A stretch of 64,000 nucleotides of DNA from Bradyrhizobium sp. 195 (GTDB taxonomy: Bacteria > Pseudomonadota > Alphaproteobacteria > Rhizobiales > Xanthobacteraceae), in NCBI RefSeq assembly GCF_023101665.1, contig NZ_CP082161.1, positions 6,076,001 through 6,140,000 on the forward strand. The letters run 5' to 3'. The translations under genes and the position numbers were made by a program. This document shows positions 1-64,000 of the stretch, piece after piece (the stretch's first letter is position 1; every line of letters begins with the position of its first letter). The notes under the pieces are model-generated. The model saw nothing but the letters and a program-made list of their open reading frames with translations, did not search any database and was not told where the DNA came from.

Positions 1-27
1 CTGGCGCGGTGTGCCGACGCCGCCCAT

Positions 28-801
28 TTACACGGAATCATCAGTACAGCAAAAAACCGACAGCCCCCCAAACACCTCGGAGTTCTTGTAACGAACCTGG
101 ATGCGCTCGCTCGCGCTTGCCCCGATCGTGTCGCCGTCCTTCACGACGCTGCCATGCTCGATCAGATACACGGACAGTCCCGCCACCTTGTCGAACAAGG
201 CCGGAAGCGTGAGCTTGCCGGTCACGAACTCGATCTCACGGCCGACGAATGCCGATAGTCCCATCGTGACCGCGCCGATCTTGGCACCTGAGCCGAACGG
301 CAGAATGTCGACCCATAGCCCCAAGGGATAGCCGGGATACGGTGCGAAAGAATCGCGGGACGTTTCGAGCCAGAGATCCGCGGGCCGCGCGACACGGCCG
401 GCCCACACCACACCGCAGCACTCCGGCATCGTCGCAATCAACGCACCGATGACTGCGGTCGTGACGCGCGCGGCGACCAGCGGCTGCTCACCCTTTCCGA
501 GCATCGATACAATCAAATGACCTCGATGCCGGGCGGCCACGGCCTTGCTCTCCGGCCACGTCGTGGCAGCGCGCGCCCACAGTCCCTGATCGTCCGGGAC
601 GGGTGCCGGCATCGACATGACGGCAACGAGCTCTTTGCCGCAGCGAATGAGCGGCGAGTTTGCCTGCGCCTTCGCACGACCGTCGTCCATCGCCTCCGTT
701 GCCAGCTCCGGATGTCGGGCGTGAAGGACCTTGGCGACCGCAGACATGTCCGGCGTTACGGGATTGTTCAATAGGACCAAAGAAAGAATCGAGTTACTCA
801 T
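28..801 (-). CDS. DUF4261-like cytosolic protein
   Basis: A 257-residue soluble protein with no signal peptide or membrane segment. The start at MSNSILSLVLLNNP is preferred because the upstream in-frame extension is low-quality sequence. The middle and C-terminal parts (EFVTGKLTLPALFDKVAGL, then a Y-L-I-E-H-G segment) resemble the DUF4261 family, whose function is unknown. The gene ends 27 bases from the window edge and looks complete. No operon partner is visible. Family assignment is from memory of its pattern and is moderate. Confidence 0.75.
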   Translation of the reverse strand: MSNSILSLVLLNNPVTPDMSAVAKVLHARHPELATEAMDDGRAKAQANSPLIRCGKELVAVMSMPAPVPDDQGLWARAATTWPESKAVAARHRGHLIVSMLGKGEQPLVAARVTTAVIGALIATMPECCGVVWAGRVARPADLWLETSRDSFAPYPGYPLGLWVDILPFGSGAKIGAVTMGLSAFVGREIEFVTGKLTLPALFDKVAGLSVYLIEHGSVVKDGDTIGASASERIQVRYKNSEVFGGLSVFCCTDDSV

Positions 802-1184
802 CAACTGACCCGCGGAAATGACGGACGAATTCGACTTTGCTGTTCGCCCAGAGGTTGAAATAGCGTTATGAATAGAACAAATCAAGAACAATGTCAATCG
901 ACGTTCTTGCCTTCTGTTGAAGCTCAACAGGGGTTTCGGCCTGGAGCTGGGCGGGAGACCCCATCTCGATCAACTGCGGCGCGGCGGCGGGACACTATCG
1001 TGCGCCAAGCTAAAGCGCACAGCCTCGAGACCGGAAGCGGCGCCGTTCGAGCCCGCGCCGGCTCTGTACCGCGAGCGTGGCTTTGTGGACGGCGAGGCTT
1101 TCGTTCGATGACCGGCCGATCGCGTTCACCAATTCCTGCCCCTCGCACCTCAGACCAGAGCAAGCATGGTGACGACGCAGCCCG
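802..1184. other. Intergenic, no supported gene
   Basis: About 380 bases upstream of the DUF4261-like gene. All open frames here are arginine- and serine-rich and lack a ribosome binding site. I see no repeat, RNA or terminator. Confidence 0.5.
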
Positions 1185-1355
1185 TCACCCGGCGTCCTCG
1201 TCCGACTGCCCCTCCTTCGGAGGCACGTCCATCGTCTTGCGTCCCAGGAATGTATCGGGTGGCGGCTGCTTCAAAAGCTCGCGGGCTTCGCGCACGATCT
1301 GGCGCATGTATTCTGTCTGGTCATGGTCGACAGACGTCGGCCGATATACCGGCAT
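1185..1355 (-). CDS. Small hypothetical protein (56 aa)
   Basis: A 56-residue soluble, charged protein beginning MPVYRPTSVDHDQTEYMRQI. The start is fixed by AGGGAG seven bases upstream of the ATG; a longer in-frame start has no such site. It has a helical stretch (EYMRQIVREARELLK) and an acidic C-terminus. It resembles the many short soluble proteins of Bradyrhizobium genomes. I do not know its function. Confidence 0.65.
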   Translation of the reverse strand: MPVYRPTSVDHDQTEYMRQIVREARELLKQPPPDTFLGRKTMDVPPKEGQSDEDAG

Positions 1356-1687
1356 CGGTGTGCTCCCTGGCATTGCAGGCGGGAGCACGCTGGGTCTCTC
1401 AGCCACCGACGCCTACGGGCAGAGCCTCGGCCGGTGATGATCGTAAACTACCACAGGTCGTCTCGGTTCCAGAGCGAATAGTTCATCATCTGCCGCAGCA
1501 TGAGTAAGCGGCTCAAACCGCTCAACTCGTGCAACACCAACGAAGATTCTTTCGTCCACCGTATCAAAAGATACAGACTCGCCGCCGCCGCAGGCCTAGC
1601 CTTCATCCGTCACCGCAAGGCTCTTGGTATCGGTCGGTGATGAGAACGCCAATTGCGCTCCCGCCTCCTCCAACGAGGGAGCACGCC
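1356..1687. other. Intergenic with short inverted repeats
   Basis: No well-supported gene. It holds a perfect hairpin GTATC-AAAA-GATAC at 1561-1574 and a shorter one (AGCGG/CCGCT) at 1507-1522. A weak minus-strand frame beginning VDERIFVGV runs through about 1435-1557 but lacks a clear ribosome binding site. Confidence 0.4.
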
Positions 1688-1888
1688 ATGCTGAAGCGGC
1701 GTCGTTTCAAACAGACTACGACACTCAACGAAAGACTCGCCGACGAAGCCATACGCTGCCGCGAGGAAGCGCGCCGGCTGGCGCCGGGACGCCGCCGCGA
1801 GATGCTGCTGCGCCGGGCGCGGCAGGACGAGACCGCCATGCAGATCGATGCCTGGCTGCGCTCGCCCGGCCTGAGGGCGCCGACATGA
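1688..1888 (+). CDS. Small conserved protein, 66-aa family, copy A
   Basis: A 66-residue basic, helical protein. GAGGGAGC lies about seven bases before the ATG. It aligns without gaps along its whole length to the 66-residue protein at 6133-6333 (about 31 identical positions), sharing an LxERxA segment, a central LL-x-RAR-xx-ET motif and a C-terminal WL-x-SPGL. This shows a real, conserved small-protein family. Its stop overlaps the start of the next gene (ATGA), so the two are probably translationally coupled. Function unknown; no DNA-binding or membrane signature was seen. Confidence 0.8.
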   Translation: MLKRRRFKQTTTLNERLADEAIRCREEARRLAPGRRREMLLRRARQDETAMQIDAWLRSPGLRAPT

Positions 1889-2115
1889 GCCAGCAATATC
1901 GCGCCTACCTCGTCGGCGAGAACGGCGTCTTCCGCTCCGCCGAAGCATTCGAGGCCTCGTCCGACGAGTCCGCTCTCACCTTCGCGCAGCAGTTCACGCG
2001 GCACGGCAAGGTGGAGGTATGGCAGCTCGGCCGCAAGATCGCCGTGCTGGACTCGGAGCAGTCCCAGCCGCCGCCGCCGCCCGCGCGATCCCGGCCGACA
2101 CTGACGCGTCAATGA
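1885..2115 (+). CDS. Small hypothetical protein coupled to the 66-aa gene
   Basis: A 76-residue protein starting MSQQYRAYLVGENGVFRSAE. The ATG lies inside the upstream gene's ATGA stop, a standard coupling arrangement. The first 50 residues could form an alpha/beta fold (YRAYLVGENG, then a helix, then KVEVWQLGRKIAVLD); the last 20 are a proline-rich tail. This pattern is common in unnamed short rhizobial proteins. No function can be assigned. Confidence 0.75.
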   Translation: MSQQYRAYLVGENGVFRSAEAFEASSDESALTFAQQFTRHGKVEVWQLGRKIAVLDSEQSQPPPPPARSRPTLTRQ

Positions 2116-2378
2116 TCGCGTGAGCGCGATCGCGACGTGAGACTGTCGATCTCGAAGCTGAACTTCACCTGCATGATTGGCCCGTTGGCGTCGCGAACGT
2201 CGATCGCCATCTGTTGCCTGCCGCCGGTGGGCGACGCAGACAAGACGGCGTCGCGCGCCATGTCGGCAATCGATTTGGCGGCCTCGGCCCGAACCGCGCG
2301 CGGGCTGGACAATTCCAGTCCCTCCTCGTCCAGCGCAATTCCCTTGTCGTCGCGAAGGTCAAAGTAATATCGGGGCAT
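2109..2378 (-). CDS. DUF6894-like small protein
   Basis: An 89-residue protein starting MPRYYFDLRDDKGIALDEEG, the opening typical of the DUF6894 family found in multiple copies in Bradyrhizobium and Methylobacterium. AAGGA sits six to seven bases before the ATG and decides this start over longer in-frame options. It is convergent with the preceding gene, overlapping it by seven bases at the 3' ends. Likely cytosolic; function unknown. Confidence 0.85.
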   Translation of the reverse strand: MPRYYFDLRDDKGIALDEEGLELSSPRAVRAEAAKSIADMARDAVLSASPTGGRQQMAIDVRDANGPIMQVKFSFEIDSLTSRSRSRDH

Positions 2379-2502
2379 GTCCGTATCCTTTGCCCTATTA
2401 GGCACGGGGCAAATAAAAGTTTCCAGCGGGCCGAAAAATTCTCCTGAATCCAATGGGTTCCGGGAACGCAACTCCGGCGCGATCGGGCGCGGTTGCGCAG
2501 CC

Positions 2503-2751
2503 TTACTCCTCCGCAAGCTTGCGCTCGATATAGGCATCCACCGTCTCGGCGAACGAGCGCTGCACACCGACCGCCACATCATGCTGATCGAGCGCGTAGC
2601 GCTGGAGCACGCGCAGGCCACGCCCGCGGGCGCTGAGCGGCGCCGTGTTCAGAAACTGGTCGATGGCGCCCTTGGCGAGCGGGATGGCCTTGGGATCGCC
2701 CCTGGCGATCAGGAGCCGCAACAGGCTCTGGCATTCGGCCAAACCGGGCAT
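2503..2751 (-). CDS. Hypothetical protein (82 aa)
   Basis: An 82-residue, mostly helical soluble protein starting MPGLAECQSLLRLLIARGD. It begins 13 bases after the stop of the 34-residue gene at 2765-2869, so the two probably form an operon. GAGG nine bases before the ATG is a weak ribosome binding site. Codon use looks coding. I do not recognise the family. It is possible that this and the upstream gene are one gene split by a frameshift, but each has its own start signal. Confidence 0.55.
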   Translation of the reverse strand: MPGLAECQSLLRLLIARGDPKAIPLAKGAIDQFLNTAPLSARGRGLRVLQRYALDQHDVAVGVQRSFAETVDAYIERKLAEE

Positions 2752-2764
2752 GGCTTTGAGCCTC

Positions 2765-2869
2765 TCAACGTTGCTGCGATGTCGGCTTCGGCCGCTTCAC
2801 AGGCTGGGTGTGGGTGCCGAACAGTGCCAGCAGAAACGCGACTTCTTCCTTCGAACCGATCTGGATCAT
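2765..2869 (-). CDS. Very small protein (34 aa)
   Basis: A 34-residue frame starting MIQIGSKEEVAFLLALFG, with a strong AAGGAG followed by seven bases and the ATG. The N-terminal half could form an amphipathic helix; the C-terminal half is basic and proline-rich. It is directly upstream of the 82-residue gene. It may be a leader peptide or a small protein in its own right; nothing more can be said from sequence. Confidence 0.5.
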   Translation of the reverse strand: MIQIGSKEEVAFLLALFGTHTQPVKRPKPTSQQR

Positions 2870-3017
2870 GATGATCTCCTTTTCGCTTCGTTGGTCGAGG
2901 CCCGGGCGCGCCGAGTTCAGGACAATCGGGTTTCAGCACTGTTTCAGGCGCGTTTCGTCGCGTCTTGGTGCACTAGTGGCATGAAATAAGGCTTGCCAGC
3001 CCCCGCGGAGATGCGCT

Positions 3018-3041
3018 CCCTCTCCCGCTTGCGGGAGAGGG
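3018..3041. repeat. Perfect 11-bp palindrome, dispersed-repeat type
   Basis: CCCTCTCCCGC-TT-GCGGGAGAGGG, followed by further CT/GA-rich sequence to about 3120. The same core motif is familiar as an intergenic repeat in Bradyrhizobium genomes (recollection, not searched). Confidence 0.7.
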
Positions 3042-3156
3042 TTGGGGAGAGGGTGTTTCCACAATGGGACAACCCCAAGAGGAGATAGCCCTCACCCGCC
3101 TTCGGCGCGACCTCTCCCCCGCGTCATGGCAATCGAAACCGCCGGCCGGCTAGCCA

Positions 3157-3188
3157 AAAGCCCGCGCGGATTGCTCCACGCGGGCTTT
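3157..3188 (-). terminator. Rho-independent terminator of the small secreted protein gene
   Basis: A 10-bp perfect stem (AAAGCCCGCG / CGCGGGCTTT, loop of 12) that on the minus strand is followed by TTTTGG. It lies about 100 bases downstream of the stop of the gene at 3291-3518. Confidence 0.6.
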
Positions 3189-3290
3189 CGCTTGCCGCTT
3201 GCGCGGCCTCCCTCGAAAGCTCGGCGCCGTGGTCCACGACGCCGATTGTTGCCTCAGTGCATGTGGCCGATCAGATAAACGCCACCGCCC

Positions 3291-3518
3291 TCAGTTCGTC
3301 GTGCAGACCTTGACGGTCTTCATGCCGGCCTCGGCTTCGGACCGCGTCTTGTAAACGGTGTCGCCGCTGACGACTGTCGTTTCGGTGGTCGTCGGCTTCG
3401 ATTCCGTGATCGTGCACTTCTTGGTCTTGATGTCCTGCACCACGTAGAACGACTGCGCGAACGCAGGCGCCGCAAACGACGTCAACACCGCAGCGGCAAT
3501 GATGGTCTTGATGTTCAT
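3291..3518 (-). CDS. Small secreted protein (75 aa)
   Basis: A 75-residue protein with a clear Sec signal peptide (MNIKTIIAAAVLTSFAAPAF-AQ, cleavage after AFA or AQ). The mature part is about 53 residues, threonine-rich, with two cysteines (KKCTI and KVCTT) that could form a disulfide in the periplasm. GGAGGAGG lies directly upstream of the start. A GGAAC-N16-TGTT element further upstream suggests control by the general-stress sigma factor EcfG. The family is common but uncharacterised in Bradyrhizobium. Confidence 0.85.
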   Translation of the reverse strand: MNIKTIIAAAVLTSFAAPAFAQSFYVVQDIKTKKCTITESKPTTTETTVVSGDTVYKTRSEAEAGMKTVKVCTTN

Positions 3519-3563
3519 CGTGTCCTCCTCCAGCAGCCCGGTCATCCGGATCTGTCTTCTACA

Positions 3564-3588
3564 AACATCAAAAATTGCCACTTGTTCC
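3564..3588 (-). promoter_or_regulatory. Candidate EcfG (general stress) promoter
   Basis: On the minus strand GGAAC (3588-3584), 16 bases, then TGTT (3567-3564), matching the alphaproteobacterial EcfG pattern GGAAC-N16/17-CGTT with one mismatch. It lies about 45 bases upstream of the small secreted protein start. Confidence 0.5.
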
Positions 3589-3647
3589 CGGTCTCGCGCG
3601 CGAACCAACCGCGACCTCCAACCTTGACGCGCGGCGCGGAGGGTTCG

Positions 3648-3842
3648 ATGCTGGATCTGAGACTCGCGACGACGTCGCTGGCCATGCCGATTGCGTTGCT
3701 CTCCGTGGCGCTGGCCGAGCCGGCCAAAAATCAAGCCCGGCCTGCTGTTCAAGGCGCCGCTGAGGCTCGCCCGATCCGCGTCATCCTTCCGGCCCTCTGG
3801 GAGCCTGCGAGGACGCAGGCGCAAGCCCAGGCAGTCAAGTGA
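3648..3842 (+). CDS. Possible small secreted protein (64 aa)
   Basis: A 64-residue frame starting MLDLRLATTSLAMPIALLSV, with a signal-peptide-like N-terminus ending near ALAEPA and a GGAGGG five to six bases before the ATG. The remainder is alanine- and arginine-rich and could be random high-GC sequence. Not recognised. Confidence 0.25.
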   Translation: MLDLRLATTSLAMPIALLSVALAEPAKNQARPAVQGAAEARPIRVILPALWEPARTQAQAQAVK

Positions 3843-3963
3843 GGCGGCGCGAAGGTTGCCGTTTGGTCATGGGAACTCCCAGTCTTTTCGCCAGCCGTTT
3901 CACCTTGCATTCATAGGCACGCCCTTAAACCTGCGACCGACGAAACGGCATGTAGGCAGGACC

Positions 3964-4290
3964 ATGTCCTTTGACCCGATGGCCGCTGCGGTCGACTGGC
4001 TTGATGCCTACCGCGCCGGCGATATCGACACTGTCCTTGGAATGTACGCCGACGACGCGGTGATCCATTGCGCCTGCGGCGGCATGAAGACGAGCTCGGG
4101 CAAGGACGGCCGGCGCGCCTATTGGCGCGACCGCCTCACCAGATATCCCGCGTCCGGCCTCGACAATCTGCAACCGTCCGGAGAGACGGCGGTGGTCTCG
4201 TACGTCGCGCGCGGCGGCATCGTCAGCGCGAGCCTGACCTTCGATGCCTCCGGAAAGATCGCCACCCACGTCTGCGGTCCGCAAAACTAG
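3964..4290 (+). CDS. SnoaL-like / NTF2-fold protein
   Basis: A 108-residue protein with the SnoaL-like layout: an N-terminal helix (AAVDWLDAYRAGDIDTVLGM), then YADDAVIHC, the usual pocket-lining strand, and a C-terminal sheet. Such proteins bind or isomerise small hydrophobic ligands; the substrate cannot be told from sequence. The start at MSFDPM is the first good ATG. It stands alone, 168 bases ahead of the next gene. Confidence 0.85.
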   Translation: MSFDPMAAAVDWLDAYRAGDIDTVLGMYADDAVIHCACGGMKTSSGKDGRRAYWRDRLTRYPASGLDNLQPSGETAVVSYVARGGIVSASLTFDASGKIATHVCGPQN

Positions 4291-4458
4291 GACGCATGCT
4301 CCGTGTTGTCTTCGCGACAGGACGTGGCCGATTCGCCTGAACTGAGGGCCGTTGCAGAGGTCTCGATCTCCCCTCTTCGTCTAACACCGGGAAAAAGTGG
4401 AAACTTTCCGGAAAGCGTTGAGTTGGCAGGGACTGGTTTTCGGTGCCGGAGAGTGAGC

Positions 4459-4668
4459 ATGGTCGACGAAGCCGTCTTGAAGAACGCAACGGAGATCGCA
4501 TGGACGGTGTACCGGGCACGGCATCCTGACGTCGATGCACAGGACAGCCGGCGCTGCCTGCTCGAACGCCACCTGCACCGGACCTGGGAAGAGCGCAAGA
4601 GCGATACCGAAGAACTCGCCAGCTTGGGGATGGCGTATCTGCATCGGCTTCCCCGAGACGAATGTTGA
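4459..4668 (+). CDS. Small hypothetical protein (69 aa)
   Basis: A 69-residue helical protein beginning MVDEAVLKNATEIAWTVYRA, with GGAGAG upstream of the ATG. It is rich in Arg, Glu and His, with no signal peptide. Its last codons overlap the start of the 44-residue membrane protein that follows, and a glycosyltransferase starts 133 bases later, so the three look like one operon. Function unknown. Confidence 0.75.
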   Translation: MVDEAVLKNATEIAWTVYRARHPDVDAQDSRRCLLERHLHRTWEERKSDTEELASLGMAYLHRLPRDEC

Positions 4669-4796
4669 CGACCATGAAAATGCTGGTCGCGCGCGTAACC
4701 CGCGGTAGCACGAGGCCTGTTTGGACGCTGCTCGCGATTTCGTTTCTCCTCTCGGCGATCATCGTGATCGGCTTGCGCATCGCGTTGGGGACCTAG
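4662..4796 (+). CDS. Small single-span membrane protein (44 aa)
   Basis: A 44-residue frame starting [16 protein letters not shown] basic N-terminal segment is followed by one hydrophobic span ([19 protein letters not shown]). The ATG overlaps the upstream gene's stop by seven bases, and the stop is four bases before the glycosyltransferase ATG. This tight packing on both sides is the main evidence that it is translated. It may anchor or assist the glycosyltransferase (inference). Confidence 0.6.
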
Positions 4797-4800
4797 TGCG

Positions 4801-5841
4801 ATGCGGATCGCCCAGCTTGCCCCGTTGGCCGAGAGCGTTCCTCCGAAACTTTACGGCGGCACGGAGCGGGTGATTGCCTGGCTTGTGGACGAGTTGGTCG
4901 CGCTCGGACATGACGTCACCCTGTTCGCGACCGGGGATTCGAAAACCAGAGGAAGCCTCCAGGCGGTGTGGCCGCGCGCGCTCCGGCTGGGGCGGAGGGG
5001 CGTCGATCCGAACGCCACCTGCGCGTTGCTGATCGAGGCCATCGCCGAGCGCGCACGCGACTTCGACGTGATCCACTGCCATGTCGACTGGTTGGCCCTG
5101 CCGGTGCTGAGTCGGACCGGAGTGCCGTTTCTAACGACCATGCACGGTCGGCTCGACCTTCCTGGGCTTCCCAGCGTGATCGGGGCTTTCCCGGACGCCC
5201 CCTTCGTCTCAATATCCGACAACCAGCGCCGTGCGCTTCCGGACGCAAACTGGATCGCGACCATTCCGCACGGATTGCCCAGGGACCTGTTTCGACCATC
5301 CTTCGAAGCTGGTTCGTATTTGGCTTTTCTCGGGCGGCTCACGGTGGAGAAGGGACCGGAAGATGCCATACGCATCGCACGCGCCGTCGGGATGCCGCTG
5401 CAAATCGCGGCCAAGATCCCCCGCGCGGAGACCGCCTACTTCAAGAAGAAGCTCGAGCCCGAGATCGACGGCGAAAAGATCAAACTCGTCGGCGAGGTGG
5501 ACGAAGCCCGCAAGCAGCCGTTCCTCGCCGGTGCTGCCGCCTTGCTGTTTCCGATCGACTGGCCGGAGCCTTTCGGCCTCGTCATGATCGAGGCGATGGC
5601 GTGCGGCACGCCCGTGATCGCCTACCGCTCTGGATCGGTGCCGGAAGTCGTGGAAGACGGCGTCACCGGCTTCATCGTGGACGGCCGGGAGCAGGCGATC
5701 GAAGCGGTCAAGGAAGTAGGCCGACTGGACCGACGCAGGATCCGCGCCCGTTTCGAGGAGCGTTTCGCCGCGAGCCGGATGGCGAGGCAGTACGAGGACC
5801 GGTACCGCGAGCTGGCCGACCGAGGATGGCGCCGGGCGTAA
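4801..5841 (+). CDS. Glycosyltransferase family 4
   Basis: A 346-residue GT-B fold retaining glycosyltransferase. The N-terminal acceptor domain opens with MRIAQLAPL and a glycine loop ([12 protein letters not shown]); the C-terminal donor domain has [15 protein letters not shown] and the GT4 E-x7-E signature in [20 protein letters not shown], near residues 260-275. It would move a sugar from a nucleotide donor onto a glycan or lipid in the cytoplasm; neither partner is predictable. The length is normal. It follows two small genes with four bases of spacing, suggesting an operon. There is no other polysaccharide gene nearby, so it may serve storage or stress sugar metabolism. Confidence 0.93.
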
Positions 5842-5860
5842 GGGCATATTCTGTACGCGC

Positions 5861-5944
5861 AGGATGGGTTGAGCCCTCGCGAAACCCGGCATGCCTCGTC
5901 GTCGACGAACGGATTGATGGGTTCGCGTTCGCTCGACCCATCCT
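5861..5944. repeat. Palindromic dispersed repeat
   Basis: Arms AGGATGGGTTGAGC (5861-5874) and GCTCGACCCATCCT (5931-5944) match at 13 of 14 positions, with an inner GAAACCC / GGGTTCGC pair. This is the Bradyrhizobium-type repeat of the form ATGGGT...ACCCAT. It runs into the stop codon of the minus-strand gene at 5943-6074. Confidence 0.75.
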
Positions 5945-6074
5945 ACGAGCCAGGGCGTGTGGGACGCCTCTTCAGGCGCCGGTAGCCCACCAATGCGCGC
6001 CACTCGAATACGCTGATTAAGATGCCGACCAGTGCAGTCCCGATCCCGCACATTATCAAAATCATTTGGAGCAT
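5943..6074 (-). CDS. Small single-span membrane protein (43 aa)
   Basis: A 43-residue frame starting MLQMILIMCGIGTALVGILI, a clear transmembrane segment followed by a basic tail (WRALVGYRRLKRRPTRP). By the positive-inside rule the C-terminus faces the cytoplasm. GGTGA lies upstream as a weak ribosome binding site. Its stop codon falls inside a dispersed palindrome. Not recognised; membrane topology is the strongest evidence. Confidence 0.5.
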   Translation of the reverse strand: MLQMILIMCGIGTALVGILISVFEWRALVGYRRLKRRPTRPGS

Positions 6075-6132
6075 CGAATCACCGCGTGTCGATGCTCCCG
6101 AGCGTACCAAAGTGAAGAATCGTTCCGAAGGC

Positions 6133-6333
6133 TTATTTGGGCGGTTGCAATCCGGGCGAGGTCAGCCAGTCGCTGAGATGTGAGCCGGTCTCGACGACCC
6201 TGGCTCGCTTGAGTAAACCCTCACGTTCCGCACCAGCCGGTAACTGGCTCGCCCGTTCTTTGAGTATATTGGCCTGTTCGGCCATTCGTTCTTCAAGCGA
6301 GCGGGTCTGCACGATTCTGCGGCGCTCTCCCAT
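6133..6333 (-). CDS. Small conserved protein, 66-aa family, copy B
   Basis: A 66-residue paralogue of the protein at 1688-1888, about 47 percent identical without gaps. Shared features are the basic N-terminus (RRR), LxER, LL-x-RAR-xx-ET and WL-x-SPGL. GAGGAG lies seven bases before the ATG. Unlike copy A it has no coupled downstream partner. It is soluble and helical. Similar short proteins occur in several copies per Bradyrhizobium genome; function unknown. Confidence 0.8.
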   Translation of the reverse strand: MGERRRIVQTRSLEERMAEQANILKERASQLPAGAEREGLLKRARVVETGSHLSDWLTSPGLQPPK

Positions 6334-6649
6334 GGCGCGCTCCTCAACTGCTGACTACGATTCCAAACCGCAAAAGTAAGTTCACTTCCGGTCGCAAAAC
6401 CAGGACGCTTCCGGATTCACACAGCTCCGGGCCGCTGTTAGAAAAATGGCCCCAGCTCGTGGGATATTGGCGGGCATTGGAGCTGGGGCCTATCGGGGTT
6501 TGCCCTTGGGGAAGGGCACCGGGAAAACTCGGCAATTGCAGGAATGTTCCTGTCCTAATTTTAAAGTCTGGACATGGCCGGTTCGCCCTAGCGGGGTCAG
6601 GCCCAAGAGGAGCCGGCCTGAAAAGCAAGAGGCCGCCACTGAGGCGGCC
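6334..6649. other. Intergenic with long inverted repeat, no supported gene
   Basis: No supported gene. It contains the 10-bp inverted repeat at 6448-6490 and a shorter one, CAGGAA-TG-TTCCTG, near 6539-6552. Open frames on both strands are proline- and glycine-rich. Confidence 0.5.
6443..6490 (-). terminator. Long-loop hairpin, terminator-like on the minus strand
   Basis: Arms GGCCCCAGCT (6448-6457) and AGCTGGGGCC (6481-6490) are perfect with a 23-base loop. Read on the minus strand the hairpin is followed by ATTTTTC. It could end transcription from the minus-strand genes to its right or be a repeat remnant. Confidence 0.4.
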
Positions 6650-6651
6650 TC
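6629..6651 (-). terminator. Rho-independent terminator overlapping a stop codon
   Basis: A perfect 9-bp stem GAGGCCGCC / GGCGGCCTC with a 5-base loop, followed on the minus strand by TTGCTTTTC. It overlaps the stop codon of the 44-residue gene at 6650-6784. Confidence 0.7.
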
Positions 6652-6784
6652 AGTTCATCTTGCGCCGTAGCTGCTTGATGATCTCCCGAAGATCGGCCGC
6701 GTACTCCTCGATGACCCGGCGCGCCTCCTCCAAGCGCGACGACTTGGTTTCCTCAGCCTCAGTCTGCTTGTCAGGAGCGGGCAT
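6650..6784 (-). CDS. Small helical protein (44 aa)
   Basis: A 44-residue frame starting MPAPDKQTEAEETKSSRLEE and continuing as a charged amphipathic helix (ARRVIEEYAADLREIIKQLRRK). The terminator directly at its stop supports it as a transcribed unit. It resembles other short coiled proteins of Bradyrhizobium. It is 43 bases downstream of the 67-residue gene at 6828-7031 on the same strand and could share its message. Function unknown. Confidence 0.6.
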   Translation of the reverse strand: MPAPDKQTEAEETKSSRLEEARRVIEEYAADLREIIKQLRRKMN

Positions 6785-6827
6785 AGCCTAACGATCTGCC
6801 CGGGCAGGCCGAGAGGTTTGATCTAGC

Positions 6828-7031
6828 TCAGCCAAGCTGAGGCGGTCTTTGCTCCGCTGCGTCCTGCACGGTGCGGATTTGCCCGGCGCGACGCGCGAGC
6901 TCGTCATAGGTCTTGGCGACCTCGCGCAAGCTTTCCTTCGCCTGGTGATGCTCGCAATTGTCGGCCTTGGTGCGAAACTCCTCCGCTCGCATGCGCCAGT
7001 ACTTCGGCGGGTGCATACGCTCGATACCCAT
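6828..7031 (-). CDS. Small hypothetical protein (67 aa)
   Basis: A 67-residue protein starting MGIERMHPPKYWRMRAEEFR. The Tyr-Trp-Arg-x-Arg-Ala-Glu-Glu opening followed by a helix and an ELARRA segment is a pattern repeated in numerous short proteins of Bradyrhizobium and Rhodopseudomonas. It is a soluble two-helix protein. Met-6 is an alternative start. It probably forms a unit with the 44-residue gene downstream. Function unknown. Confidence 0.8.
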   Translation of the reverse strand: MGIERMHPPKYWRMRAEEFRTKADNCEHHQAKESLREVAKTYDELARRAGQIRTVQDAAEQRPPQLG

Positions 7032-7424
7032 GACGCCAATCCCTGAAGTGGTCCGTTCATGCGGATCAATGGAGCTTCAGTCCAAGTGTTCCAGCAACCT
7101 ACTAAAGTAGCAAATTTGGACTCAGTGCGTGGGATGGGGAGAGCACCTCCGAAGCCGATCTGCTTCGTCAGCGGGGCTTTGATGGGTTTCGCTTTCGCGC
7201 CCATGCCGCACTCAGCCTGTGGACGCAAACGGCAGGCCGAGCTCGATGCAAGGCGAAGGCGAAGCGGGCAAACGGGACATCGTGGCAATCGTTCCTCACG
7301 GACTCACCTGCGCGAGCGCGATCGAAGCTTGGCCGTGCTGCGGCACTCGGCAGCTTCGAACCCGAGAAACCAATTCGAATCTCGCTTGTTGTCGCCGGCA
7401 CAATCACTTGCAGGAGACAACAAC
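7032..7424. other. Intergenic, promoter region for the secreted protein gene
   Basis: About 390 bases without a convincing gene; frames here overlap on all strands and lack start signals. It must contain the promoters of the genes on either side, but no clear consensus was found. Confidence 0.4.
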
Positions 7425-7745
7425 ATGACACGTCTAACTCTACTCGCCGCAACCTTGTTGCTGCTCGTCTCGGTGCCCGCGGGCGCCCAGTCGCAGCCTG
7501 CGCAAAGCGGGCCGGGCAACAACGCCGTCAACAGTTCGGACCAGAAAAACTCGAACAAGCCGGTCGAGGGCCGCAACAGCTTCACCGAGGGACAGGCGAA
7601 GTCGCGGATCGAGGGCGCCGGATATTCCAACGTCTCCGGCCTGCAGAAGGATGACCAGGGCGTCTGGCGCGGCAAGGCCGACAAGGGCGGCACCAAGACC
7701 GACGTCAGCCTGGACTTCCAGGGCAACGTGAACCCCACCAAGTAA
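7425..7745 (+). CDS. Secreted PepSY-like protein (106 aa)
   Basis: A 106-residue protein with a Sec signal peptide (MTRLTLLAATLLLLVSVPAG-AQS). The mature part has an Asn/Gln/Ser-rich linker and then a small alpha/beta unit: TEGQAKSRIEGAGYSNVSGLQ, VWRGKAD, then TDVSLDFQGNV. That helix-plus-three-strands order is like PepSY or BON-type periplasmic modules. AGGAGA lies upstream of the ATG. Twelve bases separate it from the next gene, so the two are an operon. Role probably envelope stress; not established. Confidence 0.85.
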   Translation: MTRLTLLAATLLLLVSVPAGAQSQPAQSGPGNNAVNSSDQKNSNKPVEGRNSFTEGQAKSRIEGAGYSNVSGLQKDDQGVWRGKADKGGTKTDVSLDFQGNVNPTK

Positions 7746-7757
7746 GGAATCCCAGAC

Positions 7758-8384
7758 ATGACCATCACCATCTCCCGCCTCTACGACAATTATTCCGACG
7801 CCGAGCGCGCCGTGACCCGGCTCGAGGCGGCCGGCGTGCCGCACTCCGACATCAGCATCGTCGCCAACAATTCGGACAATTGGTACGGCTCCAAGCGCGG
7901 CAAGGTCGACCGTGACCGCGACGGCACCGACGATCGTGCGGAAGGCGCCGGCACCGGTGCCGGCATCGGCGCCGGCCTCGGCGGCGCCGCAGGCCTTCTC
8001 GCCGGCCTCGGCCTGCTCGCCATTCCCGGCCTCGGGCCGGTCGTGGCTGCAGGATGGCTGGCCTCGACCGCAGCCGGCGCAGCCGCCGGTGCGGCCACGG
8101 GTGGAATCGTCGGCGCCCTGACGCAGGCCGGCGTGTCCAAGGAGGATGCCTCGCGCTATGCCGAGGGCGTTCGCCGCGGCGGCACGCTGGTGTCGGCGAA
8201 GGTGCCCGATCAGGACCGCACGCGGCTCGATGCACTTCTGCACGAGAAGTCCGTGAACCTTGGAGATCGCAGCGCGGCCTGGCAGAAGTCCGGCTGGACC
8301 GACTTCGATGCCGCAAGCCCCCCGCTGTCTCCGGATGACATCGGCCGCGAGCGCGAGCTTTACGGCGCGGGCACGCGGCGATAG
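7758..8384 (+). CDS. General-stress YflT/17M-like protein with glycine zipper
   Basis: A 208-residue protein. The N-terminal 45 residues (ISRLYDNYSDAERAVTRLEAAGVPHSDISIVA) match the general stress protein 17M/YflT domain. The middle (about residues 60-125) is a long Gly/Ala-rich hydrophobic stretch of glycine-zipper type, which can insert in or associate with membranes. The C-terminal part is charged (VSAKVPDQDRTRLDALL). It is co-transcribed with the secreted protein upstream and followed by a strong terminator. Likely stress-induced; biochemical role unknown. Confidence 0.85.
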   Translation: MTITISRLYDNYSDAERAVTRLEAAGVPHSDISIVANNSDNWYGSKRGKVDRDRDGTDDRAEGAGTGAGIGAGLGGAAGLLAGLGLLAIPGLGPVVAAGWLASTAAGAAAGAATGGIVGALTQAGVSKEDASRYAEGVRRGGTLVSAKVPDQDRTRLDALLHEKSVNLGDRSAAWQKSGWTDFDAASPPLSPDDIGRERELYGAGTRR

Positions 8385-8404
8385 CTCTCGTCAGACCCAA
8401 CTCG

Positions 8405-8432
8405 AAAGGCCCCGCGGTGCGGGGCCTTTTTT
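8405..8432 (+). terminator. Rho-independent terminator
   Basis: AAAGGCCCCGC / GCGGGGCCTTT stem with a 3-base loop and a run of T, 20 bases after the stop of the YflT-like gene. Confidence 0.9.
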
Positions 8433-8600
8433 CGTGAGGCGAACCACCTTGCCGCGTCGGGAAAAACAGGCATTTGGCACCAAATTTAGCCAAATCCGCC
8501 GCATCGGATTCGGCGGAATGAAATCTCTTCGCGCCATGCTGAAGCATGTCGCTCGCTCTGCTTGCGCGGACGCAATCGGGAGAGCTTCGGAGAGATCGCC

Positions 8601-8786
8601 ATGTATTACGTCGCCGCCGCATTGCTGGTGCTGTCGGGACTGTTCTATTCCGCGAGCCATCACGAGATCGGCTCGCTCGGCGTCACCATGTGCACCTATG
8701 GCAGCCGGTTCTGCGACAACCCGCTGATCGTCTTTTCCGGCGCGGCGCTGGCCGCCGCCTGGGGCATGTTCGTCAGCGTCAAGTAG
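8601..8786 (+). CDS. Small two-span membrane protein (61 aa)
   Basis: A 61-residue protein starting MYYVAAALLVLSGLFYSASHH with two hydrophobic segments (residues 2-16 and 44-58) joined by a loop holding two cysteines (TMCTYGSRFCDN). The paired loop cysteines suggest a disulfide on the periplasmic side. GGAGAG lies upstream of the ATG. The family is recurrent in Bradyrhizobium and uncharacterised. Confidence 0.8.
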   Translation: MYYVAAALLVLSGLFYSASHHEIGSLGVTMCTYGSRFCDNPLIVFSGAALAAAWGMFVSVK

Positions 8787-8963
8787 CGAGCGCGCAAGAC
8801 TTCCATCGCTGCGTTCAAGTCCGCGCCTGGACGCGAGGCCTGCGCCGGGACCGGAGGCGTTCGAGAATTCTTGCGATGATGGCACTCTACAGGTGTTTTG
8901 CCCCACGGTCAAGTTGAATTAGACTTATCCGAAACGACGATCTCCGGCATGGTAGGAACATTC

Positions 8964-8993
8964 GTTCTCTCATTAGCATTTGCTAGTGAGAAC
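8964..8993. promoter_or_regulatory. Imperfect palindrome upstream of the NRAMP gene, candidate operator
   Basis: GTTCTC (8964-8969), TAGCA-TT-TGCTA (8974-8985) and GAGAAC (8988-8993) form a nested dyad about 30 bases before the transporter start. An AT-rich dyad before a metal transporter gene fits a Fur/Mur-type operator; this is inference without a matching consensus. Confidence 0.45.
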
Positions 8994-9021
8994 ACCGCCA
9001 CCGATCGAGGTCTTCCCTTCC

Positions 9022-10308
9022 ATGAGCGACAGCGCCGTCAACCCGACGAAACCCTCGCCGACGCTGTTGCAGAGGCTCGGGCCGGGCCTGATCACCGGCG
9101 CTGCCGACGACGATCCGTCGGGCATCGCCACCTATTCCCAGGCCGGCGCGCAATTCGGCTATGGGCTGCTCTGGACGGTGTTTCTGACCACACCGTTCAT
9201 GATCGCCATCCAGCTCGTCAGCGCGCAGATCGGCCGCGTCACCGGCAAGGGGCTCGCGGCCAACGTCATGAAGGTCGCGCCGCGCTGGGCGGTGCTGACG
9301 CTTGTCGCCATGCTCGTCGCCGCGAACACATTCAACATCGCCGCCGACATCGCCGCGATGGCCGAGGCGCTCTCGCTCGTCATCGGCGGGCTCAACCACG
9401 AGCACGCCCTGATCTTCGCGGCGGGCTCGACCCTGCTGCAGGTGTTTCTGCCCTATCGCCGCTATTCGCCGGTGCTCAAATTCCTCACCTTGGCGCTGTT
9501 TGCCTATGTCGCGACCGCCTTCACCGTCAAGATCCCGTGGAGCACGGCGCTGCTCGCCGCGGTCTGGCCCAAGGCCAATGTCAGCGCCGACTATCTCATG
9601 ATGGTGGTGGCTGTGCTCGGCACCACGATCAGCCCGTATTTGTTCTTCTGGCAGGCTTCGCAGGAGGTCGAGGAGATGAACCAGGGCGATCGCGACAAGC
9701 CCCTGCGCGAGCTCAAGCGCGGCGGCACGCACGAGCTCGACCGCATCAAGACCGACACCATATCGGGCATGCTGCTCTCCAACGGCATCGCCTTCTTCAT
9801 CATTCTGACCACCGCGTCGGTGCTGCACGCCAACGGCGTCACCAAAATCAATTCGGCGACGGAGGCGGCCGAAGCGTTGCGGCCGCTCGCCGGGGACTTC
9901 ACCTTCGCGCTGTTCGCGCTCGGTATCATCGGCACGGGCCTGCTCGCGATCCCCGTGCTGGCGGGCGCGGCCGCTTATGGCGTCTCGGAGATCTTCGGCT
10001 GGCGCGCCACGCTGGAGGCCAAGCCCGACGAGGCGGTCGGCTTCTACACCATCATTGCCGCGGCAACCATCATCGGCTTCGGCCTCGGCTTCACGGGCAT
10101 AGACTCGATCCACATGCTGGTCTGGAGCGCGGTGCTCAACGGCATCGTCGCCGTCCCCATCATGGCGATGATGATGCTGATCGTGTCGAGCCGCGCGATC
10201 ATGGGTCGCTTCAGGGCCCGGTCATGGCTGATTGCGCTCGGCTGGCTCGGCACCGCGCTGATGGCGCTGGCCGTTCTCGCTCTGCTCGGCTCGTCGATGA
10301 TGGGCTGA
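9022..10308 (+). CDS. NRAMP-family transporter with altered metal-site motifs
   Basis: A 428-residue inner-membrane protein with about 11 hydrophobic segments. The SLC11/NRAMP fold is shown by the broken first helix (ADDDPSGIATYSQAGAQFGY, residues 28-47) and the broken sixth helix (GTTISPYLFFWQ, residues 200-211). Canonical manganese/iron NRAMPs have DPGN and A-x-x-MPH at these places. Here Asp-31 is kept, but the metal-binding Asn is Gly-34 and the Met is Ser-204. The substrate may therefore not be manganese; magnesium, another cation or a different solute are all possible. The start is chosen at MSDSAVNP; an upstream extension has no ribosome binding site. Confidence 0.9.
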   Translation: MSDSAVNPTKPSPTLLQRLGPGLITGAADDDPSGIATYSQAGAQFGYGLLWTVFLTTPFMIAIQLVSAQIGRVTGKGLAANVMKVAPRWAVLTLVAMLVAANTFNIAADIAAMAEALSLVIGGLNHEHALIFAAGSTLLQVFLPYRRYSPVLKFLTLALFAYVATAFTVKIPWSTALLAAVWPKANVSADYLMMVVAVLGTTISPYLFFWQASQEVEEMNQGDRDKPLRELKRGGTHELDRIKTDTISGMLLSNGIAFFIILTTASVLHANGVTKINSATEAAEALRPLAGDFTFALFALGIIGTGLLAIPVLAGAAAYGVSEIFGWRATLEAKPDEAVGFYTIIAAATIIGFGLGFTGIDSIHMLVWSAVLNGIVAVPIMAMMMLIVSSRAIMGRFRARSWLIALGWLGTALMALAVLALLGSSMMG

Positions 10309-10313
10309 CGAAG

Positions 10314-10598
10314 CTACGGCGTCACCGGATTGACGGTTGGCGACGTATTTGGCCCCGGCCGCGCCGGCTCGATCGGCGACTTCGGTCTGGTCGGGAGCAC
10401 CGCGGCGCCAGCGGCCCGTGCTGCCTCTCCCGTGGTTGCATACATCGCAACATGGGCTGGCTGGGTCTTGGCGCGATTCCATGGGCCGTGGTCGACGATC
10501 AGCATTGCTGCAATCGTCACACCAGCCACGATGAGCGCGATCACGCCGGGATGGCGGAGGGCGCTGGAAATAGAGCTCGCGAAACGACCACTTGTCAT
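10314..10598 (-). CDS. Hypothetical membrane-anchored protein (94 aa)
   Basis: A 94-residue frame starting MTSGRFASSISSALRHPGVI, with one transmembrane segment (VIALIVAGVTIAAMLIV) and a proline-rich, probably periplasmic, C-terminus (PKSPIEPARPGPNTSPTVNP). It is convergent with the NRAMP gene, leaving five bases between their stops. Start is uncertain because no good ribosome binding site precedes it. Not recognised. Confidence 0.5.
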   Translation of the reverse strand: MTSGRFASSISSALRHPGVIALIVAGVTIAAMLIVDHGPWNRAKTQPAHVAMYATTGEAARAAGAAVLPTRPKSPIEPARPGPNTSPTVNPVTP

Positions 10599-10754
10599 CG
10601 AAGGATCCGCTATTGTCCTCTCGCAGGTTAATTCAAAACCGCCCCTCCCGGTTCCCGCATCTCTCCCGGCATGTTCCAGGCCAGCATGGCGCTTCTGCGG
10701 CAGCAAAGCGCCCGCGGCCATTTCCCTTGCAGCGCACAAGCGCCGTCCGCCGAT

Positions 10755-11732
10755 TCACTCGCCCGGAGCGATCGCGTTGCTCGGCGTCGGCCGGTCGGTG
10801 ATCTGCTGGCCGAACAGGCTGCCGATCAGTTCGACAGCAGTGCGCGCCGTCCGACCGCGTTCGTCGAGAAAGGGATTGAGCTCGACGATGTCGACCGATC
10901 CGACCACGCCGGAATCGTGCAATAGCTCCATGATCAGATGTGCCTCGCGATAGGTCGCGCCACCCGGCACCGTGGTGCCGACACCCGGCGCCACGCATGG
11001 ATCGAGGAAGTCGACGTCGAAGCTGACATGCAGTACGCCGTTGCTCGCTTTGACCCGCTCGATGACCCGCCGGATCAACACGGCGACGCCGAACTCGTCG
11101 ATCTGGCGCATGTCGACGACCCTGATCCGACGTGCGCGCATCAGCTCCTTTTCGAGCTTGTCGATCGAACGCGCGCCGAACAGATCGAGCCTGTCAGGGC
11201 CGATCGAAGCGCGCGGCTCTTCGCCAAGCAGGCCGTCGAGGCCAGGTTCGCCGCACAAGAACGCGGCCGACATGCCGTGCATGTTCGCGGTGATCGTCGT
11301 CTCCGGCGTGTTGTAGTCGGCATGGGCATCGAGCCAGAGCACGAACAGCTCCCGTCCTCGCTCCTGCCAATGGCGCGCCATGGCATTGACCGATCCCATG
11401 GACAGCGTGTGATCGCCGCCAAGGAAGATCGGCAGCGCGCCGGTTTTCGCGATCTCATGGCCTCGTTGGCTTAGAACGCGCGTCCAGCGCTGGATCTCCC
11501 GGTAGTGATTGGCTCTTTCCGGCGGCCTGTCGGCGAGATCCCGGACCTCGCTTGCGGAAAGATCGCCGTAGTCAACGACCTCGAAATCCAGGCTTTCGAG
11601 CAGTGTCGCAAGGCCCGCGGTACGCAGCGCCGCAGGGCCCATCAAGGTGCCGCGCTGCGACGCGCCCATGTCGATGGGAGCACCGAGCAAGGCGATGCGC
11701 CGGGTTCGATCCGTCATAGCCTGATCGGTCAC
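10755..11732 (-). CDS. rocF: Arginase
   Basis: About 325 residues. It would hydrolyse arginine to ornithine and urea. The ureohydrolase manganese ligands are all present: GGDHTLS, DAHADYN and SFDVDFLDPCVAPGVGT. The full-length arginase form (not agmatinase) is supported by the N-terminal IALLGAPIDMGASQRGTLMGP. The start is set at a GTG because AGGAGG lies five bases before it; ATG starts upstream and downstream have no comparable site. No other arginine gene is adjacent. Confident in function. Confidence 0.93.
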   Translation of the reverse strand: MTDQAMTDRTRRIALLGAPIDMGASQRGTLMGPAALRTAGLATLLESLDFEVVDYGDLSASEVRDLADRPPERANHYREIQRWTRVLSQRGHEIAKTGALPIFLGGDHTLSMGSVNAMARHWQERGRELFVLWLDAHADYNTPETTITANMHGMSAAFLCGEPGLDGLLGEEPRASIGPDRLDLFGARSIDKLEKELMRARRIRVVDMRQIDEFGVAVLIRRVIERVKASNGVLHVSFDVDFLDPCVAPGVGTTVPGGATYREAHLIMELLHDSGVVGSVDIVELNPFLDERGRTARTAVELIGSLFGQQITDRPTPSNAIAPGE

Positions 11733-11890
11733 GGCTGCCTCCTGCGTCAACACGGCCACCGCAAGCCTAACAGAGATTCGCACCCGTCGTTTCCCGGTCC
11801 CTCCGCTGTCGGCGGATCACCTCGGAACAAAATCCCGTGCGCTGAATTGCCCATTCAAGGCCGGCACCCGCCGTCAATCACGGCGCCTGT

Positions 11891-11955
11891 CGCGGATAGC
11901 CAAAGGTCGTCAGACCCGCTGTTCTAAACGAGCGCTCGCGCGGATAGCCAAAGGT
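11891..11955. repeat. 17-bp direct repeat
   Basis: CGCGGATAGCCAAAGGT occurs at 11891-11907 and exactly again at 11939-11955, in the gap between the arginase gene and the next gene. Flanking bases are also partly similar. Confidence 0.8.
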
Positions 11956-11990
11956 GCCGGCCTCCGCCATCAGGCTTGGAGGTCGCGCAC

Positions 11991-12251
11991 TTGAGTACGG
12001 ACTTACCGCAATCCCCTTCTCACCCCGGCGTGGCCGAGCGTGCCATCGATACGGCAGCCGATGTCTCCCGCACGATCGGTGAAGTCGCCGGTGGCCTGCA
12101 CGCAGCAGTCGACCGTCTGACCTCTACAATCGAGGAATCGCGCAAGCCCGGCGGAGCCCTCGCGACGGTCGCGGCGATCACGCGCGAAGCACCGCTTTCC
12201 AGCCTGTTCGTCGCTTTCCTCTTTGGCGTCGCAGTCGCACGGCGGCGATAG
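11991..12251 (+). CDS. DUF883/YqjD-like membrane-anchored protein (86 aa)
   Basis: A protein of 86 residues: a long amphipathic helix (VAERAIDTAADVSRTIGEVAGGLHAAVDRL) and a single C-terminal hydrophobic segment ending in arginines (LSSLFVAFLFGVAVARRR). That is the layout of ElaB/YqjD-type proteins, which anchor ribosomes or other complexes at the inner membrane in stationary phase. TTG is chosen as start because GGAGG is eight bases upstream; an earlier in-frame TTG is possible. Assignment by layout only. Confidence 0.65.
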   Translation: MSTDLPQSPSHPGVAERAIDTAADVSRTIGEVAGGLHAAVDRLTSTIEESRKPGGALATVAAITREAPLSSLFVAFLFGVAVARRR

Positions 12252-12268
12252 ATAACCGACGACCCTGC

Positions 12269-15010
12269 TCAGGCAGCGCTGACCGCGACGAGTTCTGCCG
12301 CGAGGAATTGCTTTTCGAATGCCTCGGCAGGCATCGGACGGCCGAAGTAATACCCCTGCCCATCCTCGCATCCCATGCTGACCAGGAAGTCGGCGGTTGC
12401 GCGGTTCTCAATGCCTTCCGCCACGACCGTGAGGCCGAGCTGCTTGCTGAGCCCGATGGTCGAGCCGACGATCGCGGCATCGTCGGAATTCTCGAGCAGA
12501 CCGAACACGAACGACCGGTCGATCTTGAGCCCGTCGAGCGGAAACTTCTTCAGATAGCTCAGGCTTGCATAGCCCGTGCCGAAATCGTCGAACAGGACGC
12601 GGACACCCAGCTGCTGGATCCGCTTGAACATGTCGAGCACGCGGCTTTCATCGTGGAGCAGAATGTCTTCGGTGACCTCGATCTCAAGCAGCGAGGGCGA
12701 GAGCCCCGTCGCATCGAGCAGCGCCGCAACCGCATGCGCGAGATCGCCGGACTGAAGCTGCGAGGGCGAGAGGTTGATCGCAACGCGCACGCCGTTGCCC
12801 GACAATTCCCAGGCACGCGCCTGACGGCAGGCGGTCTCCATCACCCAATTCGCGATCCGCTCGGACAGGGCCGAAGTGTTGACCACCGGCATGAACTCTC
12901 CGGGGGAGACGTAGCCGCGCACGGGATGTTGCCAACGGATGAGCGCTTCGGCCCCGACAAGGCTGCCGTCGATCAGACGAACCTGGGGCTGGTAAAACAG
13001 CTCGAACTCACCGCGATCTGCGGCAAGCGCCAACTCGCTCTCCAGCGTCAGCCGGTTCTCGAGCTCCTGCCGGATCGCAGCCTCGAAGAGGACGTGGCCG
13101 CCCCGCCGCGTCGCCTTGGCCCGGCTCAACGCGAGATGGCCATTGCTCAGGAGATCGTCAGCGTTGTGTCCGCCTTCAGGATAGACGGCAACTCCGATGC
13201 TGATCCTGACGCGGTGCTGCCGCGTGCCGGTCGCAAGCGGCGCCTCGAACGCCTGCGCGATCCGCTCGGCGAACACCGCGATCGGTTCGCCGGCCTCGGC
13301 ACAATCAAGCGCGATGGCGAATTCGTCGCCGCTGAGGCGGGCCACGACTGCCTTGCCATCGGCCTCGATCCGAAGACGCTCAGCGACGGCCCGCAGCACG
13401 CGGTCACCGGCTGAATGTCCAAGCATGTTGTTGATTTGCTGGAAGCCGTCGAGCCCGATTACGAGCAACGCGACCTCGCGGGGCTGTCGCCTCGCATCCG
13501 TAATCATGCCGGCCAGCTCGGCATGCAGCGTGTTGCGATTGGCAAGACCGGTCAGCGCGTCATGTTCGGCGAGGTATTTGACGCGTTCGGCCTCGCGTTT
13601 GCGCACCGAGATGTCGCGAAGGATCGCGCCGTACTGAAAGCCATCCGTTCCCTGCCAGCCCGAGAAGCTCGCTTCGACGGGGAAGGTTTCCCCATTCTTG
13701 CGCCGGCCCTCGAACTCGACGACGACCGCCCCGCCCGGAACCAGGAGTGCCTGGCGCGCGGCGTCATGCATGGACGGCCTTGCATCGCCGTCCGCCAGCA
13801 CCGCGCACAACATTTCGAATGGACGGCCGATCATCTCGGCCGGCATGTAGCCGAAGATCGCGCTCGCGCCGGGATTCCAGACCGTGATCTGGTGGTTCTC
13901 GTCGGTGCAGACGAGACCGTCGCCCAGCGACATCGCGATGCGATGGAAGCGGCTCTCGGCGATGCGTCCCAGCAGACTCCGGAAATCGATCTCGTCCAGG
14001 GCGATCGCCGTCAGATAAGCGATGATCGCAATGTGGAACAGCGACGTGTTGATGATGAGCGGCCATTTAGCCTGGACAAGGACTGCCACCAGCTCGATGG
14101 CTGCCCCGGCCGAGATCAGGATTGCAACGCGCATACCTGGTGAAAAGCGGCGCCACGAATACATCATCAGAAGGCAGATTGCGCCGAGGCCCAGGATCAT
14201 GCCGATGTCGGATGTCCCGCGCAGCATCCGGTTTTGCAGGATCGATTCTGCCGCCAGCGCCTGCAGAGCCGGCCCCGAAAGGATACGTCCATTTGGAACG
14301 CTAAACCTGTCGCCGAGCTCGAGCGCGGTCGCCCCCACGATGATCTTCTTGTCCCTGACCTTGTCGAGAGTCGCGGTATCGCCGCGCAGTACGTCGACAT
14401 AGGAGACGGTTGGAATCGAGGCTGCGCGAATGCTGAAATCGATCAGGAAGGGCAGCCGCCGGTTGGCGTCCTGACCGGCCAGCACGACAGCCATCGACGG
14501 CATCAAGGAATCGCCGAGCTTCTCGCCGAACGGATAGCGGCGAACGAGTCCGTCGGATTCGACTGCGACGTTCACGACGGCCGGCCAGGACTGGTTGGCG
14601 AACGGCTTCAGGGGGCGATTGACGTGCGCCGCGCCACCATTCGGCGTCGGCTGCTTGAAGGACGGCAGGATCGTCGAACCCCCGACCTCGCGAAGGGCCT
14701 TGACGAAGGCCTCGTCGGACGCCGGATCCGACGGCGTGCTGAAATCGACATCGAAGGCGATGTCCCCCGCTCCCGCGGCCTCGAGCCTGTGCAACAGCTC
14801 CGCGTGCAGCCGGCGCGGCCAGGGCCACACCCCGATCTGATCGATGGACGGTGCGTCGATGGCCACCACGACGACCTTGCCGCTGGCGTCGCGCGATTGC
14901 CAGGCGAACCGCAGATCGGTGAGCGCGTTGCGAAGCGAACCATGCCATCCCGTGGACAGCACGATCGCAAGCGCGATCACGACGAGAATATGCGGCCGAT
15001 AGCGTTTCAC
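12269..15010 (-). CDS. CHASE2-PAS-GGDEF-EAL cyclic-di-GMP signalling protein
   Basis: About 913 residues. Order: an N-terminal transmembrane helix, a periplasmic CHASE2 sensor (about 25-260), three membrane segments (about 270-340), a PAS domain (355-470), GGDEF (480-635) and EAL (660-905). The cyclase motif is SGDEF instead of GGDEF, so cyclase activity is doubtful. The phosphodiesterase part is intact (EALIRWQHP, then DDFGTGYASLSYL). It probably senses an extracytoplasmic signal and degrades cyclic-di-GMP. A GTG with GGGGGAGG upstream is preferred over an ATG 15 codons earlier. It lies 61 bases after the FecR gene in the same direction, so the two form an operon. Confidence 0.93.
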   Translation of the reverse strand: MKRYRPHILVVIALAIVLSTGWHGSLRNALTDLRFAWQSRDASGKVVVVAIDAPSIDQIGVWPWPRRLHAELLHRLEAAGAGDIAFDVDFSTPSDPASDEAFVKALREVGGSTILPSFKQPTPNGGAAHVNRPLKPFANQSWPAVVNVAVESDGLVRRYPFGEKLGDSLMPSMAVVLAGQDANRRLPFLIDFSIRAASIPTVSYVDVLRGDTATLDKVRDKKIIVGATALELGDRFSVPNGRILSGPALQALAAESILQNRMLRGTSDIGMILGLGAICLLMMYSWRRFSPGMRVAILISAGAAIELVAVLVQAKWPLIINTSLFHIAIIAYLTAIALDEIDFRSLLGRIAESRFHRIAMSLGDGLVCTDENHQITVWNPGASAIFGYMPAEMIGRPFEMLCAVLADGDARPSMHDAARQALLVPGGAVVVEFEGRRKNGETFPVEASFSGWQGTDGFQYGAILRDISVRKREAERVKYLAEHDALTGLANRNTLHAELAGMITDARRQPREVALLVIGLDGFQQINNMLGHSAGDRVLRAVAERLRIEADGKAVVARLSGDEFAIALDCAEAGEPIAVFAERIAQAFEAPLATGTRQHRVRISIGVAVYPEGGHNADDLLSNGHLALSRAKATRRGGHVLFEAAIRQELENRLTLESELALAADRGEFELFYQPQVRLIDGSLVGAEALIRWQHPVRGYVSPGEFMPVVNTSALSERIANWVMETACRQARAWELSGNGVRVAINLSPSQLQSGDLAHAVAALLDATGLSPSLLEIEVTEDILLHDESRVLDMFKRIQQLGVRVLFDDFGTGYASLSYLKKFPLDGLKIDRSFVFGLLENSDDAAIVGSTIGLSKQLGLTVVAEGIENRATADFLVSMGCEDGQGYYFGRPMPAEAFEKQFLAAELVAVSAA

Positions 15011-15071
15011 TCCGATCCTCCCCCGCACCCGCTCCTGCAGGTGCGCCCCACTCATCCCCTAGGAAACCGCT

Positions 15072-16319
15072 TCAGTGTCGGTTGTGGCCGTAGCCGTTGC
15101 CATGGCCGTGGCCATTGCCGCCGCCATTCCCGTTGCCGTCGCCATTGTTGCCCCTGCCGTTGCCGGTAGCACCATGGTTGCCGTGATTTCCGCTATTGCC
15201 GTTGTTACCGTTTCCGTTATTGCTGTTTCCGTTGTTGCCGTTGCCACCGGAGTTTCCGTTGCTGGCTCCAGGGCTGTCGCTGGAAGCGCCCGCAGCCGCG
15301 GCGGCTATTGCCGCGCCGGCGCTCGACGGGTTACCGGCCGACGACGCACCGCTTGTCGTCACGGCAGTCTGGACGGAGCTGTTGGGCGCTGTCGTGCTGG
15401 ACTTGCCATCGCTCCAGACCGTCTCGGTACCGGCGTTCGCGTTACGCGCATGGGCGGGAGCAACGGCGCCGTGGGCGAGCCCGCGTGTCACCGTGTGGAA
15501 GTTCAGCTTGACCTCGCCGAGCGAGCTCGAGATGCGCACCACACCGGCCCTGGATGCATGATCTCCTGCCGCCTGATGAGACGGCTTCGGCACGCCCGCC
15601 GCCTTGGTCCCCTTGTCGATCGGACCGAGCGCGTGGATCGCATGTCCGTTCGCAGCGTTGCGCGGCGCCGACAGGCCTGATTTCGGTACGGGCACACGCT
15701 CGATCGCGGGAGCGCGCGGCTTGCCGTGCTCGATCGGATTGAACGTGCCTGCACCGCTCAGGCTGAGACCGGGCTTGCCGTGCTCAAAGACGGTGGCCGC
15801 CTGTCCCGGCATGACCTGGGCAATCTGTCCCGTCCTGAAGTCGGAGACCTCGACCTGGCCGCGCAGCACGCCGACCTTGGTGCTGCCGGCTCCCACGGTG
15901 ACGCTGAACTGCGTTCCCTTGACCACGGCGGCGAGATAGGGCGTCTCGACCTCGAAATGCTTGACGTTGCGCTTCTCGACTTCGAGCAGGATCGAACCTG
16001 CCTGCTGGATGATGGTGGTCGAGAGCCCCTCCTTCTTCTCCGCCGGCAAGCCGACCACGGAGTTGGGAGAGATCAGAATCGTTTCCTCACCGCGGACGAG
16101 CAGCACCCGGCCGTTGCGTCCGGTACGGATGGTATTGCCAGGCTTGAGCGTCTCGTCCTGGTTCAGCGAGACCTGTTGCACCCCGTCGGTCGCGATCCAC
16201 ACCTCACCGGTGGCCTTGCTGACCGACCAGACACCATCCTCCGCAGCGGATGCACCGGATGCCATTGCCAGGATCAGTGCCGCCGCGAAGGCGCACCGCA
16301 TTCCAATTCTGCCGAGCAT
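15072..16319 (-). CDS. FecR-domain secreted protein with Asn/Gly-rich tail
   Basis: 415 residues with a Sec signal peptide (MRCAFAAALILAMASGASAA) and a FecR domain at about residues 60-150 (LKPGNTIRTGRNGRVLLVRGEETILISPNS, then VETPYLAAVVKGTQFSV). A linker of about 170 residues follows. The last 80 residues are nearly all Gly, Asn, Ser and His, in repeats of the type NGNNGNS, so the tail is disordered. There is no transmembrane anchor and no sigma-factor gene nearby, so this is not a classic anti-sigma FecR. It is co-directional with the CHASE2 sensor and divergent from the TpsB pore. GTG-ATG tandem starts occur; the ATG has GAGG six bases upstream. Confidence 0.9.
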   Translation of the reverse strand: MLGRIGMRCAFAAALILAMASGASAAEDGVWSVSKATGEVWIATDGVQQVSLNQDETLKPGNTIRTGRNGRVLLVRGEETILISPNSVVGLPAEKKEGLSTTIIQQAGSILLEVEKRNVKHFEVETPYLAAVVKGTQFSVTVGAGSTKVGVLRGQVEVSDFRTGQIAQVMPGQAATVFEHGKPGLSLSGAGTFNPIEHGKPRAPAIERVPVPKSGLSAPRNAANGHAIHALGPIDKGTKAAGVPKPSHQAAGDHASRAGVVRISSSLGEVKLNFHTVTRGLAHGAVAPAHARNANAGTETVWSDGKSSTTAPNSSVQTAVTTSGASSAGNPSSAGAAIAAAAAGASSDSPGASNGNSGGNGNNGNSNNGNGNNGNSGNHGNHGATGNGRGNNGDGNGNGGGNGHGHGNGYGHNRH

Positions 16320-16449
16320 CACGATCCTCAGTCCGGGTTACAGCCAGACCTGTGGCGTATCCGAAATCACTCAAGAGAGAATTAGCAGGTGAAGGCCAGC
16401 CAAGCGGCCGCCTTAACCAATCATTGACCATAAAAAACTAAGAAAAATC
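16320..16449. promoter_or_regulatory. Divergent promoter region of the FecR and TpsB genes
   Basis: 130 bases between two divergent starts, AT-rich near 16400-16448 compared with the surroundings. No consensus promoter could be assigned with confidence. Confidence 0.4.
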
Positions 16450-18246
16450 ATGAGGCTAATGAACGCTTACCGCCCCGCGGCAATTTCTCCGTCAAACTAC
16501 GGGGAGAGATTCGCTGCGTGCGTTGAGAGGCGGCATGTCCTTACCGCGCTGGTGCTATTGGCACCAATTCTTGCGGGAGTTTCCCAGGCGTTCGCACAAC
16601 AGGCGAACCAGCCGGGTTTCGATCCGCGTCAACCCGAGAAACACTTTGAAAACCAAACCGAGCGGGAAACGCTGAACCGTCCGCCGGTCAGGCTGCCGAC
16701 GGTCGGCCAGCCCAACACCGGCGGCGATACCAAGCCGCAATTCGTGCTGCGCGGCGTCGACGTCAGCGGCGCCCACACCGTCTCCCCCGATCGCATTGCC
16801 GCGGTGTATCAGCCGTATCTCGGCAAGAGAGTCTCGCAGGCGGATCTCGCCGGGATCGCAGGTGCGATCAGCGATCTCTACCGCGCCGACGGCTTCCATC
16901 TGAGCCGGGCCATCGTGCCGCCGCAGGACATTGCGGACGGCCGGGTCCGGATCCAGGTGATCGAAGGCGCCATCGTGCAGGTCGAGCTGAAAGGCGACGG
17001 CGCCGAGCAGTTCGGCGTCAGGCCGATGCTCGGGCCGGTTCTGGCCGAGCAGCCGTCGCGCCTCCCGACGCTCGAACGCCAGCTCTTCCTCATCAACGGC
17101 AGGCCGGGCGTCCGGATCACCGATACCGCGCTCGAGGAGATCGGCGGCGCGTCCGGCCGTTTCCGTCTCACAATCCACTTGAAGACCTGGCACGTCTTCT
17201 CCTCGTTCGGCCTGGACAATCTCGGATCATCCTCGGTCGGTCCGTGGCAGACCTACGCCACCGGCGCGTTCAACTCCTATCTCACGCCCGGCGATACGCT
17301 GGCGGTCAACCTGTCGACCATTGCCAACGATCCGCGCCAGCTCGGCTTTGCGCGGCTATCTTACGACACGCCCGTCGGTGTCGGTGGTTTCCGCTTTGGC
17401 GGCTCCGTGCTGTACAGCGCGGTCCGGCCGGGCGATGCCCGCCGCCTCGACAGCGACATCACGACGACCGAGGCCTTCGAGCTGCGCGCCAGCATCGTTC
17501 CGCTGCAATCGCAGTCCTCCGCGCTCACGCTGACTGCGGCGACAACCTTCAGCAATGTATCCGAGCACGACCTGTACGGTCCCTGGTACAACGACCACAT
17601 CAGGACGGCGAGCCTGACCGCCGACTACAGGCTGCAGGATCACTTCGGCGGCACCAATTTCGCAACGCTGACCTACCGCCAGGGTCTCGACATCTTCGGC
17701 GCTTCGCATTTCGACGACGCTCTGTTGTCGCGCGACGGCGCCTCGTCGAACTTCTCGGTGCTGAACCTCTGGTTCACACGCTACCAGACACTCAACGATG
17801 CCTGGTCGCTCAAGCTCGCCGCGGCGAGCCAGACAGCCTCGCGGCCGCTGTTCACCTCGCAGCAATTCTATCTCGGCGGCGCGGCCTTCGGCCGGGGCTA
17901 CGGCGCAGCCGAGATCAGCGGCGACAACGGCCTTGCCGGCTCGCTCGAACTGCGCTTCGACCAGAAGCTCAATTTCCGCTACTGGACCGGCTATCAGCTC
18001 TACGCCTTTGGCGACGCCGGCGCCGTCTGGAACGACGGTTACCGCCTGAGCGAGGGCCTGTCGCTCACATCGGCCGGCGCCGGTGTGCGATTCTTCCTGC
18101 CAGACGATCTCCAGGCAGATCTCGGCGTGGCCGTGCCCTTGAGCTACCGGGCACCGGACAACGCGCGCCGCAGTCCCCGTTTCCTGTTCACGCTGTCGAG
18201 CGCATTCCGGCTCTGCCCCAAACGCGGCAAAACCGGCTGTCTCTAG
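16450..18246 (+). CDS. ShlB/FhaC/HecB-type two-partner secretion pore (TpsB)
   Basis: 598 residues. After an extended N-terminus and a hydrophobic segment ending near SQAFAQQ there is a periplasmic part with POTRA-type sequence (FVLRGVDVSGAHTVSPDRIAA; ISDLYRADGFHLSRAIVPPQ), then an Omp85-superfamily 16-strand barrel. The loop-6 motif is present as FGRGYG. The family secretes large TpsA proteins across the outer membrane. No TpsA gene with a haemagglutination-type domain is present in the window. The FecR protein transcribed divergently is the only obvious exported neighbour, but it does not have a recognisable TPS domain. Confidence 0.92.
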   Translation: MRLMNAYRPAAISPSNYGERFAACVERRHVLTALVLLAPILAGVSQAFAQQANQPGFDPRQPEKHFENQTERETLNRPPVRLPTVGQPNTGGDTKPQFVLRGVDVSGAHTVSPDRIAAVYQPYLGKRVSQADLAGIAGAISDLYRADGFHLSRAIVPPQDIADGRVRIQVIEGAIVQVELKGDGAEQFGVRPMLGPVLAEQPSRLPTLERQLFLINGRPGVRITDTALEEIGGASGRFRLTIHLKTWHVFSSFGLDNLGSSSVGPWQTYATGAFNSYLTPGDTLAVNLSTIANDPRQLGFARLSYDTPVGVGGFRFGGSVLYSAVRPGDARRLDSDITTTEAFELRASIVPLQSQSSALTLTAATTFSNVSEHDLYGPWYNDHIRTASLTADYRLQDHFGGTNFATLTYRQGLDIFGASHFDDALLSRDGASSNFSVLNLWFTRYQTLNDAWSLKLAAASQTASRPLFTSQQFYLGGAAFGRGYGAAEISGDNGLAGSLELRFDQKLNFRYWTGYQLYAFGDAGAVWNDGYRLSEGLSLTSAGAGVRFFLPDDLQADLGVAVPLSYRAPDNARRSPRFLFTLSSAFRLCPKRGKTGCL

Positions 18247-18366
18247 CCGCCCGCCATGCGCGAGTGGTCCCCCCGGATCCGGCCCTTTTGCCGCCTTGCT
18301 CACAGACTTGCCTAAATTTAATCCCCTAACCTGCTCACGATCGCTCGATCCGAGAGTTCCGATGAC

Positions 18367-18384
18367 CATGTTCAGCCGAACATG
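18367..18384. promoter_or_regulatory. Perfect 7-bp inverted repeat before the hydrolase gene
   Basis: CATGTTC-AGCC-GAACATG, ending 15 bases before the start codon of the hydrolase gene. It could be an operator or a leader hairpin covering the ribosome binding region. Confidence 0.5.
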
Positions 18385-18399
18385 CTTTGAGACGCAACC

Positions 18400-19230
18400 A
18401 TGAAGAGAGTGTTTGCAATCCTGGCGTTTCTCTGCGTCCTCGGCGTCGGGGAGTATTTCCTCGTCAGCCGGTTCGCGATCCGCCATGAGGCCGTGGCGCT
18501 GTTCGACGCCTCGCGTCAGCGGCCGATCGCCGTCGACGTGGCAGTGCGGCGTGACTACGAGACCAAGGCCAATCTCGGCCTCTGGAAGCTCCCCGTTGCC
18601 ATCATCAGCAACGGCAACACGGTCAGGGCCACCGAATATTCCTTCCTCGCCAACGTGCTCGCCGCGCGCGGCTATCTGGTTGTCAGCATCCAGCAGGACC
18701 TGCCGAGCGATCCGCCGTTGATGACCCGTGTCGGTCAGCAATATGTCGGCCGGCGTGACGTCTATATCCGCTGTGAGGCCAACATTCTTTTCGTGTTGGG
18801 CGAACTGAAGAGGCGGCAGGAGAACGTCGACTACGACCACGTCACCCTTGTTGGCCATTCCAACGGCGGCGATGTCTCGATGTATGTCGCCCACCAGCAC
18901 CCGGAGTTGGTGTCGAAGGTGATTACCCTCGACAATCAGCGGGTGCCTTTCGTGCTCAGCGACGGCATGAAGATCCTATCGTTCAGGTCGAAAGATCCGC
19001 ATTTCGTGACCGATCCCGGCGTGCTGCCGACGCCCGAAGAGGCCAAGGCGCGTGGTATCGACATCGTCCACACCGGCGCCCAGCACACGGAGATGAGTGA
19101 TCGCGGCCCCAACTCGGTCAAGGAGAAGATCCAGGAAACGCTCGACCGCTTCCTGCGTGACAGCGCCAGCAGCGCGCTCGCGCCGGCTGACACGAAGAGC
19201 CCGATGATCATGAATCCGGGCGATTATTAG
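18400..19230 (+). CDS. Membrane-anchored alpha/beta hydrolase
   Basis: 276 residues with an N-terminal signal anchor (VFAILAFLCVLGVGEYFLV) and a periplasmic alpha/beta hydrolase domain. The nucleophile elbow is GHSNGG (near residue 150), and a C-terminal HTEMSD likely supplies the catalytic His. An acidic residue in the ITLDNQRVPF region may complete the triad. The fold places it near esterases/lipases; the substrate is unknown. It follows the TpsB gene by about 150 bases and may be unrelated to it. The ribosome binding site is weak. Confidence 0.85.
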   Translation: MKRVFAILAFLCVLGVGEYFLVSRFAIRHEAVALFDASRQRPIAVDVAVRRDYETKANLGLWKLPVAIISNGNTVRATEYSFLANVLAARGYLVVSIQQDLPSDPPLMTRVGQQYVGRRDVYIRCEANILFVLGELKRRQENVDYDHVTLVGHSNGGDVSMYVAHQHPELVSKVITLDNQRVPFVLSDGMKILSFRSKDPHFVTDPGVLPTPEEAKARGIDIVHTGAQHTEMSDRGPNSVKEKIQETLDRFLRDSASSALAPADTKSPMIMNPGDY

Positions 19231-19288
19231 CCGGGAGCGCTTTGCGGCAGATCAAGGCGGCTCCGGGGCGGCGGGATAGAAGAACCGT

Positions 19289-19462
19289 ATGGCCTCGGAG
19301 AGTCACGTGTCGCACTATATCGAAAGCCTTGATACGAAAGGTCTGCCCGCCGCGAGGATGCCGGCACCCGTACGGCATCTCTATCGTTCGGTCCGCAAGC
19401 TGCTGCGCTCGATCATCGCCCGCATTGATCTCTCGCAATTTCCGGGATCGTGCTGCGGATAA
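19289..19462 (+). CDS. Small hypothetical protein (57 aa)
   Basis: A 57-residue frame starting MASESHVSHYIESLDTKGLP and continuing with a basic helix (APVRHLYRSVRKLLRSIIARI) and a C-terminal SCCG. Helix amphipathicity and codon use suggest a gene. It lies between the hydrolase and the cytochrome gene on the same strand. The ribosome binding site is poor. Not recognised. Confidence 0.45.
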   Translation: MASESHVSHYIESLDTKGLPAARMPAPVRHLYRSVRKLLRSIIARIDLSQFPGSCCG

Positions 19463-19498
19463 GCATGGCGACGCGAACGAATGCATGAAGGTTACCCT

Positions 19499-19816
19499 GT
19501 GCACCAGCATTTGAGACGAATCTGCCTGCTGCTTGCCGTAACCTCGAGCGTCGGCACATCGTCCGCGCTCGCCGCCGATGCCGATCACGGTGCCGACCTC
19601 GCCAAGCGCTGGTGCGCAAGCTGCCATGTCGTCGCGAACAGCCAGACCCGAGCGAGTGCCGACGTTCCCTCCTTTGCCTCCGTTGCGCGCAGGCAGGACT
19701 TCAATCCGGAAAGGCTCGCCTTTTTCCTGCTCGATCCGCACCCGAAGATGCCGAATTTCCCCTTGAGCCGGACCGAAGCCGGCGACATCGCGGCCTACAT
19801 CGCATCGCTGCGCTAG
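19499..19816 (+). CDS. Small periplasmic cytochrome c
   Basis: About 105 residues with a Sec signal peptide (LRRICLLLAVTSSVGTSSALA) and one haem-binding CASCH. A downstream MPNFPLS probably provides the axial methionine, and the C-terminal helix GDIAAYIASL is typical of class I cytochromes c. It would shuttle electrons in the periplasm. A GTG with AAGG upstream is preferred; an ATG six codons earlier is the alternative. No oxidase or dehydrogenase gene is adjacent. Confidence 0.9.
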   Translation: MHQHLRRICLLLAVTSSVGTSSALAADADHGADLAKRWCASCHVVANSQTRASADVPSFASVARRQDFNPERLAFFLLDPHPKMPNFPLSRTEAGDIAAYIASLR

Positions 19817-19897
19817 CGCATGATCCGCACGCGAAGGGCCGCGTTAGCCCAAAGTGCGAAACGGTAGCGCGCCCGCACACATCTGCCACAAATGCAA

Positions 19898-19923
19898 ATC
19901 CCTGCCGGCGGACCGACAGGGAT
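19898..19923. terminator. Stem-loop between convergent genes
   Basis: ATCCCTGCCGG / CCGACAGGGAT, 11 pairs with one G-T, 4-base loop. It sits between the cytochrome c (+) and phasin (-) genes. On the minus strand it is followed by TTGCATTTG, a weak T tract. Confidence 0.45.
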
Positions 19924-20052
19924 CAGCAGAAGGGATGCCAGACGGCGAATGAGGTCAGTCGGTGGCCCGGCATGGATCCGCGCCAGCATCGAAGTGCGGA
20001 TCGCCACGCCATGCAAGTTCAATTTATGGGCACGCTGTGCACAGGCCCAGAA

Positions 20053-20394
20053 TCAGGACTTGCCCTTACCCGGTTGCATGAGACTGCCGGTCATCTGGCG
20101 CATGTGATCTCCGGCGCTGGTGAACTGGCTGCGCAGGAAATCGGACTGGATTCGCATCGCTTCCTGGAGGTCGGTGGCATGAACCAGCTTGCGTGCGTGC
20201 TCGAAGGCCGACTTCATGTTCTGCTCGGTGAAAACCAGCGCCTGCTTCGACACGTCCGTCCCCGCGCCTGGAACTGACGACATCGATTTGGTGGCGGCTT
20301 CGAAAAACATCCCGAATGCTTTTTCCGCCTGGTCTATTGTCTTCTCGGCCAAGTCGCGCAGTTCGGCCGGAACTTCGAGTTTCGGTTCGATCAT
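20053..20394 (-). CDS. Phasin-family protein
   Basis: 113 residues, almost wholly helical. It has the phasin pattern: PAELRDLAEKTIDQAEKAFGMF followed by a long amphipathic helix (VFTEQNMKSAFEHARKLVHA) and QSDFLRSQFTSAGDHMRQM. Phasins coat polyhydroxyalkanoate granules or act as small chaperone-like proteins in the cytosol. GGAGG is nine bases before the ATG. No PHA synthase gene is nearby, although a thiolase gene lies at 55.8-57.0 kb. Confidence 0.9.
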   Translation of the reverse strand: MIEPKLEVPAELRDLAEKTIDQAEKAFGMFFEAATKSMSSVPGAGTDVSKQALVFTEQNMKSAFEHARKLVHATDLQEAMRIQSDFLRSQFTSAGDHMRQMTGSLMQPGKGKS

Positions 20395-20548
20395 GGTCGC
20401 ACTCCTCCCGTTTTCCCAACTGAATACCACACTTGGCGGATCGCCTTCCAGCGCCAGCCTTGGGGAAACGTCGCCGGCAGTCCGGCTCCGGCAGGAAAAC
20501 GTAGCGGAAAAACGAAGGAGACGGCGCAAGGCCGGCGCGCGGCCGGGC

Positions 20549-20734
20549 TCAGGACAAGGGGAGTTCGGGAAGAGCTTCCTCGGTGGCGAGGTCTTCGACC
20601 AGCTTGATGACCTCGAAACGCTGTCGAGGTGCGAGCTTCAGGAACGCACGGAGCAGGCGCAAACTTTCGACCGTGCCACTCGCGGGCACGCCGAGCTTGA
20701 GGTGCAGTTCAGTCGCGAAATTGAGGTTTTTCAT
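20549..20734 (-). CDS. Small hypothetical protein (61 aa)
   Basis: 61 residues starting MKNLNFATELHLKLGVPASG, mostly helical (VESLRLLRAFLKLAPRQRFEVIKLVEDLA) with an acidic C-terminus. AGGTG lies upstream. The R-Q-R-F-E-V-I-x-L-V-E segment resembles recurrent short Bradyrhizobium proteins. Same strand as the phasin, 150 bases upstream of it. Function unknown. Confidence 0.65.
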   Translation of the reverse strand: MKNLNFATELHLKLGVPASGTVESLRLLRAFLKLAPRQRFEVIKLVEDLATEEALPELPLS

Positions 20735-21388
20735 CTCGCACCTATGACAAGCATCGGCCTTCGTAATCCACTCAAGAACCGAATGCCACGACAAGACGCC
20801 ACAACAGGACCCTATCGCGACGAACTCTCGACCGGATGGCCCCGACCGGTTGGCACGCTGAACGACATGTCCCAAACCACGGGCTCAACCAGAGGGTTGC
20901 AAGTATGTCAAAGAACAACCAATCCGGCAAGTCCAACGATGGCTGTAGCGATGCCTCGTCTGCATCGCACCATGGCAATTCCGGATAACAGGAATATCGA
21001 CCGCCGTCACCCACCTGCGTCAAGAAGCGGCATCAATCACGCACACAGCCTCGGTCGCTGTCAATCGGTGCAACGTTTCGGCATGTTTCCGATATGAATG
21101 GACGCTCGCTGCGAATGAGCGGCTTTCCAGCGCTTACACGCAATTGTTGCGTCCGCCCTCGGCGGTTGTGACCGCGGCAAAATGAAGGCTGATCTGGCAG
21201 CCGATCTCCAGCGTCCTGATCTCGGCGCGGCCGTCGCCTCGGGATTCATTGGTCCGGAAATGCTTTGCGCCCATGAACTTTTGTCCATGAGCGAACGACC
21301 AAGCCGTTGCGACACGGCCACGCAGACGACGGCGCCATGGCTGAAGACTCTTCGATTCGGGCGCGCGTCAGCACCAAAGGACGACGGC
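20735..21388. other. Intergenic, no well-supported gene
   Basis: About 650 bases. The only candidate is a 27-codon frame at 20905-20988 with GAGGG upstream. Longer frames lack starts and have biased composition. Confidence 0.4.
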
Positions 21389-21745
21389 ATGCTTTCTCGC
21401 TGCGATCTCATCAAGGGCGCCGCGGCTGCGCTTTTCACCCTCTCGATACAAGGCGCCTGGGCGCAGGAGACCAAGATGAACCTGTTCAAGATCATCACCG
21501 TCAAGGACGAGATCGTCGTCGGGTTATCGACAGAGGAACTCAAGGCGCTTGGCGGCAATGATGCGAGCGCGGTTGCGCACGCGCTGGCGCAGAAGGGCGA
21601 TCTCACGGTGTGGCAATACAACGTGCATCGCGGCCCGAACGGCGAATTGCAGCAGGCGCCGACCGCCAAGATCGGGCTTCTGGCCAACGCCTCGCTCCGC
21701 GTCGAGCCCTACACGACGCCTTACCAGATCGTACCGCATCCCTAG
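21389..21745 (+). CDS. Secreted or cytosolic hypothetical protein (118 aa)
   Basis: 118 residues starting MLSRCDLIKGAAAALFTLSI, a signal-peptide-like start with a likely cleavage after AWAQ. AAAGGA lies seven bases upstream. The remainder (MNLFKIITVKDEIVVGLSTEELKALGG, then LTVWQYNVHRGPNGEL) is a compact alpha/beta unit. A second start at MNLFKI, preceded by CAGGAG, could give an 89-residue cytosolic form. The family is common in Bradyrhizobium and has no assigned function. Confidence 0.7.
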   Translation: MLSRCDLIKGAAAALFTLSIQGAWAQETKMNLFKIITVKDEIVVGLSTEELKALGGNDASAVAHALAQKGDLTVWQYNVHRGPNGELQQAPTAKIGLLANASLRVEPYTTPYQIVPHP

Positions 21746-21788
21746 CAACAGACTGGCGCGCCGGCAGCCGAGGCCGCCGGCGTGCCGT

Positions 21789-22364
21789 TCATCTGCGCCG
21801 CTCTGCCCGTTGTGTCCCCGTTTCCGTCGCAAAGCCGTAGACCAGCGCCAGCCGGTCCAGGCATTCGCGAAAACGCCGCGCGAAATAATCGTTCCAGCGC
21901 TGCGTCCGGACGGCGCGACGCTCCCCGATCTGATCCATGGTCAGGCCCAGTATCAGCACGTCGTGCACCAGCGCGGCACCGTCGGTGCCGAGTTCGCGCT
22001 CGACCCGATTCAGCCGCAACACCGCCTGGCGCTGGCTCTCGGTGACGGGCTCACGTGTGCGCGCGCCATCGACATATTCCCGGGTCGGATCCATCGCCTG
22101 AGGGCCCCGCTCCGCCCTCTCCCAATCGTTCTGGAAGGCACGCCCGCCGCGGTATTGCGCCTCGTCGATCTGGTGGTGTGCCTGCAGCCGGCCGAGGGGA
22201 TCGCGACGGATCGACCGGATAGCCACGATCTTCTCACCGGAATCGAGCGCCAGCGGATTGTCGACCTCGACCTCCGCCACTTCGGCATTGAACGGCAACT
22301 CGCGGGACCGCCGGTCGTAGATCTGCGTCATTTTGTAGGACTTATTGCGTCGGACACGAGCCAC
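21789..22364 (-). CDS. DUF6456-like putative DNA-interacting protein
   Basis: 191 residues. A GTG start is preferred: AAGGAG is eight bases upstream and the protein opens VARVRRNKSYKMTQIYDRRS. The core pattern is an AFQNDWERAERGPQAMDPT segment, then a helical domain (LVHDVLILGLTMDQIGERRAV, then FARRFRECLDRLALVYG). This resembles DUF6456 proteins of Rhizobiales, in which a helix-turn-helix-like part detects DNA or a regulator (inference). It is followed, 46 bases upstream on the same strand, by a GcrA-like gene. Confidence 0.75.
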   Translation of the reverse strand: MARVRRNKSYKMTQIYDRRSRELPFNAEVAEVEVDNPLALDSGEKIVAIRSIRRDPLGRLQAHHQIDEAQYRGGRAFQNDWERAERGPQAMDPTREYVDGARTREPVTESQRQAVLRLNRVERELGTDGAALVHDVLILGLTMDQIGERRAVRTQRWNDYFARRFRECLDRLALVYGFATETGTQRAERRR

Positions 22365-22410
22365 TCGGATACTCCTTGCGAAATTATCGATGGAACGGGG
22401 GGCCACAAGC

Positions 22411-22941
22411 TCAGGCAACCGAGACCAGCTTGAGCACGACCGGACCGGGCGCGCGGGCGGACGCAGCACGGGAGCGGTGCGCCAGGCGCGCATGCGGCGC
22501 GCAATAGCTGCAGCCCGGCTGGCGCGGATGGCCACAGAAGGTGATCGCCTCCCCGTCCTTTTCGCCGCCATAGGGATAGCGGCAGTCGGCCGGCTCGAGT
22601 TCAACCAGTTGGATCAGGCGCGGCTGAATCCCGACGCAGCGCAACTTCACCGGCACCGCAGGCTTCATTGCGGACTTCGGCGGCACATTCAGGTTCGGCA
22701 ACACCGCGCGGCGCGGCGAAACCGGAGCTTCACCAGGCAAATACGGCGCGATCGACGGGCTCGCGATCCATTCCGGTATCACGAGCCGGAGCCGCTTGGC
22801 GCGGCCGATCACCGCATTGCGCGTGTAAGCCGTTCCAAACCTTGCGTTAATCTGTCGTCCGATCTCCGCATAAGACATGCCCTTGCGAAAATAGTCGCGA
22901 AGCGCGTCGGAATGCTCCGACGGCCAATGGCCCGGTTCCAT
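22411..22941 (-). CDS. GcrA-family cell-cycle regulator-like protein
   Basis: 176 residues. The N-terminal 50 residues match the GcrA DNA-binding domain (HWPSEHSDALRDYFRKGMSY, then AEIGRQINARF, then TRNAVIGRAKRLRL). The C-terminus has the GcrA-like CRYPYGG...FCGHP...CSYCAPHARLAH pattern, which in GcrA contacts sigma-70. GcrA activates promoters carrying methylated GANTC sites. The linker and C-terminus differ from canonical GcrA, so this is probably a paralogue. The start is set by AGGA eight bases before MEPGHWP. Confidence 0.88.
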   Translation of the reverse strand: MEPGHWPSEHSDALRDYFRKGMSYAEIGRQINARFGTAYTRNAVIGRAKRLRLVIPEWIASPSIAPYLPGEAPVSPRRAVLPNLNVPPKSAMKPAVPVKLRCVGIQPRLIQLVELEPADCRYPYGGEKDGEAITFCGHPRQPGCSYCAPHARLAHRSRAASARAPGPVVLKLVSVA

Positions 22942-22996
22942 GTTGCTGTCCTGTGATGCGCCTCCTCCGATCGCATGACCGGGAGGCGAAACGCAC

Positions 22997-23010
22997 ATTC
23001 CGGTATTCCG
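22997..23010. promoter_or_regulatory. ATTCCG direct repeat, possible third repressor site
   Basis: ATTCCG occurs at 22997-23002 and 23005-23010, between the divergent GcrA-like and S24 repressor genes. It shares its half-site with the two dyads at 23056 and 23766. Confidence 0.4.
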
Positions 23011-23045
23011 AAGATCAAGTCAAGCGATAATTCTGATATTCATAA

Positions 23046-23074
23046 TTGCAATAATTCCGAATTTCGGATTACAA
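23046..23074 (+). promoter_or_regulatory. Candidate repressor promoter with overlapping operator
   Basis: TTGCAA (23046-23051), 17 bases, TTACAA (23069-23074). The spacer contains the dyad TCCGAA-T-TTCGGA (23056-23068). The same ATTCCG-N5-CGGA arrangement recurs in the promoter at 23757-23785. Consistent with autoregulation by the S24 repressor. Confidence 0.6.
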
Positions 23075-23107
23075 GAGGCAAGTCGGTGCGCAATCGAGGG
23101 AATCACC

Positions 23108-23716
23108 ATGTTGGACGTTGCAATGATCGAGCGGGGCCTGGAGAAGACGGGCAAGAGCAAGGGCGGCCTGGCGGCGGCCATGGGCGTGCGGCCCGGCGCG
23201 GTCTCGGAGATCCTCGGCGGCGAACGCCTGGTGAAGGCCTCGGAAATCATTCCGATCATGGAATATCTCGAGCTCAATCTCGCGCCGATCATGGGCCGCG
23301 TCGGCGCCGGCGCCGTGATCGAGCCGGATTATGAGCAGGTTCCGCCGGAAGGGCTCGGCGACATCGCGCTGCCCTTCCCGATCATGGAAGAGACCGTCGC
23401 ATTCGAGATCGTGGGCGATTCGATGCTGCCCAAATACGAAAGCGGCGACGTGATCGTGGTCTACAAGGACCAGCGCCATCCGCTGTCGAGCTTCTACGGC
23501 GAAGAGGCCGTGGTCCGGCTCAAGACCGGCGAACGCTATTTGAAGACCATCGAGCGGGGGAAAAGCCCGTCCGTCGTCAATCTCAACAGCTTCAATGCCA
23601 AGCCGATCGTCGGCGTGAAGCTGGAGTGGGTCGGAGAGATCTGCCTGTCGATGCCCAAAGGGCAGCTCGAGCGGCTGCGCGCGAAATCGGCGCGCCCCCG
23701 CAAGAAGGGGAAGTGA
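23108..23716 (+). CDS. CI/LexA-like repressor: HTH plus S24 peptidase domain
   Basis: 202 residues. The N-terminal Xre-type helix-turn-helix (LEKTGKSKGGLAAAM, then GVRPGAVSEIL) is followed by a LexA/CI C-terminal domain with the catalytic Ser-105 in GDSM and the likely general base Lys-146 in ERYLKTI. A possible self-cleavage Ala-Gly bond is at 67-68 (VGAGA). All parts needed for RecA-stimulated self-cleavage appear present, though this is inferred. It is the first gene of a regulatory block and has matching dyads in its own promoter and in that of the next gene. Confidence 0.93.
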   Translation: MLDVAMIERGLEKTGKSKGGLAAAMGVRPGAVSEILGGERLVKASEIIPIMEYLELNLAPIMGRVGAGAVIEPDYEQVPPEGLGDIALPFPIMEETVAFEIVGDSMLPKYESGDVIVVYKDQRHPLSSFYGEEAVVRLKTGERYLKTIERGKSPSVVNLNSFNAKPIVGVKLEWVGEICLSMPKGQLERLRAKSARPRKKGK

Positions 23717-23740
23717 GGGCCTTGGCCGGCTGATTTCGAT

Positions 23741-23750
23741 TTTCTAGAAA
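23741..23750. promoter_or_regulatory. Perfect palindrome TTTCTAGAAA
   Basis: A 10-bp perfect palindrome just upstream of the -35 element of the promoter at 23757-23785. It could be a second binding site for a dimeric regulator. Confidence 0.35.
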
Positions 23751-23756
23751 TCAGAC

Positions 23757-23785
23757 TTGACTTGATTCCGTTTTTCGGAAATACT
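23757..23785 (+). promoter_or_regulatory. Candidate promoter with overlapping operator
   Basis: TTGACT (23757-23762), 17 bases, AATACT (23780-23785). The spacer contains TTCCG-TTTTT-CGGAA (23766-23780), matching the dyad before the S24 repressor gene at 13 of 15 positions over ATTCCG-N5-CGGA. Likely repressed by the same protein. Confidence 0.65.
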
Positions 23786-23824
23786 CTGCCGCGCCCGACA
23801 ACAGGACGCGGCAGGCTCGTTTTC

Positions 23825-24100
23825 ATGCAGTATTTCGTCGTGATGATCGACTATGGACGGCGGGGCCGCGAGGCGGTCGTCGATCCTGAGATCACGAGGC
23901 GTGAGGTCATCTCCCGCATCGCCTCGGGTGAATATCGGAATGTCTCGTTCATCCACGAAATTGCAGAGAATTCGGTCGAGGACGTCACCGAGGCCATCCT
24001 CACCGAGGCCGCCCTGCCCCAGGTCCCGCCGGAGGATGTCGACCTCCAGGCATCCCGCCTCGATCACGCCCGCGATCTGCGCAAGCACGAACGGACGTGA
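23825..24100 (+). CDS. Hypothetical protein (91 aa) under S24-repressor control
   Basis: 91 residues starting MQYFVVMIDYGRRGREAVVD. A short alpha/beta core (EITRREVISRIASGEYRNVS, then FIHEIAENSVEDVTEAILTEA) and a charged tail. It has no signal peptide. The strong promoter with an overlapping dyad 40 bases upstream is the most informative thing about it. I do not recognise the family; similar proteins occur in other Bradyrhizobium genomes. Confidence 0.75.
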   Translation: MQYFVVMIDYGRRGREAVVDPEITRREVISRIASGEYRNVSFIHEIAENSVEDVTEAILTEAALPQVPPEDVDLQASRLDHARDLRKHERT

Positions 24101-24138
24101 CGCAGACCGGATAGCCTGCGCCACCGTCCGCCCGGACA

Positions 24139-25113
24139 TTACACCAGCAGGACGGTCGATCCCGTGGTCTTGCGTGCGGCGAGATCGGCATGCGCCTTTG
24201 CGGCGTCCTTCAATGGATAGGTCTGGTGCACCTCGATCTTGACTGCACCGGACTTGACGACGTCGAACAGCTCATTCGCCATCGCGACCAGATTTTCGCG
24301 CTTGGCGGCGTAGGTGAACAGCGTCGGCCGGGTGACGTAGAGCGAGCCTTTTTGCGCGAGCAGGCCGAGATTGAGCGGTTCGACGGCGCCGGAGGACGCA
24401 CCGAACAGCGCAGCGACGCCGAGCGGCGCGAGGCAATCCAGCGATTTCAGGAACGTGTCCTTGCCGACGGAATCATAGACCACGGGGACCTTCTTGCCGC
24501 CCGTGATCTCGTCGACCCGCTTCACGAAATCCTCGCGCGTGTAGATGATGACGTGGTCGCAGCCATGCGCCTTGGCAAGCTTGGCCTTCTCGTCATTGCT
24601 GACGGTGCCGATCACGGTCGCGCCGAGGTGCTTGGCCCATTGGCCCAGGATCAGACCGACGCCGCCGGCCGCGGCATGCAGCAGGATGGTATCGCCGGCC
24701 TTCACCCGATAGGTCTGCCGGATCAGATATTGCGTGGTGAGCCCCTTGAGCATCATCGCCGCCGCGGTCTTGTCGTCGACGCCATCGGGCAGCTTCAGCA
24801 GGCGGTCCGCAGGAATCAGCCGCGCCTCGGAATAGGCACCGAGTGGCGAGGCGCCATAAGCGACACGATCGCCCGGCTTCAGATCGGTGACACCTGGGCC
24901 GACCTCCTCAACTACGCCGGCCGCTTCGCTGCCGAGCCCGCTCGGCAGTTGCGCCGGGTAAAGGCCCGAGCGGTTGTAGATGTCGACGAAGTTGAGACCG
25001 ACGGCGGTGTGGCGGATTCGCGCCTCGCCCGGTCCGGGCTTGCCGACGCTGACCTCCTCCCAGACCAGGACTTCCGGACCGCCGGTCTTGTGAAAGCGAA
25101 TGGCATGCGTCAT
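24139..25113 (-). CDS. qor: Zinc-independent quinone oxidoreductase (MDR family)
   Basis: 324 residues. NADPH-dependent one-electron or two-electron reduction of quinones or enones. The medium-chain dehydrogenase fold is clear: N-terminal GroES-like part (NFVDIYNRSGLYP, then GSEAAGVVEEVGPGV) and nucleotide-binding motif AAAGGVGLILGQWA, the AAxGGVG typical of QOR. The catalytic zinc ligands of alcohol dehydrogenases are absent. GGGAGC lies upstream of MTHAIRFHK. It stands alone. Cytosolic. Confidence 0.93.
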   Translation of the reverse strand: MTHAIRFHKTGGPEVLVWEEVSVGKPGPGEARIRHTAVGLNFVDIYNRSGLYPAQLPSGLGSEAAGVVEEVGPGVTDLKPGDRVAYGASPLGAYSEARLIPADRLLKLPDGVDDKTAAAMMLKGLTTQYLIRQTYRVKAGDTILLHAAAGGVGLILGQWAKHLGATVIGTVSNDEKAKLAKAHGCDHVIIYTREDFVKRVDEITGGKKVPVVYDSVGKDTFLKSLDCLAPLGVAALFGASSGAVEPLNLGLLAQKGSLYVTRPTLFTYAAKRENLVAMANELFDVVKSGAVKIEVHQTYPLKDAAKAHADLAARKTTGSTVLLV

Positions 25114-25335
25114 GGGCGTTGCTCCCTTATCGTTGGGTGAGATCCGAAGAGCCGGATTGGCCGCAGAAATAGGCATTCAGTCCGCCCGTTACAGTACGGA
25201 CCCGTAACAAGAATGTCACAGCGAGCGACAAACCTCCGCCGTTCCATCTCCGTTCGAAAGAGTTGATGACGCGCCCGGAGCAACCGGCAGTAGCTTCGGC
25301 GCGGGTTTGGTGGTCGCCTGCGTAGGAGAGCCGAG

Positions 25336-25536
25336 ATGCCAGCTTATGTACAGCATCATCAGGATGTCGAAATCGCGCCCGTGAATTGCCCCTCCTGCAT
25401 GGGGTTCCTTCCGATGTATGTGCGCGAGGTCGAACCGCATTGGAGCCTTGCCAAGATCGACTTTGTCTATGAATGCGCCGATTGCGGCGCCGAGGTCAGA
25501 CAGACCATCCGCAAGCCGGAGCTGCTGCGGCACTGA
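25336..25536 (+). CDS. Small zinc-ribbon protein (66 aa)
   Basis: 66 residues with two CxxC knuckles (CPSCMGF and CADCGAEVRQTI) about 30 residues apart, a zinc-ribbon arrangement. GGAGAG lies upstream of MPAYVQHHQ. Similar proteins of this size occur throughout Bradyrhizobium. Zinc binding is inferred from the cysteines; function unknown. Confidence 0.8.
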   Translation: MPAYVQHHQDVEIAPVNCPSCMGFLPMYVREVEPHWSLAKIDFVYECADCGAEVRQTIRKPELLRH

Positions 25537-25615
25537 TCGCGCGAACGGCGAACCGCTCGACTATTTGCGCTAAGCGGAAAAAGCGCGGTCCGCGCGGGTC
25601 TGCTGCCTCCCAAAC

Positions 25616-25656
25616 GAGGCTTGTTCTTTGCCGGGAACGCAGGCAGAACAAGCCTC
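25616..25656. promoter_or_regulatory. Perfect 12-bp inverted repeat in the moxR leader
   Basis: GAGGCTTGTTCT (25616-25627) and AGAACAAGCCTC (25645-25656), 17-base loop, ending 27 bases before the GTG start of the MoxR-like gene. It could be a leader hairpin or an operator. No T tract follows. Confidence 0.55.
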
Positions 25657-25683
25657 AAGCAAGACCTTTGGGAGCGCCCTTTC

Positions 25684-26631
25684 GTGGCTGAACAGAAGGC
25701 CTCGACCTCGATCGAGGCAGTGGAGAGCGGCCTCGCCGCGCAGGGCTATATCGCGAGCCGGCAGATCGCGACCGCCGTCTATTTGTCACAGCAGATCGAG
25801 AAGCCGATCCTGGTCGAGGGCCCCGCGGGCGTCGGCAAGACCGAGCTTGCCAAGGCGATCGCGGCCTGGCGCGGCATGAAGATGATCCGCCTGCAATGCT
25901 ACGAGGGCCTCGACGAGGCCAAGGCGCTCTACGAGTGGAAATACGCCAAGCAGCTTCTCTACACCCAGATCCTCAAGGACAAGCTCGGCGAAGTCTTGGG
26001 CGGCGCGCAGACGCTGCATGCCGCGCTCGACCAGCTCCATGATTTCGGCGACGTGTTCTTCTCCAAGGAGTTCGTCGAGCCGCGCCCCCTGCTCCAGGCG
26101 CTGGAGCAGCCGGGCGGCTGCGTACTGCTGATCGATGAGATCGACAAGTCGGACGCGGAATTTGAATCGCTGCTGCTGGAGATCCTGTCCGACTTCCAGG
26201 TCACGATCCCCGAGCTCGGCACTGTCTCGGCCATCACACCGCCCACCGTGATCCTCACCTCCAACAGCGAGCGCGACCTCGGCGACGCCTTGAAGCGCCG
26301 CTGCCTGCATCTGCATATCGGCTTTCCCGAGCAGCGGCTCGAGGAGCGCATCGTCGAAAGCCGCGTGCCCAGCATCTCGCAGACGCTGCGCCGGCAGATG
26401 GTCGGCTTCATCCACGAGATACGCTCGCTCGATCTGAAGAAGCTTCCCTCGGTCAGCGAGACCATCGACTGGGCGCGCGTCCTGGTGCTGCTCCAGGCGT
26501 CGGAGCTCGACACCGATATCGTCAAGGACACGCTCAACGTGCTCCTGAAATACGAAGCCGACATCGAGGCAGCAAGGCCGCAGGTGACGACCTTCATTGC
26601 CAAGGCGGCACGGTCCAACGTCTTCGGTTGA
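25684..26631 (+). CDS. MoxR-like AAA+ ATPase (CoxD type)
   Basis: 315 residues. Walker A GPAGVGKTE, Walker B VLLIDEIDKSD, sensor-1 LTSNSERDLGDALKRR: an AAA+ ATPase of the MoxR/CoxD group, which remodels or activates partner enzymes together with a VWA protein. The start is a GTG preceded by GGGAGC. The next gene starts six bases after its stop and encodes the VWA partner, as in carbon monoxide dehydrogenase maturation (coxD-coxE). No CO dehydrogenase structural genes are in the window; the client could be the xanthine dehydrogenase at 39-42.6 kb (speculative). Confidence 0.92.
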   Translation: MAEQKASTSIEAVESGLAAQGYIASRQIATAVYLSQQIEKPILVEGPAGVGKTELAKAIAAWRGMKMIRLQCYEGLDEAKALYEWKYAKQLLYTQILKDKLGEVLGGAQTLHAALDQLHDFGDVFFSKEFVEPRPLLQALEQPGGCVLLIDEIDKSDAEFESLLLEILSDFQVTIPELGTVSAITPPTVILTSNSERDLGDALKRRCLHLHIGFPEQRLEERIVESRVPSISQTLRRQMVGFIHEIRSLDLKKLPSVSETIDWARVLVLLQASELDTDIVKDTLNVLLKYEADIEAARPQVTTFIAKAARSNVFG

Positions 26632-26636
26632 CGCCG

Positions 26637-28013
26637 ATGCGCGAGAACCTCCATCGTTTCTTTCGGGCAGCACGGGGCGTCGGCGTTCACGTCTCGCCTG
26701 CGGAGAGCATCGATGCGATGCGCGCGGTCAAGCAGGTCGGTTTTTCCGACCGGGCCATCCTGCGCGATTCACTGCTGCTGACGCTCGCCAAGTCCCAGGA
26801 CGAGAAGCTCGCACTCGGCGACTGTTTTGACCTGTTCTTCAGCCAGCCGGAGCCGCGACAGGATCAGCCCGAAGCCGACAGCGAGAACGCTTCGCAGGAT
26901 TCGGATCAGTCGCCCTCCTCTGAGGCGGCTGGCGAGCTGGGCGAAAGCCAGCATCCCCAGGAATTGGGCCAGCTTGCGCAGATGCTGCTGTCGCAGGACC
27001 GCAATGCGATCGCAGCCGCCATCGCCAGCGCCTCCGGGACTGCCTCCCTATCAGACATCCGCTACTCCACCCAGCGCGGCATCTTCTCCAGCCGCATCCT
27101 CGACGCCATGGGCCTCCAGCGCCTGCGCGACGAGCTCGACGAGCTGACCGCGACCAACCCGGCACTGGCCGAGCGTCTGCGCGCTGCGCTCGATGCGCTG
27201 CGCGAAGCGGTGCGCGACACGGTCTCCCAGGGGCTTGCCCTCTACGCCCGCGAGGAGGCCGAAAATCTTCGCAACGAGATCCTGCGCAATGCACCGCTCG
27301 CGCGCATCGAGCGTCGCCAGGTCGCCGAGATGCGCGCCCTCATCCGCCAGATCGCGCGCCGCCTGCGCGAGCGCTATTCGAAGCCGCGCAAGCGCCAGCG
27401 CCGCGGCCATCTCGACGTCCGCCGCACGCTCCGCCGCAATGCGGCCTGGGGCGGCGTGCCGTTCCTGACCGCATGGAAGCGCAAGCATCGCGATCGGCCG
27501 AAGATCGTAGCGCTCTGCGACGTCTCCGGGTCGGTCGCGCAAGTCTCCGATTTCTTCCTGCTCCTGATCCACTCGCTGCACGAGGTGGTCGACGACGTCC
27601 GCTCCTTCGCGTTCTCCTCGCACATGATCGAGGTCAGCGAGATCCTGGAGAAGAACTCGCCGGAAGAGGCGATGGCCGAGATCATGTCCAAGGTCGGCTT
27701 CGGCTCGTCCGACTACGGCTCTTCGCTGGTCGATTTCGAGAAGGACTTCATGAGCGCGCTGACGCCGCAGACCACGGTGATCGTGCTCGGCGATGCCCGC
27801 AGCAACAATCTCGACCCGCGTGCCGACATCCTGCGCCGCATCTCCGAACGCTCGAAGCGGCTGGTCTGGCTCAATCCCGAAGGACGACTCGCCTGGGGCT
27901 TTGGCGATTCCGAGATGCCGCGCTACGCGACCTTTTGCAGCGTCGTACGTCAATGCGCCACCGCGCAACAGCTCGAGCGCGCCGTGTCCGATATCGTGGC
28001 GACTTATCAGTAA
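26637..28013 (+). CDS. CoxE-like VWA-domain protein
   Basis: 458 residues. The N-terminal half is helical and charged; the C-terminal half (about residue 285 on) is a von Willebrand factor A domain with an intact MIDAS motif (CDVSGSVAQ) and GDARSNN. It partners with the AAA+ ATPase encoded directly upstream, a pair used to mature or activate multi-subunit enzymes. A disordered Gln/Ser/Asp-rich stretch lies near residues 75-110. ATG is six bases after the upstream stop. Cytosolic. Confidence 0.92.
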   Translation: MRENLHRFFRAARGVGVHVSPAESIDAMRAVKQVGFSDRAILRDSLLLTLAKSQDEKLALGDCFDLFFSQPEPRQDQPEADSENASQDSDQSPSSEAAGELGESQHPQELGQLAQMLLSQDRNAIAAAIASASGTASLSDIRYSTQRGIFSSRILDAMGLQRLRDELDELTATNPALAERLRAALDALREAVRDTVSQGLALYAREEAENLRNEILRNAPLARIERRQVAEMRALIRQIARRLRERYSKPRKRQRRGHLDVRRTLRRNAAWGGVPFLTAWKRKHRDRPKIVALCDVSGSVAQVSDFFLLLIHSLHEVVDDVRSFAFSSHMIEVSEILEKNSPEEAMAEIMSKVGFGSSDYGSSLVDFEKDFMSALTPQTTVIVLGDARSNNLDPRADILRRISERSKRLVWLNPEGRLAWGFGDSEMPRYATFCSVVRQCATAQQLERAVSDIVATYQ

Positions 28014-28046
28014 GTCTCGCTCGCGGCCAACCTCAGTTGTGAAACG

Positions 28047-28229
28047 TCAGCTTCGCGCAAGCTCCGCCTGGCCGACGTTACACTCCCGGAAGTGATAGGC
28101 AATTTCGTCGAGCGCACGCTGCTCCCATTCCTGGGCTTGCGCGAGCCAGAAAATCCGGCGCTCAAAATCGAGCGCCGCACGCTCCCGACATAGGGATTCC
28201 TGACTGCGAATTTCAACCAGCCTGTTCAT
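28047..28229 (-). CDS. Small helical protein (60 aa)
   Basis: 60 residues starting MNRLVEIRSQESLCRERAAL, helical, rich in Arg, Glu and Trp (IFWLAQAQEWEQRALDEIA). AGGAG is eight bases before the ATG; a GTG three codons earlier is too close to it. The last segment EIAYHFRECN is shared by many short Bradyrhizobium proteins. It is convergent with the CoxE-like gene. Function unknown. Confidence 0.75.
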   Translation of the reverse strand: MNRLVEIRSQESLCRERAALDFERRIFWLAQAQEWEQRALDEIAYHFRECNVGQAELARS

Positions 28230-28575
28230 GCACTCCACTCCTGCCTCGTGAAGTCATTCCCGCGAATCAACGTAACAGAATCCCGATTGCTCGCCTCATG
28301 ATTTCCAGGCATCTCGCGACACAGAATGGGACAGCGATGCTTCCCGTGCACCGCGGCGCTTGCAGCGCAGCATCAACTGCGGATCATCAATTAGTGATCG
28401 CGGTGCGGCGCGATGTTCGCGATTGAGCGATCTAGCTCTCGTGTCGCAACGAACTGCGGCAATTTGTGAAGAGAAGTTCTAAACAGCTCACCGAATTCCC
28501 GACTCATTGTCGTCGCACGGTCTTCATGCAGCGTCGCTAACAGAGGCGCCAACGCGCACTATCGCTTGAGGCAAC
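28230..28575. other. Intergenic, no gene seen
   Basis: About 345 bases between divergent small genes. It is less GC-rich than the flanks. No repeat or convincing promoter was recognised. Confidence 0.4.
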
Positions 28576-28797
28576 ATGACCAACGATTTCGACTTCGAAC
28601 TTGCGCCGGACCAATGGGAAGCTCTGCGCACACTTCGCAACCCGCCGTCGAACGGCCGCCTCTCGAAGCCCTATCTCGTCGCAAGCCTCGTCGAACTCGG
28701 CCTCGTTGTCATCAATGACGGCGTGCCTGAGATGACGCCGGCCGGCCGCAAGGTGCTCGTGCGCGGGTCGTGCCGGCTGCTGGATCTCGTTGCGTGA
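28576..28797 (+). CDS. Small winged-helix-like protein (73 aa)
   Basis: 73 residues starting MTNDFDFELAPDQWEALRTL. The order helix (PDQWEALRTLR), helix (LVASLVELGLVVI), wing-like turn (NDGVPEMTPAGRKVLVRG) is similar to a small winged-helix fold. GAGG is near the ATG. It could bind DNA, but the resemblance is loose. Confidence 0.6.
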   Translation: MTNDFDFELAPDQWEALRTLRNPPSNGRLSKPYLVASLVELGLVVINDGVPEMTPAGRKVLVRGSCRLLDLVA

Positions 28798-28851
28798 CAG
28801 GTTCGCGCTGATCGTCTGCGCCATTCCCCCGCTGGCACATCGCCGCGTGGG

Positions 28852-30225
28852 TCAGTCATTCCACTGGAGGAGCGGCGATCCATACGCCCTTCTCCAGACC
28901 GACAGGAAACGCGGAAACCAGGAGTGCGCCACCGCGCCCTTATAGGCCCAGGTGCGATATTTCAGACCATGCTCTGAGATCAGCTCCTGATATCCGCCGT
29001 GGAGCTCGGTCGCGGCGCGAATGTCCTTCAAGATTCCCTGGGCGCAGGAACGGTAGGTCTCGCTTGCGGAGAATTCATCATAGTCCAGCATGCGATCCGC
29101 GAATTCGACGTTGAATGTCGGCCAGGAGGAACGTCCCTGATAGGCGGGAGCCGCAATCTTGTGGATCATCTTGTTCCGCGGATTATTCGCGGACACCAAG
29201 AAGTGGAACGTACTAGGGATGCGAAAGCGCGGCTCCGCAATGATCAGATCCGCCGTGGCGGCGAACAGTGCCCGCTCGCTCGCATCGGTCAGATCCCAGA
29301 AGCCGCGATGTACGCCGACGAAATCCAGCGCGACCGATGACGCCGGTGAGTTCGCCGGACCTTCCAGGGAATGCCTGATATATCCGTTCCTGCCGAACAG
29401 GCGGAGCAGATCCTTCTTGTACTGCGCAAGGTCGCAGCCGAGCAGCCGCTTCAATTCGTTCTCGTCGACGATACCGAGCTGTACGCTCCACACGAAGGTC
29501 GTATGGACGCAAGCATTGGTCACGAAACGCCGGCGCTCGGCACGGGTATCCGTTGCGGCGGAGCGAGGTGCATTTACGTCACACAGCAAATACCTGCTGC
29601 TGCCATCGTTGAGCGGCTTGAGCTCGCCTGCGAGTTGCAGGATCGCACGCTTCAGGTCACCGCCATATTCGGCCAGCAGCAGGCGGCCCGCATGCGCGCA
29701 TTGGGACATCGCCAGATAGGACGGCGCCCTCTGGTCGGCGGAGATCATCTGCTGCAGGCCGGCCAGAATGCCGAGCAGCGTGTCCGACGGACGCGAGAAG
29801 TAGTTCACACCGAGATATCGACCGCGCCCCGCCGGGACGATGGTCGTGGTGACGACGCCGGCGCGAACCGCCTCCAGCAACAAACGGATGCTCTTGTCGA
29901 GCAGCCGAGCCCGCCGCACCGCGTCCTGTGCATCCATGATGGTTTCGGGGTCGAGGACGTCGGGGTAGAACCAGGCGAAGTCACGCGGGTAGTAAGCGGA
30001 TGCGTGGGGTGCGCCCGTGACGAGGAAGGCCTCGGTCACCGAAAAGGCGCTGTCCATCGAGTGCCGGTAAAGGTCCTCGAGGGCCGATAGCGAATGATGC
30101 GATTTTCTCAGGAATCGATCCCCGAGAAAATTGACCGCCTGGAGGGCGTTGGCGAAAAATGTCGCAGCCACACCTTGGTAGAATCGGTTTCCGCGATTTG
30201 AGGGCAACGAGATATCGCTATTCAT
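28852..30225 (-). CDS. Orphan protein, possible alpha/alpha-barrel glycosidase-like (457 aa)
   Basis: 457 residues starting MNSDISLPSNRGNRFYQGVA. It is helix-rich with no signal peptide. Spaced aromatic and acidic clusters (YYPRDFAWFYPDVLDPET, YLGVNYFSRPSDTL, then YKGAVAHSWFPRFLSVWRRA) recall six-hairpin glycosidases of the GH15/GH63 type, but no catalytic motif could be confirmed. Codon use fits the host. Neighbours give no hint: a short winged-helix-like gene on one side, the purine deaminase on the other. A start at MNSDIS has only a weak ribosome binding site. Confidence 0.7.
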   Translation of the reverse strand: MNSDISLPSNRGNRFYQGVAATFFANALQAVNFLGDRFLRKSHHSLSALEDLYRHSMDSAFSVTEAFLVTGAPHASAYYPRDFAWFYPDVLDPETIMDAQDAVRRARLLDKSIRLLLEAVRAGVVTTTIVPAGRGRYLGVNYFSRPSDTLLGILAGLQQMISADQRAPSYLAMSQCAHAGRLLLAEYGGDLKRAILQLAGELKPLNDGSSRYLLCDVNAPRSAATDTRAERRRFVTNACVHTTFVWSVQLGIVDENELKRLLGCDLAQYKKDLLRLFGRNGYIRHSLEGPANSPASSVALDFVGVHRGFWDLTDASERALFAATADLIIAEPRFRIPSTFHFLVSANNPRNKMIHKIAAPAYQGRSSWPTFNVEFADRMLDYDEFSASETYRSCAQGILKDIRAATELHGGYQELISEHGLKYRTWAYKGAVAHSWFPRFLSVWRRAYGSPLLQWND

Positions 30226-30446
30226 ATGTGGGCTGGGGTTAACTCCGATGGTGCGGCCACCATCCAAAGCATGGCTGATTCGTATTTCGTCCAGATGACG
30301 TGTCGGCCTCCGGCGAGGCATCTTCAACCAGCCCCAGCGGCGACAATCTTTATGTTCGTCCGAATTCGTGTATGAAGTACAGACCAGCGACGCCGATCTC
30401 GCCGCGGTCGGCCGCCGCATGGCGCAACACTAGCCGCGGAGGATTG

Positions 30447-30929
30447 ATGGCCGGCGCATCCGCACGCGACGAACACTTCCTGCGCCTCTCCTTCGCGGTC
30501 GCCCGCCGCTCCCTCACCCATGGCAATCATCCGTTCGGCTGCATCATCGTGGCGGACGACAAGGTGCTGATCGAGGCCGAGAACGGCTACATGCCGGATC
30601 ACGACGGCACCGCGCATGCCGAACGTCTCGCGGCCACCCGGGCCTGCCGCACACTCAGCCGCGAGGTGCTGGCGGCAGCGACGCTCTATTCCTCGGCGGA
30701 GCCCTGCGCGATGTGCGCCGGCGCGATCTACTGGGCCGGCATCGGCCGCGTCGTTTACGGCCTCAGCGAGCATCGCCTGCGCGGCGTCACCGGCAACCAT
30801 CCGGAGAACCCGACCCTCGACCTGCCCTGCCGTGAAGTCTTTGCCAGCGGGCAGCGGCCGACCGTAGTCGTAGGTCCGCTGCTCGAGGACGAAGCCGAAG
30901 CGCTGCATGCAGGCGTGTGGACGAAATAG
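30447..30929 (+). CDS. Nucleoside/guanine deaminase (CDA superfamily)
   Basis: 160 residues. Zinc site motifs HAE (TAHAERLAA) and PCAMCAG show a cytidine-deaminase-fold enzyme. Overall features (HPFGCIIVADD, AIYWAGIGRVVYGL) suit the guanine deaminase/TadA-like group, and the purine catabolic genes that follow favour guanine to xanthine. GGAGG is five bases before the ATG. A tRNA adenosine deaminase role is less likely because this context is catabolic, but cannot be excluded. Confidence 0.88.
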   Translation: MAGASARDEHFLRLSFAVARRSLTHGNHPFGCIIVADDKVLIEAENGYMPDHDGTAHAERLAATRACRTLSREVLAAATLYSSAEPCAMCAGAIYWAGIGRVVYGLSEHRLRGVTGNHPENPTLDLPCREVFASGQRPTVVVGPLLEDEAEALHAGVWTK

Positions 30930-30948
30930 ATGTCGAGATAACCGCTAC

Positions 30949-31042
30949 CGTAGGGTGGGCAAAGCGTAGCGTGCCCACCACCTGTTGGCTATCCACGCAG
31001 AGATCGTGGGCACGGCGCTAGCGCGCCTTTGCCCACCCTACG
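30949..31042. repeat. Long palindromic dispersed repeat
   Basis: Perfect 16-bp arms CGTAGGGTGGGCAAAG (30949-30964) and CTTTGCCCACCCTACG (31027-31042), with an inner GTGCCCAC / GTGGGCAC pair. This is the Bradyrhizobium-type repeat TAGGGTGGGCAAAG. It separates the deaminase from the channel gene and could act as a bidirectional terminator. Confidence 0.85.
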
Positions 31043-31108
31043 AGAGTAAGCGCGAATGGCGCCGTGCATTTCCACGCGGCGCCATCCAAACCTCGAAACC
31101 TCAGCCGG

Positions 31109-32212
31109 TCAGAACTTCACGCTGATGCCGGAGTAGAGCGAGGATTCGGTGCAGGCCCCGGTGCTCACCGTCCGGCCACCGACGGCCGTGGTACAGCCGA
31201 CGGCGAGGTTGTGATCGAGACCGAACTTGTTCTGCCAGTAACGGTACGCCACCCAGACGTCCACGAAGTGGGAGTACTTGTCACCCCAGGCCGCCTTCGA
31301 GGCGTCGAAGGTCAGGCGGATCGGCTCCGAATTCAGCTCCACCGCTGTGTTGTAGACTCCGTTCGCCGGACTGTAGGGAAGCGGTTCGGTGTCGGTGCCC
31401 TTCTTGCCGTACCAGCCGGCGCGACCGCTGATCGAGAAATACTGCATGTTCGGCGGCAGGAAGCCGAGGTCCATGTAGTAATTGACTTCGACCGCCCAGG
31501 TTGGCTTGAACGACGTATTGCCGTCCGCAAGACACGTGACGCCGGGAACGCCCGGACCGAACAATCCGCACTGGCTGAAGGAATTGTGGTTGGCGAACTC
31601 CCAATAGACCAGCGGCGCGACGTTGATGTAGCCCTTGTAGGGCAGATCAAACGCAAACTGCAGACCGCCGACGACGTCGCGCTTGGCGGCGCCGAAATAC
31701 CTGTTCTCGGTATTGGCATCCATGCCGACCTCGAACGAGATGTTGTGCAGCGGCCCCGCACTGAAAGCCTTGGTATTGAAGAGCTCATTCCAGCCGAAGG
31801 TCGATCGAAACAGGCCGTAGATCTCCGTCGCCCCGGCGCACGATGCCGGCGCGCCGAAGATCGTGCCCGCGTTGGTGCAGGGCCCGGCCGGGTCATTGTG
31901 ATCGGACTTGAACATCGAGATGGTGAAGAAGTTCGTGCCGTACGCCCAGGCGTCAAAGTGGGTGAACGAATAGACCTGCTTGGTGGTCTTGCTATTGATC
32001 GACCCATCCGGCCGGAACGACCACGCACCGGGCTGAGACGCGTTGAAGATGTACGAGAACGTGACGCGGTTATCGATCACCAGGAAGAACGGAAGGTCCT
32101 GCGCTTTCTTGGCAGCTTTGACCGGCAGATCCGCCGCCTGAGCCAGGCCACCATTGGCCAGCGTAGCAAGTGACAGCGCCGCTGCTGCAACTGCCGTGTA
32201 ACGAAACGACAT
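31109..32212 (-). CDS. Outer-membrane nucleoside-channel-like protein (Tsx-like)
   Basis: 367 residues with a Sec signal peptide (MSFRYTAVAAAALSLATLANG, cleavage near QAAD). The mature sequence is a beta-barrel with alternating aromatic strands (VIDNRVTFSYIFNAS; WAVEVNYYMDLGFLP) and a C-terminal Phe (SGISVKF), the assembly signal for outer-membrane proteins. Its strands and loop pattern resemble Tsx/OmpK nucleoside channels. Position next to the purine ABC transporter genes fits uptake of nucleosides or purines, but the substrate is inferred. Confidence 0.8.
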   Translation of the reverse strand: MSFRYTAVAAAALSLATLANGGLAQAADLPVKAAKKAQDLPFFLVIDNRVTFSYIFNASQPGAWSFRPDGSINSKTTKQVYSFTHFDAWAYGTNFFTISMFKSDHNDPAGPCTNAGTIFGAPASCAGATEIYGLFRSTFGWNELFNTKAFSAGPLHNISFEVGMDANTENRYFGAAKRDVVGGLQFAFDLPYKGYINVAPLVYWEFANHNSFSQCGLFGPGVPGVTCLADGNTSFKPTWAVEVNYYMDLGFLPPNMQYFSISGRAGWYGKKGTDTEPLPYSPANGVYNTAVELNSEPIRLTFDASKAAWGDKYSHFVDVWVAYRYWQNKFGLDHNLAVGCTTAVGGRTVSTGACTESSLYSGISVKF

Positions 32213-32740
32213 CCTGAATACCCCCGAGTTTGCACACGTCAATGAACGCCCTTGGGTGCGACACTTGCGCTGATCTCCCGGAGTGAGAAGCCTCAACTTT
32301 TTTCAAGGCATGCCGCTTGTTTCGGCACGAGGCGGCGTTTCATCGTGGGATTTGAAGGGCTTTTGCGCGTCAGCATCACCGGGCATGCGGCCGGGCGAGG
32401 CCGTCTATTGCCGGACATTCCCGTTTGATTTCCCTTTGTCTTTTATCTCGAGCGGATCCTGCGGCAGCGAACGGTCGGGAGCCGATGCAGGGGCGAACCG
32501 CAATGCATAGGCGTGGTGGCGCGCCTTTGCGCACCGTGACATCACGTCTGCATAGCGGGTTCCGATTTGGCTTGGACCGTCACAAATCTGCAACAGCCCT
32601 TCACGGAAAGGCGTCTCTTCGCCCCGGCGAGAACAGCGAGCCGCTGATACCACCCGCCTGCCGAAGCGTTGAGCAAGGGATGACGCATTTTCACATCTTA
32701 CGCCGGGGTCCAAACTGGCCCACTATTGGGACACTTCACC
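32213..32740. other. Intergenic, divergent control region of channel and transporter
   Basis: About 530 bases between the divergent channel and ABC transporter genes. Frames are shadows. I looked for a purine-type riboswitch and found no matching conserved elements. Confidence 0.4.
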
Positions 32741-34330
32741 ATGCAAGCGCATCAGCGAATGTTGGATTCGACATTTGACGGCCTGAATTCCGGCGAGTCC
32801 CCGCTGCTGCGAGCGATTGGGCTCACCAAACGCTATGGCGATTTTCTCGCCAACGATTCCATCGACATCGATATCCGGTCCAGCGAGATCCACGCCCTGC
32901 TCGGCGAGAACGGTGCCGGCAAGTCGACCCTGGTCAAGGCGATCTACGGGCTGATCCAGCCCAGCGCCGGCGAGATTCGCTGGCGGGGCGAACGGATCGT
33001 GCTGTCCGGCCCCTCGGACGCGCGCCGCTGCGGCATCGGCATGGTGTTCCAGCACTTCTCGCTGTTCGACAATCTCACCGTCGCCGAGAACGTTGCGCTC
33101 GGCCTCGACGGCAAGGAGTCCTTCAAGGACATGTCGGCACGGCTGGAGCAGGTGTCGAAGATCTATGGCTTGCCGCTCGATCCCAAACGCGAAGTCTGGC
33201 AATTGTCGGTCGGCGAGCGCCAGCGCATCGAGATCGTCCGCGCGCTGATGCAGGATCCCAGATTCCTGATCCTCGACGAGCCCACCGCCGTCTTGACACC
33301 GCAGGAAGCCGATCAGCTCTTCATCGTGCTGGAGCGGCTCAAGGCCGAAGGCCGCGCCATCCTCTACATCAGCCACAAGCTCGAGGAGGTGAAGCGGCTC
33401 TGCGACACCGCCACGATCCTGCGCGGCGGCAGGAAGGTGGCGACCTGCAATCCCAGGCTCGAGACCGCCGCCTCGCTCGCACGCATGATGGTCGGCGGCG
33501 AGATCAGGGAAGTCAGGGCCGCATCCGGCCGCAAGACCACCGTGCCGCGGCTCGTCGTCAACGATCTTTCGCTCGCACCGAGCGAGGCGCATGGCGTTCG
33601 GCTCGAGCACATCTCGTTCGAGCTGAAGGGCGGCGAGATCCTCGGCATCGCCGGCGTGGCCGGCAACGGCCAGGATGAGCTGTTCGCCGCGCTCTCCGGT
33701 GAACGGCTCGCGAAGGATCCCGGCACCATCGTGATCGAAGGCATCGCCGCCGGCCACCTCTCGATCACGCAGCGGCGCAAGCTAGGTGCCGCCTTCGTGC
33801 CCGAGGAGCGGCTCGGCCACGGCACCGCGCCGCGCATGAAGCTGTCGGAGAACGCGCTGCTCACCGGTCATGCGGCCAGTGGCATGGTCCATCGCGGCTT
33901 CATCGATACCGACGCCACGCTGAAGACCGTCGACCGCGCGACGGAGACGTTCGACGTGCGCAAGGCCAAGCGCGATCCGGAAGCGGCATCCCTCTCCGGC
34001 GGAAATTTACAAAAATTCATCGTGGGACGCGAGATCTTGCGCAACCCCGCGGTGCTGGTGGTGAGCCAGCCGACCTGGGGCGTCGATGCCGGCGCCGCTG
34101 CCGTCATTCGCCAGGCGCTGCTTGATCTCGCAACCGCAGGCGCTGCGGTGCTTGTGACCAGCCAGGATCTGGACGAACTCTCGGAGATCGCCGACCGCAT
34201 CGCGGTCATGTTCCACGGCAAGCTGTCTTCGCCGCTCGCCACAAGCGAGGCGAGCCGCGAAAAACTAGGCCTGCTCATGGGCGGCAGCAGCCTGGAGCCG
34301 AAGGAGGCCGCGCATGCAGTTGGTGCTTGA
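32741..34330 (+). CDS. BMP-type nucleoside/purine ABC transporter, ATPase
   Basis: 529 residues with two nucleotide-binding domains, as in BmpC/RbsA ATPases. The first has Walker A GENGAGKST, signature LSVGERQRIE and Walker B LILDEPTA. The second has a degenerate Walker A (GVAGNGQDE) and signature LSGGNLQKFIV. With the two permeases and the lipoprotein-like binding protein that follow it forms a complete importer. The stop overlaps the permease start by 17 bases. An ATG (MQAHQRM) is taken as start; a TTG five codons earlier is possible. Confidence 0.95.
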   Translation: MQAHQRMLDSTFDGLNSGESPLLRAIGLTKRYGDFLANDSIDIDIRSSEIHALLGENGAGKSTLVKAIYGLIQPSAGEIRWRGERIVLSGPSDARRCGIGMVFQHFSLFDNLTVAENVALGLDGKESFKDMSARLEQVSKIYGLPLDPKREVWQLSVGERQRIEIVRALMQDPRFLILDEPTAVLTPQEADQLFIVLERLKAEGRAILYISHKLEEVKRLCDTATILRGGRKVATCNPRLETAASLARMMVGGEIREVRAASGRKTTVPRLVVNDLSLAPSEAHGVRLEHISFELKGGEILGIAGVAGNGQDELFAALSGERLAKDPGTIVIEGIAAGHLSITQRRKLGAAFVPEERLGHGTAPRMKLSENALLTGHAASGMVHRGFIDTDATLKTVDRATETFDVRKAKRDPEAASLSGGNLQKFIVGREILRNPAVLVVSQPTWGVDAGAAAVIRQALLDLATAGAAVLVTSQDLDELSEIADRIAVMFHGKLSSPLATSEASREKLGLLMGGSSLEPKEAAHAVGA

Positions 34331-35405
34331 GAGGCGCGCCGAGCGCTCCGGCACGATCGCGCTGGTCTCACCGTTGATCGCGATCGGCCTCACCATCGTG
34401 ACCATGGTCATCCTGTTCGCGATCCTCGGCAAGAATCCGCTGCTCGCCTTGCACGCCTATTTCATCGCGCCCTTGACCGACGGCTATTCGCTCCAGGAGA
34501 TCGCGGTGAAGGCGACGCCGCTGGTGATGATCGCGATCGGGCTGTCGCTCTGCTATCTCGCCAACGCCTGGAACATCGGCGCCGAGGGGCAATTCCTGAT
34601 CGGCGCGGTGGCAGGAAGCTGGATCGCGGTGAAGACTCAAGGCACCGACGCAGGCGCTTGGGTGCTGCCGGCGATGCTCGTGCTCGCCGCCGCGGCAGGC
34701 GCGCTCTATGCCCTGATTCCGGCGATCTGCAAGGTGAAGTTCGGCGCCAGCGAGATCCTGACCAGCCTGATGCTGGTTTATGTCGCCGACCTCTTCCTCG
34801 ACTATCTCGTGCGCGGGCCCTGGCGCGATCCGCACGGCTTCAACTTCCCGACCACGGCCGAGTTCGATCCAGTTGCGACTGTGCCGCTGCTGATAGAAGG
34901 CGGCCGGCTGCATCTCGGCTCGATCATCGCCCTGCTCGTCGTCGCGGCAGCGGCGATCCTGCTCGCTCGCACCATCAAGGGGTTCGAGATCCGCGTCGTC
35001 GGCGCCGCGCCCCGTGCAGCACGGTTCGGCGGCTTCAACGCCAATCAGCTGATCATCCTGACCTTCGCGGTGTCAGGCGCGCTCGCGGGCCTTGCCGGCA
35101 TCATCGAGGTCGCGGGGCCCGTCGGACATCTCCAGCCCGGCATCTCACCTGGCTACGGTTTTACCGCGATCATCGTTGCCTTCCTCGGTCGGCTGAACCC
35201 GCTTGGAATATTAATTGCAGGCCTTTTCCTTGCCCTGACCTTTATCGGCGGCGAGCAGGCCCAGATCGCGATGAAGATCCCGTTGGACGTCACCAAGGTG
35301 TTTCAGGGCATTTTGCTGTTCTACGTGCTCGCCTGCGATTCCCTGATCCTCTATCGCTTCAAGCTGGTGTCTTCGAACCGACAGGTGCCCCGTGGAGTTG
35401 GTTGA
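34314..35405 (+). CDS. BMP-type ABC transporter, permease 1
   Basis: 363 residues with about ten hydrophobic segments. Its central motif (GLSLCYLANAWNIGAEGQF) is the family's conserved cytoplasmic loop, and GFEIRVVGAAPRAARFGG follows the EAA-like pattern. It overlaps the ATPase gene and the second permease gene by a few bases each, consistent with translational coupling. The substrate is likely a nucleoside or purine base. Confidence 0.95.
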   Translation: MQLVLERRAERSGTIALVSPLIAIGLTIVTMVILFAILGKNPLLALHAYFIAPLTDGYSLQEIAVKATPLVMIAIGLSLCYLANAWNIGAEGQFLIGAVAGSWIAVKTQGTDAGAWVLPAMLVLAAAAGALYALIPAICKVKFGASEILTSLMLVYVADLFLDYLVRGPWRDPHGFNFPTTAEFDPVATVPLLIEGGRLHLGSIIALLVVAAAAILLARTIKGFEIRVVGAAPRAARFGGFNANQLIILTFAVSGALAGLAGIIEVAGPVGHLQPGISPGYGFTAIIVAFLGRLNPLGILIAGLFLALTFIGGEQAQIAMKIPLDVTKVFQGILLFYVLACDSLILYRFKLVSSNRQVPRGVG

Positions 35406-36309
35406 GGCCATCATCCTCGCGGTGCTCGCCGCCTCGACGCCGCTGCTGATCGCCGCGACCGGCGAGCTCGTGACCGAGCGGTCCGGCGTGCTCAATCTCG
35501 GGGTCGAGGGCATGATGATCGTTGGCGCGGCCTGCGGCTTTGCCGGCGCCTGGCTCACCGGATCGATCTTCATTGGCGCGCTGTTCGGCATCGTCGCGGG
35601 CACGATGATGTCGCTGATCTTCGCGTTGATGGCCCTCGGGCTAGCCGTCAACCAGGTCGCGACGGGTCTCGCGCTGACCATCCTCGGCGTCGGGCTGTCC
35701 GGACTGATCGGCGCCGGCTTCGTCGGCGAGCGCATCACGCCGGCAGTGCACCTCTCCATTCCAGGCCTCACCGACATCCCGCTGGTCGGCCGCGTGCTGT
35801 TCGGCGAGGACGGCTTCGTCTACTTCTCCATTGCACTCGTTATCGGTGTCTGGTGGTTCCTGTACCGCACGCGGGCGGGGTTGATCCTGCGCGCCTGCGG
35901 CGACAATCACGTCTCCGCGCATGCGCTCGGCTATCCCGTGCTGCGCATCCGCACCCTCGCCGTGATGTTCGGCGGCGCCTGCGCCGGCCTCGCGGGCGCC
36001 TATCTGCCGCTCGCCTATACGCCGTTCTTCATTCCCGGCATGACCGCAGGCCGCGGCTGGATCGCGCTGGCGCTCGTGGTGTTCTCGTCCTGGCGGCCCG
36101 GCCGGCTCGTGGTCGGCGCCTATCTCTTCGGCGCGGTGACGATCCTGCAATTGCACGCGCAAGGCTGGGGCATCGGCATTCCCTCGCAGTTCATGTCGGC
36201 GCTGCCGTATCTCGCAACCATCATCGTTCTGGTTCTGCTCTCCCGCGCGCGCAGCGGCGGCTCGACCGCACCGGCCACGCTCGGCACCGTGTTCGTACCT
36301 GACCGCTGA
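35392..36309 (+). CDS. BMP-type ABC transporter, permease 2
   Basis: 305 residues with about eight hydrophobic segments and the family's GVLNLGVEGMMIVGA motif near residue 35-50. Starts at a GTG that overlaps the first permease gene by 14 bases. Partner of permease 1 in the inner membrane. Confidence 0.95.
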   Translation: MELVEAIILAVLAASTPLLIAATGELVTERSGVLNLGVEGMMIVGAACGFAGAWLTGSIFIGALFGIVAGTMMSLIFALMALGLAVNQVATGLALTILGVGLSGLIGAGFVGERITPAVHLSIPGLTDIPLVGRVLFGEDGFVYFSIALVIGVWWFLYRTRAGLILRACGDNHVSAHALGYPVLRIRTLAVMFGGACAGLAGAYLPLAYTPFFIPGMTAGRGWIALALVVFSSWRPGRLVVGAYLFGAVTILQLHAQGWGIGIPSQFMSALPYLATIIVLVLLSRARSGGSTAPATLGTVFVPDR

Positions 36310-36385
36310 ATTCATTTCCCCGACGGGCGCGATGGGGCGCGCACGTTGTGGATCTAGGCTTTCCCCTGATGTTTGGAGATCGATG

Positions 36386-37462
36386 ATGAGGAAATCACTT
36401 CTTGCGCTGGCTACCGGGCTCATGCTCGCCGGGAGCCTCAGTGCAGCCTCCGCCGCCGACAAGCTGAAAGTCGGCTTCATCTATCTGGGTCCGATCGGAG
36501 ATCTCGGCTGGACCTATCAGCACGATCTCGCGCGTCAGGCGCTGGTGAAGGAATTGGGTGACAAGATCGAGACCACCTATCTCGAGAACGTGCCAGAAGG
36601 CCCCGACGCCGAGCGCTCCATCGAGCAGCTCGTCCGCGCCGGCAACAAGCTGATCTTCACGACCTCGTTCGGCTACATGGACCCGACGCTGAAGGTCGCC
36701 AAGAAATATCCGAACGTGCATTTCGAGCACGCCACCGGCTACAAGCGCAACCCGAACATGTCGACCTATTCGGCCAAATGGTTTCAGGGCCGCTACATTC
36801 AAGGCCTGATCGCGGCCAAGATGTCGAAGTCGGGCGTGCTCGGTTATATCGGCTCGTTCCCGATTCCGGAGGTCGTCTCCGGCATCAACGCGACGATGCT
36901 GGCGGCGCAGACCATTAATCCTAACATCAAGGTCAAGATCATCTGGGCCAACACCTGGTTCGACCCGGGCAAGGAGGCAGACGCCGCCAAGGCGCTGATC
37001 GACCAGGGCGCCGACATCATCATGCAGCACACGGATTCGCCCGCAGCGATGCAGATTGCCAGCGAACGCGGCAAGCTCGCCTTCGGCCAGGATTCCGAGA
37101 TGATCAAGTTCGGGCCGAAGACCCAGCTGACCTCGATCCTCGACACCTGGGGGCCCTACTACATCGAGCGCGTCAAGGCCGAACTCGCCGGCACCTGGAA
37201 GTCCGAGGACAGCTGGGGCGGCCTCGACAGCCACATGTTCGCGATGGCGCCCTATACCAACATGCCCGACGAGGTGAAGAAGATGGCGGAGGATGCCCAG
37301 GCCGCGATCACCGCGGGCAAGCTGCACCCGTTCAAGTGCCCGATCGTTGGGCAGGACGGCAAGCCGGTCGAGTGCAAGGGCGGCGATCATCTCGACGACG
37401 GCCAGATCCTCGGCATGAATTTCTACGTCAAGGGCATCGACGACAAGCTGCCGGGCAAGTAG
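36386..37462 (+). CDS. BMP-family substrate-binding protein
   Basis: 358 residues with a Sec signal peptide (MRKSLLALATGLMLAGSLSA, cleavage near ASAA). Two-lobed periplasmic binding protein: FIYLGPIGDLGWTYQHDLAR, TTYLENVPEGPDAERSIEQL and TTSFGYMDPTLKVAKKYP match BMP/PnrA-type nucleoside-binding proteins. No lipobox cysteine was seen, so it is probably soluble. GGAG is seven bases before this ATG; a tandem ATG three bases earlier is an alternative. 76 bases after the permease stop. Confidence 0.95.
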   Translation: MRKSLLALATGLMLAGSLSAASAADKLKVGFIYLGPIGDLGWTYQHDLARQALVKELGDKIETTYLENVPEGPDAERSIEQLVRAGNKLIFTTSFGYMDPTLKVAKKYPNVHFEHATGYKRNPNMSTYSAKWFQGRYIQGLIAAKMSKSGVLGYIGSFPIPEVVSGINATMLAAQTINPNIKVKIIWANTWFDPGKEADAAKALIDQGADIIMQHTDSPAAMQIASERGKLAFGQDSEMIKFGPKTQLTSILDTWGPYYIERVKAELAGTWKSEDSWGGLDSHMFAMAPYTNMPDEVKKMAEDAQAAITAGKLHPFKCPIVGQDGKPVECKGGDHLDDGQILGMNFYVKGIDDKLPGK

Positions 37463-37511
37463 CACGCTTCTTGCTTTACCCAAATCACCTGCTCCTCCCG
37501 GAGGAGGTTCG

Positions 37512-37554
37512 GAGGGGGTGGCCAGAAGCACCCGGCACTTGTGGTCGCCCCCTC
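37512..37554. terminator. Inverted repeat between convergent genes, terminator-like
   Basis: GAGGGGGTGGCCA (37512-37524) and TGGTCGCCCCCTC (37542-37554), 11 of 13 paired, followed by TTTCAATTTC. It lies between the BMP protein gene (+) and the deaminase gene (-). Confidence 0.5.
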
Positions 37555-37569
37555 TTTCAATTTCTGCCC

Positions 37570-38919
37570 TTATCCGGCCTGCATGGCCCCCGCCGCCGAG
37601 CTGTGGCGGCGGATGAGACCTGCGACATCGAGGCCAGGGATCGCTCCGTCGATCACGGCCCATCGTCCGGCCACCATCACCCGGTCGGCCCGATGCGCGC
37701 CGCATAGCACCAGCGCGGCCAAGGGATCGCCGTGGCCGGAGAAGCGCAGCTCGTCGAGCTTGAACAGCGCGAGATCGGCGGCCTTGCCGACCGCGATCTC
37801 GCCGAGTTCGGGACGGCCGACGCAGGCCGCCGAACCCTTGGTGGCCCAGCGCAGCGCATCCTTGTGGCTGACTTTCGTTACGCCATAGCGGGCACGTTGC
37901 AGCAGGAACGCAGCCCTTATCTCCTGCATCAGGTTCGAGCCGTCATTCGAAGCCGACCCATCGACACCGATGCCGATCCCGACGCCCGCCTCCTCCATCT
38001 CGCAGACCGGACAGCAGCCGGACGCCAGCAGCTGATTGCTGCACGCGCAATGGCTGATGGTCGTCCCGGCCTTGCCGAGCCGCTTCATCTCGTCCCCGTT
38101 GAAAAATATGCCGTGAGCAAGCCAGGTTCGTGCAGTGAGCCAGCCGCATTGTTCGAGGTAATCGAGCGGGCGACAGCCATACATCTGCTCGCAGAATTTG
38201 TTCTCGTCCTCGGTCTCGGCGAGATGGGTATGCAGGCGCACGTCGAGTTTTTCAGCGAGATCGGCGGTGGCGCGCATCAGCGACGTCGTCACCGAAAAGG
38301 GCGAGCACGGCGCCAGCGCAATCTGCACCATCGCGTCCGCGCCGCGCTGGTGATGCTTCGCCACCACGCGCGCGCTGTCGGCGAGGATCGTGTCCTCGTC
38401 CTGCACCACGCTGTCAGGCGGCAGCCCGCCGTCGCGCTGCGACAGGTTCATCGAGCCGCGCGTCAGCAGCACGCGCATTCCAAGCCGCCTTGCAACGCCA
38501 ACCTCGATATCGACGGCGTCTTCGAGCCCCGCGGGGAAGACGTAGTGATGATCCGTCGTCGTGGTGCAGCCGGAGAGCAGCAGCTCGGACATCGCCACAG
38601 TGACGCCGAGCTCCAGCGCTTCAGGCGTCAGCCGCGCCCAGACCGGATAGAGCGCCTGCAGCCAGGGGAACAGCTCGCGGTCCATCGCCGCCGGGAGCGC
38701 CCGCGTCAGCGTCTGGTAGAAGTGATGATGGGTGTTGATCAGGCCCGGCAGCACGACGTGTTCGCCCGCATCGAACACCGCGACGTCAGCGGTCGCAGGC
38801 GTGCCGCCGGCCGGCACGAGTTCGACGATCCAGCCGTCCTTCACCACCACCCCGCGCTCGGCTCCGTCGGCGAGAATGGCCAGGGGATCCCTGATCCAGA
38901 TCGGCATTGAATCGCTCAT
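37570..38919 (-). CDS. 8-oxoguanine deaminase-like amidohydrolase
   Basis: 449 residues. Amidohydrolase-superfamily enzyme with metal ligands NTHHHFYQ (HxH-type), the THLAETEDEN histidine, and DGSASND near residue 320. The best match I know is the 8-oxoguanine/guanine and hydroxyatrazine deaminase subgroup (PGLINTHHHFYQTLTRALP). It would release ammonia from a guanine-type base, giving xanthine or urate, in the cytosol. Start MSDSMPIW with GGAG about ten bases upstream. Convergent with the BMP gene and divergent from the xanthine dehydrogenase genes. Confidence 0.9.
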   Translation of the reverse strand: MSDSMPIWIRDPLAILADGAERGVVVKDGWIVELVPAGGTPATADVAVFDAGEHVVLPGLINTHHHFYQTLTRALPAAMDRELFPWLQALYPVWARLTPEALELGVTVAMSELLLSGCTTTTDHHYVFPAGLEDAVDIEVGVARRLGMRVLLTRGSMNLSQRDGGLPPDSVVQDEDTILADSARVVAKHHQRGADAMVQIALAPCSPFSVTTSLMRATADLAEKLDVRLHTHLAETEDENKFCEQMYGCRPLDYLEQCGWLTARTWLAHGIFFNGDEMKRLGKAGTTISHCACSNQLLASGCCPVCEMEEAGVGIGIGVDGSASNDGSNLMQEIRAAFLLQRARYGVTKVSHKDALRWATKGSAACVGRPELGEIAVGKAADLALFKLDELRFSGHGDPLAALVLCGAHRADRVMVAGRWAVIDGAIPGLDVAGLIRRHSSAAGAMQAG

Positions 38920-39063
38920 GATCCCGCTTCTCCTCACATCCGCTGATAGGGCCGCAAGGCGGAGGATGACTGCATCCTTGCTCCGACTTGTTGTTGCCAC
39001 TTGGCTCCCGTCTTGCAACACTTTCTCCTGGACGATTCACCCGACGGAAGCGCTGACGCAGCC

Positions 39064-39891
39064 ATGGATTTGAATACCATCACAGCGGTCGCCCATCCGC
39101 AAACGCGCGCACAGCTGCCCGCCTGGACGGCAGGCGACGCCTGGCTCGCGGGCGGCACCTGGCTGTTCTCGGAGCCGCAAACGCAGCTGACGCGGCTGAT
39201 CGATCTCACCGATTTGAAATGGCCGGCGCTGACGATCACCGAGGGCCATCTCTCGATCGCCGCCACCTGCACCATCGCAGAGCTCGATGGTCTCACCTGC
39301 CCGTCTGACTGGCTCGCCGCGCCGCTGATCAACCAGTGCTGCCGCGCTTTTCTTGCCTCGTTCAAGATCTGGAGGACCGCGACCATCGGCGGCAATCTCT
39401 GCATGTCGCTGCCGGCGGGACCGATGATCTCGCTCACCGCCGCGCTCGACGGCGTCTGCACCATCTGGAAGACCGGCGGCGGTGAACAGAAGGTTCCTGT
39501 CGTCGACTTCGTCACCGGCAACCAGCGCAATCGCCTAATGCCGGGCGATCTGCTTCGCCAGATCGACATTCCAATTGCCGCCTTGAAGCGCCGCACGGCC
39601 TTTCGCCAGATCTCGCTGGCGCCGGTCGGGCGTTCGGCAGCGCTGCTCATCGGCAGCCTTGACGCCGATGGCACGCTGGTCCTGACGGTCACCGCTTCGA
39701 CGGTGCGGCCGATCCGGCTGTCGTTTCCCAAGCCGCCCGACGCGAGTACGCTTCGCGACGCGATCGCGCAGCAGATCGCCGATGATCTGTACCACACCGA
39801 CATCCACGGCCAGCCGCTCTGGCGCAAGCACATGACGCTGCGACTCGCCGAGGAGATCCGCAGCGAGCTGCTGGAGGCAATGCCGTCATGA
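39064..39891 (+). CDS. Xanthine dehydrogenase FAD-binding subunit
   Basis: 275 residues of the CO-dehydrogenase FAD-binding fold: WTAGDAWLAGGTWLFSEPQ (FAD pyrophosphate loop) and TATIGGNLCMSLPAGPMI. It passes electrons from the iron-sulfur centres to NAD or a quinone. Overlaps the next gene by four bases (ATGA). In most bacteria the FAD domain is fused to the 2Fe-2S domain; here it is separate. Confidence 0.92.
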   Translation: MDLNTITAVAHPQTRAQLPAWTAGDAWLAGGTWLFSEPQTQLTRLIDLTDLKWPALTITEGHLSIAATCTIAELDGLTCPSDWLAAPLINQCCRAFLASFKIWRTATIGGNLCMSLPAGPMISLTAALDGVCTIWKTGGGEQKVPVVDFVTGNQRNRLMPGDLLRQIDIPIAALKRRTAFRQISLAPVGRSAALLIGSLDADGTLVLTVTASTVRPIRLSFPKPPDASTLRDAIAQQIADDLYHTDIHGQPLWRKHMTLRLAEEIRSELLEAMPS

Positions 39892-42614
39892 GCTTCGAGA
39901 TCAACGGCCAGACGTTTGCGCAGGCGCCGCGCGCGGGGCAGTGCTTGCGCACGTTCTTGCGCGAGCTCGGCCATTTCGGCGTGAAAAAGGGCTGCGACGC
40001 CGGCGACTGTGGCGCCTGCACCGTGCTGCTCGACGGCGAGCCGGTGCACAGCTGCCTGATCCCGGCGTTCCGGGCCGAAGGACGCGCCGTGACCACGATC
40101 GAAGGTCTCGGCGGGGACCGCGGCACGCATCCGATGCAGCAGGCCTTCCTCGATGCGCAAGGCTTTCAATGCGGCTTCTGCACCGCCGGCATGATCCTGA
40201 CCTGCGCCTCGCTGAACCAGGCGCAACGCACCGATCTCGGTGCGGCGTTGAAGGGCAATATCTGCCGCTGCACCGGCTATCGCGCGATCGAGGATGCACT
40301 GCTCGGCAAGACCAATGTCGAGGCAAGCGTCGAGGCCGGCGCCGCATTCGGCCGCAGCCTGCCGGCGCCGGCGGGTCCCGACATCGTGCGTGGCACGGCC
40401 CGCTACACCTTCGACACCGCCATCGACGGCCTGCTGCACATCAAGCTGGTGCGGTCGCCTCACGCCCATGCCAGGATCGTCGCGATCGACAAGGCGGACG
40501 CCCTTCGCGTTCCCGGCGTGCACGCGGTGCTGACGCATGAGGATGCGCCATCGGTCCTGATCTCGACCGCGCGGCACGAAAAGGACTGGATGGACCCCGA
40601 GGACACCCGCGTCCTCGACGACGTCGTGCGCTTCATCGGGCAGCGGGTTGCCGCAATCGTCGCCGAGAGCGAAGCCGCCGCCGAGGAGGCGTGCCGGCGG
40701 ATCAAGGTCGAATATGAGGTTCTCCCCGCGCTGATCGATCCGGAGCAGGCGATGGCGTCGGGCGCACCCATCATTCACCCTGATCGCACCACCGCGAACC
40801 GCATCGCCGATCCCCAGCGCAACCTCGCGGCGGAGACCCATGGCGAGTTCGGCGACGTCGCGGCGGCGCTCGCGACGTCCGCCGTCACTTACGAAGCCAC
40901 CTTTCACAGCCATCGCGTACAGCATGCGGCGCTGGAGACCCATGGCGGGCTCACCTGGCTCGATCCAGCGGGCGTACTCAACGTCCGCACCTCGACCCAG
41001 GTCCCGTTCCTGACCCGGCGCGCGCTGTCGGACATCTTTGAGCTCCCCATGGACAAGGTCCGCGTGTTCTGCGAGCGCGTCGGCGGCGGCTTTGGCGGCA
41101 AGCAGGAGATGTTCGTGGAGGACATCCTGGCCCTCGCTGCGCTGAGGACCGGCCGGCCCGTGAAGCTGGAGTTCACCCGCGAGGAGCAGTTTATCGCGAC
41201 CTCGACGCGGCACCCGATGCGGGTCCATATCAAGGCCGGTGCCGACGCCGACGGCAAGCTCACCGCGCTCAAGCTCGACGTGCTCTCCAATACCGGTGCT
41301 TACGGCAATCATGCCGGCCCCGTGATGTTTCACTCGCTGTCCGAGTCGATCGCCGTCTACAATTGTCCGAACAAGCGGGTCGATGGCTTTGCGGTTTATA
41401 CCAACACGGTGCCGGCGGGCGCGTTTCGCGGCTACGGCCTGCCCCAAACCCAGATCGCGATCGAAGCCGCCATCGACGAGCTGGCAAGGCAGCTCGGCAT
41501 CAGCCCCTACGAGATGCGCCGGCGCAACATCGTGAGGGACGGCGACCCCATGCTGTCGCCGCCGCCATCCGAATTTCACGACGTGCTCTACGGCTCTTAC
41601 GGCCTCGACCAGTGCCTCGACCTCGTCGAGCGCGCTATGCGCGCCGATGGTCCGCAGCCGGAGCTTTCGCCTGAATGGCTGATCGGCGACGGCATCGCTC
41701 TGACCATGATCGACTCCGCGCCGCCGGCCGGGCATATCGCCGACGCCATGATCGCGCTTAGCGAGGACGGCGGTTTCGACCTCACCGTCGGCACCGCCGA
41801 GTTCGGCAACGGCACCAGCACGGTGCATCGGCAGATCGCGGCAACCACGCTGGCGACGACCGTCGACAGGATCCGCCTGCGCCAGTCCGACACGGCCCAT
41901 GGCGGCCACGACACCGGCGCCTATGGCAGCGCCGGCACCTTCGTTGCCGGCAAGGCGACCCATGCGGCTTCCATGCAGCTTGCGACCGAGCTGAAGGCGG
42001 CGGCCGCGGGTGCGTGGCTGTGCGACGTTCAGGCCTGTGTGCTCGAGGACAATGCGGTCGTCAGCGGCGTCCGGCGCATGCCTTTTGCGGAGCTGGTCAA
42101 GCTCGCGCGCGAACGCGGGCAGCCATTTGCAGCCAGCGGCAATTCCGAGGGCACGCCGCGATCGGTCGGCTTCAACGTCCAGGGGTTTCGCGTCGCGGTG
42201 AACAAGGGCACCGGCGAGCTCAGGATTCTCAGGAGCGTGCAGGCGGCGGACGCGGGAATCGTCGCCAATCCCATGCAGTGCCGTGGTCAGGTCGAAGGCG
42301 GCGTCGCGCAGGCGCTTGGCGCCGCGCTCTACGAGGAGATGGTGATCGACGCCAACGGCCGCGTCACCAACCCGAAATTCCGCGACTACCACCTGCCCTC
42401 TTTCGCCGACGTGCCGCGCACGGAGGTGTTCTTCGCCGACACGTCCGACACGATCGGGCCGCTCGGCGCCAAATCGATGAGCGAGAGCCCGTACAATCCG
42501 GTCGCTGCCGCGCTCGGCAACGCAATCGCCAACGCCACCGGTATCCGCTTCACCGCGCCGCCCTTCAAACCGGACCGGCTGTTTCCGGCATTGCTCGACA
42601 AGTTCGGCAGCTAG
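39888..42614 (+). CDS. Xanthine dehydrogenase, fused 2Fe-2S and molybdenum subunit
   Basis: 908 residues. Residues 1-150 are the two 2Fe-2S domains (GCDAGDCGACTV; CGFCTAGMIL and CRCTGY); residues about 165-905 are the molybdopterin-binding hydroxylase, with GGGFGGKQE (near residue 400), PAGAFRGYG and the C-terminal KSMSES region, whose Glu is the candidate catalytic base. It hydroxylates hypoxanthine and xanthine to urate. Neighbouring genes for urate-derived intermediates support xanthine as substrate. Fusion of iron-sulfur and molybdenum parts with a separate FAD subunit is an uncommon arrangement. Confidence 0.95.
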   Translation: MSFEINGQTFAQAPRAGQCLRTFLRELGHFGVKKGCDAGDCGACTVLLDGEPVHSCLIPAFRAEGRAVTTIEGLGGDRGTHPMQQAFLDAQGFQCGFCTAGMILTCASLNQAQRTDLGAALKGNICRCTGYRAIEDALLGKTNVEASVEAGAAFGRSLPAPAGPDIVRGTARYTFDTAIDGLLHIKLVRSPHAHARIVAIDKADALRVPGVHAVLTHEDAPSVLISTARHEKDWMDPEDTRVLDDVVRFIGQRVAAIVAESEAAAEEACRRIKVEYEVLPALIDPEQAMASGAPIIHPDRTTANRIADPQRNLAAETHGEFGDVAAALATSAVTYEATFHSHRVQHAALETHGGLTWLDPAGVLNVRTSTQVPFLTRRALSDIFELPMDKVRVFCERVGGGFGGKQEMFVEDILALAALRTGRPVKLEFTREEQFIATSTRHPMRVHIKAGADADGKLTALKLDVLSNTGAYGNHAGPVMFHSLSESIAVYNCPNKRVDGFAVYTNTVPAGAFRGYGLPQTQIAIEAAIDELARQLGISPYEMRRRNIVRDGDPMLSPPPSEFHDVLYGSYGLDQCLDLVERAMRADGPQPELSPEWLIGDGIALTMIDSAPPAGHIADAMIALSEDGGFDLTVGTAEFGNGTSTVHRQIAATTLATTVDRIRLRQSDTAHGGHDTGAYGSAGTFVAGKATHAASMQLATELKAAAAGAWLCDVQACVLEDNAVVSGVRRMPFAELVKLARERGQPFAASGNSEGTPRSVGFNVQGFRVAVNKGTGELRILRSVQAADAGIVANPMQCRGQVEGGVAQALGAALYEEMVIDANGRVTNPKFRDYHLPSFADVPRTEVFFADTSDTIGPLGAKSMSESPYNPVAAALGNAIANATGIRFTAPPFKPDRLFPALLDKFGS

Positions 42615-43504
42615 CTGCCGCGATAGGTCGAATAGCTCCACGGCGTGACCAGCAACGGAACGTGATAGTGGCTTTCCGGCTCGCTGATCGCAAAGCGCAG
42701 CGGGATTTCGTCGAGGAAGGGCGGGTCGGACAGCGGCACATTGCGTGCGGCGTAGTATTTGGCGACGCTGAATCTGAGCTCGTAGCGGCCGATCGGCAGC
42801 GGGCGGCCGCCGATCAACGGCTGGTCGGTGCGACCGTCGGCATTGGTCACCGCGCGCACGATGAGGCGGCTCTCGCCGAGGCTCGCGAGCTCCACCAGCT
42901 CAATCGGGATGCCCGCCGCCGGCTTGCCAATGTGATTGTCCAGCACATGCGTCGACAATTGGCCATGCACCTTCAACTTGTCTTCGGCAATGACGAGCTG
43001 ATCCAGCCGCAGCGCGGAGATGCGGGCGATTTCCTCGATCGCACGCCGCGTCTCGGTCTTGACGATATTGCGCAACCGGATCTCGAAATCGCGCAGCACG
43101 GAATCCTTGGTGTGACGGCGCACGCAGACGATATAGGGAAAGCCAAACTTGTCGCGATAGGCGTTGTTGACGCGCTCGAACGCCGCGTACTCGGCATCCG
43201 AGAGCCGGTCGAGCCCGGCGCTGTTTTGCTCGTCGGTCGATTCCGCCGTGAGTCCGGCGGCGCGCTGCGTTTTGTTGGCGAGATCGGGGTGCGCCCGGAT
43301 CAGCGCCAGTTGCGCGTCCGGCTCAGCACTCTGGATCGCTGCCATCAGCGCCGTGTGCAACTGGTTGATACCGCTAAACGGCCGCTTGCCGGCAAGCTGC
43401 TCGGCGATCCACGGCGAATATTCGACGACGTTGGCAAGTGCCGCGACGAAATCGGCGTTGCTTGCTGCGTTGAGATCGGCCAGCGGGATCTGCGACATCG
43501 TCAT
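42611..43504 (-). CDS. Fused OHCU decarboxylase and 5-hydroxyisourate hydrolase
   Basis: 297 residues with two enzymes in one chain. The N-terminal 165 residues are OHCU decarboxylase (SPWIAEQLAGKRPF, ALIRAHPDLANK, FGFPYIVCVRRH). The C-terminal 110 residues are transthyretin-like HIU hydrolase (LSTHVLDNHIGKPAAG and the terminal YRGS). Together they turn 5-hydroxyisourate into S-allantoin. The enzymes act second and third, in reverse gene order. The ATG overlaps the stop of puuE (TGATG), so the two are coupled. Convergent with the molybdenum subunit gene, sharing four bases. Confidence 0.95.
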   Translation of the reverse strand: MTMSQIPLADLNAASNADFVAALANVVEYSPWIAEQLAGKRPFSGINQLHTALMAAIQSAEPDAQLALIRAHPDLANKTQRAAGLTAESTDEQNSAGLDRLSDAEYAAFERVNNAYRDKFGFPYIVCVRRHTKDSVLRDFEIRLRNIVKTETRRAIEEIARISALRLDQLVIAEDKLKVHGQLSTHVLDNHIGKPAAGIPIELVELASLGESRLIVRAVTNADGRTDQPLIGGRPLPIGRYELRFSVAKYYAARNVPLSDPPFLDEIPLRFAISEPESHYHVPLLVTPWSYSTYRGS

Positions 43505-44439
43505 CAACCGATCTCGAACGCATTGGTCGCGAGATGCGCATGCTTGTCGTGCCAGTGCTGTGCGATCTGCAATCGCGTCGGCACCCAGACGCGCTCGTGC
43601 TTGACGATGTAGTCCAGGAAGCGGATCAACCCGGCAGCACGGCCGGGCCGGCCGGCGAGGCGGCAGTGCAGGCCCACCGACATCATCTTCGGCGCGCTCT
43701 CGCCTTCGGCATAGAGCACGTCGAAGGCATCCTTCAGATAGGTGAAGAACTGCTCGCCTTCGGCAAAGCCCTGCGGGTTGATGAAGCGCATGTCATTGGC
43801 GTCTAGCGTATAGGGAATGATGAGCTGCTTGCCGCTCGCACCCTTGATCCAATAGGGCAGATCGTCGGCATAGGAGTCGCAGAGATAGAGGAAGCCGCCT
43901 TCCTCCATCAGCAGACGGTTGGTATTGATCGAGGAGCGGCCGGTGTACCAGCCGAGGGGGCGCGAACCGGTGGCTTCGGTATGGACGCGGATCGCTTCCG
44001 CGATCTCGGCGCGCTCCTGCGCCTCGGTCATGTCCTTGTGCTCGATCCATTTCAGGCTGTGGCTGGCGATATCCCAGCCCGCCTCCTTCATGGCAGCTAC
44101 GATCTCCGGGTTGCGCTTGAGCGCGGTGGCGACGCCGAACACGGTGGTCGGCCAGTTGCGCGCGGTGAACATCCGCCATAGCCGCCAGAAGCCAGCGCGC
44201 GAGCCATATTCGAACATCGATTCGATATTGGCATGACGCTGGCCCGGCCAGGGCTGCGCGCCGAGCACGTCGGACAGAAACGCTTCCGAGGCGCGATCGC
44301 CGTGCAGGATGTTGTTCTCGCCGCCTTCCTCGAAATTGACGACGAACTGCACCGCGACGCGTGCGTTGCCGGGCCACTCTGGATGCGGCGGGTTGCGGCC
44401 GTAACCGCGGAGATCGCGCGGGTAGCTTATGTCGGTCAC
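43504..44439 (-). CDS. puuE: Allantoinase PuuE (polysaccharide-deacetylase fold)
   Basis: 311 residues. Metal-independent-type allantoinase of the NodB/CE4 fold: YPRDLRGYGRNPPHPEWPG opening, FVVNFEEGGENN, IASHSLKWIEHKDM and YTGRSSINTNRLL. It opens S-allantoin to allantoate in the cytosol. A GTG start follows the stop of the DUF3830 gene with no gap. Within an operon DUF3830-puuE-OHCU/HIU fusion. Confidence 0.93.
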   Translation of the reverse strand: MTDISYPRDLRGYGRNPPHPEWPGNARVAVQFVVNFEEGGENNILHGDRASEAFLSDVLGAQPWPGQRHANIESMFEYGSRAGFWRLWRMFTARNWPTTVFGVATALKRNPEIVAAMKEAGWDIASHSLKWIEHKDMTEAQERAEIAEAIRVHTEATGSRPLGWYTGRSSINTNRLLMEEGGFLYLCDSYADDLPYWIKGASGKQLIIPYTLDANDMRFINPQGFAEGEQFFTYLKDAFDVLYAEGESAPKMMSVGLHCRLAGRPGRAAGLIRFLDYIVKHERVWVPTRLQIAQHWHDKHAHLATNAFEIG

Positions 44440-44853
44440 TCAGACTTCCTCGAAGCGGATCGGCAGGGCGCCCTTCCACAGCACGCTTTTGCCCAGCGTC
44501 GCAAGATTCTCCAGGCCCGAGGTCAGCGTGATGAAGTGGTTGCCGGCGAGCTGGCCCATCTTGCTCGCGAAGTGCACGCTGCCATAGGCCAGCAGGATCT
44601 CGGTCTCGCTGATGCCGCCGGGATAGAGGACGATCTGACCGGGCGCGGGGTAGCTCGTGTGGTTCTCGTAGCCGACGCCGAAGTCGAGATCGCCGAGCGG
44701 CATCCACACCCCCTCGCCGCTCCAACGCACATGGATGATGTGGCTTTCGAACGGCAGCACCTTGCGGAAGGCGGCGACGGTCTTGGGTGCCAGTTGCTCC
44801 TCGAAGCGGGCATCGAAGCTGAAATCGCCCGCACGGATAGCGAGTTTGCCCAT
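44440..44853 (-). CDS. DUF3830 cyclophilin-like protein
   Basis: 137 residues of the DUF3830/cyclophilin-like small barrel fold (FEEQLAPKTVAAFRKVLPFE, then SHIIHVRWSGEGVWMPLGDL). It is the first gene of the allantoin operon. The fold resembles cyclophilins, but no isomerase active site was confirmed. Genes of this family often sit in pyrimidine or purine clusters (recollection). It may process a ureide intermediate or bind a purine. Confidence 0.85.
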   Translation of the reverse strand: MGKLAIRAGDFSFDARFEEQLAPKTVAAFRKVLPFESHIIHVRWSGEGVWMPLGDLDFGVGYENHTSYPAPGQIVLYPGGISETEILLAYGSVHFASKMGQLAGNHFITLTSGLENLATLGKSVLWKGALPIRFEEV

Positions 44854-44942
44854 CTCATCTCTCTGAATCGGGGCCGGTGGCCCACGGAACACTTTCAAGC
44901 AAAGAGCACTCCCGACAGCTTCGCGCAAGTGCCGCGGCCGCA

Positions 44943-45206
44943 TCACCTGCGGTCGTAGGACCAGCCGAAAATGCCGCTCCGCCGCGTCTCCGGTTCCGGC
45001 TCGGCGGCGGGCAGCGGCGCCTCCTTCAGTTCCGCTTGCGGGGGCGCCGGCAGGGTCTCGCATGTCATGGCGTAGACCAGCTTGCCATCCGCGGTACGCC
45101 CGATCGGGGCGCAGGGATCGGAATGCGCCGCATTGGTCTTCGGCGTTTTGGCTTGCGCGGCCGCCGGGGACACCAGCAGCAGCAGGATCAGCAGATATCT
45201 CGACAT
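44943..45206 (-). CDS. Small secreted protein (87 aa)
   Basis: 87 residues with a Sec signal peptide (MSRYLLILLLLVSPAAAQAK). The mature part has two cysteines (SDPCAPIGRTADGKLVYAMT, then CETLPAPPQ) likely linked, and a Pro/Glu-rich tail. AAGG is upstream of the ATG. The DPCxPIGxxxDGKLVY motif recurs in Bradyrhizobium secreted proteins. Function unknown. Confidence 0.8.
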   Translation of the reverse strand: MSRYLLILLLLVSPAAAQAKTPKTNAAHSDPCAPIGRTADGKLVYAMTCETLPAPPQAELKEAPLPAAEPEPETRRSGIFGWSYDRR

Positions 45207-45453
45207 CGTTGTCGCCTTACGGAGCATCGGCCCCATTGAACCGGATTGCAGCAGGCAAGTCCATCGGCGCCAGCGGGCGCGATTGCCGAATAATTGGCCG
45301 GCATGTGCCAACCGATTTGAGCACGGTCTTGGGCAAGACTCGTGTCCCGGACAAGCCGCAACGCCTCCTGGCGTTGCGGCGCAGAGCCGGGGGGGGGAGC
45401 GCTGCGCTGCGTCCGGGGCACGCGAGCGGAGTGTAGCGCGCGCGCTCTCTACC

Positions 45454-45540
45454 CGTCATTGCGAGGAGCCCTTGCGACGAAGCAATCCAGAGTCATTCCG
45501 CAGAAGGATTCTGGATTGCTTCGCTGAGCTCGCAATGACG
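45454..45540. repeat. Palindromic repeat, CGTCATTGCGAG type
   Basis: Outer arms CGTCATTGCGAG (45454-45465) / CTCGCAATGACG (45529-45540), and inner arms GAAGCAATCCAG (45479-45490) / CTGGATTGCTTC (45511-45522). All four arms are perfect. Confidence 0.9.
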
Positions 45541-45575
45541 GAGAATGAGGCGATAGCTCGTCCTCCAACTGACGC

Positions 45576-45678
45576 TGTCATTCCCCGCGCAGGCGGGGAA
45601 TCCAGTACGCCGCGGCTTCTCGGTTCAATCACGGCCGTCTCTGAGTACTGGATCGCCCGGTCAAGCCGGGCGATGACA
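45576..45678. repeat. Palindromic repeat, TCATTCCCCGC type
   Basis: Two nested hairpins: TTCCCCGC-gcag-GCGGGGAA (45581-45600) and TCGCCCGG / CCGGGCGA (45653-45673), joined by TCCAGTAC (45601-45608) / GTACTGGA (45645-45652). Typical of repeats in Bradyrhizobium intergenic DNA. Confidence 0.9.
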
Positions 45679-45773
45679 CCGCGTGTGTGGTTGCGGACAT
45701 GGCTCTTCGATCTCGCGGCTTGAACCACCCGAGCTTTGCTTCGTCTCGTCCCCCTCTCAAATCCAAGAGGGCA

Positions 45774-45880
45774 CAGGGAAGGCCGGGTGCCGGCAGGCAC
45801 CCGCGGTCTGCTGCGCGAATAATGCGCAAAGGAGACCGCACAGCAGCATACAGGTGGTGCCGAACACTCGGCCTTCCCTG
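45774..45880. repeat. Palindromic repeat, CAGGGAAGGCCG type
   Basis: Arms CAGGGAAGGCCG (45774-45785) and CGGCCTTCCCTG (45869-45880), with inner complementary pairs including GGTCT / AGACC. About 107 bases. Confidence 0.85.
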
Positions 45881-46363
45881 CGCGATGGTCGGACGGCTTA
45901 TGCCGTGATCTCCCGGGAGCCGAACTTTCCTCTGGCCTCCCTCGCCCCGCGAATTGGATGATGCAGTCTGCCCGGTTGGGCTCGCTCGCACCTTCGCGAA
46001 AAGCTTGACCGTAGCAACGACGGCCAGGACCACACGGTTTTGCCGTACGCACGGCCCGCCATGTCGCCGCAGTTTTTCCAGCCCTGTCGACGGAGCCGAA
46101 AACTTACAGGCGAGACGAACCTGACAGCGCCGCTCGTCTGCACGCGGGTTTCGAGCTCACAGGGACTACCCGCCCCGCCCGCCCCATCTCGTGCCGCCGC
46201 TGCCGCGTCCACCGCAAGCCCGGCTCGCGATAGTGACGACACAAGATCGCCCCTCTTGGATGAGCCGGGATGAGCGACACATACGACAAAACCGAATTTC
46301 GGTAAAGTGGAATATTTTTGCCGAGGTGGATTGACAGAGGGCGACACAGGGTGCCGCTCGTTC

Positions 46364-46489
46364 CGTCATCCTGAGGTGCGAGTGGCGCGATGCGCATCGC
46401 ATCGCGCCGGGAGCCTCGAAGGATGAACGGCCACAGCCGGGCCGTCGCCCTTCGAGGCTCGCCGAAGAGGCGAGCGCCTCAGGGTGACG
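46364..46489. repeat. Palindromic repeat, CGTCATCCTGAGG type
   Basis: Arms CGTCATCCTGAGG (46364-46376) and CCTCAGGGTGACG (46477-46489), 12 of 13 paired, with inner GCCTCGAAGG / CCTTCGAGGC. Confidence 0.85.
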
Positions 46490-46500
46490 GTGATGGAGCC

Positions 46501-46625
46501 GTAGCCCGGATGGAGCGCAAGCGTAATCCGGGACGGTGCGAGAGGCCGGGCGAGCGGCCCCGGATTGCGCGGAGCCTGTCATCGGGCGGCGCTTCGCGCC
46601 GACCCGTTGGCTCCATCCGAGCTAC
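46501..46625. repeat. Palindromic repeat, GTAGCCCGGATGGAGC type
   Basis: Arms GTAGCCCGGATGGAGC (46501-46516) and GCTCCATCCGAGCTAC (46610-46625), 14 to 15 of 16 paired. It abuts the previous repeat with an 11-base gap. Confidence 0.85.
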
Positions 46626-46700
46626 AACGCAGCAAAAAGGGCGGCACAAAGCACCGCCCTCTTTCGCGCAACCCAATCCGGGCAGCGTCGAAAACGATCG

Positions 46701-47123
46701 TCAATACGGCCCGGAACGGTAGCCCGGATCGTAATAGAACGGACTGCCGCCGCCGTAGCCCGGACCACCATAATAGCCCTGGCCGCCGTAGTAAGGACGC
46801 GAGCCGTAATAATAGCGGTTCTCGTAATAGTCGCGGCGCCGGCTCTCGGCGATCGCACCACCGATCACACCCGCCGCAAGGCCCATGAAGGCGAGACCGG
46901 CAGCGTTCGACCCGCGCCGATAGTAGCGACGGCGGACTGCGCTGAAATCGGTGACGTCGGAGGAGCCCTGCCCGGCCGTGACAGGCTTTGCGGACATCGG
47001 CTCAGCCGGTCCCGGGGACGCCGCAGCCGAGGGCGATATGGAGCTTGCGACCAATGCCAGGCCTGTGAACGCGGCCAGCACCATGTTGCGGCCGGCTGCA
47101 GAAATCATGGGTCCAACAGTCAT
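46701..47123 (-). CDS. Secreted Gly/Tyr-rich protein (140 aa)
   Basis: 140 residues with a Sec signal peptide (MISAAGRNMVLAAFTGLALVAS, cleavage near PSAAA). After a short linker comes a hydrophobic stretch (GLAFMGLAAGVIGGAIAES) and a C-terminal 45-residue tail of Arg, Tyr and Gly (RRRDYYENRYYYGSRPYYGG). Such tails occur in envelope or adhesion-related proteins of Bradyrhizobium. AGGAAGG is upstream of the ATG. The leader carries three GGCAAGA units. Confidence 0.82.
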   Translation of the reverse strand: MTVGPMISAAGRNMVLAAFTGLALVASSISPSAAASPGPAEPMSAKPVTAGQGSSDVTDFSAVRRRYYRRGSNAAGLAFMGLAAGVIGGAIAESRRRDYYENRYYYGSRPYYGGQGYYGGPGYGGGSPFYYDPGYRSGPY

Positions 47124-47437
47124 TTTGACCTTCCTATGCTCTTGCCTAAGTTCTTGCCTAATTCTTGCCCAACGAAGAGATATGCAAACCCTGTTTAATG
47201 CGCAAACCATTGAGATGGTTTCACGTTCGCGGCAATCCGCCACGCTTTGAACGATTGTAAACGAACGACCAAATCGCACCTTGAACCACCGAACCTGAGC
47301 GGATAATGAACAGGCGCGCCGTTTTTCGGTCGCCGTAAGCGTTTTACGTGAACCAACGCATCAACCGACGCCGTCGGGATCGATGCCATTTGAGGGTTCA
47401 CCGTGATCGACGCGTCCTTTTCCCCAAGAGAAATCAG
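47124..47437. other. Intergenic, divergent control region
   Basis: About 310 bases between the divergent Gly/Tyr-rich protein gene and the DUF2798 gene. AT-richer than the flanks, with the tandem repeat near its left end. No gene seen. Confidence 0.4.
47144..47175. repeat. Short tandem repeat in a gene leader
   Basis: Three imperfect copies of a 12-base unit (on the minus strand TTAGGCAAGAAC and variants), ending about 20 bases before the start of the Gly/Tyr-rich protein gene. It could be a regulator-binding or leader element. Confidence 0.5.
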
Positions 47438-47695
47438 ATGATTGCGGTTCGCAAACTGCCGGCGCGTTATGCGCCGATCGTGATGCCATTCGTGCTGTCC
47501 ATCCTCATGACGGCCGTGGTGTCCGTCATTTCAACGCTTCGGAGCTTAGGGGCAACGCCGGCGTTCCTCGCGACGTGGCCCGGCGCCTGGGCCTTGTCCT
47601 GGCTGGTCGCCTTTCCAACGCTGCTCGTGGTGCTGCCGATGGTCCGGCGCATCGTGACGCTGCTCGTCGCGTCCCCATCACAACCAGGCCGATGA
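47438..47695 (+). CDS. DUF2798 membrane protein (85 aa)
   Basis: 85 residues with two transmembrane segments (VMPFVLSILMTAVVSVISTL and WALSWLVAFPTLLVVLPMVR) linked by a short loop: the DUF2798 layout. GAGA precedes MIAVRKLPA. Inner membrane; function unknown. Convergent with the CLC gene. Confidence 0.85.
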   Translation: MIAVRKLPARYAPIVMPFVLSILMTAVVSVISTLRSLGATPAFLATWPGAWALSWLVAFPTLLVVLPMVRRIVTLLVASPSQPGR

Positions 47696-47742
47696 CCGGC
47701 GCGGGCGGCGGATTGAACCTGCCGCCCCGCTTCCAATCGACC

Positions 47743-49479
47743 TTACGACAGCGCGCCGAGCACGCCGCGCGTCGCCTTGTCGATCTCCTCGACATAGCGG
47801 CGGCGGACGAAGTTCTCGGTGAGGAATCCAACCACCTTGCGGCTGTCGGTGGAATCGACCACCGCCAGCATCTCGGCCTCGGCCTCGTCGAACACCGCCA
47901 TCGCCGACTTCACGTTCATTTCCGGGATCAACACGATGTCGATCAGGCGGGCGAGCTCGATCACCTGGATGTCGTCGGCGATGGTATCGAGGTCGCTGGA
48001 GAACAAATCGGGCAGCAGGACGAGGCCGACATATTCGTCAGCATTGTTGACGATGACGATTCCCGGCCGCGAGCCCAGCGCGAACTCGCGGCGCACCGCG
48101 GCAATCGTCGTGGTGGAGGGCACCTTGCCGACGTCGGAGCGCATCAGCCGCTCGACGGTGAGATTGCGCAGCCAGCCGACGTCGTTGGCGCTGCGGATGG
48201 TCTCGCCGCGCAGATGCAGGCGCCAGGTCGAGAAGGAGTGGCCGAACATGAAGCGGACGCATATCGAGGTGACGATGCAGCCGGCGAGCACCACGGCGGT
48301 GACGTCGACATTGCGGGTCATCTCGAGCACCAGGAACGACATGGTCAGGGGACCGCCGACGATGGCGACACCGAGCGTCGCCATGCCCGTCAGCATTGCG
48401 ACCAGCGGATCAATCGCGAAGTTCGGACTGATCAAGAGCAGCACCGCAGCAAAGAACTTTCCGATCAGGCTGCCCACGAACAGTGAGGCGAAGAACAGCC
48501 CGCCGCGAAAGCCCGAGGCGAGCGAGATCAGGCAGGCGGTCACTTTCAAGGCGATGATCAGCGCGATCAGGCCGATCGTCATGTCGTGAAAGAGATCGAG
48601 CACCATGGCGCCGTGCCCGGCTGCCAGCACCTGCGGCGTGATGATGGCGAAGCCACCGACGATGAGACCTCCGATCACCGGACGCAGCCAGACCGGCATC
48701 CAGGCGAACAAGCGCTCGAACATCGGCGAGGAGCGCATCACGGCGATGCCGACGCCGCTGGTGATGAGCGCGAGCCCGATCAGTGCCAGATACTGCTCGA
48801 CGCCGACGGCGCTGACCTTGGGTATCTCCAGCGAGTACGGCGCGCCACCGAGCCATTGCGCGGTCAGGGCGCCCGCGAGCGAAGCCGCCAGGATCGGGGC
48901 GGCGCTGCCGACCGCATAGACGCCGACGATGAGCTCGCAGGCATAGAAGGCGCCGGTGATCGGCGCGCCGAACGCCGCTGCGATCGCGGCGGCAGCGCCG
49001 CAGCCGACCATCAGGCGCAAATCGTTGCGGCGCAGATTGAAGAACTTGCCGAGCAGCGAGGCGATCCCCGAGCCGATTTGCGTATAGCCAGCCTCGAGGC
49101 CGACCGAGGCGCCGCAGCCGTTGGAGATCAGGGTCTGGCTCGACACCACCATGCTGTCGCGCATCGAGAGATTGCCGCCGCGCAGCGCGTTCGCCTCGAT
49201 CGGGTCGACCGCATTCGAGATCTTCATGCGCCGCCGCGACCATTCCATGATTCCGAGCAACAGCCCACCGAGTGCAGGCGCGATCAGTGCCGCCCACGGA
49301 CTGACGCTCGCGTGGGCCGACAAGTGAACATCAACGGGAATTCCGTAGATCACCACATGCGCGATCTGCGCGATATGGGCCATCAGCGTCACGACCGCAC
49401 CGGCCAGCGTGCCGATCACCAGCGCGAGCGGGATCAGGTAGAACTCGTTGCTGCGCAAGAGAGCGCGCAGCCGAACCAT
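47743..49479 (-). CDS. CLC-family chloride channel with CBS domains
   Basis: About 578 residues. Ten or more membrane helices with CLC selectivity motifs: ASVGLEAGYTQIGSGIASLLG (including the gating Glu), GAPITGAFYACE and GFRGGLFFASLFVG. A C-terminal cytosolic part of about 150 residues contains CBS-type repeats (VSTTTIAAVRR; VIELARLIDIVLIPEM). It may transport chloride or exchange chloride for protons. The start at MVRLRALL is a choice; a GTG 17 codons earlier is possible. Confidence 0.9.
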   Translation of the reverse strand: MVRLRALLRSNEFYLIPLALVIGTLAGAVVTLMAHIAQIAHVVIYGIPVDVHLSAHASVSPWAALIAPALGGLLLGIMEWSRRRMKISNAVDPIEANALRGGNLSMRDSMVVSSQTLISNGCGASVGLEAGYTQIGSGIASLLGKFFNLRRNDLRLMVGCGAAAAIAAAFGAPITGAFYACELIVGVYAVGSAAPILAASLAGALTAQWLGGAPYSLEIPKVSAVGVEQYLALIGLALITSGVGIAVMRSSPMFERLFAWMPVWLRPVIGGLIVGGFAIITPQVLAAGHGAMVLDLFHDMTIGLIALIIALKVTACLISLASGFRGGLFFASLFVGSLIGKFFAAVLLLISPNFAIDPLVAMLTGMATLGVAIVGGPLTMSFLVLEMTRNVDVTAVVLAGCIVTSICVRFMFGHSFSTWRLHLRGETIRSANDVGWLRNLTVERLMRSDVGKVPSTTTIAAVRREFALGSRPGIVIVNNADEYVGLVLLPDLFSSDLDTIADDIQVIELARLIDIVLIPEMNVKSAMAVFDEAEAEMLAVVDSTDSRKVVGFLTENFVRRRYVEEIDKATRGVLGALS

Positions 49480-49542
49480 GGTGCGGTTCGTCCCCTTGCG
49501 TTCGACGAGATGCCTGATCCGCGCGAACACCTTCTACCTGCC

Positions 49543-50190
49543 CTACTCTTCCGACAGGCCGTAGCCGGCCATGCGCTGGCGGACCCGCTCGATCTCGTCA
49601 CTGGGGAGCAGCGGCGGTTGTCCGATCTGGAGGCAGCCGTGATATTGCCGGGCCAGCGTCTCGATCTCGACGGCGAGCCACATCGCCTTGTCCAGGGTCT
49701 TGCCGATCGCGATCATGCCGTGATGATCGAGCAGGCAGGCAAGGCGGCCCTCCAGCGCCCGCACCGCATGTTCCGACAGCTCCACCGTGCCGAAGGTGGC
49801 ATAGGGCGCGCAGCGAATGCTGTCGCCGCCAGCTGCCGCGATCATGTAGTGCACGGGCGGGATCTCCATCCCCATGATCGCCAGGATGGTGCAATAGGTC
49901 GGATGCGCATGCACCACGGCGTTGACGTCGGGACGCGACTTCAGGATGTCGCGATGAAACCGCCATTCGCTCGACGGCTTCTGATCGGGCGCGTGTGCGC
50001 CGTCCATGGCCATGAAGACGATCTGGTCCGGCGTCATGGCCTCATAGGGCACGCTGGTCGGCGTGACCAGAAGCCCGTCCACATGCCGGACAGAGATATT
50101 GCCCGAGGTGCCCTGGTTGATGCCGAGCGCGTTCATGCGCCGGCAAGCGTCGATGATGGCCTGTCTCTTGGCGAGCTCGTCCGCAGTCAT
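49543..50190 (-). CDS. Class II aldolase / L-fuculose-phosphate aldolase family
   Basis: 215 residues with the zinc ligands of the family: VVHAHPTYC (HxH) and LDHHGMIAIG, plus NQGTSGNISVR at the phosphate-binding loop. It would cleave a sugar phosphate (fuculose-, ribulose- or similar) to dihydroxyacetone phosphate and an aldehyde. The exact substrate is not predictable. Start MTADELAKR. 12 bases separate its stop from the CLC upstream region on the same strand. Confidence 0.9.
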   Translation of the reverse strand: MTADELAKRQAIIDACRRMNALGINQGTSGNISVRHVDGLLVTPTSVPYEAMTPDQIVFMAMDGAHAPDQKPSSEWRFHRDILKSRPDVNAVVHAHPTYCTILAIMGMEIPPVHYMIAAAGGDSIRCAPYATFGTVELSEHAVRALEGRLACLLDHHGMIAIGKTLDKAMWLAVEIETLARQYHGCLQIGQPPLLPSDEIERVRQRMAGYGLSEE

Positions 50191-50351
50191 CGCATCCCGA
50201 TTTCCTGACGTGGTCTTGTTAGACCCGAAGTACGTCAAAGCAACATGGCAGTGCAAGCGAAAGCGGCCTGGATCCGGTGCCGCCTTGGCGAGGCTCCTGC
50301 CAAACCGTGAAATGGACGGCAAATTCAACGGATTCACTTGATATCGCAGCC

Positions 50352-50978
50352 CTATGACAGGCTGGTCCGGACGGCCGCAATCCCGTTGATCACGAACTGC
50401 ACGGAATAGGCGGCGAGCAGCATGCCGAGGACGCGCGAGAGCACGGCATTGCCGGTGCGCCCGAGGGTGCGCGCGATCAGCTGAGCCGAGACGAAGCACA
50501 GCATGCAGAGCAGGCAGACCGAGACGACGACCGCGATGATGATCGCGAGCCTCGCTCCATGGCCGGCATCGCCGGAAAGGAGCAGCGTGGTCGCAATCGC
50601 GCCCGGGCCGGCCATCATGGGGATGGCCAGGGGAAACACCGCGACGTCGGAAGCGTGCTCGGACGTCGCCTTGTCGGCCTCGCGGGCCTCGCGATGCGGA
50701 CGATCGCCGAAGATCATCTGGTAGGACACGCCGAACAACAGCAGCCCGCCGGCGATCTGGAAGGCGGGGATGCCGATCCCGAGCTGGCGCAGCAGCCAGT
50801 TTCCGACCAGCGCGATCACCACCAGGATCGAGGCGGCGATCAGCGGCGCCCGCAGCGCGATCGTACGCTTGACCTTGTCGGGCATGCCGCCGGTGGCAGC
50901 CAGAAAGGCCGGCGCGAGGCCGACCGGATCGACCACCAGCAGCAGCGTCACGAAGGCGGACAGGGCGAAGTCGAGCAT
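50352..50978 (-). CDS. marC: MarC-family inner-membrane protein
   Basis: 208 residues with six hydrophobic segments and the conserved opening (FVTLLLVVDPVGLAPAFLAA) and mid-protein FPLAIPMMAGPGAI that define MarC/UPF0056. These proteins are in the inner membrane; the function is uncertain (a role in drug resistance was proposed and questioned). Start MLDFALSAF. Confidence 0.92.
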   Translation of the reverse strand: MLDFALSAFVTLLLVVDPVGLAPAFLAATGGMPDKVKRTIALRAPLIAASILVVIALVGNWLLRQLGIGIPAFQIAGGLLLFGVSYQMIFGDRPHREAREADKATSEHASDVAVFPLAIPMMAGPGAIATTLLLSGDAGHGARLAIIIAVVVSVCLLCMLCFVSAQLIARTLGRTGNAVLSRVLGMLLAAYSVQFVINGIAAVRTSLS

Positions 50979-51066
50979 GTGTCGGCGTGGTCCCCGGACG
51001 CTGGAACGATGGCTTCCGGGCAGACTTAGCCCAGCGCCACCGCTTTGCAAATCACTGGAGACGACA

Positions 51067-51273
51067 ATGAGCGATAGTGGAATCGGAATGCTTCTTGGCC
51101 AGCTCTCGGCCAATCTGCTCTGGCTCTGGTTCATCGGAGCCTTCGTGCTCGGCGGGGTTCTCGTCTATGGCGTGATGAAGGCCGGCCACCTGCGCCGCGG
51201 CGAGCGCGCACGGCTCGATCAGGCAACGAAAGAGCGGCAGCGCCAGGAAGATCCCTACAAGCGCCCGACTTGA
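51067..51273 (+). CDS. Small membrane protein (68 aa)
   Basis: 68 residues starting MSDSGIGMLLGQLSANLLWL, with one transmembrane segment (LLWLWFIGAFVLGGVLVYGV) and a charged C-terminus (ERARLDQATKERQRQEDPYKR). GGAG is seven bases before the ATG. Not recognised. Confidence 0.7.
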   Translation: MSDSGIGMLLGQLSANLLWLWFIGAFVLGGVLVYGVMKAGHLRRGERARLDQATKERQRQEDPYKRPT

Positions 51274-51384
51274 GCGACCGCCACGCGCGCGTTGCGGTTT
51301 GGAACTTTCGTTCACCAAACTGCTTTGATCGCCTGAGGATTGAGGAGGGCGAGGCCTTCCCGTGTCACCTCAAGAGGAGGACGT

Positions 51385-51951
51385 ATGGCCAAACGAACCA
51401 AGAAGCGCACAACCAAGAAGACGGCGGCGCGGCGGCCGCGTCAGGCGCCGAAGATGCTCAGCGACCTGTTTCTGGAGACGCTGAAGGACATCTATTTCGC
51501 CGAGAACAAGATCATCAAGACCTTGCCCAAGATGGCGAAGGCAGCGCAGTCGAAAGAGCTGGCCGCCGCCTTCAACAAGCACCTGCGTGAGACCCAGGGC
51601 CAGGTCAAGCGGCTGGACCAGATCTTCAGGATGCTGGGCAAGCCTGCACGCGGCAAGCCGTGCGAAGCCATCAACGGCATTACCGACGAGGGCGCCGAGA
51701 TCATGAAGGAGTTCAAGGGCGCGCCGGCGCTCGATGCCGGTCTGCTCGCGGCCGCCCAGTCGGTCGAGCACTACGAGATCTCCCGCTACGGCACGCTGCG
51801 CACCTGGGCCGAGGAGCTCGGCATGCAGGACGCAGCAAGGCTGCTGCAGGCGACGCTGGACGAGGAAGAGGCGACTGATCACGCGCTGACGGAGCTCGCG
51901 ACGTCCGTGATCAACCTCGAAGCGGAGGAAGAGTACCGCGCCGCGGCCTGA
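51385..51951 (+). CDS. DUF892 ferritin-like protein (YciE/YciF family)
   Basis: 188 residues. A basic N-terminal tail (AKRTKKRTTKKTAARRP) precedes a four-helix bundle: LSDLFLETLKDIYFAENKII, then AAAFNKHLRETQGQVKRL, then VEHYEISRYGTLRTW and a final helix with EEEATDHALTEL. YciF-type proteins are stress-induced and have a di-iron-like site. The basic tail could bind DNA. GAGGAGG precedes the ATG. Followed by a strong terminator. Confidence 0.92.
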   Translation: MAKRTKKRTTKKTAARRPRQAPKMLSDLFLETLKDIYFAENKIIKTLPKMAKAAQSKELAAAFNKHLRETQGQVKRLDQIFRMLGKPARGKPCEAINGITDEGAEIMKEFKGAPALDAGLLAAAQSVEHYEISRYGTLRTWAEELGMQDAARLLQATLDEEEATDHALTELATSVINLEAEEEYRAAA

Positions 51952-51972
51952 TGCCGTGCCCGCTCTATGACA

Positions 51973-52005
51973 GAACGCCGCGGCCATGCCGCGGCGTTCG
52001 CTTTT
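51973..52005 (+). terminator. Rho-independent terminator
   Basis: GAACGCCGCGG-CCATG-CCGCGGCGTTC, an 11-bp perfect stem followed by GCTTTTC, 21 bases after the DUF892 stop. Confidence 0.9.
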
Positions 52006-52042
52006 CGGATCGCACGACGGCGCATGGCACGTGCGCGCCGCC

Positions 52043-52068
52043 GGGCTGGATTTCCCGGGAACCAGCCC
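52043..52068. promoter_or_regulatory. Hairpin in the Hsp20 leader
   Basis: GGGCTGG (52043-52049) and CCAGCCC (52062-52068) enclose TTCCCGGGAA. It lies 35 bases before the Hsp20 start. Typical ROSE thermometer features (a U-rich pair opposite an AGGA ribosome binding site) are not visible. Confidence 0.45.
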
Positions 52069-52102
52069 CATATGCAGGCTTCCCCACCGCCGAGCCCGCA
52101 TC

Positions 52103-52486
52103 ATGCAACCGAAAAATCCCCTCGACTGGATGCTGTCCGAAGCCCTGGACTCGCTGACCCGCGCCGAACGGCTGCGCCAGCAGTTCGGCCGCCAGCAAGC
52201 CTGCTGGGAGCCGCCGATCGACGTGCTCGAGACCGAGCATGAGCTGCTGATCCTGGTGGCGCTTCCCGGCGTCAATCCGGACAATGTCGAGACTGTCATC
52301 CATGACGGCGTGCTCGTCATCTCCGGTCAGCGCACCCTTCCGCCGGAACTCCGCAACGCCCGCATCCACCGGCTCGAGCTGCCGCAGGGGCGTTTTGAGC
52401 GCCGCATTGCATTGCCCCTCGGCCGCTACGCCATCAGCCGCTTCGTGATGGACGGCTGCGTCGCGCTGCGCCTTGCCAAATCCTGA
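52103..52486 (+). CDS. Small heat-shock protein, Hsp20 family
   Basis: 127 residues with an alpha-crystallin domain: PPIDVLETEHELLILVALPG and VIHDGVLVISGQRTLPPEL, then HRLELPQGRFERRIALPLG. The C-terminal IXI motif is not clear. It holds unfolded proteins for refolding or degradation by the Lon encoded eight bases downstream. No good ribosome binding site is seen before MQPKNPLDW. Confidence 0.93.
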   Translation: MQPKNPLDWMLSEALDSLTRAERLRQQFGRQQACWEPPIDVLETEHELLILVALPGVNPDNVETVIHDGVLVISGQRTLPPELRNARIHRLELPQGRFERRIALPLGRYAISRFVMDGCVALRLAKS

Positions 52487-52494
52487 GGTCGATC

Positions 52495-54876
<2,382 letters not shown>

Positions 54877-54881
54877 ATGCG

Positions 54882-55037
54882 ATGAAGAAACTGCCGGAAA
54901 AAGCGAAGCGATCTCGGAAAACGCAGCGGCTGCGCCAGCTGCTCGATCGCGCGATCGACCGGGTTCGCGATGCGCTGGCGGCGCCCGGGCCGCAGCTTCA
55001 ACCCATCCCGGTCCGGGTGAAGCGCCGCAAGGGTTGA
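54882..55037 (+). CDS. Small basic protein (51 aa)
   Basis: 51 residues starting MKKLPEKAKRSRKTQRLRQL, strongly basic and helical (LLDRAIDRVRDALA) with a Lys/Arg C-terminus. It begins five bases after the lon stop and ends about 40 bases before the terminator, so it probably is the third gene of the operon. Possible nucleic-acid or Lon-associated role; not recognised. Confidence 0.6.
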   Translation: MKKLPEKAKRSRKTQRLRQLLDRAIDRVRDALAAPGPQLQPIPVRVKRRKG

Positions 55038-55073
55038 GCCCTCCGTCTCAGGCCCTCGCGGCTGCCCCAAACA

Positions 55074-55103
55074 AAAGGCCCCCTCCTACCCGAGGGGGCC
55101 TTT
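55074..55103. terminator. Bidirectional Rho-independent terminator
   Basis: AAAGGCCCCCTC / GAGGGGGCCTTT, 12-bp perfect stem, loop of six, between the convergent lon operon and HU gene. T runs on both sides. Confidence 0.9.
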
Positions 55104-55109
55104 GCGTCG

Positions 55110-55412
55110 TTAGCCCACGGCGTCCTTGGCGGCCTTGACCGGGCGGGCGCGGACGATCTTCCGGGCCGGCTTGGCCTTGAACATCATCTCTTCACCCGTG
55201 AACGGGTTGGTGCCCTTGCGTGCCTTGGTCGCGGGCTTCTTGATGACCACGAACTTGGCGAAGCCCGGCACCAGGAACAGGCCGTTCTTCTTGAGCTCCT
55301 TGTGACCGACGTCGGTCAGCGTCTCCATGACGCTCTTGACGTCGCGCTTGGAAAGCTCGGTGGCGGTCGCAATCTTTTCGATCAACTGCGATTTGGACAT
55401 TTGGGTTGCCAT
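55110..55412 (-). CDS. HU-family DNA-binding protein
   Basis: 100 residues: MSKSQLIEKIATATELSKRDV opening, GLFLVPGFAKFVVIKK, and the beta-arm KGTNPFTGEEMMFKAKPARK. A nucleoid protein that bends DNA as a dimer. The arm has an unusual T-NPFTGEEM sequence but is within family limits. A C-terminal basic extension (VRARPVKAAKDAVG) is present. Confidence 0.95.
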   Translation of the reverse strand: MATQMSKSQLIEKIATATELSKRDVKSVMETLTDVGHKELKKNGLFLVPGFAKFVVIKKPATKARKGTNPFTGEEMMFKAKPARKIVRARPVKAAKDAVG

Positions 55413-55757
55413 CGTGTCTCCTCTGATTCGTTGGCGGTTGCATATTAGACCAACCGGCGAAGGCCTATAGCCTTCTGCACGGTTTTGTCGCGGTTTTACG
55501 GGCTTTTTTGGCCCTCTGTAGCAAAAAACCCTGCTTTTTAGCTACTTCCGGCGCGGAAGAAGCCTCGGGCAGCGGATTTTGCCTTGTTTCAAAGGCCCGC
55601 ACGCCATCTTGCTAAAGCTGATTCGCCGCTTTCGACAAGCGGCGACCAGCCTCTTTGTGCAAGGAGGCGCGCGTTTCACCCTGAAAAATAAGGGTTAGAT
55701 CGCACGCAGCCGCTCTTCCTCCCCGTAAAAGCAGGGAGAAAGTGAGGGGGAGATTGG
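55413..55757. other. Intergenic, HU promoter region
   Basis: About 345 bases; AT-richer than average with T runs (TTTTACGGGCTTTTTTGG). No gene or clear repeat. The tail near 55705-55745 has weak similarity to the CTCTCCC-type repeat. Confidence 0.4.
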
Positions 55758-56990
55758 CTAGACGCGTTCGATGATGACGGCGGGCGCCATGCCGCCGGCG
55801 GCGCACATGGTGACGAGACCACGCTTGAGATCGCGCCGTTCGAGCTCGTCGAGCACGGTGCCGATCAGGATCGAGCCGGTGGCGCCGATGGGGTGGCCGA
55901 GTGCGATCGAGCCGCCATTGACGTTGACCTTGGCGCGATCGAGCTTGAGGTCACGGATATATTTTTCCGCCACCACCGCAAAGGCCTCGTTGATCTCGAA
56001 CAGGTCGATGTCGTCGACGGTGAGGCCCGCCTTCGCCAGCACCTTGCGCGTGGCCGGCACCGGCGCGTTCAGCATCAGGGTCGGCGAGTCCCCCATGTTC
56101 GCCATCGCGACGACTCGGGCGCGGGCTTTAAGGCCATGCGCCCTGGCGTAAGCCGGCGAGGCCAGCAGGATCGCGGCGGCGCCGTCGACGACGCCGGACG
56201 AGTTGCCGGCGTGGTGGACGAAATCGATATTCAGGTCCGGGTACTGCTGCAGGATCAGGCCACGATAGGTCGTGCCCTTGTCGTCGAGCGCGTAGTCCGC
56301 GACCGCGGGGAATGCCGGCTTCAGGCTGCTGAGGCCTTCCATCGTGGTCTGCGGCCGCGGGTACTCCTCGTGGTCGAGCGCGAGGCTGCCGTCCTCGCGG
56401 TGAACGGGCACGAGGCTCTTGGTGAAGTGCCCGTTCGCAATCGCGTGCGCCGCGCGCTTCTGGCTCTCCAGCCCGAGCGCGTCGACGTCCCTTCGCGTGA
56501 TGCCTTCCATCGTCGCGATCGCGTCCGCACAGACGCCCTGATGCGACTGCGGATGCCGCGCGCGCAGGCGCAGATTACCGTTGTCCATCATCATCGGACC
56601 CGAGCCGCGGCGTCCCTCCATCGACATCATCTCGCAGCCGCCGGCGATGACGAGGTCTTCCGCGCCCGCCATGATCGAGCTTGCCGCCATGTTGACGCTG
56701 GTGATGCCGCTTCCGCAGAAGCGGTCGAGCGTCACGGCGCTCGCGCGCACGTCATAGCCGGCATCGAGCGCCGACATCCGGCCGAGATCGCCGCCTTGTG
56801 TCGCGACCTGCGCGCTGCAGCCCCAGACGATGTCGTCGACGTCGGCCGTGTTGATGCCGGTGCGCGCCGCGAGCGCGCGCAGCACGGTTGCGCCGAGCTG
56901 CTGCGGATGAATGCCCGACAGCGCTCCCTTGCCGGCCTTGCCGACGCCGCGCGGGGTACGGCAGGCATCGATGATCAGCGCGTCAGCCAT
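55758..56990 (-). CDS. Acetyl-CoA acetyltransferase (thiolase)
   Basis: 410 residues with both catalytic cysteines (RFCGSGITS and CAAGGMAPAVI) and the histidine motif NEAFAVV...GHPIGATG. It condenses or cleaves acetoacetyl-CoA; in this organism possible roles are beta-oxidation or PHA precursor supply. Start MADALIIDACRTPRG. It stands alone. Confidence 0.95.
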   Translation of the reverse strand: MADALIIDACRTPRGVGKAGKGALSGIHPQQLGATVLRALAARTGINTADVDDIVWGCSAQVATQGGDLGRMSALDAGYDVRASAVTLDRFCGSGITSVNMAASSIMAGAEDLVIAGGCEMMSMEGRRGSGPMMMDNGNLRLRARHPQSHQGVCADAIATMEGITRRDVDALGLESQKRAAHAIANGHFTKSLVPVHREDGSLALDHEEYPRPQTTMEGLSSLKPAFPAVADYALDDKGTTYRGLILQQYPDLNIDFVHHAGNSSGVVDGAAAILLASPAYARAHGLKARARVVAMANMGDSPTLMLNAPVPATRKVLAKAGLTVDDIDLFEINEAFAVVAEKYIRDLKLDRAKVNVNGGSIALGHPIGATGSILIGTVLDELERRDLKRGLVTMCAAGGMAPAVIIERV

Positions 56991-57128
56991 TGGCGTTGTC
57001 CTCTTGTTGTGAGTGTTGAGGACGGTTCTGAATAAGGCGGAGAGGAGAGTCAATGCGGGGCGGCCACGCCCTCTCCCGCCCCTCACCCGGATTTTCCGCT
57101 ACGCGAAAGCCTCAGCGACGTCGTGGCC

Positions 57129-57183
57129 GGCTTGTTCCGCCTGCGCGGCCGAAGCGGCTTCGGCCGCGCAAGCGGGACAAGCC
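57129..57183. repeat. Nested palindromic repeat
   Basis: Outer arms GGCTTGTTCCGC (57129-57140) and GCGGGACAAGCC (57172-57183); inner perfect arms GCGCGGCCGAAG (57143-57154) and CTTCGGCCGCGC (57158-57169). Between the GH1 and thiolase genes. Confidence 0.8.
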
Positions 57184-57215
57184 CGGGTATGACGACCTCT
57201 ACACGAGGGAAGCGG

Positions 57216-58679
57216 TCACGCCCCCGCCGCGTTCTTCGCGATCACGTTGCGATAAAAACTGGCGCTGAGTTTCGGCGTGCGGACCTGCGTGTCGAAATTG
57301 ACGTGGTACAGTCCGAAACGCTTGTTCAGCCCATACACCCACTCGAAATTGTCCATCAGGCTCCAGAGGAAATAGCCGCGCACCGGCACGCCCTCATTGG
57401 TGGCGCGCTGAAGCTGGGCGAGATAATTGCGCAGGTACATGATGCGGTCGGTATCGTAGATCTTGCCGTCCGGCGTCACGACGTCGTCGCCGGATGCGCC
57501 GTTCTCGCTGATATAGATCGCATCCGTCTTCCAGATCTTTGCCGCCAGCTTCGGCACCCAATAGAGCGTCTCCGGCCCGACGCGCAGCCAGTCCGAATTC
57601 ATGTGCGGGAACGATTTCGGGATCGGCAGCGGCATGAAGCCTGCGCCCTGGTCGGAGGCCACCACGTAGTTCTGGGGCGCGTAGATGTTGAGGCCGAGGA
57701 AATCGACCGGCGATGAGATGGTCTTCAGCTCCGCATCGGTGAATTTCGGCGCGTTCGGCCCGGCGAATTTCAGGAAGGCGTCGGTATAGCGGCCCGTCAT
57801 GATGACGTTGAGATAACCGGCATTCATCTCGCGCAGCGCGATCTCGGCAGCACGGACGTTCTCCGGCGTGTCGATCGCAGGGGCGCAGGCATCGACGTTC
57901 TCCGCCGGCCCCACTTTGGTGCCACGGCGGCCATGGGCGCGCACCGCCTGCACCGCGAGCCCGTGCGCGAGCGCGCTGTTGTGCCTGATCTGGTTGACCT
58001 CGGCTTGCGGCAGCGTCAGGCCCGGCGCGTCGATGCCGATGCCGTAACCGAAATAGACGAAGCGGCCGCTCTCGTTCAGCGTGAACACGTTTTTGACGCG
58101 GTCGGTCAGATGCTCGGCGACATAGGCCGCATAGTCGCCGAAGATCTTGCAGGTCTCCGTCGAGCGCCAGCCGCCAAAGCGATCCTGGAGCGATTGCGGC
58201 AAGTCCCAGTGATAGAGCGTCAGCCACGGCTCGATGCCCTTCTTCAGGAGCTCATCAATGAGCCGATTGTAGAAGTCGAGCCCCTTCGGGTTGGGCTTGC
58301 CGTCGCCGTCCGGAAACAGCCGCGGCCAGGCCACCGAAAAGCGATAGGCCTTGCAGCCGAGCGCCTTGATGAGCGCGATGTCCTCCTTGTAGCGGTGATA
58401 ATGCTCGTTGGCGCGGTCGCCCGTGGTGCCGTCCTCGATCTTGCCGGGGATGCGCACGAACTTGTCCCAGATCGAGGCCCCTCGCCCGTCCTCGTCGACC
58501 GCGCCCTCGACCTGGTAGGACGAGGTCGCCGTGCCCCAGACGAAGCCCGCCGGAAAGCCGGCCGTGTTGCGCGACGACGCTGCCGGCTTGGCCTCGACGG
58601 CCCCAAGAGGACTCGCAATCCCGGCTGCGGACAACCCCGCCAGTTTGGCAAACCGGCGGCGCGAGACCCTGTCCGTCAT
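57216..58679 (-). CDS. Tat-exported GH1 beta-glucosidase
   Basis: 487 residues. A twin-arginine signal (SRRRFAKLAGLSAAGIA) targets the folded enzyme to the periplasm. The GH1 domain starts PAGFVWGTATSSYQVEG. The acid/base Glu is in FTLNESGRF, where the usual Pro after Glu is Ser; the nucleophile Glu is in YISENGASG. FPDGDGKPNPKGLDFYNRLI and ENGAS are standard GH1 features. It would hydrolyse a beta-glucoside, possibly plant-derived (inference). Confidence 0.92.
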   Translation of the reverse strand: MTDRVSRRRFAKLAGLSAAGIASPLGAVEAKPAASSRNTAGFPAGFVWGTATSSYQVEGAVDEDGRGASIWDKFVRIPGKIEDGTTGDRANEHYHRYKEDIALIKALGCKAYRFSVAWPRLFPDGDGKPNPKGLDFYNRLIDELLKKGIEPWLTLYHWDLPQSLQDRFGGWRSTETCKIFGDYAAYVAEHLTDRVKNVFTLNESGRFVYFGYGIGIDAPGLTLPQAEVNQIRHNSALAHGLAVQAVRAHGRRGTKVGPAENVDACAPAIDTPENVRAAEIALREMNAGYLNVIMTGRYTDAFLKFAGPNAPKFTDAELKTISSPVDFLGLNIYAPQNYVVASDQGAGFMPLPIPKSFPHMNSDWLRVGPETLYWVPKLAAKIWKTDAIYISENGASGDDVVTPDGKIYDTDRIMYLRNYLAQLQRATNEGVPVRGYFLWSLMDNFEWVYGLNKRFGLYHVNFDTQVRTPKLSASFYRNVIAKNAAGA

Positions 58680-58844
58680 CAATGATGCTCCTGTTCTCTT
58701 CATTTCGGACCGGCACAATGAACAGGTCCGGCCCATTTGAGAAGCGATGCCGAAGCACCCCAGATCAGCTGGCGTAGACGGCACGGCGGGCAAAATGCCG
58801 CGCCTAATCCCGAGATGAACGCCTCTCGGGTTCAACTGGCGATT

Positions 58845-59799
58845 CTAGCGTCGGCTTGTTCCGATTGAACCGACCACAACTTGCATCAACCACGCGATGC
58901 CAGCGTCTCTCATCGCCGCCTTGGTGGCGATGGCCCGGATTGTATCCGCTTTGCGCGTGAAAGGCAGTTCGGCGAACACCAAGCCGAAGCGGCCGGCGTG
59001 CTGCTCCACCAGTCGGCGTGGCAATGCTGCGATCAGATCAGACCCTGAAAGCTGGGCCAGCGCCATCATGAAATTCGGAACAGTCAACGCAATGCGGCAG
59101 TTCGAGGCCGCGCTTGGCCAACATCTCATCGACGAAACCGCGCGGTTCACCACTGAGAGAGACCAGCAGGTGCTGTGATTGCGCGAATGCAGCATGGCTT
59201 GGCGCATTTGCCAAGGGATGTCCCTTGCGCATGGCCAGCACGAACTCCTCCTCGTAAAGCCTGCGCGCCTCGAAACGAGGTGATACCGCCGGCAGCGGCA
59301 GCATTGCGATGTCGAGCTCGCGTCTTTCGAGCATATCGAGGTTTTGCTGCCAAGGCTCTCCAATCGCGCCGCCGCGCGGCGCAGGCATCAGGTGGATCAG
59401 CCCGATGTCGATGTGGGGCGCCGCAGTCGCGATCGACCGCAAGAGCGGACCCATTGCCGAGACCAGTACGGCATCGGGAGCGCCAATCGTGAATCGGCGA
59501 CTAGTCTTCTCAGGGTCGAACGGTGCAGCCGAGCCGATCAGTTGTTCGACACGTGCGATGATCTCGACCACCGGCTCCCCAAGCTCCAACGCCCGCGCCG
59601 TCGGGACCACACCCTTCGGTGTCCGCAGAAACAGCGGGTCGTTCAGTAAAAGCCGGAGCCGGCCAAGCGCATGGCTTACAGCCGACGGCGTCAGGCTCAA
59701 CCGAGCGGCTGCACGGGCGACATGGCGCTCTTCCAGCACCACGCGGAAGAGCACGAGGAGATTCAGATCAATCCTGGATAGATCAATTTGGTTCAGCAT
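58845..59799 (-). pseudogene. LysR-family regulator split by a frameshift
   Basis: Two frames together make one LysR protein of about 315 residues. Frame one (59799-59038) has the helix-turn-helix (DLNLLVLFRVVLEERHVARA, then RLSLTPSAVSHALGRLR) and most of the effector domain up to MLAKRGLE, near 59100. It then runs into unrelated residues and a stop. The family C-terminus (RIALTVPNFMMALAQLSGSD, then IRAIATKAAMRDAGIAWLMQ) continues in the next frame from about 59097 to 58845. A one-base change near 59097-59103 would explain it. Sequencing error or true pseudogene. Confidence 0.85.
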
Positions 59800-59808
59800 A
59801 TTGCTGAA
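59792..59808. promoter_or_regulatory. Perfect dyad over the LysR start codon
   Basis: TTCAGCA-TAT-TGCTGAA. It includes the LysR start codon (59797-59799) and lies 70 bases upstream of the divergent secreted-protein gene, a likely regulator binding site. Confidence 0.6.
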
Positions 59809-59879
59809 ATCATATCGCTGGATTCATCAAGATCAAGGCTTCATTGAATCGGGCTCGTCGTTCGATCAGGAGCTGTGAA

Positions 59880-60455
59880 ATGACCAAGAAAACGTCCGGG
59901 CAGAACAGATGGCCATGCAGGCAGGAAAAGATGTCGCGGCGCTCGATGATGGCCGCGACGGCTGCAATTCCTCTGTCGGTTCAGCTTTCGGCCGATGCGG
60001 CCGCTGGGAACGATGCGATAGCCAGCCTCATCGAGCGCGCCCGCCAGAAGAATGCCGCCTTCATGCGGGGCGACATGGATCGCTGGTTCGAGCTTGTCCG
60101 CATTGCACCGGATTTCACGTTGATGCAGCCTTTCGGCGGCCCTGCCAGTCGCGGATTTGACGCTAGCCCCAAACGCTTGGCTGACCTATCGCGATACTTC
60201 AGAGAAGGGGAAACTCACCTTGAGGTCGTGCAAGCCTATGCATCGGACGCGCTCGTCGTTCTCGTCATGATGGAACACCAGCGGGCCGAAGTAGGCGGAT
60301 TGGCGGCTCAAGACTGGTCGCTGCGCGTTACTGAAGTCTACTGCAAGGACGGCACGGATTGGCAGCTCGTGCACCGTCATGCGGATCCGCTGGTCCGCAG
60401 CATCACCTTGCAGCAAGCGGCGATACTGGCCCGAGGCTGGCTGGAGGACAAATGA
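59880..60455 (+). CDS. Secreted SnoaL/NTF2-fold protein
   Basis: 191 residues. The N-terminus has a signal sequence with paired arginines (MSRRSMMAATAAIPLSVQLS), cleavage after ADAAA, possibly Tat. The mature part (IERARQKNAAFMRGDMDRWF, IAPDFTLMQPFGGPASRGFD, then WSLRVTEVYCKDGTDWQLVHR) is a SnoaL/DUF4440-like cone fold. AGGAG precedes the start. It is the probable target of the divergent LysR gene. Ligand unknown. Confidence 0.85.
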   Translation: MTKKTSGQNRWPCRQEKMSRRSMMAATAAIPLSVQLSADAAAGNDAIASLIERARQKNAAFMRGDMDRWFELVRIAPDFTLMQPFGGPASRGFDASPKRLADLSRYFREGETHLEVVQAYASDALVVLVMMEHQRAEVGGLAAQDWSLRVTEVYCKDGTDWQLVHRHADPLVRSITLQQAAILARGWLEDK

Positions 60456-60524
60456 TGTCCCTTGCTTCGCTGGAGCAGCCGGCCAGCTGATTCAGAATGT
60501 CACCAGCAGTCCGCGAGACATTTT

Positions 60525-60932
60525 TCAGCGCGAGCGCTTCGGCAACTTTGGCAGCTTGCCGGGGTTGAAGGCCGGGCGCTGCTCGGCCTGGTCATGTGCC
60601 GGCGGCTGCTGTTCGGTGAGAATGAGCGTTCCCTGGAGGACCATTCCCGGCACCTGCTGTGCCGTCGCGGTGTAAGTCGCGATCTTGCCGGGGCAGTTTC
60701 CCTCGATATCCAAAATGAGCTCGTCGTCCACGCCGAACACCGTGGCACGTCCGTCGGTATGACGCTTCGTCGACACCGTGGCGGTGAAGCGATCTCCATC
60801 GACCTGACACGAGCCGTGATAGGTCATCAGGCTGTCACGGCCCCAAATCTGTCCGTCCGCGACATGGACGATCCCAGTCCCCTGGTCGAGCGGCGTCTTG
60901 TACCACGCCGCATATGTCCCGTCCTTCAGCAT
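60525..60932 (-). CDS. GrlR-like regulatory protein
   Basis: 135 residues of a compact beta-sheet fold: MLKDGTYAAWYKTPLDQGTG, VHVADGQIWGRDSLMTYHGS, and repeated VDG-type strands. This resembles GrlR, a small regulator that in enteropathogens binds and inhibits GrlA of the type III secretion system. No secretion gene is nearby. In Bradyrhizobium this family is present in several genomes; its role outside enterics is unclear. The C-terminal 30 residues are a Gln/Pro/Lys-rich tail. Confidence 0.75.
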   Translation of the reverse strand: MLKDGTYAAWYKTPLDQGTGIVHVADGQIWGRDSLMTYHGSCQVDGDRFTATVSTKRHTDGRATVFGVDDELILDIEGNCPGKIATYTATAQQVPGMVLQGTLILTEQQPPAHDQAEQRPAFNPGKLPKLPKRSR

Positions 60933-60991
60933 GGGAGCAGTCTCCCCTGGCATCCCCCGCAATAATCCGCATGACTAGCGCTAAGAAAGCG

Positions 60992-61159
60992 TTAATCACG
61001 TGGCCCGTGCCATTCCGGACGCTGCTTACGCAGCTCGGCTTCAAGCTCCTCGACGATGCCGTGAAGCAGACACGCGGCGAGCGGGTCCGTAACCTCCCGC
61101 TCCAAACGCCGATAACGCGCGATCTGGCATTCCTGCTCTCTCAATTGGCGCTCTGTCAT
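60992..61159 (-). CDS. Small helical protein (55 aa)
   Basis: 55 residues starting MTERQLREQECQIARYRRLE, two charged helices with a single Cys-Leu-Leu-His segment (PLAACLLHGIVEELEAELRK). GGAGGG is eight bases upstream of the ATG. Recurrent type of short Bradyrhizobium protein. Function unknown. Confidence 0.7.
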   Translation of the reverse strand: MTERQLREQECQIARYRRLEREVTDPLAACLLHGIVEELEAELRKQRPEWHGPRD

Positions 61160-61299
61160 CACACCGGCCCTCCGACAAACTGACGCGGAGACGCCCAAGC
61201 GGTTTCGTTAAAATTTTCGGATCATTTGAGATGGTTTCTGATTGGTAAAGACAACGCCGCGCGGAGCGGAGCCAAATCATCCCAAGGGCGGCCTCGCCT

Positions 61300-61701
61300 T
61301 TAGGAGGACAGACGAAGCCAGACGTCCTTGCTTGCCAGCGTGCCATCCGGCGTGGCGATCTCCATGTCCACGACATGCAGGGAACCGGGCTCGTCTCCAT
61401 AGATGTACCTGAGGTGCCACACGAGACCCAGGTCCGGTGAAATGACAAAATCGTCCAATCCGTCGGTGATATCTCGAACGGCCTCGCGGTGCGTCAAGGG
61501 CGCGGAAAACATCGCATCGATCAAGTCGGCGAGGCTCATGCCCTCGACGAGCATGAATCGCGCGACCTCGTCACCGTAGACGTGCCGAAGCGCTGAAACG
61601 ATCGAAGCGACGGCATCCGGATTCTTCAACGACACGGCAAAACAGGCCTCCGAAGCCATCATGCCGGAGGCGAAATATTCTGCAAGCTCAGCGAGCGCCA
61701 T
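61300..61701 (-). CDS. Hypothetical protein (133 aa)
   Basis: 133 residues starting MALAELAEYFASGMMASEAC, an alpha/beta protein with no signal peptide. It has a repeated RHVYGDEVARF / RYIYGDEPGSL theme at about 36-48 and 97-106. Not recognised; the repeat may be coincidental. Codon use is normal. Confidence 0.7.
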   Translation of the reverse strand: MALAELAEYFASGMMASEACFAVSLKNPDAVASIVSALRHVYGDEVARFMLVEGMSLADLIDAMFSAPLTHREAVRDITDGLDDFVISPDLGLVWHLRYIYGDEPGSLHVVDMEIATPDGTLASKDVWLRLSS

Positions 61702-61807
61702 CGCGGAACAAGGGCGCGGTCTCCGGCCTCGGCGCTCGGTGCCGGGACTTCCGGCAGCTTGCCTTACCGACTACTGGCCCGGGCCGTGCAGACGCGGGCA
61801 CCCGTCG

Positions 61808-64000
61808 TTAGAACGTCACCCGCATCCCGGCGTAGAACGCGCGCGGCCTTGCAGGGCTAAGCGAGCGCGGGTCGGTGAAGTCGGCCCCGCCATTGGTGAA
61901 ATTGGGCAAGGCATCGCGGTCGAAGAATTGGCCATAGGTCACGTAGCGCTTGTCGAACACATTGTCGACGCGGCCGTAGAGCTGGATGTTCTTCGCGACC
62001 TGATAGGAGGTGTGGAGATTGAAGACCGTATAGGACGGCAGCTTCGCGAATTGATTCGACTCGTCTCCGACTAGAAACTGGTTGGAGACGAACAGCGCAT
62101 TGCCGCCGACCTTCCAGACGTCGGTCACAGCATAGTCGACGCCGACCTTGACGCGGTGGCGCGGGATCGCGGGGATCTGGTTGCCCGGCCTGACCTGGAT
62201 CGTCTCGGTGGCCGGATCGGCAAACGGGCTTTCGGAGCCAAGCTCGAGCGGGTCAAGGTAGCGTGCGTCGACGAAGGCGTAGCTTGCCTGAAACTGAAGC
62301 GTCGGAGACTTGATGTTGACTTCGGCCTCGAGCCCTTGCCGCCTTGTCCGGCCGACATTTGTGAAATAGCCGAAGCCGGTCCGGCCAACGACCGGCACCG
62401 CCATGATGTCGTCGTGGTTGGTGGCGCGGAAGCCGCCAATCTTCCAACCGAGCGTGCCGATATTCAGCTCCTTGGTGCCGCGGAAGCCGGCCTCCACGGT
62501 CTTGGAGACGACCTGCTTGAGCGGCGGATCAGAGACCAGAAACGCGGCGATCAGGCAGGGGCGGGCTGGATCGGAGCAGCCGAGCTCGAGCGGTGTCGGC
62601 ACGCGGTTGGCTTCGGAATAGCCGGCATAGGCGGTCAGTTCCGGCGTGATTTTGTAGGTGCCGCCGATCACCGGATTGAAGCGCATGAAGGTATGATCGC
62701 CGTTGAGATCGGTCCCGAGCTGGTCCTCCAGCGAGATCCGCGCCACGTTGAAACGGCCGCCGCCGGTGATGGCGAAGGCATCCGTGACGTTGAACGTGTC
62801 CATCGCATACAGGCCGTTATATTGATTGACGGTCCGCAGCGAGACGGGACCGGCAACCGTCGTCGGCTGGCCGGTCGGCCCCAGGAAGAGGCCGCTGCCG
62901 CTGACGACGTAGTTTTCTCCGATCGAGCCGATCTCGGCGGTGGCGGTGTAGCGCGTCACGCCGGCGTCATAGCTCGCACCCATCACGAAGCGGTTGTCGT
63001 GGCCGAACAACTGATCGGTGTTGGTGGCCTGCCCTGACACGCCGAAACTGGTCGAACGTATCGTGCTCCGGTCGATCTCGCCAAGAATGGTTCCCGTTGG
63101 ATACGGATTGACGAGCTGCGCGCCGTTCGCGCCATTCGCCGGCGTCGCATCGTCGCCGAAGCACAGCAGCCCCGGGACGGCGCATTCTTGCACGTCGGTC
63201 GGATTGCCGTCGACGAGCTTCTGCTCGTACCTGCGCACATGCGCGGCGCCTTCGAGGGTCCAGGTCGGCGTTGGCTCGGCCTTGCCGGTCAGATTGAGAT
63301 AGCCGACGCGGTTGGACGTGGTCTGCGGCGTGGTGTAGGTCGCGCCCCAATATTTATCGAGCAGCTCGGCGGGGACGGTGGCGCTGGCGCCGAAATCGTT
63401 CTTGGCGACGCCCATATTGGCGTGGAATTCGCTGTCGCCCGCCTTGTAGCCGACATCGCCGTAGAAGCGCCGCACGGTCGATTGCGAGAAATTGCGGAAG
63501 CCGTTGTCGCGCAGGCCTTCGAGCGCGGCGTAGACACCGTAGTTCTTGTCGACCTGCTTGCCCCATTGCGCCGAGCCCTGGACGCGGCCGAACGAGCCGC
63601 CCATCACGTCGATCTCGGCGCCCTGATAGGTGAAGCCGTCCTTCATTTGCAGATTGATCGCACCGCCCAGCGCATTGAGGCCGAAGGCGGGATTGTTGGT
63701 CACCAGCGTCACCGACCTGATCGCGGCGGTCGGGATCAGGTCCCAATTGACGGCATCCGAGAAGGCTTCGTTGATGCGTACGCCGTTCTGATACACGGCA
63801 AGGCCTTGCGGCGTGCCCGTCACGGGCGAAGCGACGAAGCCGCGGAATTCGACGTCCGGCTGGAACGGATTGCCGGTGACTTCGGTGATGTTGACGCCGG
63901 CGATGTTGTCGCGCAGCGCGTCGGTGACGTTCAGCGAGCCGGTGCGCTTGATCTGGCTCGAGTCGACGGCATTGATCGCCGACGGCACCTTGTCGACATC
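61808..64000 (-). CDS. TonB-dependent receptor, 5' end beyond the window
   Basis: At least 730 residues; the start lies past position 64000. The plug domain (SLNVTDALRDNIAGVNI; PDVEFRGFVASPVTGTP; GLNALGGAINLQM) is followed by a 22-strand barrel with aromatic strand ends, finishing RAFYAGMRVTF, the C-terminal barrel signature. It imports a large ligand, such as a siderophore or cobalamin, driven by TonB-ExbBD. The substrate is not predictable from this part. No partner genes are visible. Confidence 0.95.
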   Translation of the reverse strand, partial: DVDKVPSAINAVDSSQIKRTGSLNVTDALRDNIAGVNITEVTGNPFQPDVEFRGFVASPVTGTPQGLAVYQNGVRINEAFSDAVNWDLIPTAAIRSVTLVTNNPAFGLNALGGAINLQMKDGFTYQGAEIDVMGGSFGRVQGSAQWGKQVDKNYGVYAALEGLRDNGFRNFSQSTVRRFYGDVGYKAGDSEFHANMGVAKNDFGASATVPAELLDKYWGATYTTPQTTSNRVGYLNLTGKAEPTPTWTLEGAAHVRRYEQKLVDGNPTDVQECAVPGLLCFGDDATPANGANGAQLVNPYPTGTILGEIDRSTIRSTSFGVSGQATNTDQLFGHDNRFVMGASYDAGVTRYTATAEIGSIGENYVVSGSGLFLGPTGQPTTVAGPVSLRTVNQYNGLYAMDTFNVTDAFAITGGGRFNVARISLEDQLGTDLNGDHTFMRFNPVIGGTYKITPELTAYAGYSEANRVPTPLELGCSDPARPCLIAAFLVSDPPLKQVVSKTVEAGFRGTKELNIGTLGWKIGGFRATNHDDIMAVPVVGRTGFGYFTNVGRTRRQGLEAEVNIKSPTLQFQASYAFVDARYLDPLELGSESPFADPATETIQVRPGNQIPAIPRHRVKVGVDYAVTDVWKVGGNALFVSNQFLVGDESNQFAKLPSYTVFNLHTSYQVAKNIQLYGRVDNVFDKRYVTYGQFFDRDALPNFTNGGADFTDPRSLSPARPRAFYAGMRVTF

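Follow-up and report, generated by a model that had tools for sequence, protein, structure and literature searches.

A probable lambda-type immunity region kept without a prophage across Bradyrhizobium

The immunity region of phage lambda has the order OL-PL-cI-OR-PR, and host programmes under the control of repressors derived from phages are already known. GcrA proteins are sigma-70 cofactors, and the alphaproteobacterial LexA box is GTTC-N7-GTTC. In Caulobacter, RogA is a LexA-like S24 repressor of gafYZ, and the available portion of the report describes it as lacking the catalytic residues (PMC9632790); excerpts of two other papers present GafZ as an antiterminator (PMC11150451) and GafA homologues as proteins annotated DUF6456 (PMC9638019). 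In Pseudomonas, according to an extract of the original study, AlpR autocleaves on DNA damage and releases the antiterminator AlpA (PMC7969949). Finally, in one Bradyrhizobium strain, the phage reads were spread evenly over the host genome, a pattern that the accessible text calls reminiscent of gene transfer agents (GTAs) (PMC10127595).

The window analyzed here (the whole stretch of Bradyrhizobium sp. 195 DNA, 64 kb in length) has an S24 repressor gene with a predicted operator cluster on either side, one at a divergent promoter and one at a downstream promoter. On sequence grounds, the interval that separates S24 from a divergent gcrA-like gene holds three candidate operators, and one or two precede a 91-codon gene, referred to here as p91. 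We consider it likely that this locus is a lambda-type region for immunity and early control, either a remnant of a temperate phage or captured from one, which has been kept across Bradyrhizobium without a prophage. As in lambda, a CI-type repressor with cleavage residues sits between operator clusters, with three sites on the divergent side and up to two downstream, and the divergent operon holds a DUF6456-like gene, from a family found in a Q-like position in phages. Unlike in lambda, no surrounding phage was seen and no Cro-like gene was found at the window locus, a GcrA-like gene lies beside the repressor, and the operator sequence is different. No published description of this switch was found in the literature searched.

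The repressor and its predicted operators

The S24 gene (23108 to 23716, plus strand) encodes a 202-residue protein with an HTH and a LexA/CI-type self-cleavage domain; the match to PF00717 (Peptidase_S24; E value, 3.8e-11) exceeds its cut-off, and those to HTH_31 and HTH_3 fall below theirs. A preliminary description of this DNA had proposed an intact self-cleavage center, and this proposal is borne out: Ala67-Gly68, Ser105, and Lys146 are in place and show no change in any of the 58 loci from the genus, in a genome of another genus (G218), or in an alignment of 12 sequences that includes viral repressors. RecA-stimulated self-cleavage, with damage-dependent release of the switch, is predicted. 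Searches of the PDB gave no match at an E value of 0.01 with the S24 sequence alone and none at 0.001 with its alignment; when the threshold for the alignment was relaxed to 5, there were 36 weak matches, mostly to HTH proteins, among them LexA (3k2z, 0.0085) and the lambda repressor (3bdn, 1.2). One member of the genus carries a second S24 match (G080:C85:28667; 54% over residues 59 to 185), which covers the cleavage domain and not the HTH.

Both of the ATTCCG-N5-CGGA dyads described previously are exact, at 23054 to 23068 and 23765 to 23779, and the two 15-mers are equal at 13 of 15 positions. The motif by itself is not convincing; it is the cross-genome comparison that convinces. With up to two mismatches allowed, the pattern is not enriched in the 64-kb window (82 matches, versus 97.6 in shuffles). 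Across the 9.1 Mb of the own genome, the exact 15-mer is not rare: it occurs 29 times (5 times for the reversed pattern), near the approximately 21 occurrences expected from a hand estimate based on base composition. We used a position weight matrix (PWM), built from 18 clade-B p91 operators with dinucleotide shuffles as background, on 58 genus loci, comprising clade A (36 loci at 89% identity or more) and clade B (22 loci below that value). The 99th percentile of the shuffles was exceeded upstream of S24 in 36/36 clade-A and 22/22 clade-B loci and upstream of p91 in 36/36 clade-A loci. The single best score of all shuffles was exceeded in 34 of the 36 clade-A p91 regions, in 18 of the 22 clade-B S24 upstream regions, and in none of the 36 clade-A S24 regions.

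Although the PWM was trained on the clade to which the window does not belong, its four top scores in the window all fall at the locus (23766, 23031, 23055, and 22998), the weakest of them being 14.5, versus 11.7 for the best score elsewhere in the window. Predicted operator O1, TTCCGGTATTCCGAA (22998 to 23012, plus strand; PWM score, 14.5), faces the gcrA-like operon and is conserved in clade A; it is a candidate for the third site that had been suspected in this direction. Predicted operator O2, TTCTGATATTCATAA (23031 to 23045, plus strand), is likewise conserved in clade A; it is absent from the preliminary description, and its score (18.6) is like that of the p91 operator (18.7). Predicted operator O3, TTCCGAATTTCGGAT (23055 to 23069, plus strand; 15.7), corresponds to the first of the two dyads. 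The predicted p91 operator, TTCCGTTTTTCGGAA (23766 to 23780), is contained in the operator-promoter TTGACT-N17-AATACT (23757 to 23785, plus strand), and 24 bases from it lies a weak and doubtful second site, TTCTAGAAATCAGAC (23742 to 23756, plus strand; 8.4). Three sites are found upstream of S24 in 36/36 clade-A loci and in 15/22 clade-B loci, the other 7 of which have two; three are also found in all of the best 80 of 176 named relatives, that is, in the closest ones. Before p91, two or more sites at a score of 8 are present in 29/36 clade-A and 19/22 clade-B loci. The earlier view that S24 controls itself and p91 agrees with the matching sites upstream of both genes; it was, however, incomplete, since the good sites number four, with a fifth in doubt, and the gcrA-like and DUF6456-like genes are probably under S24 control as well.

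A -35/-10 pair with a 17-base spacer had been drawn before both genes. For p91 this arrangement holds, with TTGACT at 23757 to 23762, AATACT at 23780 to 23785, and the dyad inside the spacer. The S24 pair, TTGCAA/TTACAA (23046 to 23074), is literally present but not conserved, and the S24 promoter as drawn appears weakly supported because its hexamers are exact in only 9/36 clade-A and 0/22 clade-B loci. The divergent gcrA promoter has a -35-like hexamer, TTGACT (23018 to 23023, minus strand), which as GTCAAG on the plus strand is conserved in 36/36 clade-A and 21/22 clade-B loci; no good -10 was seen near it.

The exact composite of motif and promoter is nearly confined to the locus. The pattern TTGA-N5-TTCYGNWWWTCNGAA-N2-A has 73 exact matches in 72 of 117 genus genomes, compared with 0 for the reversed control, and by-eye comparison with S24 coordinates placed 72 of these 73 directly downstream of the S24 gene (exception, G078:C42). 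The own genome has no further exact match outside the locus. The exact composite is absent from 45 of the 117 genomes, and a looser form is present in 48 of the 58 loci. Because the matches fall almost only at the locus, direct control by S24 looks local. Several single operator-like sites elsewhere score 13 to 17, and up to 17.6, and a minor regulon beyond the locus may exist; a large regulon was set aside, the exact 15-mer count being near expectation.

Relaxed off-locus matches whose surroundings were read, at 24 loci and three more places, fell within coding frames, in a REP-like repeat, in a tRNA gene, or at a few unassigned intergenic sites. One operator-like sequence, TTCCGAATTTCGGTA, recurs at G000:C1 positions 686961, 3810194, 5258468, 5477508, 5788563, and 6870095, with a variant at 5392491. 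The copies examined (all except 6870095) sit in a REP-like repeat (TTGCCCGACGGGCAAAACA...), and the likeness to the operator is probably a coincidence.

Conservation of the four-gene locus

Of the 146 genus genomes sampled, 144 have an S24 match at an E value of 0.001 or better. The match is strong in 141 of the 146 (135 of the 137 of high quality), including G076 and G077, where the gene is split between frames, and is weak in G016, G033, and G100. The order of the four genes (DUF6456-like, gcrA-like, S24, and p91) is the same in 20/20 genus loci of 19.5 kb; nine of these have no detectable window flank genes, and the flank genes recur in several relatives. A scan of named contigs gave 176 relatives, of which the best 80 were kept, 79 titled Bradyrhizobium and one Frankia; within these 80, the order is found in 78/78 loci uncut by a contig end, three of them with an incomplete p91 match. 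The Frankia record (L327; JAUEPE010000040.1, titled Frankia sp. RB7) holds the locus at 96% S24 identity and is probably mislabelled or contaminated. Among 187 genomes from other genera of the family, the best S24 match was 53%, in G218, and the next was 46%, in G189, over the S24 domain only.

All four genes are under purifying selection. A Nei-Gojobori script applied to clade A (6 sequences, 15 pairs) and clade B (9 sequences, 36 pairs) gave dN/dS values of approximately 0.03 and 0.10, respectively, for S24, approximately 0.12 and 0.13 for p91, 0.12 in both clades for the DUF6456-like gene, and approximately 0.29 and 0.30 for the gcrA-like gene; two flanking genes gave 0.04 and 0.05 in clade A. 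Damaged copies were nevertheless encountered: p91 is split in G063, the GcrA-like match of G091 contains a stop, and 1 of 21 gcrA-like frames is short.

The GcrA-like protein (22411 to 22941, minus strand; likely start at 22941, with an upstream alternative at 22998) contains the Pfam GcrA domain (PF07750; E value, 2.3e-47) and falls below the cut-off of the NCBIfam sig70cofacGcrA equivalog (41/280 bits), so it is not a GcrA equivalog. The 180-residue DUF6456-like protein (21789 to 22331, minus strand) scores 21.2 bits against PF20057, below the curated cut-off of 26.3, and thus is not a canonical DUF6456/GafZ protein. Profile-profile comparison of an alignment from 29 of 30 loci (one was dropped by the frame filter) nonetheless gave 95.9%, with an E value of 5.7e-9 over 117 columns, compared with 0.3% for the S24 control and 0.6% for the reversed alignment; judged by these profiles, the window protein is distantly homologous to the canonical domain, that of GafZ/GafA. 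A second DUF6456 match in the own genome (5854785) was judged spurious, the opposite long frame being read as a dehydrogenase.

Relatives in phages and viral contigs

The p91 gene (23825 to 24100, plus strand) encodes a 91-residue protein whose relatives include early genes of Bradyrhizobium phages OP596614 and OP596615, where ERF comes two genes after them and YqaJ and NinB follow. Relatives were also found in 16 IMG/VR loci, one of which (L159) may be bacterial, and the C-terminal DHARDLRKHE motif is retained in some of the viral proteins. A PDB search with p91 gave three weak matches (best, 0.0024), which we do not believe. Further p91 homologues occur at L147 (G102) and L145 (G209), in surroundings that appear phage-like by eye.

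DUF6456-like matches were obtained in four viral records, OP596614, L160, L191, and L192. In all three of those checked, the gene lies upstream of a terminase, which is annotated as such in OP596614, matches Terminase_3 in L191, and was identified in L192 by reading of frames. GcrA-like matches occur in viral contigs L231, L173, and L174 and, weakly, in L164. Relatives of p91 accompany those of DUF6456 in OP596614 and L160 and a GcrA-like gene in L173 and L174; among the viral records searched, none was a phage that combines the four genes. Of the stretches retrieved by their p91 or DUF6456 matches, only one also has this repressor, L159 (IMGVR_UViG_3300020015_000012), perhaps a bacterial contig, which carries S24, p91, GcrA-like, and Cro-like genes and has one end that looks ABC-transporter-like by eye.

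Exact operator patterns were found in 14 IMG/VR stretches, 8 of which (including L159) have an S24 or Cro-like match and 6 of which have neither. The repressor protein is the same in three of these contigs, L236, L241, and L242 (the last of which has terminase matches in PHROGs), and it is 71% identical to that of the window over residues 1 to 191 and 67% identical over the whole alignment. Adjoining the repressor gene is a divergent small gene labelled Cro-like on the strength of its position and appearance, the copies having given no match in scans with Pfam and PHROGs. By tblastn, this gene has matches in L159, G218, and viral contigs and none, at 1e-4, at 24 genus loci that include the window locus. 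Three plus two operator-like sites were found in L231, L232, L239, the L236/L241/L242 group, and L159, and two plus two were found in L234. The OR-like spacings are 32 to 33 and 24 to 25 in the viral contigs and 33 and 24 in the window, and the OL-like spacing is 32 to 33 in the viral contigs and 24 in the window, where the second site is the weak, doubtful one. The records of the L236 group, L231, L232, L234, and L239, which may be fragments, lack p91. In G218, a 53% repressor is accompanied by Cro-like, DnaA_C, replication, and DUF6456-like genes (L132, about 6.8 to 10.2 kb), and a different, 122-codon gene occupies the position of p91.

These findings bear on whether S24 is simply a chromosomal LexA paralogue of the host that regulates itself and p91, the phage likeness having arisen because phages borrowed this switch. 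Like LexA, the protein combines an HTH with an S24 domain, and some sources name members "repressor LexA"; S24 is core in the genus and under purifying selection, and several viral repressors share the S24 domain but have a dissimilar HTH, all of which would suit a host origin. Unlike LexA, it is associated with another operator sequence and with local sites. Recurrence of the three-plus-two layout in viral contigs, the presence of the three partner families in phage early regions, and the low identities in the 187 genomes from other genera of the family argue the other way, and we regard such a switch as rather improbable. LexA control of the locus was also considered and rejected: GTTC-N7-GTTC is missing there, and the nearest copy is at 25241.

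A different possibility is that the repressor is kept mainly as resident immunity that silences incoming phages sharing its operators. Such operators do occur, similarly arranged, in viral contigs; however, the repressor alone would suffice for this purpose, yet p91 and the gcrA-like and DUF6456-like genes are kept under purifying selection, and L242, the one operator-bearing contig tried, had no near match in a phage collection. This explanation seems to us quite improbable. The preferred reading remains a lambda-type region of phage derivation, although transfer may have run from host to phage rather than by capture from phage to host. No structural, packaging, or integration genes were noticed beside the locus when the ORFs of 15 to 33 kb were inspected by eye, so it does not look like an intact prophage. 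The statement that the switch is not obviously part of a prophage misses the phage-immunity layout and the phage-borne gene families.

A predicted switch and its comparison with gene transfer agents

The sequences show the genes and their catalytic residues, the array of operators, the overlap of operator and promoter at p91, the relatives in phages, and the conservation of the locus; binding, cleavage, induction, targets, and a benefit of the switch are inferred. By analogy with lambda, the S24 protein would act as a CI-type repressor at the three OR-like operators that separate its gene from the gcrA-like operon on the divergent side, and also at the one or two OL/PL-like operators over the p91 promoter. 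Bound repressor would keep p91 and gcrA-DUF6456 off and would regulate its own gene. DNA damage, through RecA filaments, or another signal would then lead to self-cleavage at Ala67-Gly68, and both operons would fire. Given the sigma-70 cofactor role of GcrA and the antiterminator role ascribed to GafZ in the excerpted literature, the released GcrA-like and DUF6456 (GafZ-family, antiterminator-like) proteins could act in trans. The AlpR-AlpA system, as far as it is described in the extract available, resembles this scheme in that a cleavable repressor leads to release of an antiterminator, an analogy of description and not of sequence; it differs in that no lysis genes were identified at the window locus.

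What stands out is that a viral decision module has for the most part stayed together across a genus, with its repressor, its array of operators, and its early genes, but without the virus. A viral decision circuit thus seems to have been turned into a bacterial regulator in most Bradyrhizobium genomes examined, and the locus permits one to ask what a lysogeny switch does after the phage is lost. It also offers a local, testable circuit in which a GcrA-like cofactor is paired with a GafZ-family antiterminator in Bradyrhizobium. It can be envisioned that a lambda-type lysogeny switch, nearly complete, has become a core cellular damage switch that fires these two proteins in trans and perhaps drives a gene-transfer or phage-exploiting programme of an unrecognised kind, but we think this unlikely.

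The link through DUF6456 raises the question of a GTA master switch, with S24 in the role of RogA and the GcrA-like and DUF6456 proteins in those of GafY and GafZ. The Caulobacter system, within the limits of the excerpts cited above, shares with the window a LexA-like S24 repressor and an operon with a DUF6456/GafZ-family gene; the distant homology of the window DUF6456 protein to the canonical domain and the even read coverage excerpted from the Bradyrhizobium phage study also accord with such a role. The window S24 protein differs from the partially available description of RogA (PMC9632790) in having its catalytic residues intact, and a GcrA-like gene stands in place of GafY. Moreover, the RcGTA marker PF13547 is absent from 4/4 genus genomes (the own genome and three others) and present in 61 of 100 family genomes, and DUF6456 scores above its cut-off in 0/4 genus versus 71/100 family genomes. 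RcGTA control is accordingly disfavoured, only an unrecognised, non-RcGTA agent would fit, and we consider a GTA master switch highly unlikely. Elsewhere in the own genome, a 231-codon frame (L002; G000:C1:540148) encodes an S24-domain protein with Ala in place of the catalytic Ser (GDALLP); this protein appears, by reading, to be RogA-like, even though that genome gave no match to the RcGTA marker.
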